Assembly: GCF_000151315.2 (NCBI RefSeq)
Contig: NW_011887299.1
Location: 1,140,885 to 1,204,884 of the forward strand
DNA from: Capsaspora owczarzaki ATCC 30864
Lineage: Eukaryota > Opisthokonta > Filasterea
DNA: 64,000 bases
Reading direction: 5' to 3'
Part shown: positions 1-64,000 of the stretch, piece by piece
Layout of the letters: the number at the start of each line of letters is the position of its first letter
Numbering within the stretch: position 1 is the stretch's first letter
Position numbers and translations under genes: made by a program
The notes under the pieces: generated by a model
What the model was told of the DNA's origin: nothing
Seen by the model: the letters and a program-made list of their open reading frames with translations, nothing else
Database searches by the model: none

Positions 1-735
1 TCGAGCAAAATTCGCCCCAAGTGCACCAGTTAGACAGACCGGATCTAAAGGAGAGAAAAAAATTGTGAAATGAGTCGCGAACACCAAGGTTTCTGAGCAA
101 ACAAGAACCAATTCACTCACCGCATCGCGTGAGGAAATGTGCGAGCCAGACACGCATGTACAAGAGGCGATATGAGAAATGCCACAGAGCTGCATGCCAT
201 GACTGATTGCAGAAAGTGGTTCAGTTGAGCGTCAAAATCATCGCAAACACCACCAACACACACCAGACTAACCTGTCTGCGAAATGATGAGCAGGAATTG
301 AATCCACTCAAACAAGAAGAAGATCAGGAGCAGAGTGAACGACCCGACGACTGGAAACAGCAGCACCTCGCGTTTGGACATTGTCTGAATATCTGTTTCA
401 ACAAAGCGGCGATGGAAATTTTCAGCAAAGCTCAGGGACATTGGCGCTTGTAGTGATAATGTTTCATGTCACCATTTCCCCCATCGTCATCATCATCATG
501 GATGCTGAGAACCTACATTCGGCGGGTTGTTCGTTCCGCTTGACCGCAGCAACCGCCTGAGCAGACCTACATAAGAAACAGCAGCAGTGATGGAGTGAGC
601 AACCCTTGACTCCAAAACTCACCACACGAACTACAGTTGACAAACAAACACAAAACAAACCGACCGCTCTGAGCCGTGCCAGACGAGGAAGAGCGACGAC
701 CCGAGAATCGCATAGACGGCGGGATCCGTGAGCAT
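1..735 (-). CDS. SPPL3: SPPL3-like intramembrane aspartyl protease, N-terminal exons (partial)
   Basis: Only the first exons lie in the window; the gene continues past position 1. Reading from ATG at 735, exon 1 (735-665) encodes a short lumenal start and TM1 (AVYAILGSSLFLVW). Exon 2 ends with a donor near 508, and exon 3 (from about 445) carries TM2 (EVLLFPVVGSFTLLLIFFLF). A phase-1 join leads to TM3 (VMACSSVAFLISPLV), which ends at a donor near 119. The order and spacing of these segments match the N-terminus of SPPL3 of the signal peptide peptidase family, including the pattern that in human reads ALFLPIGASVSLL. SPPL3 is a Golgi GxGD protease that sheds type II membrane proteins such as glycosyltransferases. 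The catalytic YD and GxGD motifs would lie outside the window, so activity cannot be judged. Start and joins are supported by consistent reading phase only. Confidence 0.72.
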
Positions 736-1133
736 TGCAGCCCTGCGCCAACCACCAAAGACAGTCGTAGAGACACAGTTGAAGTGAGAAGTGAGTGAAG
801 TAGGAGTGGGAAATGCAAAGTCAAGTGGTTTCGAGGGTGACCGACCATGGAGCGAGCATGGACGAGGCGGGAGTCGGGTCGGATGCTTCGGTCATCGAAC
901 TCGTCGCACTCGAAGCAAAGTAGAAAAGTGAACGAATGAAAATGAAAAATGGCTGAATGAATGGTCAAAGCTAGAATGAGACATGGATAGCGACGGTAGT
1001 TTTTGATGGAGGGGGAAAGGCAAAATGGAGCTTGGGCAAATCGAAACTTGTTTATTGAATGCGACAACGCACAATGCGACATCAACCTCAAAACCACTGT
1101 GGTGCTGGACCTCGCTTTGCTCTTTGCCCATGC
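736..1133. other. Intergenic spacer between SPPL3-like and arginase genes
   Basis: About 400 bp between two minus-strand genes: the 3' side of arginase and the 5' side of the SPPL3-like gene. It should hold the arginase 3' UTR and the SPPL3-like promoter. I see no convincing ORF, TATA box or repeat. Confidence 0.5.
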
Positions 1134-3233
1134 TTATAGCAAGGTCTCGCCGAGAGCGCAGCGCGTCAACGAGCAGCCAATCGCGATCGTCTCGGCAACC
1201 TCCCTGTGGTTGCCAAGCGCCGGATTGACTTCCATAATGTCCAAGCCGCGAAGCAGACCAGTCTCGTACACTGCCTCGCAAATGTAGTGGCCCTCGCGGA
1301 AGGTGAGGCCACCTCGCACGGTGGTTCCGGTCGAAGGTGCGATCTGAGACAAACAACAACAGTTTGAGATCAGGTGAGTGACAGTCAACAATCAATCAAA
1401 ACGCACACACGAAAAGCAATACACACCGCGGGATCCAAAGCATCGACATCAAAGCTCAGATGAATCGGACGGTCTCGCTTGGGGTTGACGTGATCAAGCG
1501 CCATTTGGACGACCTGAAAAGAACAAATGCCGTCTCAGTTCAGGCTGTCACTCGTTTGCTGACTGTGCTGCGCTGCTGCTTACCTGACCAATGCCATACT
1601 TGTCGACGTGATGCATGGTGAATGCCTTCATGCCAAACTTGCGGATGATGGAGCTAAAACAAAAAAGTCAACGAAAGTGAGAACGAGTGCATGCATCAAT
1701 CCAGCTCTGGAGACATACCGCTCGCCCTCGTCCAGATCACGCAGGCCAATGTAGACAATGTCGGCAGTGGTCATGACGGGGTTGAACCACTCAAAGCCGG
1801 GAATGTCTTGCGGCTTTTGCAGGCCGAGCAGGATGGACACGGGCATGCCGTGCATGTTGCCGCTGCCAGTCGTTTCCGCAGTGTTGATATCGGCATGCGC
1901 GTCGACCTAACAGCCAAACAAGGGCAATGAGCACATCGAGAGCATGAGCGTAGCGTCCCAATATCGCCAAAAATTCGTTGGCGACATCCAAAGAAAAAAC
2001 ACCTCTTTTTACCCAGATGCAGCACAGGTTGGGGCGTGAGGCAGCGTGCCCACCGACCGTCGCCAAGCCAAGGCTATGATCGCCGCCAATCGTGTAGACA
2101 ATCTCGTCTCGCTTGACGGCTGCTTGAACAATGTCGTAAATCTGCTTGCACGCGTTGCCAACTGTGCGCGGGTTTTTGACGATGCCTGCCGGCGGATCGG
2201 CGCTCGAGTTGGCAGCATCGGGCGACGGGAATGCATGGTCTCCGCAGTCGTTGACCTCGTAGCCTGTGTGTGTGCAGAGTCGGGGACGAAGGTGAATCGA
2301 GGAGAAACGAGTGAGAAACAAAAATCTGGCTTTCTCAGCTTGAGCATATTTCAAAGTGACACTCTTTTTGACACACTGTTTCTGCTCGTCTCAGACGATA
2401 CAAACAAAGCAAACAATGAGCGTAACAACTCACCAAGAGCCTTGACCTGATCGACAATCTTGGCTTGGCGCATCATCTTTGGCGCACGCTCGACGCCGCC
2501 CTTTGGCTAAGCAGATGGAGAAAGCAGCAGTCGAGTGAGAGCAGTGATTGAGAATCAGGGTGAGATGGGTGCGCAATCGAGTTCTAGCTGAGCTCAGCTG
2601 CGTTTCTCAGACGAATGTGATTTTGCAGCTCCATTCACGCTCCACCACTGGGACTGACAACTTGTATCAACTATCAAGCGATGCACATCGAACGCCACAC
2701 GTTCATGTGTTTGTGTTTGTGTTTGTGTTTCGTTCTTCGATCGTCCAATTGAACGAGTAAGAAATGATGATTGTGTTTGAATAAAAAGCCGTGACCGATT
2801 AGCTATTTTGGCTTTTTTTTGAATGGATGGCTTTTGTTGAATGGCTTTTTCGTTGCATTTCGCTGTTGATCTGACAGACGGATGAAGGTCACGTGACGAA
2901 ACCACTCGATACGCACTCATTGGCACGCAGGCAGAAGGAAGAGCGGAGAGAAGCGGGGACAAAACACAGAGGAGGAACACACATGCAGTCACTCATTCTC
3001 GTCTCACTGCTCGACCGCCCCCCCCCTCACTCCGTCTCCACTCCAACCTGACTGCGCTTCAACTCGAGCATCACCAATTCCAGCACTCCAGCACTCAAAC
3101 GCTCAAAACAGCGAGTCTCTCGTTTGCAAACACACAAGGCGCTCTTTTCTTTTCGTTTTGCTCGCCTTACTTGACCGCCTGAAAACTCGCCGCCAATCAG
3201 CGCAACAGTCCGCTTTGCTTGTGTTGCCGACAT
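1134..3233 (-). CDS. ARG: Arginase
   Basis: Hydrolyses L-arginine to ornithine and urea using a binuclear manganese centre. Seven exons join in consistent phase: 3233-3171, 2506-2434, 2263-2013, 1906-1719, 1653-1584, 1513-1427 and 1343-1134, giving about 313 aa, close to human ARG1 (322). Metal-binding motifs are all present: GGDHS, DAHADINT (split by an intron), and SFDVDALDP. Other arginase signatures are NMHGMPVS, VYIGLRD, the TGTTVRGGLTFREG segment and SGLDIMEVNP-like LRGLDIMEVNPALG. The start MSATQAKRTVALIG matches the family's start at the first beta strand, with no organelle-targeting extension, so it is probably cytosolic like ARG1. The conserved SFDVDALDP and TTVRGGL features favour arginase over agmatinase. 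Intron 1 is the longest (about 660 bp) and holds a TGTGTT microsatellite. Confidence 0.95.
2706..2733. repeat. TGTGTT microsatellite in arginase intron 1
   Basis: Four to five tandem copies of the 6-bp unit tgtgtt lie inside the first intron of the arginase gene. It is an ordinary simple repeat with no visible function. Confidence 0.8.
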
Positions 3234-3746
3234 TGTGATCTGTGAGTTTGTAAGAATGAGAAATGCGAGTTTATATATTTATTGAATTGTATTTGGTCTC
3301 TTTTGCTGTTTCATTTCGTTCAAAGACGAGCATTGTTCAAGAACTTATTTGATTAGAATTCAGTCTCTCCTTATTATTTTTACTTTTTTTTTTTCGTTGT
3401 TTTGCTCTCTGGTTGGTTGGGTTCGTTGCTGCTGTGCTTGTGCTGCGCTGATGAACCCGTCAAACCTGTGTGCTTTGATGGGCGATTGGACCCTGGACTC
3501 GGTGATTGAGGGGCGAGTGTTGCTTGAGAACAAAATGAAGCAGCAGTCATCGGATCGCGATCTGCTCGCTTGACCAGTCTGACGTGGAGCTGCAACGCTC
3601 CTTGCTCCTGTTCGAAGGGACGATGTACAAGAGTTAGATTCGATCGATGAAAGGACACGGGGGCCGTGCGTGGCCATCAACCAAACCAAACTGCACACGG
3701 CTTTACTCTAATTTGCTTTGTTTGTTTGCTTGGATCAAAAGCACCG
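3234..3746. promoter_or_regulatory. Divergent intergenic region, arginase / Roco kinase
   Basis: This 0.5-kb spacer separates the arginase ATG (minus strand) from the first supported exon of the Roco kinase (plus strand), so it should contain both promoters. A short open stretch starting at ATG 3451 or 3478 (MGDWTLDSVIEG) could be an upstream exon of the kinase gene, but I found no clean donor linking it. No core promoter motif is clear. Confidence 0.4.
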
Positions 3747-6700
3747 ATGCTGGAGTATCGCAGTATGACTAGGAACCAGCGCTGGCTGTATGACAGATTC
3801 AAAGATCGGGGTGGAACTCTCTAGTAAGAGAAAGCCGAATGTATCGAGAGTGTATCAGCGTGGGTTGACGAGCTGGACAGTCTGAACCGCCAGCAGATGA
3901 ACGATGCGGAAGTGCAAGCCATTGCTGCAGCTCTCAAAGTGAACAAGGTGGCAACTGTGATATTGTAAGGCAACCTTTGACTGATACATGCGAGTGGGTG
4001 ATCCGGCAGATGACATTCAGACCGCTCACTGATGGAAGATGACCAGGCTGAGTGAAAATTTGTTTGGCAATGCTGGTGTGCAGGCGGTTGCTGATTCACT
4101 CAAAGTGAACATGTCGGTGACTACGCTCTGGTAGGGATTGACTGATGCATGAGAATGGGAGATATCCAGCTGATGGCACTCGTAGTGCTCACGTGATGGA
4201 GGGGGTGGACAGCTTGCGCTCAAATCCAATTGGCGATACTGGGGCGTTGGCGATTGCTGAGACACTCCAACTAAACACGACGCTAACTTTCATCCGGTAC
4301 GTCGTCTCACTTTGACTGATGCATGTGACAGTTGATGGCATTCAGAGTGCTCACTCGGGGGAGGGATGGTCAGCCTGGGCGATTGTCAGATTGGCGATGC
4401 TGGAGCGCAAGCAATTGCCAAGACACTCCACGTGAACACGACGCTGGCTTGCCTCGAGTCAGGCATCTTTGAATGATGATTTTGAGTGGATGATCCAACA
4501 AAGCACAGTTAGAGTGCTCACTGATGGACGGGACGGACAGATTGAGTGCGAATCAGATTGGCGATGCTGGAATGGAGGCGATTGCCCTCGCATTCAACGT
4601 GAACAAGACGGTGACTTCCCTGCGGTAAGTCATCTTACAATCACTAAAGCATGTGAGTGGGTGATTTCAGCAGAGTGCTTTCAGAGTGCTCACTGAAGGA
4701 GGGAACAGTCTGGGTGGGAATCCGATCGGTGATGCTGCAGCGCAAACGATTGCTGAGACACTTGCAGTGAACACAACGCTCACTGAGCTAGGGTAAGAAA
4801 GTTCGCTTGGGTGATCCAGCATAGGGTATTCAGAGTGCTCACTGATAAATGGGATGTACAGTTTGGGTGGCGCTAACAGCAATCACCTTGGCGATGCTGG
4901 AGCGCAGGCAATTGCTGAGGGACTCAAGGCAAACAAGGCGGTGACTGCGCTCGAGTAAGGCATCTCATGTTTACTGATGCATGAAGTGTGTGATTCAGCA
5001 GACAGCATTCGGAGTAATCACTAATGGAGAAGCCGAGCAGTTTGTCTATGAATGAGATTGGCACTGTTGGAGCGCAGGCGATTGCTGAAGCACTCAAAGT
5101 GAACACCACGCTCACCAAGCTCGAGTAAAGCTTCTCATTGACTGATGCATGCAGGCGGATGTCATTAAGAGCGCTCATTGATGGAGGGGACGGACAGATT
5201 GAGCGTGAATGGGATTGGCGATTCTGGAGTGAAGGCGATTGCTGATGGACTCAAAGTGAACCCAAGGTTGACCGAGCTCCAGTAAATCGTCGCACGTTTG
5301 TTGACATGTGTCAGTTAGTGACTTTAGGAGAGTGTTTACTGATGGAGGAGAGACAGTTTGGCTCATTGTCAGATTGGCGCTGCTGGTGCAAAGGCGATTT
5401 CTGAGGCACTTAAAGTGAATAAGACGGTGACTCAGCTCTAGTAAGGCGCCTCACTCTTCCTGATGCTAGTGAGCGGGTGACTTCAACAGATTGGCTCGCT
5501 GATGGAGATGGTTTGAACAGCTTGGGCTATAATCAAATTGGCGATGATGGAGTGCAGGCAATTGCAGACACACTCAAAGAACACACGATGACCGAACTCA
5601 TGTTAGTCTTCTCACTTTCACTACTGCATGTGCGTGGGGGATTCACTCGAGTCCATTCAAAGTGCTCACTGATGAAGAGGACAGTCTTAGTGGGAATCGG
5701 ATTGGCGATGCCGGAGCGCAGGCGATTGCTGAAGCACTCAGGGTGAACAAGAGGCTGACGAAGCTCTTGTAGGTACTTTGGTTTGAGTTGAATGCCAGTT
5801 CTAGCTGGGATGTGTTTACGGCGAGTGTGATTAGTCTGCACGAAAATCAGATCGGATATTACGAGGAAACTGCATTGCGTCAGAGCGCCCATGCATCATG
5901 CACAATGTAAGGAAGTCATCTTAGTTGCACCACATAACGACTAAATTTCTTTCTCTTTCTGTATTACTGTATTTCGTCACACCAGACACATGTGGGTGCA
6001 ACACAGACCCGATTCTGTTCGCTGCACAGAAGTTCGTGTGGTGTTACTGGGCGATCCTGCTGTTGGGAAGACATCTCTTGTTCACGGCATTGCTCAGCAT
6101 GAGCGCAATCCAGTGGTCAAGCTTTTTTCGGGAAACAAGACAATCAAGACCACCTCTACCGACGGAATCGACATTTCCTCTGTCATTCTTCGCGATAAAT
6201 TGCCCATGATTCTGAACATTTGGGACTTTGCTGGTCAAGAGCTGTACCTCGCTTCGCATCAGTTCTTCCTTGGCGAACGTACCATCTACTTGGCCCTGTT
6301 TGACGTTCGCGAAACCATTTCGCGCAATTCGCGCCTGGCTTTCTGGCTACGCAGCTTGCTTTCTCGCGTTCCGAACGCCGATATCATTCTTGTCGGTACC
6401 CACATTGATGACAAGTCCTACAGTCCGCAGCGCCATCAGGAGCAGCTAGAAAATCTTGCAGAGCTGCTTCTGTGCTTTAAGCAAACGCACACCTCATTCA
6501 ACATTCGCTCGACTGTTTATATCAACGCGAGCACAGCCGCAAGCGCCTCGACAATGTCGGAGCTCAAAGCGGCAGTGCTCGAGGCCAGCCGAAAGATGCC
6601 ATCCTATTATTCGGAAGTTGACGGCCGCTACTTGCAATTCCGAGATCTTCTGCGTGATCGAGCGAATACAATGGAGGCTGACAAGAAGCCGCCGCTCCTG

Positions 6701-9148
6701 CGATGGAATGAAGTTGTCAATCTTGGCATGTCGCAGTGCAAACTTTCCATGCAAGCGGTGAACGTGTGCATGCAACTTTTGCGTGATCAAGGGTGGGTCG
6801 TTTTTCATCGCTTGGCACCAGCCGCTGATGCCGTCTCTGGGACAAACGCTTCAGAGCAAACGCACGCCAATGATCACGATCTCGTCATTATTAATCCACA
6901 GTGGTTCACGAAAACCGTGTTGACTGGTGTGATTACTCAGAAACATACATGGGTCAAGAAAGGAATTCTAGCCCGCGCTGATCTGCTTGCACATGTTTGG
7001 AGGAACTTGGATCCGGCTGTGTGTGATCAGCTCCTCGTTCTACTTCAACGATACGAACTCCTGTATCCGCTCGCTGACGCTGACGCAGGAACATCAGGTC
7101 CCCGCTACCTTGTACCATCGTTTCTGCCTGTTGGACAGCCTGACCGCAGGGCATGGTCCGCCAATCCTCGCAAAGACGAGCCACATGAGGCCACCCTCGT
7201 GATGCGAACGGCCTTCCTGTACACTGGCTTTTTCTCGCGAGTCATTGCCCGGCTGAATCACCTTGAGCTCAACATGACTGCATGGCGCGATTGCGTGCTT
7301 GTGAACAGAAATCATCATCGAGCGCTCGTTCAGATCCATCGTCGCACAGAAGAGGATGTGGTTGATCTAGTTATTGTCGTGCGCGGCGCTTCTCCAGGCA
7401 ATTTGCTCGAAACGCTCTTTGGCGTTGTCGAAGATTTGACCACGTACTGGTACACGGGTATGACTTGGCAAACCTACCTGCGGTGCACGGAATGTGCTCG
7501 CGATGTCCAAGACGCCTGCCTGTTTGAGCTTGAGCCTACAGTGCTTGCCGCCGTCATCCCAACCAAGGAACTGAGTTGTGATCATTCGCAACGAACGCTG
7601 GATCGTGGCCAGTGGCTCGCCTTCATTCAGCCACTTCTGCTGCGCACCTTGTCAAGCGTCGCGGAGCTAACTGAGCTGCAGCGACAGGTACTCTCTGCAT
7701 TTGGCGTCTCTCCCGCAGTTGCGCCAAGTACGGTCGCGCCAATTGCACAGCCTGAGCCCGAGAGCCATGCGTCATCGTCCTCCGCCATTCCAGTTCCAGC
7801 AATCGCTACCACTATTCTTCGCGTTGGTATGGAAGAGCTTTCGCAAGCCACTGGCAACTTCGCGCCTTCCCGGTGCATCGGAGGCGGCGGCTTTGGCAAC
7901 GTTTACTCTGGTACTTGGAGTGGTGCACAGGTTGCAGTCAAGCGTTTGGCAGCGAATTCGACGCAAGGCATCTCGCAATTTCAGGCCGAACTCGACGCTC
8001 TGACTCGTTATCGCCATTACAATGTTGTCACCATCATGTGCTATGCTCACGAAGGCAACGACTGCTGCTTGGTGTACGAGCTAATGGCAAACGGTTCAGT
8101 GCGCGATCGTCTGGACCGCAAGGGTAGCACGCCTGCTCTGACTTGGCCACAACGGCAAAAGATTGCCACCGAGATTGCGAGCGCCATGCATTTTGTGCAG
8201 ACTGCCATTCCGCGTCAGCCGCTGTTCCACTTGGATCTCAAGACGGACAATGTATTGCTAGATGCCCATTTCACTGCAAAGGTCGCCGACTTTGGGCTGA
8301 CACGCTCTGCACCAGCTCAGACGGCCGCGCAGAGCTATATCCAAACGCTGACCATTCAAGGAACTCGCCAGTACATTTGTCCTCAGTACCGTGATGAAGG
8401 CAAGGTCTCCATCAAAACGGACGTCTACTCGTACGGCATGATTTTGCTCGAGCTGCTGACTGGGAAGCAGCCTGGTATTGAGCTTGCTGGTGCAGTGAAA
8501 CGTGCGCTTAAAAAACAGGGTCAAATCGATTCCGAGTTGGATGCGTCAATCGTGTGGGGTGCTCCAGACAAACTCGCTGCCACCGCAGTGGCGGAAATTG
8601 CTGTTGCTTGCCTCGAGCCCGATCGAATCGACCGACCAACCTTTGGCCAGATTCTGAAAGGGTTTGGTCAATCTGGCGAGGACCAGGGCAACGCACTTGC
8701 TCGTGCTGCAATGCCCCAAAATGCCAGGATGGAGCATCATCGCGCTCTCATCAAAGAGCAGCTGCAACATCATTTGGACTCGGGTCTCGTGAGCTCTCAC
8801 ATGGAGCCACAATCCCAACTTGCCGAAGTTAGCGCCGCAGAAGTTTCACGACTGAGTCATCGCCACAGCACCATCAAGGAACAGCTCGCTCCTATTGCAG
8901 ACTCGATTGTGGTGAGCACTAGCGAACAGTCGCAGCTGGCCGCACCGGAATTGAGCCCGGACATCGATCGCGAATGCTTGCTGTGTTTCAGCGCTCCGAC
9001 GACAGCCAAGCTGATACCTTGCTGTCACGCCTGTGTCTGCGTGGGGTGTGCTGATTTGATGATTGAGCGTCAGGACAAGTGCATGATTTGTCGTGTCATC
9101 CCGACCTCGTATCTCCAGGGTATTTTCAACCAGACGTTTGTTCCCTGA
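3747..9148 (+). CDS. LRR-Roc-COR protein kinase with C-terminal RING finger
   Basis: Exon 1 (3747-3823) is followed by thirteen exons, each one leucine-rich repeat (NOD/RNI type, core xLxxNxIGDAGAQAIAEAL), all joined in phase 2. A large last exon (5986-9148) completes about 1444 aa. Next comes a Roc GTPase (P-loop GDPAVGKTS, switch-II WDFAGQE, guanine motif GTHIDD in the NKxD position), a COR region, then a serine/threonine kinase of the RLK/IRAK-like TKL group at roughly residues 1005-1280 (glycine loop GGGGFGNVYSG, VAVKRL, HLDLKTDN, VADFGL). All kinase catalytic residues are present. A linker with two copies of an IKEQL...QSQLA segment leads to a C3HC4 RING near 1385-1427 (ECLLCF, CCHACVCVGC, CMIC). 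This suggests a signalling scaffold that both phosphorylates and ubiquitinates. The N-terminus is uncertain; an upstream exon may exist. Confidence 0.88.
3881..5906 (+). repeat. Tandem array of LRR exon-intron modules
   Basis: Thirteen modules start at 3881, 4047, 4213, 4374, 4541, 4709, 4862, 5041, 5199, 5357, 5521, 5685 and 5826, with a mean period of about 162 bp. Nearly all exon parts are exactly 84 nt (28 codons); module 7 has 93 and two have 81. The intron parts also resemble each other, sharing elements such as actgatgcatg just after the donor and cagagtgctcactgatgga before the acceptor. The repeat unit is therefore exon plus intron, not exon alone. The last module is the most divergent. 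Confidence 0.92.
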
Positions 9149-9440
9149 ACGTGTTTGTTTGATGTTTGTTTGCTGTGTTGCATGTGATTTCCTTTGACAT
9201 GAAGTGTTTTTGTTGTGTTCTCCTCGTAAATTTGTTGCTTCCGATCGATAGTTTTGTTTGTAAGCGACTGTACATAGACTGTACGTCCTTGAAACATTTC
9301 GGAAATTGAACTCTGTCGAGCTGTTTCTTGTTGGATCGCTCGACTTTTACATCAACAACATGTCGCATTAATTCAATAGTAACTACGAGTCATAATTCCT
9401 TTCCCCATTTAGTCAAGGCCAGTCGTCACGCTAAAGCTAA

Positions 9441-9689
9441 ATGCGATGCGCTGCTGAGGACTGCGGCAATTTCGGTCGACCGTTTGCCATGTGCAGCAAG
9501 TGCAAGCAGCGAAACTACTGCGGTTCACATCGAACAACCATGCCAGATGGGGCCGAGCTGTGTCCGCCATGCCTGGCTCTGCACGAAAGCGCGCCAGCGA
9601 GTTCCGATCGAAATTCGAGTAACGCGGCCACCCAAAGTGACAACACGTCAGCCACCAGTCACCCGAATGCTCAGCCAACCAGTGAATGA
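9441..9689 (+). CDS. Small AN1-like zinc-finger protein
   Basis: An 82-residue ORF with a cysteine/histidine-rich first half: C-x4-C-x9-C-x2-C-x5-C-x2-H-R followed by a CPPC pair. This is close to the AN1 zinc finger, although the last H-x5-H-x-C part is replaced by the CPPC segment; MYND-like treble clefs are an alternative. The second half is Ser/Thr/Asn-rich and looks disordered. An AATAAA lies about 165 bp after the stop, consistent with a transcription unit. A possible 5' UTR intron ends at 9412 (catttag). AN1 fingers bind ubiquitin-related partners, but no function can be assigned here. Confidence 0.55.
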   Translation: MRCAAEDCGNFGRPFAMCSKCKQRNYCGSHRTTMPDGAELCPPCLALHESAPASSDRNSSNAATQSDNTSATSHPNAQPTSE

Positions 9690-12600
9690 TTGAGCAGCTA
9701 GTCTCTACACACTCGCACATGTTGGGTGCGGACGTTCACCGGGAGCTGCAGTTCCGAGAATTGAATTCAGCTGAGCTGACGTTGTTTCAGTGAATCTGAG
9801 CGTCACCATTTTTGTACAGAGCCTGCGAAAGTCACAAGAACTTTATGAGCAGCAATAAATAAGCATGGTACAACTACAACAAGCGCATACGTCGGTGAAC
9901 AAACACAATGAAGATGAACAGACACGACAACAAACTCTTCGAATTTGCAATCCACCGTAGCGCAAAGGGCGATACTCGGATCACAGTGCGATTTGAGGCA
10001 TAGAGTCGCATAGTGCGACGAGATCGATCTTTAAAATGACTTGGCGGGAGCTCCAAAATGTCGCAAAAACTTGAATCGGGATTCTTGAATCTGCACAACA
10101 ACAAACACAACAACAACGAGCACAACACCCATTCAGACAGTCCGCCTCCGGCAGACGCCTTTTTCCCCCACCGTCGAAGAATTCCGTTTCATGATTGAAA
10201 TATAAAAGTAGAACAAAGAAAGCGAAATGGAAGCGAGAAAAAAAAAAGCGCCAGAGTTGGAAGTTTCCTTCCAATCATCCCAAAAACCAGAAGGATAGAC
10301 CGAGCACCGTCCAGAATACAAAAAGAACGGAACGACAAACTGCGATTTTCTCTCCTTCTCTGCTGTTTTGCGTCGTGCGCACCACACCTCGATTCTACAT
10401 GAATCCAAGACACTTTGATTGCATGCCACTGACTTCGGTCCGTGAAAACTCGAACTGTTACGTCCTCATTCGCCACGAACGTCCGCCACACGCAACTGAC
10501 GTCCCCAGCTCATTCAAAATACAAGGACAAGCCTTTCATGCCCATAAAGCGATGGAGCACAACTCCATCCTTTGGCGGAAGCACGCTTTGAACGAGAGGA
10601 TGTTCAGTTGCGCGTGCTTGGCTCACATCTTGCCGCACTTCCAGCAAACCGCCACCTTTGCCACCAACAGGTTGGAGCGCGGTGATATTCCGGTGGAAGT
10701 GCCACAAAGTAAAACAGAAGACAGTTCGAAAAACCAAGAGTACAGACGGTTCCTGCGCGCTGCATTGGCGCCACCATCCTCGACTCGTCCGGCTCACCAA
10801 CTGGCACAATCCAGCGTCAAACCCGCTCGTCCTACTTGGTGCAGACTGCTGCTTTGAATTTTGTTGAGCTGCTTTCACAGCACAACAGCTGAATGCTTCC
10901 TTCGCTGCTTTCCACAACGTCCCTCCCCCTTCCTCCAAACAAGCGACAATCTGCCCTCGCTCATTCCGACCCTGACACTGCCTTGCCGCCTGGAGGTTGG
11001 TTTCAGAGGTAGAAAAGATCAAGGTTGCATCTGAACGAAGCAATCTCGGTCATAAAAATCAAAGGAGCCAAAAACGAATGCTGCACAAATTGGCAGCATC
11101 GGCAAAAATCATCACTCGTCAAAGACGTCGAGCAACGGTGACTGCTCCGAGCACTGCATCGTTGCAGGTTGCATCGTCGAAACCAACCGTAAATACAACG
11201 CAAAACCTGCTTCTGAGTACAGCGCCAAAGTTGTCACCAGCAACGAACGTCGTGAGTTCTTTGTGCTTCAGCTCAACCTTGCAACCCAAAGCAGCCGATC
11301 GCAGTTCAGCACGCCATGGTAAGTTGTCAGGGGCAAGCGTATCGTCAGGCTGAAATAAATATCAGAACAAAAAAACGAAGAAGAATGCGACAAAGGGCCT
11401 GCTGTGGAAAAAAAGTACAGCAAAAAAGCTCCATCACCATCTTAGGGTTAGATTGGACACTCGCTGACGGCAAAAACACTCATACTCTTCCGCTCGAAAG
11501 AGTGCCAAAAAGCACTCCTGACAGCAAGGGTACGAGAAAAGCCAGCCAACTGACAGTGCCAATGCATTGGCAGGGCAGGCCGGCAAAAGGCAGTGTCGAG
11601 GTGCGGGCATGTGCAGCTGCGAGGTATCACGCAGAAAGGATGTTTGTGAAAGGAATCTCTGAGGGACGCCGGGTTGTTGGGAGGGCAGGGGAAAGGGAAA
11701 ATTCGAATCAAGAGCCCAAAGCACCAAAGTGGGTCAAAAAATGCTGGAAAGTGTCGCATGAATGAACTCGACAAACAAAAACCAGTTTGTTTGACTGATG
11801 AGCAGTGAATCTTGCAGCGTGATGATACCAAAGTGGTGAGCTTTCGCAACGAATCACGACCGCAAAAATACGAAGATGACGAGTCGCTTTTCTGGAAGGA
11901 CAAACCTCCTGTTTTTCTCTCGCTCTCAAACTTGCCTCCCCACCAAAAAAGCAGCATCCAGTGTGTTTTTGGATTGCACGTGAAAAAGCAAGATAAAGTC
12001 GCAGCAACAGTCCAGCAGCGGAGTGTCGTTCTCGTCTGATTCCACACCGTTTCCGGTTTGCAAAAAATGCATCCGTACTCGAGTGGAAATCTCTGGGATG
12101 ACTGGCATCTCTCGTGCTTCTGATTGGATGGCGATCACACAACTTTTGGCAGCAACTCCTTCGAGGAAGGCGTTCCCGTGTCAAAGTTGTGTGCAAGCGG
12201 TAAACCAACTTGAATCGCTCTCTGGCGGCCTGCTGCACCGTGCGGATCTGCATCAATGAGTCGAGCATCCGACTTTTCCAGCGCGAAACTAAAAAAGTCC
12301 AGATTTTCCCTCAAATCACCAGCGAGATCCGCAGGTACTTGACGCAGGCGGGATCAGTTTCTGCGTAGCGGCACAAAGAGCAGCGACCTGATCCAAAATG
12401 TGATTGATCTTTCCGTCGCGTTCGTATCCCGCCCAGGAGTGGAAAAGGCAATGCTGCGACACATCAGTATCTCTGATGCCTCTTGGCTCATAGTCCTGGG
12501 AAGTGTGAGCGATTTATGTCACCAGAACGAGTTTTGGCGCCAAAAAAACCAGCTCAAATCCCAGCCCAAAGTGAACTTGCTCCAGGCGGCGATAGAAGGA

Positions 12601-12985
12601 ACAGACGGAGCCCCCAAAATGCGGCGAATCCAGCACTGAATCCTGGAAAGCACGCACTCTCGAGCGCAACGCTTGCTTGTGTGCCACAGTGCACGCGTTG
12701 GAGTCTGTTTGTCAGAGCAGAGAAAGTGAGTTGGTTTTTTGGCGGGAAAACACAGTGTTCTGCTTCTCAACGCTTTGCTCTGCCTGCTGCTTTCGCTCCA
12801 ACAGCACCAGACAAGACCAAGTTCTACACAATACATGGAACGACGAGATGCCACTTCCCCCTCTCCCAAGCTCCAACAAACAAAAACAATGGCTTTTACT
12901 CTTCAAAAACGAAGACTGAGCAATCGACTATTCCCAAAAAGACACCTATTCCAGCATGAATCGTGCTATAGAAGCATAGGCAGCC
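9690..12985. other. 3.3-kb region without an assignable gene
   Basis: Open frames occur on both strands, but none shows a recognisable family or a consistent exon chain. The best candidate is a plus-strand exon at about 11168-11322 in the frame reading CIVETNRKYNAKPASEYSA, with balanced composition, C-rich third positions, an acceptor-like ttgcag before it and gtaagt after it; I could not join it to a neighbour. A minus-strand stretch at about 12270-12160 and a long plus-strand frame at 10399-10857 are weaker. The region may hold a fast-evolving or lineage-specific gene, a decayed gene, or non-coding RNA. Confidence 0.35.
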
Positions 12986-14182
12986 TCAATCCAGCAAGAT
13001 GATCTGCTCGGATCCGGGATACTCGGGAAGGCGGAGATGGTATCGCTCGGCAATGCCTGGAGGCACAAACCGACCGCCCAAGTAGTGCTGGCGGCCTCGA
13101 AAGTGCACAGCACATGGTTTGGGTGCCGTGAGGGACACGAGAACGTCGGGCTGAAGCTTGGCATACTCCTTGGATTCGTCCGGTCCGGCTTCGACGTCCC
13201 AACCTGCATTTCAAACATCGAGATGAAACAAAAAGGTTCTCAAAGCAGCTGCAAACGTTTCGCAGCAACGCGACTTACCAGATGGAACATCTACAGAACA
13301 CACTCGAGCACCACTGCGAATCATGGATGTGAGCAGTGCATCGAACGGCGCTCGGGGCTCGCCTTTGAAGCCAAATCCGAAAACGGCATCAATCACAAAG
13401 TCGGCTTTGCGCAACGCATCCTCTGTCACCGTTTCGACCACGGGAATACGCATTGCACGCGCTTGAACAAGCAGATTCTGACGGGTGGAGGATTGAGTCG
13501 GCAAGTGAGCAGATGATTCGCCAGAATTCAGTCAGTCGGATGCAATGATTTGACACCAACCTTCATGGGCTGCTTCTCCGTTGGCTTTGGCCAGACAATC
13601 TCGGGAGAATAGCCAAAGAGACGCAAGTGCCTCGCTGCCACAAGTCCATCGCCACCGTTGTTTCCTGACATGAATGGTTGGAACGTGAAAAAGTGCTCAG
13701 TAACTGAGATCCCATCACCTCACAACTACTATCAACTCAGCCCAGTCATTCATAATACCGGCAGACATACCAGGCCCACAAACAATGATAACGCGACCAG
13801 AACTGGATGAAGACGATGAGGACTCGTCGGACTTGGACGTTGCTTGAAGCGGATATGCGCGCGCGCACGCCAACGCGACTGCAAGCCCAGCGAGCTCCAT
13901 CAGCTGCTCTGTTCCAAACCCAAACTCGGGGCTGAACAAATCCAAGTCAAGCTGAGCGGCGTCCTTCTGGGAAAGTGCATCCCACGAGCGCGAGCGCGAT
14001 GGCTGAGCAAATGATGACGCGGACGACATGATGTGTGCGATACGAGGTCGATCCGAAGGTGCTGATGCTAATGCTGTCGAAATTAGAGAGTGAGAGCGAG
14101 CTGTTTGGAGGAACGCGCGGCTGAAAGGAAGAAGAGCAGGCGAGCGATGGACGAGAATTCGCAGAGTTGCTGCGAAAAGCAT
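12986..14182 (-). CDS. NAXE: NAD(P)H-hydrate epimerase (YjeF N-terminal family)
   Basis: Repairs damaged NAD(P)H by interconverting R- and S-NAD(P)HX, so that the companion dehydratase can act. Four exons, about 14182-13770, 13665-13561, 13483-13279 and 13202-12986, encode a protein of roughly human NAXE length. Family motifs are [13 protein letters not shown], the split [10 protein letters not shown] loop, [10 protein letters not shown] and SVDVPSGWDVE, and the C-terminal [10 protein letters not shown] is conserved. The start at 14182 ([14 protein letters not shown]) gives an arginine-rich, acid-free leader fitting mitochondrial import, as in the human protein; a second start at 14029 or so (MSSASSF) would give a cytosolic form. 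A serine run (SSSSSSSS) sits in a surface loop before the GPGNNGG motif. Confidence 0.93.
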
Positions 14183-14334
14183 ACAAAAACAAAAAAAGAG
14201 ACTGAGAGAATGGACAAATATGGTAAGGCGATTCATCTCCATTGTGCGTGGTATTCAAAGTCAATCACAACATAGAAAACTGCCTGCACTGCCTGCACTC
14301 TGATTTCAACACCATAAAAATGCTCAAATGATGC

Positions 14335-15907
14335 TCAGGTCCGCTTGGGGAAGTTGGGACCGTCCGTGATGGTGCCATTCTCCATTCGCACATATGTCGA
14401 GAACGACAGCTGTGTGGTGGTCTTGCTGGGCTCGGACAGAATGAAAATACGGCCACCGCGATCCCAGCTGCATTGAATTTTCAAAGCAGGAAAGAGTCAG
14501 TCAGCAACAAATCTCGCTCACTAGAATGACAACGACCATGAGTCAGTCAGTGGTACGTACTCGCCGTAACCTCCGTAGCCGCTGTGCCTTCCAAACTGCC
14601 AAAAAGCCAAGCCAAGTGTTCGTTTGTTTGTTGTAAGGGTGAGCGATGCGCCCAATTCCACCTGCAACCCCTTCTCCCCCCGCCCCCAACTAGCCGCTAC
14701 TACTCACACAAAGCGTCAAGGTCTGCAACGGGCAGCAAAAGCTCTCGCCGTGATCATGACCGACACTCGTGAGTTGCACATCGCCTCGATCCAAGAACGC
14801 CTGGAAAATGCCAAGATCCTCGTCCTGAGGAGTGATTCCGTCGTCATTCATTCCAATGCATTTTTCGGGCGAGTAGACGGCGTCGTATTGCACTCTGGAT
14901 GAACCAGCAGGCCAAGAAATGAGAGAGAAAACAACAAATAAAGTCAGCTCCGTCAACATTTGTCCAAAACACAGCACTGTTCAAGGCCGGCCGTACAGAG
15001 GAATATGGAAGAACGCCATGGAAGGAAGCACCCGACCAACCAGCGCTTCCAGAGATGCAGACGTGTTGCGATACCAAGCGACTTGCGGCAAGGTAATGAC
15101 TTCGTCAATGGAGCCACCGCCGCTGTCCAAAAAGAAAATCCACGAGGCCACCTACGCACCAAAATCAAGCACGATGACGCCACTGTTAATATACAAAGAT
15201 CAAAACAGCAATCACAACGATTGAAACGACCCACAACGCTACCTGATCAGAGTCGCTGGCGAGCAACGGCAGGTAGTAGTTGCTCGTTCCTGGCAGACCC
15301 TCGGGGCCAAACTGCGAGTACGACAACTCAAAGGACGTGTCAAACTCCATCAGCGCAGCGCGCGAGCCGTTCACTCCGCTGGCGAGATCGTCGTGGTTGC
15401 CAAAGATGATTGCCCACGGAATTCCCATAACCTGGCATTCCCGGACAACCTGCGCCCAGTACGCCGTGGCATTATCCGCAACGTTGTTTCCCGTGATTTG
15501 GTCTCCGCTAAACACAACCAGGTCTGGTCGCTCCCGCTCGAGCACGTTTCGCATAACGCGGCTCGAATTGGTGTCTTGCACGGGGCCCCAGGTGACGTCC
15601 TCGCCCTCGCCAAAGTGCCTGCCGACCAAATGTTCAATATCAGTGCAAATGTACCAAAAGGCATCCCATCGACCCATCACATGTTCTGCCAGCCAATGCA
15701 AATCCGCAGCAGCAGCAGCAGCTGCACGTACAGGTCGGCAAATTGGCAAATTTTAAAGCTCCCGTCCGCGTGGAAGCGCAGCGGTGGTTTCGCGCCAGTA
15801 GTCAGTCCGCCTGCGTGTGCCAAGGGTGCGAGAGTGGCCAGCATGACTACTACTGCCAAGAGCTGCGCGAGAAGGACCGCTCTGAGACGACGACGCTCGC
15901 CCAGCAT
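14335..15907 (-). CDS. Secreted calcineurin-like metallophosphoesterase (Dcr2/PAP29-like)
   Basis: Begins with a cleavable signal peptide (LLAQLLAVVVMLATLAPLAHA) and carries the metallophosphatase ligand set in order: QFADLH-type D-x-H split by an intron, SGDQI, GNHDD, FFHIPLY and GHDHG. It belongs to the branch containing plant purple acid phosphatase 16/29 and yeast Dcr2/Sia1, predicted to be phosphatases or phosphodiesterases of the secretory pathway or cell exterior. At least seven exons are needed, including pieces at 15907-15745, 15617-15245 (the largest), about 15130-15000, 14890-14720 and the last exon ending RMENGTITDG...FPKRT before the stop at 14335. Exact internal boundaries were not all resolved. 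Confidence 0.85.
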
Positions 15908-16084
15908 TTTGCCTGAAATACGCTCAATGCCAAGAAATGACAACAAAATTCAGACTGGCTCAGATTACAATTTGGATTTCTTATTTTGTGATGCTTTTCA
16001 CCATTCATCAATCAATATCAAAGCTCGACACATTCGGATTGCATGAATGCAACGCCAGTCAACTTTTTTTTTTCTTTGTCTTGG

Positions 16085-18763
16085 ATGATGATGATGCAGT
16101 TTGGCTGGACTTGCATTACGATTGCCGTCGCAGCACTCGTCGTTGCCCCGACTGCGCGTGCGCTCACCTGCGAGGACGCCGCGCTGCGCAACCTTCCGTT
16201 CTGCAACCCGAATCTCGCGTGGGAGCAGCGCGCTGACGATCTCGTCGGTCGCCTCACTCTTCAGGTGTGGATGATGCTTGAAATCGGAGTTCGGAGAAAC
16301 GCTGCAAATTTGGGGGTGCTGCTGCTGCAAAGAGTTACTCCGGGGTTCTCAATGGCATTGAGTACCGAAAGTCGGACCAATTGTTATCATGACAGTGGAC
16401 TTTTGAGTGGACTTTTGAAAAAGCCGAAATCTTCCAACGAGCAGGACTGTGCTGTGGTGCTGCTGCATGTGGTTGTCTCACAACTGTGGCTGCGAATGCG
16501 CAAATTTGGAAATGCAAACAGGAAAAGATCAGCCAGTTTGGAACCACTGCGCCCGGCGTTGCGCGACTCGGGGTGAATGCGTACGAGTGGTGGAGCGAGG
16601 CGCTGCATGGCGTTGCTGAATCACCAGGCGTGAACTTTACCGGCAACACGCCCGTTTCCACCTGCTTTCCTCAGATTATTGGTAACAACTGCTCGTCGCT
16701 CAGTCGTGATTTCGAGAACCCCGAAACCCTCACTCTTGTCAACTGCTCTCTTTCATCTTGTTTCCCTTTCGCCATGCTAAGGCGTTGGCGCCACGTTCAA
16801 TTTGGACAGCGTCGCCGCAATGGCGCAAGTCATCTCCACCGAGGCCCGTGCGTTTGCCAACGCTGGACATGCGGGCTTGACGTACTTTACCCCAAACATT
16901 AACATTTTCCGTGATCCGCGCTGGGGTCGCGGGCAGGAAACGCCCGGCGAAGACCCGTACCTGACCTCGCGCTACGTGGAGACGCTGGTGCAGAATCTCC
17001 AGAACGGCGAAGATGCGCGCTACCTCAAGGTCGTCGCCACGTGCAAGCACTACACGGCGTACGACATGGAGGACTGGGGAGGCATTGATCGCTTCCATTT
17101 CAACGCCGTCGTGAGCGACCAGGATTTGGTGGAGACGTTCATGCCGCCGTTCGAGGCGTGCGTCCGGGTTGGAAAGGGGGCCAGTCTGATGTGCAGCTAC
17201 AATGCGGTGAATGGCATTCCCAGCTGCGCCGACGACTTTATCAACAATGAGATTGCTCGAGAGCAGTGGGGCTTTGACGGCTACATTGTGTCGGATTGCG
17301 GCGCGATCGACTGCATCCAGTACACGCACAACTACACCAACACGACGCAAGCTACCTGTGCTGCCGGCATCCAAGGCGGTTGCGATCTGGACTGTGGCGA
17401 CTTTTACCAGTCGCATCTGATGGACGCGATCGGCAACGCTACGCTGCACGAAGCCGACCTGGACTTTTCCCTGCGACGTCTCTTTGGCCACCGCATCCGC
17501 CTGGGCGAGTTTGATGCGGCCAGCATCCAGCCCTACCGCCAGATTCCAGTCTCGGCCATCAACTCGCAGGAGCATCAGGAGCTCGCCCTTCAAATCGCGC
17601 GAGAGTCAATCGTGCTGCTCGGCAACGACAACAACACCCTGCCTTTCAGCTTGGCCACCGTTCGCAAGCTCGCCATCATTGGACCGAACGCCGACGATGC
17701 CGAGACGCTGCTGGGAAACTACTATGGCGATGCGCCGTATCTCATCACTCCGCTCAAGGGCTTTCAGCAGCTCGATCCGACCCTGTCCATCACGTTCGTC
17801 AAGGGCTGCGACGTCAATTCGACCGACACGTCTGGCTTTGTGGCGGCTGCGGCAGCGGCAAAGGCGGCCGACGCCACCATTGTTGTGGTCGGCCTCAACC
17901 AAACGGTCGAGTCGGAAAATCTCGATCGCACAACGCTCGTCCTCCCAGGCGTCCAGGCCGAGCTCATCCTGGCCCTGACTGCGGCCGCGCGGGGACCGGT
18001 TATTCTTGTCGTCATGTCCGGCAGTCCCATCGACCTCAGCAACGTCATTCATCCGGTTCGGGCCGCCCTCTGGATTGGCTACCCTGGCCAAGCTGGCGGC
18101 CGGGCGCTGGCCGAGGCGGTGTTTGGCGTCTTCTCCCCTGCCGGTCGCCTGCCCTTCACCGTCTACCCCGCAGACTACGTCAACCAGTTGCCAATGACCA
18201 ACATGGACATGCGCGCGGGTCCGGGCCGAACCTATCGCTTTTACACGGGCACCCCTCTGTTTGAGTTTGGCCACGGTTTGAGCTACAGCACGTTCCAGTA
18301 CACGTGGTCCAACAGCAGCAGCAGCAGCAGCAGCAGCGCCACGAGCCAACACTCGCTGTCGACGGCTGCTCTGGCTGCGCAACACCTCGCGGCGCGTGCG
18401 CCTGTCGAAGCCGTGTCCTTCCGTGTGCTTGTGCAAAACACTGGCAAGATGGCTTCGGATGATGTCGTGCTGGCCTTTGCGTCATTCAACGCCTCGTCCA
18501 TCATCGACCAGAGCTCGAGCCAGTTCGCCTCACCTCCCATTCGATCGCTCGTCGGCTTCCGACGCATTCATCTTGCCCCAGGCGCCTCGCAGGAGATCTT
18601 TTTCGCAGTGACCTCCAGCCAACTCGCCCAGGTCGACTCCACTGGAGCGCAGACTCTTGTTCCTTCCCGGCTTCAAGTGGCGTTCGGATCGGATGCGCGT
18701 CTGGTGGCAGAGATTCAGCTGGTTGGAGAGCCGGTTTCCCTCTCTGCTCCGCTTCGCCGCTAA
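16085..18763 (+). CDS. Secreted GH3 beta-xylosidase / beta-glucosidase
   Basis: Three exons (16085-16264, 16522-16681, 16782-18763) join in phase to 773 aa. The N-terminus is a signal peptide ending ...VVAPTARA before LTCED. The N-terminal GH3 barrel contains PRWGRGQETPGEDP, KHYTAYD and the nucleophile motif GYIVSDCGAID, with Asp of SDCGAI as catalytic nucleophile. The second GH3 domain and a C-terminal fibronectin-III-like domain (YRFYTGTPLFEFGHGLSYS) follow. The SDCGAI motif and cysteine pairs resemble plant BXL and fungal Bxl1 beta-xylosidases, so xylan- or arabinan-derived oligosaccharides are likely substrates, by family knowledge only. A TCC/AGC-type serine run at 18315-18340 is a poly-Ser linker. 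Another in-frame start at 16043 would lengthen the signal region. Confidence 0.93.
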
Positions 18764-18880
18764 TCGACCGCGGTCTTTCTCCACCCGTTTTGTTTTGAGA
18801 TCTTTGCAGCTTGTGTGCTTGCATTCATGCACCTGTCGTGTCTCGTGTACTTGCTCAGTCCCCCAAAATTGTTACCAATC

Positions 18881-20145
18881 ATGTTTCACCATTTCACTGC
18901 AATTTCCCCTTGCTCTCGGGTTGGTCGCGCATTCGGCTCCATCATCACACGATCGCGCATCCATACATGTGTTGCACCATTGCAGAGTCGCCATGGCCAA
19001 CATGCGCACAGTGGTGATCACCACACCGCGGTCAAGTTGGCCTTCAACCACTACGCGCCGCCAGCCCACCACCAGACCACCACCAACAGCATCAACAACA
19101 ACGTGCCATTGCTCCTCATTCACGGCTTGTATGGATCAAAGCGGAACTGGGCGTCCATTGGAAAGGCCCTCGCGCACGATCCGACAGCACCGCGACATGT
19201 GTTCACGCTCGACCTGCGCAACCACGGCGAAAGTCCTCATTCAGACACAATGAGCTACTCTGCAATGGTATCCGACGTGCTTCGGTTCATGGACGATCGC
19301 GGCGTGTCGCAGCCGCCAGTCATGCTCGGCCACAGCATGGTACGTCGAGTGTTTTATCCAAAGGTGCTCAGAAATTTCTCGGAATTTCTCAGAAAAGAAT
19401 TTCTCATTTGAAAATGGTGATTTTTTGTGTTGCCTGTTTTGTCTTGTTGGTGGTTGCAGGGTGGAAAGGTCGTCATGACTCTCGCAATGGAGCATCCCGA
19501 TCGGATTGCAGCACCCATTATCGCAGACATGGCGCCGTTCGATTTCTTGGCGCTGCCCGAAGTTTCAGAGCTGCGAGCAATCGTTGCCGCCATGCAGAAA
19601 GTGGATTTGGCTCAAGCGACATCTCCGAGCGAGGTGGAGGATCAGCTGAAGCCAACAATTCCTGTAAGCATGTTTGTTTTCATTCATCTTGCTGCATGTC
19701 CAGCATGTAGTGATTTGCTCAGCCATACTGTGCAACACGTTGTCCATATGACGACTCACCATTCTCACCTCTTTGCCAGAACACTGCCGTCCGCAAGTTC
19801 ATAATGACCAATCTGGCTCCAACGCACTCGGAGCATGGCCCCCGCTTCCGGTGGCTCGCCAACATCGATGTGATTGCGCGAGATTTCCCACAGTTGGCTG
19901 CCTTCCCGCATGCGCCTGGACTCATATACGACGGACGCGCGTACTTCCTCGCCGGCTCAAAAGCGCGCTACGTGACCTTGCCCGCTGCAATCGATGCCAT
20001 CCACGATCTCTTTCCCAATAACACCATTGAATATCTGGACGCCGGCCACTGGCTGCACGCCGAAGCCACCACGGCCTTTCTGGCCAAAGTGCGCGGGTAT
20101 CTGAGCGCGGTCGATGCTCGCGAAAAGTCAACCCTATCGTTTTGA
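18881..20145 (+). CDS. ABHD11: Mitochondrial alpha/beta hydrolase ABHD11
   Basis: Three exons (18881-19339, 19460-19663, 19780-20145) give 342 aa. The leader MFHHFTAISPCSRVGRAFGS is rich in Arg and His and free of acids, fitting mitochondrial import. The fold shows LLLIHGLYGSKRNW (oxyanion HG), DLRNHGESPHS, the nucleophile elbow GHSMGG and the catalytic histidine in AGHWLHAE. The first intron falls inside the nucleophile elbow (GHSM|GGK). In animals ABHD11 protects lipoylated 2-oxoglutarate dehydrogenase and may hydrolyse lipids. The start was chosen because it begins the targeting leader; an in-frame ATG at 18815 would add a hydrophobic stretch. Confidence 0.92.
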
Positions 20146-20297
20146 TTTTTGTCGCTCTACTTTGATCATGCTCCTTGATCGTGCTGTTGTTGTTTCTTCT
20201 TTTGCTTGTACATTGATTGGATTTTCTTTTTTTTTCCAGATTTAGAACTTGTCATTTTTTTGTTTTCATTTTTTCGTTTCAAAAAAACACGCACAAA

Positions 20298-23200
20298 ATG
20301 CCGCAACTTTCGCGCGGCATGGCCGGCCGTCGCACCGGCGTTCCCGAGAAGCAGAACGTTCGCAAGGTATCGTGAAATGAGAACGATCACGGCGTGAGAA
20401 GCGGGTTGTAGGGAAAAAGAGGACAACAAGAAAAGGGAAATGAAATGAGAAAATGCGCGCGAGATTCGATTTTTTTAAACCTTCGAATTTGCGCGCCAAA
20501 AAAAAAAAAAAAAAAAAAATTAAAAAATCCTTTTAGCTCAAATTCAACTGCTTTGGTTTCGTTGCGCACGTCTCGAAACTCACCTTGGTCGCTGTTGTGA
20601 ATGTGCATTGTGTGTGTGTGTGTGCTTGTGGAATACGGTCGTGGGTGGACTGCTGAATGCGTGTGTGCGTCGCTACTGCGCGTCAGAACGCGGATGGACT
20701 CGAGGACGTTGGCGACTTTTTCGATTCCGACAGCGACGGGGACGACTTTGGCGGCGACCGTCACGGACGAACGCCTGGCTCTGTGCATCGCCGTCGCATG
20801 TCAGTGGCGCCGGCATCCACAGCGGCAGGTGCAGCGACGCCCAAGCCCAACCAGAGCAAGAGCGCAATGGCCGTTGCAGGTACAGCTCAAGGACCAACTC
20901 GCCCACCACCACTCGACACGCGACTCACTTTTGCACTGATGGACATGCATGACGATGGATGATGTTGGTGATGATGGGTGAAACAGCGCCGCGATCGACG
21001 GCAAAAACTCCCAAGACTGCATCCAAGACGTCGTCTCAGACTGAAACAAAGGTACTTTCCTACAACTGCTCAACTCCCGACCACTACTCCTGTTGCTGCA
21101 ATACTCAACTTGCATATCTTGTGTTTTGGTGGGTTGGGACGCTGGGGTTTGAACAGAACGCACCAGCACATGCAGACGCCATTCGACGCCGACTCGACTT
21201 TTCGGGCGATGAGGACGTCGAGCCTCCAAAGACACCAAAGACACCTGCGGCAGCAAATAAGGGAGCATCGCGTATGCCTGTCGCTCCTGCCTCTCCTGCC
21301 AATAAGTTAGCCTCGCCGGCAAAGCAGGTGGTCGCTACAAAGCCAGCAGCTCCCGCCAGTGTTTTGTCACCCACACGACCGGCTCAGCGACCCTTGATGA
21401 CCAGCAGCACCACCAATGATGCTGATAACGACGACGATGATGATGATGATTATGGTAGAGAAACCAACTACAAACCAAAGTCTGCTCGTGCGTTGGGGTT
21501 TGGCACGGCCGACGAGACGCCTTCACCAGATGCCGGAGATGACGACAATTATGGCGGATTTGGCACCTTTTCGCTTGGAGGCAAGCAGGCCAAAGCCAAA
21601 TCCTCGGCTCCGACCAAAGCGCTCCAGACAGGCAAGCCGCAGCCTCCTGCTGCATCCGTGACGCTGGCAAAGCCGCCAGCCAAAAAGCCCGCCAAACAAG
21701 ACCAGGCTCTCGTCGACATGTCGAGTGACTCGGAGATGGATCCCGCTTCTGCAGCACCGTCCAAGCTCACAGGAAGACGGACGCTTCCAGTCTCGGCGCG
21801 ATCTGGCAAGGAAACAGCCGACTCTGCTTCTTCCCCAGCAACCTCGCCACCACCCGCAAAATCTAAAACCAACGCAAAAGCTGTTGGCAAGTCCCAAGCA
21901 GCTGCTTCTGCAAAGGAGACCGCCAAGCCGAGTGGGAAATCCTCGTCCAAGGTCACCAAAAAAGCGGAGGATGATTTGCCTCCAGCATCCAACATGGCTC
22001 GAAAGGGCAAAGCCGCTGCGACAGCACCGATGGACGTGGATGACGACGGAGACTTTGTCGAAGAGAGCGCAGCCGCTTCTCGCAAGCCCGCTGCTGCAAC
22101 CAGCGGCAAAGGCAAAAAGCAGCCACCGGCCTCGAAATCGGCTGAACCATCTGCTGTCGCAAAGCCACAAAAGCGTGCCGCGCCCTCTGGTAAGATGGCA
22201 CTGAACGAGGGGTGCCAGCCACCATTGAGTCTCACTTGCTGTCGCGGTTGACATTAACACAGAGCCAGAACGACCCGTCAAGCGGAGCCGCCAGATAGAA
22301 GAAGAGAGCAGTGCAGAGTCTCATGGTACGAGGGCTGGCTTTTTTTTTTGTTGTCGTAGATTAAGTCACCTCGTCTCGTTTCATTTGACTCACCTGGCTT
22401 GAACTTTTCGCCGCACACAGACGAAGGTCGAAAGAGTGGCCGAGTTCGAGCTCAGCCCGCAGAGTGGTGGAAGAGTGGTTCAGGTAAACGTCCTCAACGG
22501 CAGCTTCAACCTGTGTTACAGCGCCAACTCATGTTAATGTTTTCTGCGAATTCTCGTGCTGAACAGGTGCTGCAGTCAAAGAAATCCAGCGCAACGAGAG
22601 CCCAGCCAAAGCTGCACCCAGCCGAAAGCCCCCCGCGGCGACCAAGACAACCAAGGCGAAAGCCGCGGCCAGCAAAGTTGCATCACCACAACAAAAGACC
22701 AAAGAGGCGTCGCCAGCGCCCAAAGCCAAAGCAGATTCGCCTCAAATGCCAAAGCCGGTACCAGCCCAAAAAGCCAAAGCGGCGACACCTCAGAAACCCA
22801 AACCTGCCGCTCGTGTCGCTGCCCAGCCTGAGCACGTCGAGCCACGCGCCAGTCCCAAGGGCAAGACTCGCGGTGGTAGCAAAGCTGAAGCCAAGCCGCC
22901 AGCGGCCGCCGCCGCTTCTCCCAAGAAAGCCGTCCAAAAACCGGCCGCGCCTCGCAGTCCTGAGCGCACTGCCCGCGGCAAATCGCGAGAATCCCGCTTT
23001 GAGCCGGAGGATGCCGAGGACGAGGGCGAAGAAGGAGACGAGCATGCAGTCACCGAGGTGGACGGCTACGCGCCGCATTTGCTGCAGCAACGCGTGTTCT
23101 TTGACCTGCTCAAACTCCGGCCGAACGCGTCTAAAGTTGCCTATACCAAGGTGGCCGAGCGTGAGCGACCAGAAACGCAGTCGCAAGTTGCCATCACCGA

Positions 23201-23824
23201 TCCTACTGGAGGAATTGCGCAGCGAGGTTTGTAGTTTTTTTCGTGTGCTTTTTTTTTTGGTGTTTTTTTTTGCGTGAATCTGAGGGACGCTTATTCACAT
23301 TCCTCACTCGTCTGTACAGCTATTTGCAAGACGCCTGCGATGGTGAAGGTGGATTTGCGATCGGGCACAAACGTTGAGGGAGAAAACCTGCTGGAAATGA
23401 CCCGTTTCGTGTCCAATCCCGGTTGGGGGGCTGGTACCCTCACTTTGACGCCCCTCGCACTGAAGCAAAATCAAAACGTTGGCAAAAACACATTGGTAAG
23501 GGTTTATGTTTCGGGTTGCCTTTGCATTTTGGTGGTGCAAAGGTTTGCTCACTTTTTTTTTTTTTTGTTATTTTTTGCAGCTTTTCTTTGTTGTATTTGG
23601 GCAATTATCCGTTCAAATCCACGGCAGCAGCTTTATTGTGTCAGACGGCTCCTTCTTTTACGTTCCGCCCAGTGAGTTGTCTGGTGGTTCTTGATGCCGT
23701 GCTGTTCGTCGCTTGCTAACGTTGCAATCGCCCCACAGACAACCAGTACGAGCTCCGAAATCTGCTGGATGGCCATTGCAAGCTATTCTTTGTCCAACTA
23801 TCTGGTCTACCGGCAACTCACTAA
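20298..23824 (+). CDS. CENPC: Centromere protein C (CENP-C / Mif2)
   Basis: Builds the inner kinetochore by linking CENP-A nucleosomes to outer kinetochore complexes. The start matches the Mif2/CENP-C N-terminus (GRRTGVPEKQNVRK, then NADGLEDVGDFF after intron 1). A long, low-complexity Lys/Ala/Pro/Ser region follows in several exons. A separate small exon near 22422-22486 carries a CENP-C motif, RKSGRVRAQPAEWWKSG, with the conserved Arg, Pro and aromatic pair. The C-terminus is the cupin dimerisation domain in three exons: NPGWGAGTLTLTPLALK, then LFFVVFGQLSVQIHGS, then NNQYELRNLLDGHCKLFFVQ, ending at TAA 23822-23824. Intron 1 (20367-20686) contains a 25-base A run. Kinetochore proteins evolve fast, yet motif order and cupin identity make this firm. 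Confidence 0.9.
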
Positions 23825-23950
23825 AGCATGGTTGTTCGAGTGGGTTGCGAGTTTTTGGTTATGATTTGCTGTTTGCCGTGGTTCTCTTGTCGATGCTCAA
23901 TGTTGTTTTAGAGTTTGCTGCTTCCAAGAAGTAAGGTTGAAAAAAAAGGA

Positions 23951-25079
23951 CTATGCATTCATTGAACATGCATCCAATGCCATTTTCACAAGCGCATCGA
24001 TGCCCGCTTGCAGCGTGCCTTGCTCGCCGTCGTTGCGCACAACGAGATCAAATGCAGCGCCGTCCAGGCCACACTCGCTCTCTGCATCATCGACGCCAGC
24101 AGTAAAGACGTAGCCTCGTGACTCTCGCGCTGCGTCGGAAGCAACAACACGAACAGCAAAGCAGCGGGATCCGAATGCAGTTCGGAAGTAATCAAGATCG
24201 GAGGCTCTTCGTGCGTCAGACACAATCCAAATCTACATCAAGCGGAGAGGCAGCAACAGTGAGACAGAGCTTGCATCAGCATCAATGGACCATGACATGG
24301 CGTTGTTTTGAAAACGTACCTGAAAAGTGTCCGCGCCAGCAGTTGCAGTGCGACAAAAGAATGACGGATCGGCATTGCGCTTTGCCTCGCCCCATTTGAT
24401 CATATCTGCGCGATACGTTTCCTTGTACTGTGATGCCGCAAGCAGCTCTTGAAAGTCCAAATTGTGCTCCTGACAACGAGGGGGGGTGAAAGATTCGCAT
24501 TGAGATTGAAAATGGTTTAGCGGATGTTTTCTGGTCCGCTTTTGACCCAGCGCTTCCCCCTTCGCAATAATCGGGTTTGCTCTACTATTACGATCCATCA
24601 TCATTATGGATCCACCATCCATGGCTTTCGATGATGACGGTGATGACGCTCTGTTGTCCTCCTCGTGTGCGCCGTTACCTTTGCGTACTGCTCCTTCAGC
24701 GGACCCGACAGTCGCACGACGCGCACCAATCCAGCGCTTGGAGTACCCGTCGATGTCAATGTAGCTGCTGCTTTGTCTTGCGCAGTCGCTGATGACGCGT
24801 GTTGCTCGAGCCTGTTTCACAGAGTTGCCAATCCAAAGGAAGGGAAAAGATCACGCCACATACGTTCAGTGAGCAACAATCTGATCTCGACCCGGTCAAG
24901 TTTGAGAGTGGTCGGAACGGGATGCAGACTATGTGCAAAGTGCTGCTGCATTCATGAATAGCGGCGAGCTGAGGCGTTGTGCGGTGCGTTTACCGGGAAA
25001 CGAGCTGGTCGCTCAGATAGTCTTTGCCGCTCTTTCGCTTGCCACTCAGCACAATCACCAGTCGCGGTCCAGCTGACAT
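23951..25079 (-). CDS. PMVK: Phosphomevalonate kinase (animal type)
   Basis: Phosphorylates mevalonate-5-phosphate to the diphosphate in the mevalonate pathway toward isoprenoids and sterols. The protein starts [20 protein letters not shown], a P-loop of the nucleoside-monophosphate-kinase fold. It continues with [15 protein letters not shown]-like [27 protein letters not shown] and the C-terminal [12 protein letters not shown], matching human PMVK throughout. This is the animal-type enzyme, unrelated to the GHMP-family ERG8 of fungi and plants. Four exons are visible, with short introns; the last exon ends at the stop at 23951. Length is close to the human 192 aa. CENP-C converges on it from the other strand, leaving only about 130 bp between the stops. 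Confidence 0.93.
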
Positions 25080-25349
25080 TCCCGACAAGAGATGTGTAAT
25101 GCTATTGGGGGAAAACAGTTGGAAGAAAAAAATTCACAAGCTGGAAAGGCTGAAAGCCGAAAAGCTGACAATCGAAACAAAAGACTGAGAAGATTCGGAT
25201 TCGGATTTGGAGGGGGGAAAGCGTCAATGTATGGATCAAAGTGCATTCATGCAAGTGCAGAAACAAGAAATAAACGATCGAACTCGCGAAGCGAATGAAT
25301 CGAGTGAGATGGACGGCAAAGTGCTTCCAACACGACCGCTTTGACTATT

Positions 25350-27027
25350 CTAGTCGCGCTTGCTTCGCAGGGTACGTGTCGTCACAGGCGTTGCAGATGC
25401 AGAGGCAATGCGCTTGGAGCGACGTGGGGCGGCAGTGTCCTTGACTACGTAAGGAATAATGCCGAAAATCCGCTCGAAATGGACTTCAGAGCCGCCGACA
25501 GCGTCAAGCGAGTCGTTGCCACCAGATTGACGCAACCAAGTGGACCTCAGCATTCTGACAAGACGCAGGAAGATGACAAAACACAGCGAATAGTCAATGA
25601 GCAAATGACGCGACCAAAAATCGCATTAACGGTCTGCAAGCCATAAAAACCAGTGCAATGTTTTTTGCGACATACTGGTTGGTAACAATGAAGAGATAGG
25701 TGCCATAACCAGTACCAATGTGCCACCATGCGTGCAGCTCGAGAAGACCGTCGAGAGGGAAGGGGAGCTCCGCACGCCAGGCACGGAGCGAGCCGCAGAA
25801 AATGTTGTCAATGTTCCAAAGAGCAAATCCACCGAGGTACGCAATCAAGGCGCCAAAGAAAATCTTGGGCTGCAGCGGATCGCGCGACAGGTCGCCAATC
25901 TTGTAGTGGTAGCAGCACTTGAAGACAATCAACGCGACCATCAGGCCGTACGCGACCTGATGGAACTCGGCCACCTTGACAAACAGATAGACGACCGTCA
26001 CGACCACGGCGTACAGGAAGAGCCCAAGAATCAGAGGCCAGCCGTATCGTGACTTTGGACGGTCTTCGAGGACACAGTAGACAAACACGCAGGTGCCGTA
26101 AATCATGGGAAGCTCGTCCAGCAATTGGGCCGAGTAGTCCAGAGTTCCGTGGAAGCACCAGCTGCCAAATCCAACGACAAACAGGCCCTGGCGGTGGTGG
26201 TGGGGAGTGGGCGCGGGATGGACGCGACGTTGAAGTTTGCGAGATTGTTGAGCATTTCAAATTGTAAGCAGAGCGGAATCAAAATGTGCTCGAACACTTA
26301 CAAAGTAGGCAATCAGGAACCGGGTTTCAAATCCATACTTGCGGACACAGTACATGCCATAGAGGGCCAGCAGTGCCATTGGGACGTTGCTAATCGTGTT
26401 CCCTGACCAAAGTGAACAAAGCAAACAGTCAGCAATTGTCAACCCCATACAGATGCTTTTGGGGGGGGGGTGATTGTCAAACGGTTGATGCGTCGATGCA
26501 GCACTAATCTCAGGAAGCTAAGAAGCTGAATCTAAAATCTGAGAAAAACTGAGAGAACTTTGACTTGAATCGATCCAAACAAAACTCAGAGCGCGACTCC
26601 ATGCAACTCCCACTACACAATACATCACAGGTCTTCCCACTGCGATCCTTTGCTCTGTGCCTATTGTATGAGTTTACCATTGAGATTGATTTTGATCTGC
26701 CATTGTCCCAACCACTCAAATCCCCCACCCCACCCCACTCCACCCCCTTATCCAAGCCACCAATCCTCTCCTCCATTCCCTCCGAATCCAACAATCAACC
26801 ATCGAGCAAAGCGCGTTGGCTCACATCTCCTGGTGGCACTCGGACGATCAAGCGCCGCCTTCCGTTCCCGCCATATTGTTCCTCCTCAAGCCACAGCCAC
26901 ACACTCTCGTCATCAACTCACAGAACTCGGCAATGTAGTGGCACACTGCGTAGTTGTGCTCGCACCAGTCCAGCGTGGACGTCGTGTTGCCCCAAAAACC
27001 GCTCGAATTGCCGTCGTGGAACCGCAT
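25350..27027 (-). CDS. ACER3: Alkaline ceramidase (ACER3/YPC1 family)
   Basis: A multi-pass ER/Golgi membrane enzyme that hydrolyses ceramide to sphingosine and fatty acid. Exon 1 begins MRFHDGNSSGFWGNTTST and contains the family signature GFWG-x-TSTLDWCE followed by IAEF. Later exons give NTISNVPMALLALYGMY, several hydrophobic helices, and the C-terminal signature LLELHAWWHIGTGYGTYLF, whose histidines and the upstream aspartate bind zinc. The last exon encodes a charged tail ending RTLRSKRD, a possible cytosolic retention tail. Intron 1 (about 0.5 kb) is longer than the rest and contains a run of about ten G. The start is fixed by the conserved N-terminal segment. Confidence 0.9.
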
Positions 27028-27326
27028 TTTGAAAAAAAACAAGGAGGACTGAATGTCTGAGAAAATCAACCCAAAATTCAATCATTCATTAGAAGAAGTA
27101 TCATCATCATCAGTAGTACTGTATCATCATGAGTCGCAGTAGAAGCAGCAGACGAACGCTTTCGCTCAGTCCTCAATCTCGTTGCTCTGAGTTCAACAGC
27201 TCTCAACAGCTCTCCCCCCTGCTTTTGCATCGCTCTTCCTTATCGTTTTTTGTATTGCGTTGTATTGCTTTTTTTGTTCTGCATTCGCTCGTTCCTTTGG
27301 TCCTTGGCGCGCGCTCCGGACGAACG

Positions 27327-30300
27327 ATGAGCGAGCCAATGCAAACCACTGAGCCCAATCTCCCGCCAATACCACACGAGGCGCCGGCAGCAGCAGACAC
27401 GAGCGACGACGCCTGCGCCCTGACAACGACAACGACAATGGCTGTGGCTGCAAGCACAAGCTCAACTGCACCTGTCGATGCGCAGCCAAGTCGGCGCCGG
27501 AAGCTGTTCAGTCAGCAGTTTGAGCGTGTCCGCGAGGTCGTCGACGGACTGCTGCGAACCGAGCTCAGCGTCCGACTGAATGAGGTAAAAAACAAACAAG
27601 CTTGCTCAGAAAAATGTTGGAAAATGCAGCCACTATTGGCATCCAGCATGATGCTGCGAGGGTTATTCGATTCATGTATGGAGGCAGATGAACGAAGATG
27701 CTGAGCAAACTCGACATACTGGATGCTCTTGAAAAACCACAGCTCGAACTCGTCAATGCAAGACTCACAGATACGAGACACGCGCTCGACCAACTACGAT
27801 TACTGCTTAGTGCTGGGTAAGCGACTTTCATTTCGAGTCATTTCGCACCAAATTCGTTGCCTCGACTTCCTGCGATTTCCATCCACCTGCTCACGCCACC
27901 CGATTGCGCGATCTGCACAAATCCCTTCTCTTTGCGTTCTCCCGCTTGCAGATCCAAATTGTCGGCGCGCCGGAAAGACGACATTCTCGCTGCCGTCGCC
28001 ACCACGCGGCCAGATCAAAGCGCACCGGCACCGGCCCCGGCGGCCCCTCCAACAGCACTTGCGACTTCTGCTGTCATTTACAAGCGCCGCGATGGCAAGC
28101 TGATCAGGGTTCGATGCCCAGAGTGCATGAAAGAGGACTTTAAAAACTACCAAGGCTTTGCCAACCACTGCCGGATGCTGCATCGCACCTTCTATCCGAG
28201 CCACGACGATGCCCTGTTCGCAGCAGGCGTCGTGATTGAGCCGCACGAAGTGCCAGAGGGCGTGTCTGTGATTGATCTGGCCGGAACACAGCTACTCGAC
28301 ATGGACAAGGGTGGGCTGGTCTCGCGCTTGCCGTTGGCCGGCGCCGCTGCACCCGGCATCAGCACGATTGGTCTGACGGAGGCCGCGCCACTGGCAATCT
28401 CGTCGCGATTCTTTGTACGGAAACGCGTCATTGTGGGAAACACATCGCAGTACATTTCGCCAGACCGGCGAGATGCCGACGACCAATCGTCCCACAAATG
28501 GATGGTCTATGTCCGCGGCCCAGCCGAAACGCCCGACCTCGCTCCATTTGTCAAGCACGTCAAGTTCTTTCTGCATCCCTCGTACAAGCCCAACGATGTC
28601 GTTGACGTGACGTCGCCGCCCTTTCATCTCACACGCCGAGGCTGGGGCGAATTCCCAGTTCGTGTGCAACTGCATTTTGTCGATCCCAAGAACAAGCCTC
28701 TTGACATTATTCATAATTTAAAGGTGAGTCAAAGCCGTGTCCGAGTTGAGAATGTTTGGTTGATTTTGGGTGGTTGGTTGTTTTTGTTTTTTGTAATGTT
28801 GGTTTGGTGGTTTTTGTTTTTTTGTACACGCTGCTCATCCTACGTGATTGCTTTCTTGCTCACAGCTTGACAGAACAAATACTGGACTCCAGACGCTCGG
28901 AGCCGAAACCACCTTAACTATCGACTTGGATCGTGCGTTCTTTGATCGTCAGAAACGCGTTGACAAGCCATCGGAAACCTCCGACTTGCCGTCTCCTTCT
29001 TCTGCTGATACACCCCAGCAAGAGAATGGCGCCACTTTGAATGAATTTTTCATGGAGCTACCGGACGTTGACTCTATTGCGCAAAGCCTGGTTGCTTCAG
29101 GCGCAGCGACGCCAATGCATGCCAACTTTACACCATTGCCGCAAGACTGGCACTCGCAGCTGAATGCAATTGCACAAAACTCGCTCCATGAGCACGTCGA
29201 GGATGAGGAATTGCTCTTCAGCGCGGTGCTCGACGACACTTTTCATGCGGATCTTGACGAATTTGACTTTGGCGCTGGCGACTTGCACGCGACCGCGGAT
29301 GCTGGTGCTGTTGTGAGTGCAGCGACACACTTTGCCGACCCGTCTGCCACTGGTGTGGGACGCGATCACTCTCAGAAATCGAGCTACAGCGGTCCGTGGA
29401 CGCTGTGCAAGTTTTGTGGATCTGCGTCCCACTTGGACTCGACGGAATGCTCGCAGCAGCTTGAACTCTTCCGGGGTAGTGGAGATGTCAAAACAATCAA
29501 CACTGTGTCTTCCTCGCAAGCCCTGCTCGGTCAGCTCGCCGCAAGTGTCGGTAAGTTCAGAATTGATCCACTTTGCTTTGTCCCGTGCCTTGTTCTTTGG
29601 CATGTCTTCTGACTGTCGCTTTTTTTTCGCTTTGTTTGTGTGGCTTCTGCTGCACGCAATTGTCAACGATGCAGACCACGGGGAAACAGAGCAGAAGCTA
29701 TCTGTCGACGATGACAATCACGATACAAACGTCAGGCGACCGCGCTTTCAAACAGCCACGCAGTCCGCTACGTTGGCCGCACTGCCACCAGTCGACGGTA
29801 AGTGCGAATGGATGACAGAGCTTTGCCACATTGGTCCATCTCAGCTCACAATCTCGTGCGCTCTTCCGCCAGCGACCGAATTGGGAAAACTTCCGCCTCG
29901 TTTGCAATGGGTTCGAAGGACTGCACACCAAGCAGACGTGGTACTTTCTAATATACCCTTGCACGACCAGCCTCGTGAAACTGCTCCTCAAGCGGACGAG
30001 CTCATACTTCAGGTCAGATTTTCGAACTTGCATGGTCAATCTTTTGAAATCGCAACATCTCTGAGCGCATATCTGGTCCCTGCTGTCGTAGGCTGCCTTG
30101 TCGATGGCTCGTAACCTCTTGCTGAAAGCGCTGGCCTCGAAGAGCCAGAGCTCTTCCTCGGTTGCGAACATTCCGCCTGTGCAAGTCATCACTCCCGTCG
30201 ACATCTTCTTGGCGATTCGAGGCACTTCCGAACTTGATTTTCTCTCAAACGAGAATCTAGGAGCCGATCTTTCCACACGACGGGGAGCAGACCTTGCACC

Positions 30301-30469
30301 TACTGCTACTGCTGTTGCTGCGGCTGCTGCTGCTGTTTTAGAACCTGCTGCAACAACATCAGCTCAGCGCAAACGTCGGCTCACCAACCAGGATGCTTCC
30401 GCCACTCCCGACATCCTGAACACTGCTCCTCCACCACCGACACGCTCCTCCAAGCGAGCCCGTATGTAG
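27327..30469 (+). CDS. YEATS2: YEATS2-like ATAC complex subunit (zinc finger, YEATS, histone fold)
   Basis: Exon 1 (27327-27584) and exon 2 give a coiled-coil N-terminus ([20 protein letters not shown]) as in YEATS2. A C2H2-like finger follows ([19 protein letters not shown], then RMLH). The YEATS domain begins [18 protein letters not shown] and includes [41 protein letters not shown] and [15 protein letters not shown]; an intron splits it before LDRT. After a disordered region the C-terminus contains a histone-fold-like helix set ([33 protein letters not shown]) that matches the YEATS2 C-terminal histone fold, which pairs with an NC2-beta-like partner. YEATS2 reads acylated H3K27 in the ATAC acetyltransferase complex. 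Boundaries of the exons between 29550 and 30100 are less certain. The protein ends in a basic RSSKRARM tail. Confidence 0.9.
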
Positions 30470-30657
30470 TATTATTTATTTTTGTGTTTTCCATTGAAAC
30501 CTGTTCCTGTGTTTTGGGTTGTGTGTTCCATACCAAATTGTCAATCTTGCTCCTCGTTGCTGGGCCACGAAATTTCAATCATTCTATTCTCCTTTATGAA
30601 ACTTGCTTCATCTTGCTTGATCCACTCTTCCATTCCTTCCATTCCTCAGTCTCAGTG

Positions 30658-31715
30658 ATGTCGGCGCGCGTTTCGACAACGGCGCGACCAGTTCTGGTGC
30701 GACCGACGCCCTCCCGCCGCGCCACCCGCACCTCGACCGCCACAGCGTCCATCTCATCGCTATCATCCGACGCTGATTCAGCGCTCAATGCTCATCAGCA
30801 CGGTCCAGACATGCAGGCAATCCTCGACTCGCTCAAGGTGCAGAATTTTCAAACCGCTTCAATCTCGCCTCGCGATCGGAACCGCACGAATGCACACAGC
30901 GCTGATGCTCCCAACGATGATGCTCACAATGACGACGATGACGATGACGATGATGATGATGATGATGGAAGGGCTTCCACGACGTCGTCCGTCGACCGCT
31001 TCCCAGTCAAGCACCGGATTGAAATCAGCGTTCGGAGCCCAGTCTCGCCCGCTGCCAAGAAGCCCGCGTCGTCGTCGCCGAGTGTATCCCTGCGATCGCG
31101 TGGCGCAGACGATGGTGTTGACCACGCTGATCACTCTGCGCGAAAACGCAAGGCCTCTGCTGGATCCGCGTCGTCCCCGGGCGCTGCTGGAGTGGCTCGC
31201 CCTCACACCCCGCGCAAGCTGAGCAACTCGGAGACAGCGACCCAGTCAAACACAATCAATCTCAGGAAGCTCTTTGCGTCGATTTGCATTATTCTAGGAT
31301 GCGCATTTATTCTTCCAGCGGTCGCAAGCGCCTCTGTGACGAATCTGAGTGAGTTTTGCCAAGCTGAACGAGAGATGTTTGTCGCAACAACACGAGCATC
31401 AATCAATTACACGATGCGCCGACACACACAGCAACATGACACGAATTACTCACTTTGTGCCTGGAATGGATTTTTTTTCTCCATCTCTTTGTTGGAACAG
31501 ATCTCGGCAAGCACGGGCTGAATCTCGCCGTTGCTGGCCTCACCTTTCTGCTTTCTTGGGGATACTTTCACTTGGAAGTGAGCAACCAAAGCAACGAGGA
31601 GCACACATTGAACGATGGCAGCGCAGGCTCTGGTCTGCTTTTCGAGGACGTTATGGCTGTGGTGAATGCGGTGATTGTGCTTGTCCTGCTAACCGCGTCG
31701 TCGAGCACGGTATAA
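30658..31715 (+). CDS. Unrecognised three-pass membrane protein with acidic, disordered N-terminus
   Basis: Two exons, joined in phase 1 at a donor near 31347 and an acceptor at about 31500. The first 180 residues are disordered, with an aspartate run (about 12 Asp, 30925-30965) and Ser/Pro/Arg-rich flanks including a basic KRKAS segment. The C-terminal third has three likely membrane segments: LFASICIILGCAFILPAVAS, LNLAVAGLTFLLSWGYF and VMAVVNAVIVLVLLTAS. It starts 188 bp after the YEATS2 stop on the same strand. I do not recognise a family. A nuclear-envelope or ER protein with a cytosolic/nuclear disordered tail is possible, but this is inference from topology alone. Confidence 0.65.
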
Positions 31716-32000
31716 GCATTGTTCGCTATTGATCGATGTGTGCCGGCCTTTTGTTAAGATTCTTGTTTTAGTTTCGAATTCAGCCTTGTTCTCAACAGCG
31801 AAGCAAAATTGCCTTTCCAAAAACAAACAAAAATTGTAAAATTTCCCATCTGGTTGATGTTTGTTCTGGATGATTGCAAATTGAGACGAACGAGAGCTAT
31901 TATGCACAAAAGCCGAGAACCACTAGAGTCGCACTATCGAAAATAATGAGGATGAAGCTAACTGAAAAAAAAAAACAAAATCAAGAAAACCATTAAAAAA

Positions 32001-34101
32001 TCAACCCTGCCAGACGCCGGATGACTGCTCGCGCTGCTTAACAATGGAGCCAATATCGCGAACGTCGCGAACATTGAGATTGCGCTTGCAGACCTCAGCA
32101 ATCTTTTCGAATGACGGGCGGGACGACGGGGTGGCGTTCCATGTGCCTTGGAGCACCTCGAAGCTGGAAGAACAGTCAACCGGTAAGTCAGAGCAACCAA
32201 CCGCAGCTTGAGGCATTGCACAGCAAGCACAATCAACTTACATTTCCATCGGACAGTCCGGAGGGCGAGCAAGGCGTTTGCCAGTTTCAAGGAATGTGAC
32301 CAGTTGGTCCAGTGGCACGGCTTTGTATGGCGTGTCACCGTACGTAAAGACCTAGCAGGAAGCAGTCGAGTCAAAGAAAGAGCAACAAACAGGTGAGTGA
32401 AAGCGAAGCAAGCCTAACGCAGGCCACAGCAAAGCTCAAGACGGCGACAAACCTCCCACGCCAAGACACCCATCGACCAGATGTCGGACTCGGTTGTCCA
32501 CGTGCGATAAAAGATGGATTCGATCGCCATTGTGCGAATCGGCAGCTTGCCCTTGGATTGCACTCTGCCATCACAAACCAAGGCAACCCCCGGTGAGCAA
32601 AAGCTAAATGAAACAAAACAGCCAACGAAGTACAAGACGAAACAGGGCGTTACCGATAGTAATCCTTGTCATCCACCAGCTCGCGCGACAGGCCAAAGTC
32701 GGCAATCTTAATGTTCAAACCACGACCTACGAGGCAATTGCGCGTGGCCAGATCGCGGTGCACCAAGCGATGAACGCTCGACAAGTAGGCCATGCCCTCC
32801 GCCACTTGCGACAGAATGAAGCGAAACTCTGGCTCGGTCAAGCGCACCCACGGCATCACGTCATGCGGGAAGTTGAGGGCGCAGATCGCCGACAGCGGTG
32901 CCTCGCCAAGCGGGTTGAGGGGTCCCGGAAAGTCCGACTTTCGTGACTGGTTGAAACGGTCACGACCGCGATCCGTGAGAGCAAGGCACTTGCGCAGTAG
33001 ATTGCGCAAATCGCCGTATTCGAGATATTCAAGGACAAGGCACGCTGGGGCTCCAGCGGTCTGAGGGAACAGAGCAATTGCGCGAATGACGTTGTCGTGT
33101 TTGAGGGGCTTGAGGAGCTCTGCTTCTGACAGAAAGTCCTGCTTGTGCTTTGCCTCGGCGTTGTCTGATCGTGTTGCATACGTGCCATGTGAGGGCATTC
33201 AACATTGCAACAAAAACCGTCTTCACCAACATCCAACGCAACTTTTTAGAATCAAGCGACCGCAGACACAACCTACCTTTCAATTGCTTGACCGCCACGT
33301 GCTGGTGAAGCGCGGGTGCTCCAGTGACGATCGCACGGTTGACTGTACCAAACTGGCCCTCGCCCAAAACCCGCTCAAATTTCAAGCAGGATCGGCCTCG
33401 TTGGCGAACCACGTCCTCCAGCGCGCGCGAGCCGGACATGAGCCTGGCCAGTATCTCTTGGGAGAGCATTTCTGCGTTGCCATAGATGGGATCCTCGGCG
33501 TTGTCGTAGTAATCGTCAGGGACATCGAGATCATCGTCGTTTTCGTAAGCGACGCCATTGTCATCATCGTCATCGTCGTCATCGTCGTTGCCAGTGTTGT
33601 AGTCAGGAGCCGGAACGGCTGGCGGCTCGTCGTCTGCTACCTCTTGGTAGCCGACCGGGATGTCTGGCAGGGGTGCAGAGTAGTTGTACGATGCCAGCGC
33701 TTGCGGCGGAGGCCGACTTTGACCAGCAGGTCGGGTCGAAGACGGGTATGCTGGTGGTGCATGTGTCTGTGCTTTTGTAGCAGCAGCGGCAGCAGCAGCG
33801 GCAAGAGCGCCCTCCATTCTAGTTGCACCCAGACTGCCGCCTTGGGAGTTCAGCGGAGGCAATCCGGCGGGGCGTGGAGAGTAATTGCGAGCAGGTTCTT
33901 TTGGAGACTCTGGCGCACTGCCGGGGCCTGGGCGTTTGTCCGTCGAGTCACGACGCTGGGCGACCGGGGGCAGCACGGGAATTGCGCGGGTTTGCGTCGA
34001 GGGCAGGTGACTGGGTGCCGCTGGAACGGGCGTTGAAAGCAGAATCGGCGCTGGGCTCGAACTCATTGCCGGCAGGACTGGCACTGCTCGGTTGTGCAGA
34101 C
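32001..34101 (-). CDS. Protein tyrosine kinase, 5' end lost in assembly gap
   Basis: The kinase domain is complete: LGEGQFGTVNRA glycine loop, HVAVKQLK (catalytic Lys), HRDLATRNCLV (tyrosine-kinase type catalytic loop), IADFGLSREL (DFG), the DYYR activation-loop tyrosines, and WSMGVLAWEVFTYGDTPY. A long insert lies between helices D and E (about 35 residues, GRDRFNQSRKSDFPGPLNPL region). The upstream exon, starting at 34101, encodes a Pro-rich segment, an Asp run (DDDDDDDDDN) and a series of tyrosines in acidic context (VAYEND, DDYYDN, DPIYGN) that look like SH2-docking sites. The juxtamembrane style and the insert recall DDR/Trk-like receptors, but no membrane segment is visible; it would lie in or beyond the N gap. 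Receptor or cytoplasmic status is unresolved. Confidence 0.88.
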
Positions 34102-34169
34102 CTGTGGGGAAGCCAACGCGAAAATGAAATCGCACATGAATAAGGCAAATCCACACTCCCAAATCGAGC

Positions 34170-34512
34170 NNNNNNNNNNNNNNNNNNNNNNNNNNNNNNN
34201 NNNNNNNNNNNNNNNNNNNNNNNNNNNNNNNNNNNNNNNNNNNNNNNNNNNNNNNNNNNNNNNNNNNNNNNNNNNNNNNNNNNNNNNNNNNNNNNNNNNN
34301 NNNNNNNNNNNNNNNNNNNNNNNNNNNNNNNNNNNNNNNNNNNNNNNNNNNNNNNNNNNNNNNNNNNNNNNNNNNNNNNNNNNNNNNNNNNNNNNNNNNN
34401 NNNNNNNNNNNNNNNNNNNNNNNNNNNNNNNNNNNNNNNNNNNNNNNNNNNNNNNNNNNNNNNNNNNNNNNNNNNNNNNNNNNNNNNNNNNNNNNNNNNN
34501 NNNNNNNNNNNN
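34170..34512. other. Assembly gap (343 N)
   Basis: A run of 343 undetermined bases immediately upstream, in gene orientation, of the tyrosine kinase's first visible exon. The true length may differ. It hides the kinase's N-terminal exon or exons. Just beyond it (about 34570-34513, minus strand) an open stretch beginning MQRMRKITLSPQFF could be a first exon. Confidence 0.98.
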
Positions 34513-34726
34513 TCAGAAGAGAAGCAAAAAACTGAGGGCTGAGAGTGATTTTTCTCATTCGCTGCATGGCTGCTAAACCGTCGCGCTTTTCATCGTCCGA
34601 CACGAGAGAGAGCGACGCGCGTTGCGACGTTGGATGTGCATCGTGTACTCGACTACTACTCCATCCCTCTTCCCCCCTCGGCCGGCCTCCATTCTGCTTG
34701 AGCTCTCGTCGTCGTCGGAAGGAACG

Positions 34727-34764
<38 letters not shown>

Positions 34765-35454
34765 CAATAACAAAATTAGAAACAAAAACAACTCGAAAAA
34801 GCAACACCGCGGATCGCGGCAGGGAAACGCCCCAGCTGCGACGTGCTGCGACGTGCTGCTAGCAAGAGAGAGAGAGGTGGGGGGGGGGAGAACGAGTGAC
34901 TGAAGAGCGTGGGGAGGAGCGGGGGGAGACTGAAGAGCGTGGGGAGGAGCGGGGGGAGACGCCAGCCGGAGGGAGGAGAGAGAGAGTGAAGGGAGCAAGA
35001 TGATGTCCAAAAAAAAAAAAAAAAAAAAAAAAGCTTTGAACAAAAAAAAAAAGCGAGCTTTGTTACCATCGAGGCTGACAGTCGAGAGCGGTCGTGGTTG
35101 ACGCTGCATTTGTTTGGATGAGTGATGGGGCTTGCGAGGGTGCGAGGGCGGGGGGGTGGCGCTTGTGAGGAGGAGGATTGAATGACGAGCAAACAGTGAC
35201 AAAAAAGAGTGAAAGTCAACGAGGAAAAAAAAAAAAAAAAAAAAAGACTAATCGGCCGCGGTCTGAGAAACTCGTCTTAATGCAGAATGAGTGCTTTGTG
35301 TGCCGGAGCGTCATCAATCCAAACCCAGTTTTGCAAATGTCCCAATGAAATAAAGCAAACAAACCATGAACAAGAGAAATTTCAGAGCTCAGTCGTGCGG
35401 TGCAGAGCGAGAGAGAGATTGAAAAAGGGAAACGAGAGACATTTTGGAACGAAC
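34513..35454. other. Homopolymer-rich spacer between divergent genes
   Basis: No gene is supported. The spacer holds A runs at about 34731-34763 (33), 35009-35032, 35041-35052 and 35224-35245, GA-rich and G-rich blocks, and one perfect 30-bp duplication. It should contain the promoter of the PH-domain gene and perhaps that of the tyrosine kinase. Long lysine- or phenylalanine-rich frames here are simply translated homopolymers. Confidence 0.6.
34901..34960. repeat. Perfect 30-bp tandem duplication
   Basis: Two adjacent identical 30-bp copies of a GA/G-rich unit starting tgaagagcgtggggagga. It lies in spacer DNA; replication slippage is the simplest explanation. Confidence 0.9.
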
Positions 35455-37751
35455 ATGCTCGAGCTCTTGCGCACGTTCGCGTGGATGGCGAGCCTGCCGG
35501 TCGTCCACTTTGTCTTCGCCGTGACCATCCTCGCATGGCTCGTGCAGCATCTGCTGGTGTCAAGTGCACCAGCGACGCTCGCCCAGCCGTCTTCCAGCAG
35601 TAACCAGCTCAATGTAACCAAAGAATGTTGAACAAAATTTGAATCCAAGCATAAACGTCGTCGTCGGCTTTTTTTGTTTCTCAATGCCTCGCGTTCGTTG
35701 CTTGTGTTTCCCGCGTTGTCTGCATGAACTTGAACCGTGTGGAGCTGTTACTGACGTGATTGTCTTGGTTGTGGTGCTTTGAATCGCGGCGAACTTTGAT
35801 GCTTGCGTCTGTTGGAAAAAAAAAATTGGAAAACGGTTTCGCTTTGAAAAAAAGAACGTCGCTGGTGTGCTCAACTCGCCGCTCGAGTACAGGTAAGCAA
35901 ACGAGAGATGGCGTTGGATCTTATGATGATGATAATAATGACGAGAAGCAAAGAGCTCGAATTGGAAGCTCAAGTCAAAACGGCTTTTTGTTTTTTTTTT
36001 GGCGCAGACATCCGACTGGCGGAGGATCAACAACGCTGGCGTATCACGAATCCCTCACCAACCAACCACGAACGCTGTCGGGCTACCAGCGACTCGTGCG
36101 CACCCTCGAAGCCACAGTGCGGCAGCTCGAGACGCAAGTGTCCCAGTCAAGCGTCGCGTCTGCCTGCGATCAGCAACAGCCAATGCGAGGTATGCAATGC
36201 TGACACAAGTCCTTCGTTGTCTTGAGCTCGCGCTCTAGCAGCATTGCGGTCCACGACTACAAAGCAAAGCGCATGTCATTCGCCTTGGAACGAGAGCAAT
36301 GCTTGAACATTTCATCATGTGTTTTGACTCGACTCGAACAAACCAAACATGAAGAACACAATGTCTCACCTTCGTCTGCTTTGTTTTGTTCGATTTGTCC
36401 AAACTGAATTTGCTACGATTTACGATGGCTCTTCTGCAGATTCGATTGCGCTAGATGACACACTTGTCCTGGCCGCAAGTCTCGTGCCAATCTCTGCGCT
36501 AGTCTCATCGCCAATTTCACCGCCGTTGGTGCTCACATCCAAAAACCCGTCAAGCGCGCAGGTGGTGGCATCGCTCGATGAAATGCTGGCTATCGCAGCG
36601 GCAGCGACTCCTCAGCGCCCCAGCAATGTCGCACCTGTGTCAACGCCAGACACAAGCCAAAGCCAGCTGCTGGCAATGAGTCCACGACCCTCGCTCATGC
36701 ATCAAGCATCCACCCTCAGTCCCACAAATGGCGCAATGACGCCGCGACCCTCGCTCATGCACCAAACATCCACCCTCAGTCCACCAAATGGCGCAACGAA
36801 TGCAGCTCTCTTTCAGACGCCGCCTCCCCGCGCGTCGCTTCCTGGAAGTGGAGCGGGCACGCCTGCGGGCTACAGTGACGAATTTGGCTCTCCGGGTGCC
36901 GGTTTGCTTGGAGATGAGCCTCGTTGCGAGAGTTTGCTAGAGGTCAAAAAGTCGAAAGGCACAGGCGGCAAAAAGAGCGTCGGGCTCAGTACCTGGAAGA
37001 CGCAGTACTGTGTGGGTCAAGGACAGGTCCTGTTCCTGTACAACTCAAAGCCGGTCGGAAGCTCTGCCAAAACGGTATGTAGCAGCACCTCTCTTTTTTC
37101 GTCCTTTTGTTTTTGAAAGTCAGCGCATTTCAACCGATCTTTCGAAAAAAAATTGCTTCCCCCTCACTCACTCGTTATCATGTCTGCACTTGTTTTTTCC
37201 AACTGAACGCGCAGAAAATGCCTGCCCTGGTTAGCCTGCAGCGAAGTGTGCTTGACGAAAACCGCGAGTACAGGCAGCGCGCGTTCGTGTTTGCCATCAC
37301 ACTGGCCGACAGCACGGAGTACTTGCTGCAAGCGGCAACGCACCGCGAAAAGCAAATGTGGATTCAGCACTTGCGCACCAATGCTTGCATGGGGCTTGAT
37401 CCCAGAAGCTCGTCGATTGGCGGGTCTCCGATCCACCACTTGTCACCAACCAACTCTGCGGGCATGCTCTATGGCTCCCCGCAGACGAGTATTTCGCCAA
37501 CGGGATCTCCAGGAACGCTGGCCATGATTGACCCATCGCTGGCGTCGGCCATTGCGACCTCGCAGACAGCCTCGCAAATAGCGGCGTTCAACTCATTGCG
37601 ACGCCGTATGCAGAGCATGCAAGACGACTTGTCGCATCTCAAATCAGGCATGTCAGAGGTTTCCCAGACGTCCAAGTTCACTTACGCGGGCTTGGTCGAC
37701 ATGCTGACCGAAAATTCGGAAAATGCTGCCATCAACGATGCAGAGCTGTAA
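35455..37751 (+). CDS. Membrane-anchored coiled-coil and PH-domain protein
   Basis: Exon 1 (35455-35613) encodes an N-terminal membrane anchor (LPVVHFVFAVTILAWLVQHLLV). Later exons encode NVAGVLNSPLEYR, then a short coiled coil (YQRLVRTLEATVRQLETQVSQ) in an exon near 36008-36189, a disordered region with a duplicated 20-residue unit, and a PH domain split by an intron near 37076-37214 (SVGLSTWKTQYCVGQGQVLF, then YRQRAFVFAITLADSTEYLLQAA and MWIQHLRTNAC with the invariant helix Trp). A second heptad-like region (LRRRMQSMQDDLSHLKSGM) precedes the stop. The acceptor of the second exon is not clear, so the link between exon 1 and the rest is tentative. PH domains usually bind phosphoinositides, suggesting a contact-site or adaptor role, by inference. 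Confidence 0.72.
36685..36804 (+). repeat. 60-bp coding tandem repeat in the PH-domain gene
   Basis: Two adjacent 60-bp units, differing at a handful of positions, encode two copies of RPSLMHQ-A/T-STLSP-T/P-NGA in the disordered linker before the PH domain. The Ser/Pro pattern would suit phosphorylation. Confidence 0.85.
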
Positions 37752-38060
37752 GAGCCAGGGAAACGAGCGACTTTATCGGCAGTTGAGCTGCCAATGATGA
37801 TGCTCTGTCTGTCTCTTCTCGTGCGCGGGTCTTTTCTTGCTTGTTCAAACCATCTGCTCTACAGTTAGATGCTGGAGGTTTTGCTGTAAAATTAGTACAT
37901 TCATTGTTTGTGTTTCCGACCTTGAACAACAAGAGCAAGTTAGTTTTTCCTCTCAAGTTTAATATAACAATGAAAATCGGCAAGATCAAATCGACAGCTG
38001 CTCCCCCCTGACAAAAAAAAAAGCACAACACTCCACCCACTAACACAGCTGGTGTTCTGC

Positions 38061-41000
38061 TCAAAGTTTAAGGGCTCGAGCCAGCAAAACAGAGCCTGGC
38101 GCGTTCGTGGTGGATGCTGGTGGCCCTGGCACAAAGACTGATTTCGGGCGCTCCAATTCGAGGGCAGTCAGCACACTGGACGTCGTCTGGACCGGGTTGA
38201 GCTTGGGCAAAACCTTGTCGAGTTCGGCCAAAGCTGCGCATCAAAAAAAACCGTCACGTCGTCAGCAAAGATTGGTCGGAAAACAACAAACACACTGCAA
38301 CCCTGACGAACAAATCTTACCCTCGGAAGTGAATGGGAATTGCCCAAATATCTCGTGCAAAAACCGACGCGCCGCCAGATGGTAAGAGTAAGCGCCGACT
38401 GTTGCAAAAGTTTTGGCATAAATCTCCACCGATGCGAAAAACTCGGGATGCTGGTCCTTCATTCTGCAACAAATGACGTGGGACGACAACGAAAAGTGAG
38501 TTCTCCAAGATATTGATCCACCCCACCCTCGACTTTTGAACCTTGCAATCAAAAACTTACTTTCGGATGTTTCGTTTCGACGTATTCTGAAGCACCTCAT
38601 TGTTCAAGTTACCAATTTGCCGCATCAGCTCCTCGACCGGCGTTTCTTTCTCGAGCAGCTCCTGCTCAGTCATGCCCTTCCTTTCCGGCTCTTTGAGGGG
38701 ATTATGCTCCAGCGGAGACACGGCAGCCCAGGAACCGTCGAACGATGTTGGCGCAAACTACGAGTGCAAGCACATTCCGTTGGCTCAGAGCAAAATACAC
38801 AAAGTACACGTTAAACGAACACTTGCACGGGTCTCTTACATAGAATAAAGCATGTGGGTTGCGAGGGAGCGCAATGCCGAGTGGCACACCACGCGTGTCG
38901 AATGCGCAATCCCATCCGAGAGGTTCCAGGGCCTGGCAACCCTCAATGGTATTGGCAAACATGGAAAGCACATAGTAGCACGTTCTACCACGAGCAAGCC
39001 AAATGAATGAGTACAATTTGACACACCAACCCAAGAGTCCCTCACCACCAAACAAATGTAGACATACCCGCGCAGAGACATGGACGAAGTCACTTGGAGT
39101 AGCTTGCTGATCATCGCAGGCGTGTCAAGCTCCAGCATGTAGGCAATGCCGAAAGGAGATGCGGCAATGTGACCCTATATTTCAAACCCCGAGCAAGAAG
39201 AAGTGAGTTCAGCACGAAAAGCGAGAGTCCAAAAAAATCGCGTGCTCACCAGCGTCCATAATGCCCCCTTCTCCTCCAAAATGGCTGCAGCAAGAGTATT
39301 GGTGGATTGCAAGAGGGGGTCTCCACTCGTGGTGCCCACGCGCGACGACCTGGCGTTGCTAGCAGGCTCGGGTGCTTCACGCTGGATGGCTCGCTCTAAA
39401 AGCTCGACCAGCATAGGAACACGCCCAGAAGACCGGATCATTGTTGCGCCGTCCTTGGTTTTGCTGAGTTCGCCGAAAAAGTGAACAGGCAGCTTGACGT
39501 AGCCGAGCCGCATCGAGTTGAGCGTGAGCTGCTCGGTAAAGCTTTGCGCAATGTCGCGGAATACGCGGCGCACGGCGGCCACATGGCTGTTGACGTACGC
39601 GCCGTAGCTGTGCGTGCCGGTGATGCCGCTCGTTTCATGATCGCCGTACCACGAGGTGGTGGAGGCAAGCACGCTCTCGACTTGAGCAACATAGTCGACG
39701 GCCGGGAAGGTCCACCAGAGCTGCATTTCTTTTGCTGTAAATCCAGTCTCGTTCAAGTACTTGAGACCGCGGAAGGTCGACAGCAAGCGGGTGAGGATTG
39801 CCTTTCCTGGCTCGCCGAGATGCAGCAGGGCAGGCCGCTTCAAGACCAAGGAATTGAGCAAGCTCTCGTCGTCGCAGCACTCGTCCAGAACCTCAACCGC
39901 CTTGTAGCACACCTCAAGGTCCAAGTCATACAGCTGCGCGATGAGCAACTCAATGCCCCACTGCGCAAACGCCTGGACTGACGCGCGCATCAGGACACGC
40001 AGATGGTCGGTGGAGAAGACGCGCAATGTTTTGGTGCTGGATGTGAGCACCTTGGTGAGAATGATGCGTGCGTGCGAGTCAAGATTGTAGTCCAGCGAGC
40101 AAATGATGAGCTTGATGATGTCCTCGCGCTCGTACCGGTCGAGACAACCGTACAAGCGGCCAAAAATGTTTGATTTGTCCAGCAGTCTGTCGAGAAGGGG
40201 TACAGAGGTGGTGGTGAGGGTGTGAGCAGATGCACTCGAGCGAGGGCACAAACCTGAAAAACAAAAGAGTCGAAAAAGAAAAGCTGAATGACTCACTTGA
40301 GACCGTTCGATGTCGTGCTCAGCTTGCCAATCAACAGGAAGTAGTCTCGGGTAGCTGTGTGGGCGATGCGCTCGGGAGTCAGCATGGGAACCTGAGCATC
40401 ACTCGGCTCCAGTTTCGGTGTCGAAGGCTGATAGGTCAAAAAGTGAAACGCAATGACAAGAAACCAGCAATAGATTGAGTACCTCGACCAGAAAACCAGA
40501 AAACCACATCAACGATTGCTCAGTTTGTTGCGAAAGCTTTGTGACGTACAATGGCATTGGGGTCGATTTCGAGAAGGCAGTCAGCAATTTGGGTGAGAAC
40601 GTTGTTCTCGCGAATCTCTCGAGCGCCCTCTTCACTACCCATAAGGAGGTCGAATAAATCGAGGCCTACACGCGTGTACTTGGCGGCGGCCTGTGCCCCA
40701 CCGAACAACCAAACCAAACATCACTCTAACATGAGCAACTCTGGAGGGGGGGGGTTTTGTTTGTTTTCACGACACCGAAAACGAACATGCCACACCCCTC
40801 ATGAGGTTGAAACGAAACTCACCGCATCGTTCAGAGAAACATCCGAGAATTGCCGTTCGTGGGGCCGGTAGAAGGTCAGCAGCCGCCGAATGAGCTTTGA
40901 GTGGATGGCTTCCTCGAGTCGCTTTGGCGTTTGAAGCGGCCCACTGATCAGCTGGGCGATAATATCCCAGTCCCACTTGTTGAACTCTTTGGCGGAGAGA

Positions 41001-43791
41001 ACCTGCGATTCGCGAATGAGTCCTTGGAATGACAGGTCATCCAGCTCAACGGCAAACGCGGCGCGCATTTGCTTGATGCGCTGCCGGCTGCGCTCTTGGC
41101 TTGGAAGGGAGTCGATGGGTGCCAACTTTTTGGCGTGAGCCACCGTCATGTGCAAGCTGATGGATTGTAAACTCAGCTCGGCATGTTTGGTGTAGTGTAG
41201 GCGATCAAGGTTGCTCACGGCCGACTGCGCCTGGGTACGGAACACGGGGTCGCTGTGGAATGCCGAGGCATTGCGCACCAACCCCGGCACCGCCTGGATG
41301 GTGGCCGTGTAGGTGGCGGGCAAGAACTTGCTAGCAAGGTGCAGGACCTCGCCCAACAAGGTGGTCGCACGCACGACCAGTGTGCGATCCTCTCCCTTGA
41401 TGACGCCGGACAGGGACTGTGGTCGTGGAAAAGGCGATGGGCACAAAAACAGGCAGAAAGGGGCAAACATTAGAGGCCAGGATGCAAGATGGACAAGAAA
41501 CCCAAGGTTGAAACGAACCACCTCGATCGCACCAAACCACAAAACCCCCGTTGCCAACACCTTACCTCAACCAAGCCAGCGCGGATCAAACACAGCAACA
41601 GCAGGGACTTGTACTTGGGAAGGAGATTGATGCGGCCTGGCGGGTGAGGGAGCAGCCCGCTCTCCTCAAACATGTTGCTGGCCGAGTTCTTGCTCGAGGC
41701 GTAGGCAGTGGTGCCACGCTGCAGAATGACATCAAACTTGTCCGTCAGCTCGGGCGTGTCAATGTGCAACAACTCGAAGAGCATGTCCATGACCGCAATC
41801 CGCGACTCGCGCCGTGCAAGCCGCAGCACATCAATGATGGCGCGCAGCCTCGAGGGCGACGAAGCCATATAGATGAGGCCCGTCCATGTGCGCATGATTG
41901 TGACGACGGCAACACGGCTGGCAAACCAGCGCTGCTCAACGTCAGCAGTGGTGGGCTTTTCGACGACCGTGTGCGTAAAGTACTCGTCGGTGAAGGGCGC
42001 AAACAGCGAGTCGACATCCACGTCGACCCGAACAAACCGCCGAGTCACGTCGTTGCCCAGAATGTACATGAGGGTGACTACAATCGCCTCGATGAGTTGG
42101 CGCGAGTGGGCTGCGAGGGCACTTTTCGTCATTGCGCGAATGCCGCCCGAAATGGCGACAATGTGCGGGTTGCGCAGGGCGATTTCACAAATGCACTCCA
42201 AGCACACACGCGCCATTTTATCCGCCGGGTCCTCTGCCACTGCCACAACCGACGCGAGAATTGAACGCTGTAGAGAGAAGGAGAAATTGCATCCGAGAAC
42301 GCAAAATCGAGGAGCGAAAAACCCCCAGGTGAGCAGCGTCGAACAAAGTGCTTTGCAAAGCAAGAGCCAGTAGTGCTTACCGGCACATCCATTGGAGCGA
42401 CCTCGCACATCTGCCGCACTAACTTGAGTGCTTGCGTGCGCTCGACTTCGTGTTCGAGGGGCTGTTCCAGCGCGAGCACAATAAAAATCTCGAGATGCGC
42501 ATCAACGCACGCTTTGACCACTGAAGGCTTTGACGTCAGCAGTCTGAGCGCTCTCAACGCAGCAGCCCGCACCTCCTTAACAGAGTCGACCAGCTGTTTT
42601 CGGACCCAGGCAAGTCAGAATAGAATGTCAGCACAACAACAAACATTTCACAACAATCCATGCCATCCCCGAAAATTCGGCCAACAAGACACAAACCTGA
42701 GTGCGTATACACTCGATGGCGTCCTCGATCGGCAGATGCTTGTCAAACGACTGTCCGAGTGACCGCGCAATCTTTGTAAACCCGTTGAGCAGGTGGATCT
42801 TGACCTCGGGCTTCTCGTTGGGCCGGGCGAGGCCAGTGAGCAGGTCGGCGAGCACGTCGCCAGGCGGCTTGCCGCCCATCTCGATGCCAGGCGTTTCTGG
42901 TCCTGGTGCAGATGCCGTCATGGTCAGCGCGTCCTCCGTGGCCGGGATGGAGTCCTCGGCAGTGGACGGCAAGCTTGGCTCGACCAACTCGCTCCCTATA
43001 TTGGAATCGGTGACCGACCGCGGACACAGCAACAGACAATAGCAAGATAGCAGAAATGTGTCAGACGAGGGTCCGAGAAGGGTTGGAGGGGAAGGAGAAA
43101 GGGAGGGGGGTTTGATTTTCACTAAGGAAGGGTATAAAGTGTGCAATCGAGCTCGTTGAATCTGTGCTACAGTCGAGTTCACTAATCCGGCAGACTCCAA
43201 GTATCAAAAGATACCCACTTTTGTTCAACAAACAAAAATTCGAAAAACAAAACAACTCTCTTTGTTGTGATCGCCAAAAGCGCCCTCTCAAACCCCCACC
43301 CAAGTCACCGATCAGAGCGGCTGTGTGTCGTTGTTATGTGTTGATGTTGATGTTGTGCTGTGCTGTGGCTGGGCGATCAGTCCGCAGAGAGGGGCATTCA
43401 TTGCTTTTGAACCGGATCACTCAACAACGGAAGCCCAAACACACCACCGCCGCTGGGCTCTCGGTTCCTGCGCCACTCCGTGTCCACGTTGTTTGGCTGG
43501 GAGCAAGACACAAGGACAGCGCGTCGCCCAACTTGGGTGGCATCTTGTGAGGAAGCGATTTGGACAGAGTGGAGCCGCCTGCACCGGAACTCGAACTTGG
43601 GGGTCACTCACTCACTCACTCACTCAACCCCACCCAGGGACTTTGCTGAATTGGGAGGATGAGCTGGATGGAATCAACAAGAAAAAAAGGGGTTTCGCGG
43701 GTTTGCCGAGGCTGTGGGAGTACGTACGGCGCTTGACCAGCTTGCGGAAGTTGGCACCGCTGCCGCCGATCAGTTGGCCGCGAGTGTCCAT
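38061..43791 (-). CDS. RICTOR: RICTOR, TOR complex 2 subunit
   Basis: The helical-repeat scaffold that defines TORC2 and supports AKT/SGK phosphorylation and actin control. Exon 1 at 43791 (MDTRGQLIGGSGANFRKLVK) joins by phase 1 across a 0.7-kb intron to RSELVEPSLP. RICTOR-specific blocks run in order: KEVRAAALRALRLL, EVERTQALKLVRQMCE, KMARVCLECICEIALRNPHI, VDSLFAPFTDEYFTHT, RVAVVTIMRTWTGLIYMA, RTLVVRATTLLGEVLHLASK, RESQVLSAKEFNKWDWDII, RVLMRASVQAFAQWGIELL, HLGEPGKAILTRLLS, YVKLPVHFFGEL, KGALWTLVGHIAASPFG-like and the C-terminal RRFLHEIFGQFPF. About a dozen exons with short introns. The protein lacks most of the long, poorly conserved C-terminal insert of human RICTOR, ending soon after the last conserved block. 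Confidence 0.94.
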
Positions 43792-44778
43792 TCAGCTGAA
43801 GATGATGATAGAAAAAAGAAAGAAAGAGTGAAATGACACTGAAAGTAAAAGTGAAAAGCAAACCAAAGGGGAATATCAAAGGGGAAATCAAAGGAAGGAT
43901 ATCCGGGTGCCGTTTTGTTGTCTGGGGTGGTCTACTCTCTCCCAATTCCACCATGTCATGTTCGCATATCATCAATGCAAATAATCGAAGCCAAAATGAG
44001 GGCATGACAATCGGACAGGTGGAGCGGGGGGGGGGGCGGCGAACTTGTTGCCGGTCGCGATGATCGCCTGCGCATTGCCATAGCGGCGTCCTGCTGCCTT
44101 CTTCGATCCTCGTAGCACTTTTAATTTGTTTGCATAGTTTATTTGTGTGTTTTGGAGCAGGTGGAAACGGAATCGGGGCGCATCGCGAAACTTTTTCAAA
44201 TCACTTTGGAAAAAGTCAAAGCTTGACTGCAAGACGACACAAAGCTCGTGTTTCGCATGCATTCCACCCAAACCAATGAATTCTTATGCAACACCACCCA
44301 AATCAATGGTGGAAGAAGCACCGAAGAGGAAGGAGCGATACGCTTCGATGGGCGGTCGTTGCCGCAACTCTGAGAATTTTGCTCAAATTGCGTGCGTTGA
44401 ATGGCGTTTCCAATGCACGCGAGGGCGCATGTTCACACTATATTTGCTTCAAAACTATATTTGAAATAAACTAGTAGTAGGTATATTGGTAGAGGGGAAG
44501 CGGGAACAGCAGGAAATCACGCTCACAAATCATCCCTCGAGATTGACGTTCCTTCCAACCAAATGTTGTTTAATCAACATGCAATCCTCAAAAAGAGAAG
44601 AAGGGACAGTGAACAAACACCTCGAAACACCTCGAAACACCTCGAAACACCTCGAAACACCCGACTGTCAAAACAAGGACGCGAACAAACCGGCATCCAA
44701 AGTCTCAATGCTCATTCATTGTTTTTTTATTCTTTTTTATTTTTTCTTTTTTATTTTTTATTTTTATTTCTTGTTCCA
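43792..44778. promoter_or_regulatory. Divergent intergenic region, RICTOR / PX-RasGEF
   Basis: About 1 kb between two divergent start codons, so probably both promoters and 5' UTRs. No gene is supported. It contains a G run at about 44028-44036, a 10-bp tandem repeat at 44621-44660 and a T-rich tract just before the RasGEF ATG. Confidence 0.5.
44621..44660. repeat. Four perfect copies of a 10-bp unit
   Basis: The unit ctcgaaacac is repeated four times without change in the presumed 5' region of the PX-RasGEF gene. It could be a regulatory cluster or plain slippage; nothing in the sequence decides. Confidence 0.88.
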
Positions 44779-45140
44779 ATGTCTGCGGCAGTTGAATCGA
44801 CGACGCCCGACTCTGAACCCGCGATGACGGACGCTGCTGCCCCAGAAGTCGAGCAAATGGCTGCTGCTGCTGCTGAGCTCGAGCAAGTGGCTGCTGCTGA
44901 ACTCGAGGCTGGCGGGACGGACGGGGATCAGCAGGCACTGGAGCAAGAGCAGCAGAGTCGGCTGGTCGAGCTGCTGCGGCGCCATCCCCTGCCACTCGTG
45001 CGGCTGCTGGATCAGCTGGACGGCGTCACAAGGCAGCTGCAGCAGCTGTGCGCAGCGGCGTTGGCGGAAGTGGAGTCCATTTCAAACCTCAGACAGCTGC
45101 TTCAGCGACCGGACGGGTTGTCGGCGCTCGCGTCGCAGCA

Positions 45141-45173
<33 letters not shown>

Positions 45174-48100
45174 AGACCCACGCCGGTCAGAGCAGGCGCA
45201 CGAGCACCACCAGACTGCCGCGGCGGCGGACATTCCAAACCAGATTGCGGCGGCGGTCGCGGCAGCCATCGAGACGAGCGCACTGATGGCCAATCTCGGC
45301 TTGCCGCTCGTGGGCGACCAAGTTCTTCAGAACGATCGCGAGTTCATCCAGCAGCAGCAGGCGCATCGTTCCATGGACAGTCTCACCTCTTCGTTGGTCG
45401 AGGTGCGGCGCTCCAATGTGCCCGACCAGGACCAGCAATCGTTCGATATTCAGGTACTGTACAGTTCTGGACTTTTCAATTTTCTCGACAACTACGTTCG
45501 TGTGTATTGTTTGTTTTTTTTTTTTTTGGGTGTGTTTCGGCTGTGATTGCTCACTTGTGACTCTGGTCTTGCTGTGTGCTATAACAGTCATCCGCCTCGT
45601 CGGTCTGCGCATTGGCGACGCAGGTGGTGCTCGGAGCTACGGGGAATGCCACATCGTCCGAAACGGGCTTGGCGACGTACGCAAGCACGGTGCTGCAGTT
45701 GCAGCTCGCATCCAGCTCGCTCTTTGTAGCCATGGAGCGAGCCGTGTGCTTGTTCTTGAACGTCGATGAGGTGCCTCGCGCCGTCGACGCGCATGGGCAA
45801 ATCATTATTCCGCCCAAACGCCAGCGCGCGCCGGCAAACCCAACGTCCGCTCCGAGGGAGGCCAGCACTCATGGTCCGCTCGGCTTCCAGCACAATGCCT
45901 TCGGGAGGGAGCAGCAAGACCGCTGGACGTCGGGCTTGAGTCTCGCGCTCGAGCAAAAGCGCAAAACCATCTATGTCGCCCTGTCGGAAACCAAAACCTT
46001 CTTCAATGCCAATCGCATCAAGAGCATGATTCGAACAAGCGTCGTGCCGAAAGCACTTTCCAAGCTTGTCAGCTCGGATGCGCAGTCAGAGGGGGCGGCG
46101 GCGGCTCCCACATCCACCGTCAGCCCTTCCGCAGTTTCCATCTCGGCTCCGCGACCCGTTTCCTCCGGCCCTTCTGCCGAACCGCCCGCCCAGCCAGTTT
46201 CGACACCAAACCCTCCGCCTCGTAAGCGTGCCGTAGCTCTTGCAACCAAGCCGCAAGATCGGACGGCCAAGGCAGCAGCCATCACCAACAATGCCGCGAA
46301 TGGTTCCGTCCAAGAGGCACTCGCAGAACCCGCCTCTGTTTCTGCCCCGTCTGTCACCGCGACAACAGGAGGGGAGGACACGCCCATGCTGCCGTCCGTG
46401 TCCGGCTTTGTTGACTTTGTGAGCTCTCTGATGCCAGCGTCGACATTGTCGCCTTCCTCCGCCAAACCCACCGGTGTCGTATCAACGCCCCACGATACAA
46501 ACAAGCCAGCTCAGACACCCCCATCTGCACAAACAGCACTCAAACCTCCACCGTCAAAGCAGCCGCCTCCCACACCGCCCGTCCCTGTGCCTCGTGTGTT
46601 TGCAAGCAAGCAAATGGCTGCGGTTCCAACCAACGTGCTCAGCAGGCGCATGCGTAATCCCTTTGCTTTGCTGCCGCACAGCGACTATCTCAAGTTTACG
46701 CTCACCGATGTTATTCCCAATGCTTTGGGAGTCGTGTCTGAGCAAGCTTCCCGACGCGGCTTTCGGAAGGGCGCCGAGCCTCAGTCCAAGGACCACATTT
46801 ATTGTCTGCTTGTGAGCAGCAACATGGCCATGCATACTCCCCCTGACGGGACGGTGGAGTGGACTCCGACCTACATGACGAATGCAGCAGGGACGCGCTA
46901 CATTTCGCAACGTCCGGCTGTCCAGTTTGTCGTTCATCGGCGATTTGAGCATTTTTGCGAACTGTGTGATGCACTGTCCGCTGTAGTCCCAGGGTACCTT
47001 CCAACCTCAGCCGAGCTGCGCGCTCCGTTTCATTCCCAACTGCACGCGATCGCTGTGAACAATGCATCTGCAACCCCGAGCACTCTGACTTCTCTCCCCA
47101 TTTCTGGATCCACAACAAGCTTTAGCGCTCCAATCGCCAGCACCAATGCCGGTGGAGTGGCTAGTCTAGTCAATCCCTTGCTACTTGCAACTTCTCAGCC
47201 CACCCCTCTTGCTGCCGGTGCTGGTGCTGGTGCTGGTGGTGGTGCGGACGCTCTGCGCGGCTCGTTTTCGTCCTTTACATCGTTTGTCGGGGCCCTCACT
47301 GGCCACACTGCCGCTACTACCCAGCCAGGGGCGGCGGGCCATCAAAGTCTTGGTCTGTACGGTGGTGCGCCTGAGGACGTTCGTGCGTTATGGATTCAAC
47401 GCATGCTGCGTTTGATTGCCAAACACCCGCTGCTCAAGCGCAGTCGCCCCCTTGCCGAATTCCTGGCCCATGGCCGGCTTTCTACCCTGTCTGCGACTTC
47501 CGCCTCTCGTGATGGGCGAGCCAACCTCCGGCTGTGCGATGTGGATTTGAACGACGATGGTGAGTTTGTGCGGTGTATTTTGTTTTCTTTGCGATCAATT
47601 TTTGGTCGCTTCACCTGGTTTCGCTTTGGTTTTTGTCACCTTACATTATGGCTTTGGTCCTTTTCCACATGCAGCAATCAATATTTTCACACCAGACTCG
47701 TATCCGGACGACTGGGCGTTGGATTCTCCGGCCTTGTCCAGCTTGTCACCGGCGGCACTGATGCTGCTCGTCAACCCCAGTGCTACTGCTGCCGCGCCCC
47801 AAAGTCCTGCTGTCTCGGCAACGGTTGCAAGCCCCGTTTCTCCAACCCAGTCTGTGCCTGCCAACGTGGGCTGGTTGTCGCAGACGCTGCCGGTTTTGTC
47901 CGCAACGTCCTTACGCACGACAAATGCAGCGGCTAGGCCCCTGTCGCCTCCTCCGGTTGCTGCTTCTCCTACTCTACCAGCGCCATCTGCCACGGCACCA
48001 GCAGTTTCTGTTGCTCCTTCTTCAACCACCCATGCCGCTACGCCTGCTTCGCTTCCCGCAGGCGGCAGCCCAGCGCTCTCTCGCATCGCTGCCCTACGCC

Positions 48101-50663
48101 CAGCTCTATTTGGCGGACGCTCTGGGTCCGTGGACGAAGGGTCTGCTGGCGATTCTGCGCCGCTCATCACTTACTTCACGCCGCAGTTGTACTCTGCCGA
48201 GGATGTCGAGCACCTGCCGATTGCTTGCAACGAGCTCTTTACTGCCATCGACTCGTCTCAAACTCCGCAAAACGTGACCGCCCCCATTCCGGACGAACCA
48301 ACTGCAACTGCGTCGAATGCAGCTGCTGACGACAAACCAACTGCAGCACACACAGACGCAGTTGCTCATGACAAAGCGACGGCTGCAGTGACGCCAGAAC
48401 CCGCATCCGCCAGCGTTCCGGTTTCCGATATTTCCACCACGGAAACGGCTGCAACACATGCTGGCGCCTCGACGACAACTTTCGCGCACGCTTCGTTCCA
48501 ACCAACGAATGCAAGCGGCTCCCCGGCTCCGAACAGCAGTCTTGCCACCCCTTCGGCGACCGCAGTCGCGAGCAGTGCAGTCACCGTCCCGGCACCGTTC
48601 TCCAACGTGAGCATTTCCGCGACCGACGAAAAGCGCATTGTCACGTTCAACCGGCTGGACTTGGTGCCCGGCGGCTCGACGAACAGCATCATCAATGTTC
48701 CCGTCCTGTCGCTCGTGTCAAACGACGACCGTTATCGCGTCATGGCTGGCTCGGTCGATCAGCTGCTCCAACTCTTGGGAAGCGTGGCGGAGGTCTCGGA
48801 CGAGTATCTTGCTTGTCTCGCGCTCACCTTCCGTGGGTTTGTCAAGCCCATGGATGTGTTGATGAAGCTGTTCCAGCTGTACAACATTCAGGTTCTTGCA
48901 GACAGCAGCGGGCCGCTCTCCTCGCCTGACGACACAGTCGTCGATACTTTTGCGATTCGAGCGCGCCTTCTTCGATTCGTGCAGTGCTGGATTGATTACT
49001 ACGTGGTCGATTTCGAGGCGGACGATGTGGACTCTGTCATGGACGACTTTTTGCTTTTCGCCGGCCGGTCCTCTCGCGACCATCTTGCCATCGTTGCGGA
49101 AACGCGCCAGCTGCTGGATGCTCGGCGAGCTGAATTTGCCGCGCCATTTATCGCGCGCGCGGCCAGTCAGCGTCCAGCCGCCGTTACTGCTGCTGCTGCT
49201 GCTGCTACTACTACTACGACTGCTACTGCTACTGCTGCTGTTACTGCGACTGCTACTGCTACTGCTACCGCTCCTGCTCCTTCTGTTGCAGAACCTTTGC
49301 CCCTCTCCAACCAAACTACCTCCGACGCGGCGACACTCGCTACTCCAGAATCTGCAGTCACGGATACTCTGGGCCTGTGCGTTGTTCAGATTCATCGTTT
49401 GTCAACCATGCTCGAGTGTGTTCGACAGGGACGGGAGGAACTTCCTTCTGACGTGGGCGGTTCGGGCTTGGTTCTCTCTGGGGACGAAGATGAGGATGGA
49501 CCTGGTGGCGACGAAGAGCCCGCCCTCGTTGCGCCTGTGGACAACAGTGTCATCACAGCACCCTCGGTCGCGCCATCCGTCATTCCAGCTGCACCAGCTT
49601 CGGTCGTGGTTCCTCCACCGCCACGTCGCAAGCGCGAAGCCCCCAATCTCATTGACACTCCCGCGCTCGCATTGGCAGAGCAGCTCACCCGCATTGAAAG
49701 CGACCTGTTTGCTGCCATTCATCCGGAAGAGTACATTCTCCAGCTCTTTGGAAGCAAAGGCTACAGCGAAGAGACGTTTGCAGCGATTACGAGCGGGCTC
49801 ACTGCTTTTGTTGATCGGTTCAATCAAGTCAGCTATTGGGTGGCTACAACCATCTGCCTGCAGCCGCAGCTCCATCTCCGCGTCTCCATTGTCGAAAAGT
49901 TTGTTGAAGTAGCCAAGGTATGTTGATTTTTTTTTGCTTGCGACGGTGGGCTGCTGAAGTTTTTTTGTTTGTTCTCACACAAGAATGATTGTTTCCTGTT
50001 GCGTTTTTTTTTGTTATTTTTTTCATTGTTGCCGGTGTTCATCTCATAGTATTGCCGGATGCTGCGAAATTTCAACACTCTCATGGCCATCATCTCTGGC
50101 CTCAATGTGGCAGCCGTCCAGCGGTTGCACAAGACGTGGGAAGGACTTGCCCCGCGCTCAACCACAATTCTCCACGAGCTGGAGAATACCATGAACCCTG
50201 CCATGAACTATGCCACGTACCGCGAACTAATTGCGCATGCGCGTAACTCTCCTTGCATTCCATTCTTTGGTACGCCCACAACGACAAATCACGATCGTGT
50301 GCTTGGCTTCGTTCATTGGTGATGTACTTTGCGCTGATGTTTGGTGCTTGTTTTGTGCTTATTGTCCGTTCCTTGGTAGGTTTGCATCTCAAGGACTTGA
50401 CGTTCATCAACGATGGCAACTCTACCAAGCTCGACGGCGGGTTTATCAATTTCGACAAAATGTGGCAGCTGTACGACGCCATCCAAGATCTGCAGCCCGG
50501 TGTTCGGCTCGCGTATCGTATTCCGCTGAAGCGAGGCATCAACAACTTTTGCCGGAACATTACCGCCATTGGAGAGAATGCGCTCTACAAGTATTCGCTT
50601 CTCTGCGAGCCCCGCGCCAACACGGACAAGGTTCGCCTGATTGAAAAGTGGTCGAGCTCGTAG
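44779..50663 (+). CDS. PX-domain Ras guanine-nucleotide exchange factor
   Basis: Exons: 44779-45452, about 45587-47560, about 47674-49917, about 50049-50270 and about 50378-50663, roughly 1,780 aa. The N-terminus is Ala/Glu/Gln-rich with a 13-residue glutamine run. A PX-like domain follows (YLKFTLTDVIPN, VHRRFEHFCELCDALS, then WIQRMLRLIAKHPLLKRS), with an Ala/Thr-rich insert between its halves. A RasGEF-N (REM) domain is at about 48710-49080 (YRVMAGSVDQLLQLLGS to VDFEADDVDSVMDDFLLFAG). The catalytic CDC25 domain starts DTPALALAEQLTRIE and includes NFNTLMAIISGLNVAAVQRL, MNPAMNYATYRELI and CIPFFGLHLKDLTFINDGN. It should load GTP on Ras/Rap-type GTPases at phosphoinositide-bearing membranes. An ACT/GCT repeat near 49185-49275 encodes a Thr/Ala run. 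Confidence 0.9.
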
Positions 50664-51046
50664 AGCGTGGTACTCCCGTTCAGCCTTTATTTCTGGGTTT
50701 CTTCTTTGGTGCGTGCCTCCGGTTGACACTTCTGGATTGGCGCCACCACTCGCATATCAGGGGCTCTGTTATATTTAGTGTATTTGAGTGACTTTGTTGT
50801 TGTTCTTGTTGTTTGGTTGTTGTTGTTGTTCGATTTTGTATTGTTATTTTTGTTCAATTTGACACACTCATCCTCACTCTCAGAGTCCAGCGATTGTCCA
50901 TGTATTCCCATGCTGTTCATCATCATCGAGCTGCACGCAATCTGTCAGCCTTTCAATCTGTCACACCCGTCACAGGCACGAGGTCGTTTCCAAAAGTTAT
51001 CCCGATTTCGAAAAACAATCCAGTCCAAATTATTCAATTACCCGAA

Positions 51047-51892
51047 ATGCAACCGGCCGCTCGGCTTGCGCTACTCGTGATTGCGGCGATCGCTGTGGCG
51101 AGCTGCTCGTCGTCGTCCTCGGCTGCTGCTGCTGCTGCGTCGTCGTGGAGCATGAAGCAGGAGCACATCTTCCTCGAGTCCTTCTTTGCGAGCTCTCCGC
51201 AGGGCGTTGCAATGCTGTTCGCAAACTCGTCCGTTCCCGAGCAGATTGTCTTCTCCGGCAAGACCATCCTGCGCCGATGCTCGTACGTCGGCAAGACGAT
51301 GACCTTCGCGTCCATCCTCGAGAATCCGAACGCATTGGCGAACGTCTCTGCGCTGGGCTACAACCACATTGGCGACATTGACATTTACAACGGCGTCCTG
51401 TACGCGCCGATCGAGGAGGACTCGTACACGCGCCCGGCCATTGTCACCTACGACCCAATGACGCTCGAGTATACCGGCCTCGTCCAGACCACCCAGAAGC
51501 ACATGCCGTGGGTTGCAGTGTCGAGCCTCTACAAGTTCCTGTTCTCGTCCGAGTTTGACAATGTGACGAGCCTCTACGTCTACCAGGTCGAGAATCTGAA
51601 GATGGGATTGTTTACCATTCTGGATTTGCACCTGCCCGTCGGCCTCGAGCAAGGCCTCATGGCAGTGCAAGGCGGCGTTGTTTCCGGCACAAACTTGTAC
51701 CTGAGCTCGTCTGCGCCCGGCGATCCGGTGTATGTGGTCGACTACCGAACCGGCATTGTCCAGCTCGAGTTCAATCTCCCGTCGACCCAAGAGACCGAGG
51801 GCATTGCCATTGCCAACTCGGACGGGTACATGTATGTTCTGGTCCAGAACAACTTTGATGTTGTCGCCTACCAGTACAGCCAAAGCTCGTAG
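51047..51892 (+). CDS. Secreted protein of unknown function, propeller-like
   Basis: A single exon of 281 aa. The start gives a clear signal peptide (LALLVIAAIAVASC) followed by a Ser/Ala stretch. The body has repeated strands such as YNHIGDIDIYNGVLYAPIEE, PAIVTYDPMTLEYTGL, WVAVSSLYKFLFSSEF and TEGIAIANSDGYMYVLVQN, a pattern seen in six-bladed NHL/SMP-30-type propellers. I do not recognise a specific family, and no catalytic motif is evident. Longer in-frame extension to 50813 exists but would bury the signal peptide, so the start at 51047 is preferred. Confidence 0.8.
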   Translation: MQPAARLALLVIAAIAVASCSSSSSAAAAAASSWSMKQEHIFLESFFASSPQGVAMLFANSSVPEQIVFSGKTILRRCSYVGKTMTFASILENPNALANVSALGYNHIGDIDIYNGVLYAPIEEDSYTRPAIVTYDPMTLEYTGLVQTTQKHMPWVAVSSLYKFLFSSEFDNVTSLYVYQVENLKMGLFTILDLHLPVGLEQGLMAVQGGVVSGTNLYLSSSAPGDPVYVVDYRTGIVQLEFNLPSTQETEGIAIANSDGYMYVLVQNNFDVVAYQYSQSS

Positions 51893-52390
51893 TATGGCCG
51901 GAGATTTGTTTTTGTTTTTGGAGTAAAAACGGAACAACAACAAGGGAATCGGTGAACCAGTCTTGTCATTCTTCATTATTATTCATCATTGTGGCTTTGG
52001 AAAACAGGACAAGACAGAAATGGAGTCGGTGTGAATTAGTCATGTAAAAACAGGACAAGACAAAGTGTTCCGAGCACACACGGCGATGCTACACACTGCG
52101 ATGCGTGTACACAATCCAACACAGCGCGAGTGGACGGACAACAAGAAAGGAGCACAATCGACAGGACAAGAACGACACACACAAAAAAAAAAAAAAAAGA
52201 GAAGAAAAAAAAGAAAAAAAAAAGAAAAAGAAAAAAAAACCAAGCATGAAAGAAACTACGAACAAGAACACACACAAGACAGGATGAATGACACAAACAA
52301 AGAAGAGGGGGGGGGGTTGTTAACGACTAAACGTTGTTTCGAAGAGGGGCAAAAAGAAAAAAAATACAAGTGAAATAGAAATCATAGCAA

Positions 52391-52986
52391 TCATCCAAGA
52401 GTATGGGTACGTTGGCGAACCGCTTGAACAAGTCGATGCAGCTTGGCGCCAGTCGCACGCAAAGCATCGGGGCTGGGTGAGCCGGCGGCGCCAAAAACTT
52501 TCCGGGCAGTGCCATTGCTGGCGTCAGCAACACGATGGGTAAAGGTCTCTGCGAGTGCGTGCATCATGCCGTTGTCACGAGGGGAGACCTCGAGCAAGCG
52601 AGTGAGGCCGTCAAGGGTCAGCGGCTCAGCGCCAAACAGCTGACACAAACGAAAGTTGCTGCGGAATTCGAACAAGTCGAAAGTTTCGGCCATCGCTGCC
52701 AAGCCGTGTTCAGTGGCGCAGACTTCTTCCATCTTTTCGGCCAATTGCGCGATAGAGTTGTCAGACGTCTCCATTCGAGGCGAAAGCATCTGAGGCACAA
52801 AGGTCGGCGGAGGGGACAACGACGTGTAGGGTGCCGAGGTGGACGCTTGCAACTGTTGCGGCGGCTGTTGCTGGGGCGCGGGCGACGGTTGCTGCTGTGG
52901 AGGCTGGGCTTGCAGCCATTGCTGTGGCGGAGGGGGTTGCTGGGGCTGCGGCGTGGCTTGGGACGGAGCCGCGGCTGGCTGCGAGG

Positions 52987-53024
<38 letters not shown>

Positions 53025-56000
53025 GGTGGCGGGGCACCCGCCTGCGGTGTTGGCATTGGAGGCCACTGGGGATGTGCAGCCGGCGGCGGAGGGTATGGTG
53101 GATAGTGGTAATCAGCCGGCGGGTGGTAACCTGGCGGCGGCGGCGGCCGAGGGTGCTGCATGGACGCCATGCGGGCCATGTGCTGCTGTTGCTGATACGA
53201 CCACTGAGCAAATTGCTGATGGTACTGCTGCAATTGCGCCTGGTACACGGCTTGCTGCTCCTGGAACGAAGCCTGCTGAGCGTGCGTCAGCCCGGCAGGA
53301 GGCGGACCTGCGTTGAAGGACGGGGGAGCCGCAGAGTACGGGTTTGCTCCAGGCGTGGCAGGCGTGGCAGGGGTGGACGGCATCGACTGGCCATAGTAGG
53401 ACGAAGGGGGATAGCCCGGTGCGCCGCCGGGCGCGGGGAAGGCGCTCGGATAGGCCGAGGGCGGAGGCACGCCGTGTGGCGGAGCTGACGCCGGGTAGTG
53501 CGGGAAACTGGGAGCGCTAGACATCGGTGTGGGGTACGCCGGGGTGGTTGGTGCCGACATTGGTGCATGGCCATGGTAGGGCGGCGGCATGTGCATCTGG
53601 TGGTGCTGCTGTTGGGCCTGGTGGATGCCGAGGTTGGCAGCACTGAGTGGCTGACGAGGGTATGACGAGTCTTCGTCCGTGGACATGGCATTCACGGTGG
53701 CCTGAGGAGCCGCTGGGGCGCCGGACGCGGAGGCCAGCGCCCGCGCGCGAGCCGACTGCTTGGCAAGCTGCTTTTGGCCGAGGTTGGCACTATTCTCGGC
53801 CATCATGTCGCTCGCCACAGAGCCAGATTGCCCGAGGGCAGGTCGACCAGTGTCCATCGCTACCATGCTGGGGTCGAACGACGGCAAGCCTCCCGGGGGC
53901 ATGATGGGCCCCACATGCGGGACGGAGCCGTTTTGAACGGCTACCAAGTGGTCGAGGGCTGCCGACCCTTCAAGGCTTCGGTACTCGGCCGATCTTTGCC
54001 ATGCTCGGGCGAGGCGGTCAAAGCGTTCGATGGCCTTGAAGTCAAAGCCGTAGAGCTGCTGGAGAGTGTCGTACGAGGAGCAGAAGAGTCGCAATCCGTC
54101 AACGCCGTGCGCATGGAGGTTGCGCATCAGGTCTCGGCGATCGATCGAGAGCGAGGCCTTTTGCCGCAACAGCTGGGCAATGTAGTACACAAAGTCGGGC
54201 GACCAGCCCATCACGCCGTTGCGCTCGACGCAGGTTTTAATGTGCTTGAGAAAGTCAGCCTTGCGAGGGGTCGAGTGGGTGCACAGCTCGCACAAGAAGC
54301 GGTCCAGGTGGATGTGAACATCAATAACGTGTGGTCGCATATTCCGCAACTGGTTGGGTGCGTGTCCGCAGTAGCCATTCCCGACAAGCCACAAGCAGCG
54401 TGTCGCCGTGATGAGGTGGAAGCGCTCAATGTGCTCAATCAGAATTTCAGGCACCGTGAATGAGGCACCGCAGCCATCCCAATTGCAGGTAAAGTCTGTC
54501 AAAGTGAAGGGGGGGGGACGAAAAGCGAAAAGCGGGTGAGCAATTGTCAAACACGAAATCAAAGAAAGAAAGAAAAAGAATAAAAAACAAGAGCGCAGGG
54601 GCGATGCTTGGAAAAAAATAACAAAACAAAAGAAACAACGGAAAAAAAAAAGTTGACCAAAGCTGGAAAAATTCAGAAACCAAGTGCGGTTGTGAAGGGA
54701 AACGCGTCAGAAAAACGGCTCGAATTCGATGTGTGAATAAAAAAAAAATAATAAAAATTAAAAAAAAAACCCGTCCAGATTTCGCCTAAACCCTTCATTA
54801 AGGTCAACGAAACGTGTGAAATAATCGTGCCAACGAGAATGAGGGCAAGGGAAGGAGGGAGAAATAACAAGAGGAGGAGGGGAGATTAAAAGAAGCGTGT
54901 CGAAGTGAGCGACCGTCATTTGGTTGGAAAAGGCAAATGTGGTCTTAATGAATGAGTAAAGCAGGCAGCGTCAACGAACTTATCAAAACTGAATTAAAAA
55001 AGCACAAAAAAAAAAAACCGGCTGAGTTCCACCAAAAAAAAAAAAAAAAAAAAAAAAGCTGAAAAAAAAAAAAGAACAGGGCTTGGTGTGGTCGTGTGTG
55101 TCTGCGGAAAGAACACAGGGGCAGTGCACCGCAACGCCGACCAAACGAGATAGATCAAGCACGTCAGGTGCAAGGAAAGGAGCCAAGCCCCCGACACGCC
55201 GCAGGCAGGCAGGGTGCGAGACTGAGTGGCGCCAAATAATTGAAAACAAAATATTTTTTTTTTTTTTTTGTGGCATGGTCTGAATTGTCACCTGGATTTT
55301 CGTCATCGATCGACGAGTTGAATGAGCTGGAGCCATCTACTCGTTGTATGCGCCACCCGCTCATTGTGTGGCCGAGTGGGACGGCGAGTGATGCGGCCGA
55401 GGGAGGAGTGGGAGAAAGCCCAAGAAAAAAACGAAGAAAAAACGAAAAGAAAAAAAAAAAGGAAAAAAAGGGCCAAGAAAAAAAAAAAAAAAAAGTTCAG
55501 CCCTCAGCTCAACTGGTGTATGACTCAGACGAAACGCTGCTGTTCAAGCACTGGGCGAGAACACGTCAAAGAGCACAGAGCTGAGCAAACGAGGAAAGCG
55601 GAAGAGACAAAGACGAGGAAGCAGGTGCAAACGGATTGGGGGGTCTACTCAGATAGACACCGCAAACGCAAAAAGCAAAATAAACAAGAAAAACAATAGC
55701 GCTAAAAACAGGACTGCTCAGCACTGCCAAATCCAACAATCAAGATAAAGTGGACGGTGTTCGTTTTTTTAACAGCCAGTCTGAGTCACACTCGAGTGGA
55801 CAGGCCCCCCAAGAGTCAGGTCCACGGAAGGAAAAGGGAACTGAAACACAGAAATGCAGACAGCACGACGGTGACGAAGGCTCGACCGTTCTCCAAACAC
55901 AGCCGTGGATGTAAGCAAATCCCGGGAAAAAAGATGTCGAGCAAAGAGTGAAGGAGGGGACGGGACGGGAGCCGAGAGCGTGGGGAAGAAAAGAAAAAGA

Positions 56001-57702
56001 TGAACAAAAAAGAAGGTCTTTGGATCTAAACCGACAGCCAAGTTTTTTTAGTTTTTTTTTGAAAAAATAAAAATAAAAAGATCCTTGGGCCTGCCAATTG
56101 ATAACCATCACCTTGTTTTTTGTAATTGTTTTTTTAAATGTTGGGAGGCGTTGTGTTTGTTGTAACGTTCAAAGAAACAAAAAGAGAGAGAGGGTTTGAA
56201 AGTCAAGCCCAAGTGAGAACAAGCCAAGCGGCCGTGCTCAGCCCTCCCCTCAAAAACTAGTGTCCGTGTGTCAATCACCGACTCGATCAGGGAATTATCA
56301 AAGCAAGGAAGAGCAACCGAGAGGATGCGAGAAACATAAAAGAAAAAAACAAACACAATAAGGCTGAAAAAAACAGGGGCAAGCTGAGAATTCCAAACAC
56401 GTTTTTGTAACCGCAACCAGACATAAGCCCCGAACACTCTGAGCAATCGTACTCCTTCCTTGATTTTTTGTGTTTGGACGACAGCGTCAAGCAGCGTTTC
56501 AGTGCTTGTGGAATCAAAGTGGAGCGAGCAATGGGCGCGCTTTGAGGCGAGAAAAAGCGAGGTCAACGCGAGCAGAAAATGGCGCGCAAAACAAAAAAAG
56601 CATTTCTGAACAAAAAGCCAGACTCAAGCCACACCATGCCGGGGGTCTTTGAAGAAAAAACAACCATCCGTAGGCTGTCTTGCGTTGAGCAGTGTGTGGA
56701 GCAACGTCGGTTGTATGACAAACCAAATGTTTGTGTTTACGTCCCAATCAACCACCCACAAATTAAAAAAAAAAAATACCGAACCAACCCAAAACAAGAG
56801 AGCGACACACCAAAAGAGCAGGGAGAGGGGCGTATATGCTGCGTTGACACAACCCACCATTTTGCGATTTGACCCACCACAGTTTGGCGGGCGGGAAGGA
56901 GAGGAGGAGACGAAGAAAGGATGCGACATTGAGAAAATTAGATGACAGCGAAGCTGTGAAAAATAAATAAAGAGAAAAGAAAAATCGGTATTGCACCATC
57001 AGGACGGTTGGTTGGGAGCAACAGGGAGGGGTGGGGGGGGGGAGAGAAGGTCAACGATGAACCAGTAGGGGCGAAAAGCGAGTCAGACGGAAAAGGGGCG
57101 AGCGAGCACGGGAGCGGCAGCGACAAACGGAAAAAAAAAAGAAAAAAAAAACTCAAATAAATTAGAAGTTTACCGTTGTTGTTTCGAGGCGGCTGCACGG
57201 CGCCGCGCTGGTGCAGGGGCGACACGACAGAGGGCGGGCCAGGCTGCGGTGGCGCAGGGGCGTGGATTTGTGCGGACGGCATGGTGGGAGGGAAGTGCGG
57301 AGCGTTTGGCCGAGTGGCGATTGGCGAGGAGAACGGCGCTTCCCAACGGTGCTGCTGCTGCTGCTGCTGCTTGGACGGTTCAAGCGGCTGATGCTGCTGC
57401 TGCTGCTGCGGCTGTGCGGGCTCGCTGAGCTGGTGCTGAGCTGGATCGTCTCGAGTATCATCCATGCTGACAGGTGCTGCCTCCTCCATGGCGGTGGGGT
57501 GAGCGCTGCCGCCGGATGCCGATGAGTGAACCGATGCAGTGCTCGTGGTCGAGACGGGCGCACCAGCGGGCACAATCCTGGGTTCGCTGCTGTCGTACGA
57601 CACGGCCGCCAACGCTGCCGCGTCCTCTTGCTGATTGAGTTGATCTAGCTGGCTGGGTTGAAGCGAGCGCTGCTGCAGAAGCGGCTCCTGCGCCATCTCC
57701 AT
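52391..57702 (-). CDS. Q/P-rich C2H2 zinc-finger protein
   Basis: Two exons, 57702-57174 and 54495-52391, join in phase 1 across a 2.7-kb intron to give 877 aa. Exon 1 encodes a Gln/Pro-rich region with CAG-type glutamine runs. Exon 2 opens with a C2H2 finger (C-x4-C-x12-H-x4-H, from CNWDGC), then a Cys/His-rich stretch (RCLWLVGNGYCGHAPNQLRN, RFLCELCTHSTPRKADFLKH), which resembles paired fingers of chromatin factors such as ARID2. The middle is Pro/Gln/Tyr-rich with a further Gln run (52988-53025); the last 130 residues are helical and acidic. A nuclear transcription or chromatin regulator is likely, by composition and fingers; no ortholog is recognised. The first in-frame ATG of the exon was taken as start, but the exon may extend upstream. 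Confidence 0.75.
54496..57173 (-). other. 2.7-kb intron of the zinc-finger gene
   Basis: The donor (G|GTAAAC at 57173) and acceptor (TTTGACAG at 54496) flank phase-matching exons. It is many times longer than the other introns of the window and is crowded with A and T runs (for example 55036-55059, 55253-55269 and 55479-55494) separated by GA-rich sequence. No tRNA, no nested gene and no recognisable transposon protein was found. Confidence 0.65.
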
Positions 57703-57756
57703 CTTTCTGCTCAGAATCCACCGTAAAGATGAAGCCTGCTTTTTCGCTGGAACCGT

Positions 57757-57797
<41 letters not shown>

Positions 57798-60700
57798 AAT
57801 CAGTTTCAGCAGCTGCATTTTGTCCTTGCACTACCGTTGTTGCTGCGGGGACCAGCAAACAACGTGGTTGGTGCACATCACAAGTCTCCTCCTCTACTCA
57901 AAGCAGCCATCAGCACAATGGCACTGGCCGACAAAGCTGCAACGACGTGTAACTCCAGGGAAGAAATGATCATTAAAAAAAAAAAAAAAAGAGATCGCAC
58001 CATTTTTTTTTTGGAGTGTCTGAGCTGGGCCACCTGAGGGCTGCTCTCCAGGGCGCCGTGACGTGCGGCAGTGTCTCCCACACACAAAGCGTGACAGCAT
58101 CAATCCCCTTCCACACGGCGTGCGGCAAGCGCGTCTGCAAGGGGGGCAGCACTCAAAGCAGCCACATGATAGCGTGGCGAGCGTTTGAGCGCGCAGAGCT
58201 GAGCACGATTTTTTTTTTTTTTTTTTCCGTTTTCAAATCGTGTTTTGGGCTTACAAAGTTCTGAACAACCAAGTGAGGAAGAGTGAGCTCAAAAAACAGC
58301 AATGTTAATGTTGGTTTAATGTTGGTTTCATGTTGAGTTTGGAGCGGTGGAGGGAGGGCGAGGGGGAAGGGGGAGAAAGCGGAAAACAACAGTACAGCCA
58401 GGTGGCGAATCCTGAACCATTGGTCAGCAGAAACTGGGAAGGTGTTTGTATTGGGCACAATGTTGTCGCACTTTTCTCGGCCCGAGTGAAGCGCGGCGCA
58501 TCTGGGGCACCCGCACTGGCTCATGCACAGAGAATCCACAGTAGTTGTTGGTGTCGCGGCAGAGGCGAGCGACGGGAGGCGTCGCAATGAGACGAGGACG
58601 AGCGAAGTGGAGGAAGGAAGCCAAGAAATCCACAAAAAAAAAAAAAAAAAAATCGAGTTTGGCTGCTGAGCGCTGCCTCGGCCACCACCCGCATGACCGA
58701 CTCTTGATGCGCATTGCAGTCGGAGTCTCGAACGACTCGCAAGAGTGGCCGTTGGTGGGATGGAATGCATGTCTGTGATATTGAGCCAGGTTTGGTGCGA
58801 AGGGCAGAAGGAAGGGGGTTGTGCGAGTTGTGTCGTTGGAACGCAAGGCAAAAAGCCCAAAGCTGACGATCAAAGATCATTTTTTCAGCTCTCCATGATC
58901 AGCTGCCCAAAACAAGGCAAGAGCTCGGAAATTGTCAGCAGCAACAAAGATCCTTGATCCCTTTTTTGGGGAACGGCGATGATTCCCCATAAATTTAGCC
59001 GATCAGCAAACGTTTGTGCGCGGATCGTTGTTGTGCAAAAACCCGTTCGACCTGGTCAAAGAATTGTTGCCGTTCCTCTCGAGCGAAACAAGCAGCGCAC
59101 CCAAGAAACGAAATAAAACACCGATAAAACCAATAAAACCGCGGCCGGACCAAAATCCAACTCACAACTCGCCGACATGGGTGTTTCGTCTCAGAAATGG
59201 AGGTGCAGACTGTTGCCAGCTGTTCCTGACTCTGACTTCCTGGTGCTGACCGGCTTGCTGATGTGATGGTCGCTGTATTGTCGAACCAGCGGGCATGGTG
59301 CGCTCGTTCGTTTCATTGCGCAAAGTTTGCAGAGTGACACGCAGCGAACCTCCCTGGCCCAGCATCCCGATACGCCAGCTTCGCGATTTACCACCTTGCG
59401 ATCGGTATGCTCACTTGTTGCAAAAAATCTACCGAGCCATGAGGCCCCTCTTTCCATACACACGAGGCAGTCGATGAAATTTGCCAAACCGCGCGCCGAA
59501 ATTTGACCAAACCGCGCGCATACCGTTGTGGCAGTATTCGACCGACCCGCACCTAATTACCAAAAGGATTGCTCTCATGCAATCCTTCCTGTGGTCTCCA
59601 GTACATCAACTCGCGTCTGTGCGCGCTTCTGAGGGACGGACGAGAGTGGTTGGTTTGCCAGAATCCTGCCGCACGTTTGTGCACCGGTGCTGGCAGGGAG
59701 GGGTCGCCACCCAACCGCACCTGTCGTCATTGGATGCAAACCGAACAAGGCAAGGAATGTATGGGCGTGGAGGGGGAATGCTACGCGTGACTTTTAGTGT
59801 CCATACAGTACCGTCCACGAGTTCAGGGTCTGTTTTTGTTCTTGCCACATTTTCTCCAAGCTTGCAAGCATAGCACACCGTTGGCATGAAAACGAGTTCG
59901 TATATTGGAGCATGCTTCTTGAACTCTTTGGCCAACTGAATACATTGGTTCCACCCTCGTCACACTCTGTTCCGCTCATCTGCCAGTCCCAGCAAACAAC
60001 GTGTGTTTCGGTATGCTCGCGGTTTCGCACCATGTCGAGGCCACCCGACATTGTTTCCATGCAAATTGAGTTCGATGAAATTCCATGCCTTTCGTCTGGT
60101 TCGCTGCGTACCACAGTTCTCGCAGGTTCAAAAAGCCAGCGCGGTTTACGGTTCGGCGGTCAGTCTTTTCTTTTCACTTCTTTCGCTCCAGTTGTCTCTT
60201 GCACTGCGGCGCTTTCCGTTTCTTTGATTTGCTCTTGGTCTTTGAAACGCTTTCCTGCATTTCTAGCATTTGCGCTTTGCGACTTTCTTTCTGTTCTCTC
60301 TGTTCTCGACGTTATCGTAAGTGTTCTTGATGAACTTGACGGCGACCTTGATTTTTGTCATTTTCGTTTGTTTCATTTCTTTTGCGCTTTTTTTTCCCCC
60401 AAGTTTCACTGGGGCCAGCTGCGATCACGTCCAGCTTCGAGCCGCCTTTCTGCACATCAAAGTGTTGAGCAGCTCTTCAGATTTGGTGGAACGCAACGGC
60501 GGAAGAGTCGAGGGAAGGGCGGATGGGGGGGGGGTTCGGTTTGGATGAAACAATAACGCCGAACCCGACCAGCAAAAAAATAAAAAAAATAAAATAAAAT
60601 AAAATCAGAAAGGGTTCGGCGTTCTTTGAGTCGCTTTTTTTTTTCCCCAACACGCCACGATCGCGACGTCGAAAGAACGGTCGCAATCTCAGTGTCGATA

Positions 60701-60935
60701 AAACCACAAAAAAAAACACGCACAGAATCGCAGCAACGCAAATGTGCCACTGCGACTCCAAGCAACAAAACGAACAAAAACAAACAACAAAACAAAAATG
60801 ACAATAAAAAACAAAAACGCGAAAAAGTTGTTGTGCACATGCAGGTGACCTCGTCCACCCGTTCCTGTTTACTAATTTTGTGACATTTTTTGCACTTGTA
60901 TTTTATCATCCGTGACAGGTCAAACAACCATCGTG
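57703..60935. other. 3.2-kb gene-poor, homopolymer-rich region
   Basis: Lies between the divergent zinc-finger and glycoside-hydrolase genes. A 36-to-38-base A run at about 57757-57794 is the longest homopolymer of the window; others are at 57974-57990, 58209-58226 and 58634-58652. Two minus-strand stretches read somewhat like coding sequence: about 58075-58010 (GDTAARHGALESS, weakly ankyrin-like) and 60114-59794, where frames read AKEFKKHAPIYELVFMPT and SICMETMSGGLDMVRN. Neither could be joined into a gene or assigned to a family. The end of the region should contain the promoter of the downstream gene, perhaps with a 5' UTR intron ending at 60918 (gtgacag). Confidence 0.4.
57757..57794. repeat. 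Long A homopolymer
   Basis: An uninterrupted A run of about 38 bases on the plus strand just upstream of the zinc-finger gene's first exon. Homopolymers of this length are prone to slippage and to sequencing error, so the true length is uncertain. Confidence 0.9.

Positions 60936-64000
<3,065 letters not shown>

What the first reader, a model, noticed from the sequence alone, without database searches (positions are those of the whole stretch)
3747..9148. Roco kinase that ends in a RING finger
One gene encodes LRRs, a Roc GTPase with P-loop and WDFAGQE, a COR region, an apparently active RLK/IRAK-like kinase and a C3HC4 RING. Roco kinases (LRRK1/2, Dictyostelium Roco family) are established, but I know of none that carries its own E3-type RING after the kinase. 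That would place GTP sensing, phosphorylation and ubiquitination in one chain. The Roc, COR, kinase and RING parts lie in one uninterrupted exon, so the fusion does not depend on splice prediction.
Basis: partly seen in the sequence, partly recalled or inferred. Interest (0 to 1): 0.82.

Follow-up and report, generated by a model that had tools for sequence, protein, structure and literature searches.

The report
GTPase, kinase and RING in one
In Capsaspora, a single-celled relative of animals, one gene joins a leucine-rich-repeat array, a Roc-COR GTPase unit, an IRAK-like kinase and a C-terminal RING finger in one chain; it likely works as a sensor inside the cell that would signal by phosphorylation and ubiquitin, and it belongs to a large gene family whose repeat exons all share one reading phase and so could be exchanged.

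Summary
Window 3747-9148 is an annotated Capsaspora owczarzaki gene (1434 aa). Exons 2-13 each encode one LRR; exon 15 (6007-9145) carries Roc, COR, kinase and RING uninterrupted, each above its Pfam cut-off. It is no lone oddity: seven Roco-kinase loci were found, six with a RING or a broken RING; two are uninterrupted from Roc to RING. The kinase-RING unit also occurs without Roc-COR, behind LRR, SH2 or other parts in Capsaspora and behind ankyrin, WD40 or armadillo repeats in unnamed metagenomic proteins. Roc-COR and kinase trees disagree (AU p = 1.45e-10), so the tail has moved between Roco genes. LRR exons are mostly 84 bp, phase 2 to 2, in Roco and non-Roco genes alike; 1,094 matches to one LRR signature lie in the genome, and variability peaks at the presumed binding face. 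Brown-algal ROCO and human NOD/NLRC genes are built similarly. I read it as an intracellular LRR sensor whose output is a non-RD IRAK-type kinase coupled to a cIAP/MDM2-like RING. Domains, exons and tail movement rest on sequence; sensing, GTP switching, kinase and E3 activity are inferred. New variant of a known kind (Roco).

The parts
3747..3823 (+). Exon 1, start of the annotated protein
   Evidence: exact spliced map of P0002
3881..5768 (+). Exons 2-13: twelve LRR exons, one RI-type LRR each; ten of 84 bp, one 93, one 81; all phase 2 to 2, introns 66-86 bp
   Evidence: LRR_6 in P0002
5835..5906 (+). Exon 14, 72 bp, last repeat-like exon before the effector exon
6007..9148 (+). Exon 15 (6007-9145) plus stop TGA (9146-9148): Roc, COR, kinase and RING in one uninterrupted frame
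6035..6436 (+). Roc GTPase domain; P-loop 6050-6076, WDFAGQE 6221-6241, GTHIDD 6395-6412
   Evidence: PF08477, PF00071; positions
6602..7669 (+). COR region (bounds approximate; COR-A and COR-B matches inside)
   Evidence: PF16095, PF25497; LRRK2 as best whole-chain fold match
7802..8680 (+). IRAK/RLK-like non-RD kinase; VAVK 7931-7942, HLDLKTDN 8228-8251, DFG 8288-8296
8681..8965 (+). Linker between kinase and RING, predicted mostly disordered (pLDDT about 30-40)
8966..9145 (+). C3HC4 RING with conserved C-terminal tail; ligands C996, C999, C1011, H1013, C1017, C1020, C1031, C1034 of the 1052-aa frame

Best explanation
The gene encodes LRRs, a Roc-COR GTPase unit, a non-RD IRAK-like kinase and a C3HC4 RING in one chain, and the protein likely acts as an intracellular LRR sensor that would recruit ubiquitin signalling to itself. 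Proposed steps: (1) the LRR array binds a foreign or cellular ligand through its variable beta-strand face [inferred; the variability is shown]. (2) Binding rearranges Roc-COR, whose GTP/GDP state and COR contacts set the oligomeric state [inferred from what is known of Roco proteins, recalled]. (3) Bringing chains together lets the kinases phosphorylate each other and the disordered linker [inferred]. (4) The C-terminal RINGs, whose predicted fold is closest to the cIAP/MEX3C/IDOL/MDM2 class, pair and build ubiquitin chains on the receptor or on kinase targets [inferred]. In effect an IRAK-like kinase and its E3 partner, separate proteins in animals (recalled), would sit in one chain. (5) LRR exons and kinase-RING tails behave as interchangeable parts: common phase and discordant trees [sequence pattern shown; exchange inferred from it].
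For: Domains over cut-off in one exon. RING ligands kept across the family: C1011, H1013, C1017, C1020, C1031 and C1034 in 26 of 26 rows with a residue there, C996 in 23 of 24 and C999 in 24 of 25, of 27 rows. RING dN/dS of the window gene is 0.25 to L012 and 0.36/0.30 to the two L010 RINGs; family median 0.22 over 203 pairs kept by the filter dS 0.05-1.5 and more than 40 codons. The RING folded alone is closest to cIAP2, cIAP1-UbcH5B-Ub, MEX3C, IDOL and MDM2. Lys, Asp, Asn and DFG of an active kinase are present. Four positions per LRR carry 3.43-3.88 bits of variability against at most 2.65 at the other 24 (109 exons of 16 genes), with pN/pS 1.01 there and 0.48 elsewhere in 296 close pairs. 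Tail exchange: Roc-COR tree and AU test against kinase trees. Precedent for kinase and RING in one chain: plant KEG, where phosphorylated KEG self-ubiquitinates more and kinase-dead KEG is more stable (PMC5385374, passages).
Against: No activity, expression or ligand data. Non-RD kinases can signal without catalysis (plant EFR, PMC8463890, abstract). In four of the six RING-bearing Roco-kinase loci (L009, L012, L013, L014) the frame changes or the tail is cut, and L011 has no RING match. RING dN/dS to L009, L013 and L014 is higher (0.54, 0.51, 0.65; 32 codons only for L014). Presence of the RING needs five changes on the 54-row kinase tree, so it is gained or lost often. pN/pS at the variable LRR positions is 0.87 over all pairs, and one position outside the face (20) reaches 1.86, so positive selection is not shown. 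No cDNA was seen; 'variant' names in the public record only hint at transcripts.
Confidence: 0.5

Rival explanations
1. Self-limiting receptor: the kinase is the signalling output, and the RING serves mainly to ubiquitinate its own chain once phosphorylated, so that the receptor is removed after firing.
For: KEG precedent for kinase-dependent self-ubiquitination (PMC5385374, passages). RING-less kinases of the same family are numerous, so the kinase appears able to serve without a RING.
Against: RING ligands are conserved and RING dN/dS is low in many copies, which fits either role; L010 carries two RINGs. Nothing here separates degradation from signalling chains.
Confidence: 0.25
2. Self- or partner-recognition receptor: the LRR diversity serves recognition of own cells or of endogenous signals, for example during aggregation, rather than of microbes.
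For: Capsaspora has an aggregative stage (recalled). The anatomy says nothing about the ligand.
Against: The N-terminus shows no evident signal peptide and the chain no evident membrane span by eye, so contact with outside ligands would need another route; no call tested this.
Confidence: 0.2
3. Recently expanded, partly decaying family in which the window gene's RING is a structural leftover without ligase activity.
For: Frame changes, stops and RING remnants in several copies; five changes of RING presence on the kinase tree.
Against: Intact ligands, dN/dS well under 1 between window, L010 and L012, and an intact second gene, L010.
Confidence: 0.12
4. Annotation artefact: kinase and RING belong to separate transcripts.
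For: No cDNA was seen here.
Against: One uninterrupted 3139-bp exon with one frame; the same order in L010 and in the kinase-RING genes without Roc-COR.
Confidence: 0.02

Closest known systems
Roco kinases LRRK1/LRRK2 and Dictyostelium Roco proteins
   Same: LRR-Roc-COR-kinase order; LRRK2 and LRRK1 entries are the best whole-chain structural matches
   Different: The kinase groups with Capsaspora LRR kinases; one clade with four other Roco kinases is rejected. C-terminal RING, and no WD40 match in P0002
Brown-algal ROCO genes with shuffling LRR exons (PMC11378527: section 11 whole, first parts of Results and Discussion)
   Same: LRR-Roc-COR; one LRR per exon in phase 2; variable positions on the concave face
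   Different: 72-bp exons there, 84-bp RI-type here; their domain order is given as LRR-ROC-COR only, and RING, ubiquitin and Capsaspora have 0 occurrences in the main text
Animal NOD/NLRC receptors (PMC6642158: section 6 whole, passages)
   Same: One 28-aa RI-type LRR per frame-preserving exon, exon border within the beta-sheet
   Different: NACHT ATPase there (recalled), Roc-COR here; no kinase-RING tail there (recalled); their exon phase was not compared
Plant KEEP ON GOING (KEG)
   Same: RING and kinase in one polypeptide with repeats; kinase state affects self-ubiquitination (PMC5385374, passages)
   Different: Ankyrin and HERC2-like repeats instead of LRR and Roc-COR; RING at the N-terminus (recalled)
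IRAK-Pellino and RIPK1-cIAP pairs in animals (recalled)
   Same: An IRAK/RIPK-type kinase working with a RING E3
   Different: Separate proteins there, one chain here

Membership tests
Roco (Roc-COR) proteins | Roc domain followed by COR | tested here: met
   PF08477, PF16095 and PF25497 over cut-off in order; LRRK2 as best fold match
Roco (Roc-COR) proteins | GTP binding/hydrolysis and COR-mediated dimerisation | not testable with these tools
   P-loop and DFAGQ motifs present; no assay
LRRK-type Roco kinases | Kinase directly after COR | tested here: met
   COR-B 403-537, kinase 628-890
LRRK-type Roco kinases | Kinase shared by descent with other Roco kinases | tested here: not met
   Careful tree of 28 rows: six Capsaspora Roco kinases nest among Capsaspora LRR kinases (100/99); one clade with four other Roco kinases rejected, AU p 5.3e-5; those four have long branches, and human LRRK1/2 were not in the tree
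RLK/Pelle/IRAK kinases | Kinase closest to IRAK4 and plant RLKs among solved structures | tested here: met
RLK/Pelle/IRAK kinases | Death domain of animal IRAKs | tested here: not met
   No such match in the Pfam scan of P0002
RING-type E3 ligases | Eight C3HC4 zinc ligands and profile match | tested here: met
   PF13920 over cut-off, conserved columns
RING-type E3 ligases | E2-dependent ubiquitin transfer | not testable with these tools
   Only predicted fold similarity to cIAP1-UbcH5B-Ub and MDM2 structures
NLR receptors | NACHT or NB-ARC ATPase | tested here: not met
   Roc-COR in that place; no NACHT or NB-ARC in the Pfam scan of P0002
NLR receptors | One 28-aa RI-type LRR per frame-preserving exon (NOD/NLRC type) | tested here: met
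   10 of 12 LRR exons 84 bp, all 12 phase 2 to 2; criterion from PMC6642158
Brown-algal shuffling ROCO | 72-bp LRR exon in phase 2 | tested here: not met
   Phase 2 is met, length is 84 bp; criterion from PMC11378527

The most novel reading that the evidence does not exclude
Capsaspora carries a combinatorial intracellular receptor system outside the animals: more than a thousand LRR units, in interchangeable 84-bp exons wherever they were mapped, feeding swappable output exons, the most elaborate of which is a GTPase-kinase-ubiquitin ligase in a single chain. It is a unicellular counterpart of NLR immunity in which receptor, IRAK-type kinase and E3 are fused, and in which output tails as well as sensors are exchanged between genes.
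Probability: 0.4. Interest if true: 0.88.

Novelty: new variant of a known kind. Interest (0 to 1): 0.72.

Why it matters
If it works as proposed, one protein would combine ligand sensing, a GTPase switch, phosphorylation and ubiquitination, steps that animals spread over receptor, IRAK/RIPK and Pellino/cIAP (recalled). That gives a natural minimal system for asking how LRRK2-like GTPase-kinase coupling and IRAK-E3 coupling work. It also puts a large, exon-modular LRR gene family in a unicellular relative of animals, with the same one-LRR-per-exon unit as human NOD/NLRC genes and the same phase as brown-algal ROCO genes. Whether immune-type LRR diversification predates animals or arose repeatedly becomes directly testable.

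Tried and rejected
Rejected: the finding as a lone oddity (paralogues); kinase inherited with Roc-COR as one unit (trees disagree); RING as a chance Cys-rich stretch (profile, conserved ligands, dN/dS, fold); a claim of positive selection on the LRRs (pN/pS not clearly over 1).

Led nowhere: the Pfam LRR_6 search of the whole genome rang nothing, and its control genomes rang nothing either, so a DNA pattern was used. Paper searches for Capsaspora with Roco, LRR and innate immunity, kinome or IRAK gave no hit that I could recognise as being about this gene (mostly listings). Whole-model VIA alignment was filled by the kinase, so the RING was folded alone. Most other high-ranking homologues, many named as plant proteins, list no RING and were not used as kinase-RING evidence. 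Few LRR exon pairs are near-identical: 6 pairs at 93% or more among 109 exons, none within one gene, so very recent shuffling is not prominent in the genes mapped.

Limits and dropped rows: one search scored 44 of 304 candidates, so copy numbers are lower bounds. The L013 kinase (split by a frame change) is in neither kinase tree, so the second Roco clade is represented there by P0005 alone; the 54-row tree is a quick search, the 28-row tree a careful one, from which P0056 dropped out for lack of a kinase match. In one search, 17 annotated proteins mapped exactly, two failed (P0005 on L014, P0126 on L026), and L025 had no candidate. In one search exons were picked by size (78, 81, 84, 87, 90, 93, 99 bp), so 109 of 116 at 84 bp is after that filter. 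Loci L029-L044 are 1.6-2.4 kb only, so parts further upstream are known there from annotated proteins, not from these loci. Homologue lists show 120 of 212, 120 of 246 and 120 of 4793 hits.
Full report
What is there. The frame 5990-9148 (+) encodes 1052 residues with Roc, COR-A, COR-B, a protein kinase and a C3HC4 RING, all above Pfam's cut-offs and in that order. A public protein, P0002 (1434 aa, 'TKL/IRAK protein kinase, variant 1', Capsaspora owczarzaki ATCC 30864), matches at 100% identity over 99% of it and maps exactly onto the window as 15 exons. Exon 15 (6007-9145) alone carries Roc to RING. The host is therefore Capsaspora, of the class Filasterea within Opisthokonta; the genome held is 27.46 Mb in 29 contigs.

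The LRR part. Exons 2-13 each encode one RI-type LRR. Ten of the twelve are exactly 84 bp (the others 93 and 81), and all twelve start and end in phase 2, so any could be skipped, duplicated or exchanged without a frame change. Exons and introns together form a diverged tandem repeat of about 160 bp. The same plan holds elsewhere. Of 17 annotated Capsaspora proteins mapped exactly, 15 have LRR exons, and every 84-bp exon among them reads phase 2 to 2, in Roco, LRR-kinase and LRR-kinase-RING genes alike; the exon that opens the Roc-COR or kinase part is entered in phase 2 in 14 of the 17 (phase 1 in L011 and L018; the model on L010 starts inside that exon). A 29-base signature of this LRR type, with up to two mismatches, has 1,094 matches in the genome against none for the pattern read backwards. 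Among 109 exons of 84 bp from 16 genes, four positions per repeat have 3.43-3.88 bits of variability and the other 24 have 2.65 or less; by the LRR consensus (recalled) these four are the exposed beta-strand positions. pN/pS there is 1.01 in 296 close pairs (0.48 at the rest) and 0.87 over all pairs (0.47 at the rest); one position outside the face reaches 1.86. This fits diversification or relaxed constraint and does not show positive selection. Near-identical exons in different genes are few: six pairs at 93% or more, one of them 100%.

The family. Among the 36 further genome loci examined (L009-L044), 6 have Roc-COR plus kinase (5 of them with a RING match), 8 have Roc-COR with a different tail, 18 have kinase plus RING with no Roc-COR match in the stretch held, and 4 have the kinase without a RING match at that threshold. 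With the window gene this makes 7 Roco-kinase loci, 6 with a RING or broken RING. Two are uninterrupted from Roc to RING: the window gene and L010, a 1044-aa frame with two tandem RINGs. L009 has a stop five residues before the end of the tail, L012 changes frame between Roc-COR and kinase, L013 and L014 change frame inside the kinase, and the L014 RING is also broken. L023 and L024 keep RING remnants after the kinase. COR-B matches 15 places in the genome. One search scored only 44 of 304 candidates, so these numbers are lower bounds.

The kinase-RING unit as a cassette. Annotated Capsaspora proteins carry it behind LRRs (for example P0124, P0127, P0243), behind SH2 (P0133, P0135) and behind a stretch that looks like coiled coil (P0137). 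Unnamed metagenomic proteins carry it behind ankyrin (P0138, 47% identical to a Capsaspora member over 73% of it), WD40 (P0274) and armadillo repeats (P0280), and behind a long N-terminal part without a Pfam match in P0282. P0280 and P0282 read HLG where the catalytic Asp should be. So the cassette is not confined to Capsaspora, whereas the Roc-COR version was seen only in Capsaspora, within what the capped lists show. Presence of the RING needs five changes on the 54-row kinase tree, so it is gained or lost readily.

Exchange of tails. In the Roc-COR tree (17 rows) the kinase-tailed genes lie in two separate places, and starred branches force at least two changes. A tree holding the seven kinase-tailed genes together is rejected (16 rows, AU p = 1.45e-10). 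In the kinase trees the six Roco kinases sampled, one of them from the second Roco clade, form one clade (support 100 in the quick 54-row tree; 100/99 in the careful 28-row tree), nested among Capsaspora LRR-kinase genes. One clade of these with four Roco kinases of other organisms is rejected (AU p = 5.3e-5, long branches noted). Synonymous distances agree: window against L013, Roc-COR dS 2.10, kinase 0.81, RING 0.32; against L014, 2.01, 0.44 and 0.32, the last over 32 codons only. The simplest reading is one capture of a kinase(-RING) tail by a Roco gene, followed by transfer of that tail to a second Roco lineage. Independent gain of kinases by Roco proteins has been proposed for Dictyostelium and LRRK2 (cited in PMC11378527).

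Mechanism. I propose an intracellular LRR sensor whose Roc-COR unit controls oligomerisation, whose kinase is activated in trans, and whose C-terminal RINGs then pair and ubiquitinate the receptor or its targets. The parts, their order, their conservation and their discordant histories are shown; sensing, switching and all three enzyme activities are inferred. KEG in plants is a precedent for kinase state steering a RING in the same chain (PMC5385374, passages). The main rival is that the RING only limits receptor lifetime; a second is that the ligand is self rather than microbe; a third is that the RING is a leftover in a decaying family.

Compared with what is known. It is a Roco protein by Roc-COR. 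Its kinase is not of the same descent as the other Roco kinases tested. It is not an NLR, since Roc-COR stands where NACHT would be, yet its LRR exons are built like those of NOD/NLRC genes: one 28-residue LRR per frame-preserving exon (PMC6642158, section 6). It parallels brown-algal ROCO genes, which use 72-bp phase-2 LRR exons and are described as LRR-ROC-COR only (PMC11378527). Whether the resemblance to animal NOD/NLRC exons is inheritance or convergence was not tested.

Verdict. New variant of a known kind; interest 0.72, held down by the lack of any activity or expression evidence and by decay in several copies.

Noticed in passing
L010 (G000:C19:100000-108000): Roco-kinase gene with two intact tandem RING fingers at its C-terminus in one 1044-aa frame.
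   Followed up: yes
L039 and L041 (annotated P0133, P0135): SH2 domain joined to the same kinase and RING, which could link phosphotyrosine reading to a kinase-RING output in a unicellular relative of animals.
   Followed up: partly
L015 (annotated P0009): A Rab-like GTPase domain precedes a Roc-COR unit in one annotated protein (named RAB10 by the source), giving two small-GTPase domains in one chain.
   Followed up: no
L015-L022: Eight Roc-COR loci share another tail (a helical-looking stretch, then a conserved region around QVQMQLDLLDKPCPLLFVV); the Pfam lists of the annotated proteins show nothing for it. Fold and role unknown.
   Followed up: partly
L025 (G000:C2:2631000-2637000): Two IRAK-like kinases in tandem in one open frame.
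   Followed up: no
window 9441-9689 (+): 82-aa Cys-rich ORF directly downstream of the Roco gene, no Pfam match; a possible small zinc-binding protein or a gene remnant.
   Followed up: partly
window 16781-18760, 27821-28867, 47551-49923 and 60876-63998 (+): Open frames matching glycosyl hydrolase family 3, YEATS, RasGEF and, weakly, EGF/teneurin-like EGF in Pfam.
   Followed up: partly
P0138, P0274, P0280, P0282 (metagenomic proteins): Kinase-RING proteins of unnamed origin, three with ankyrin, WD40 or armadillo repeats in front; P0280 and P0282 lack the catalytic Asp and may be pseudokinase-RING proteins.
   Followed up: partly
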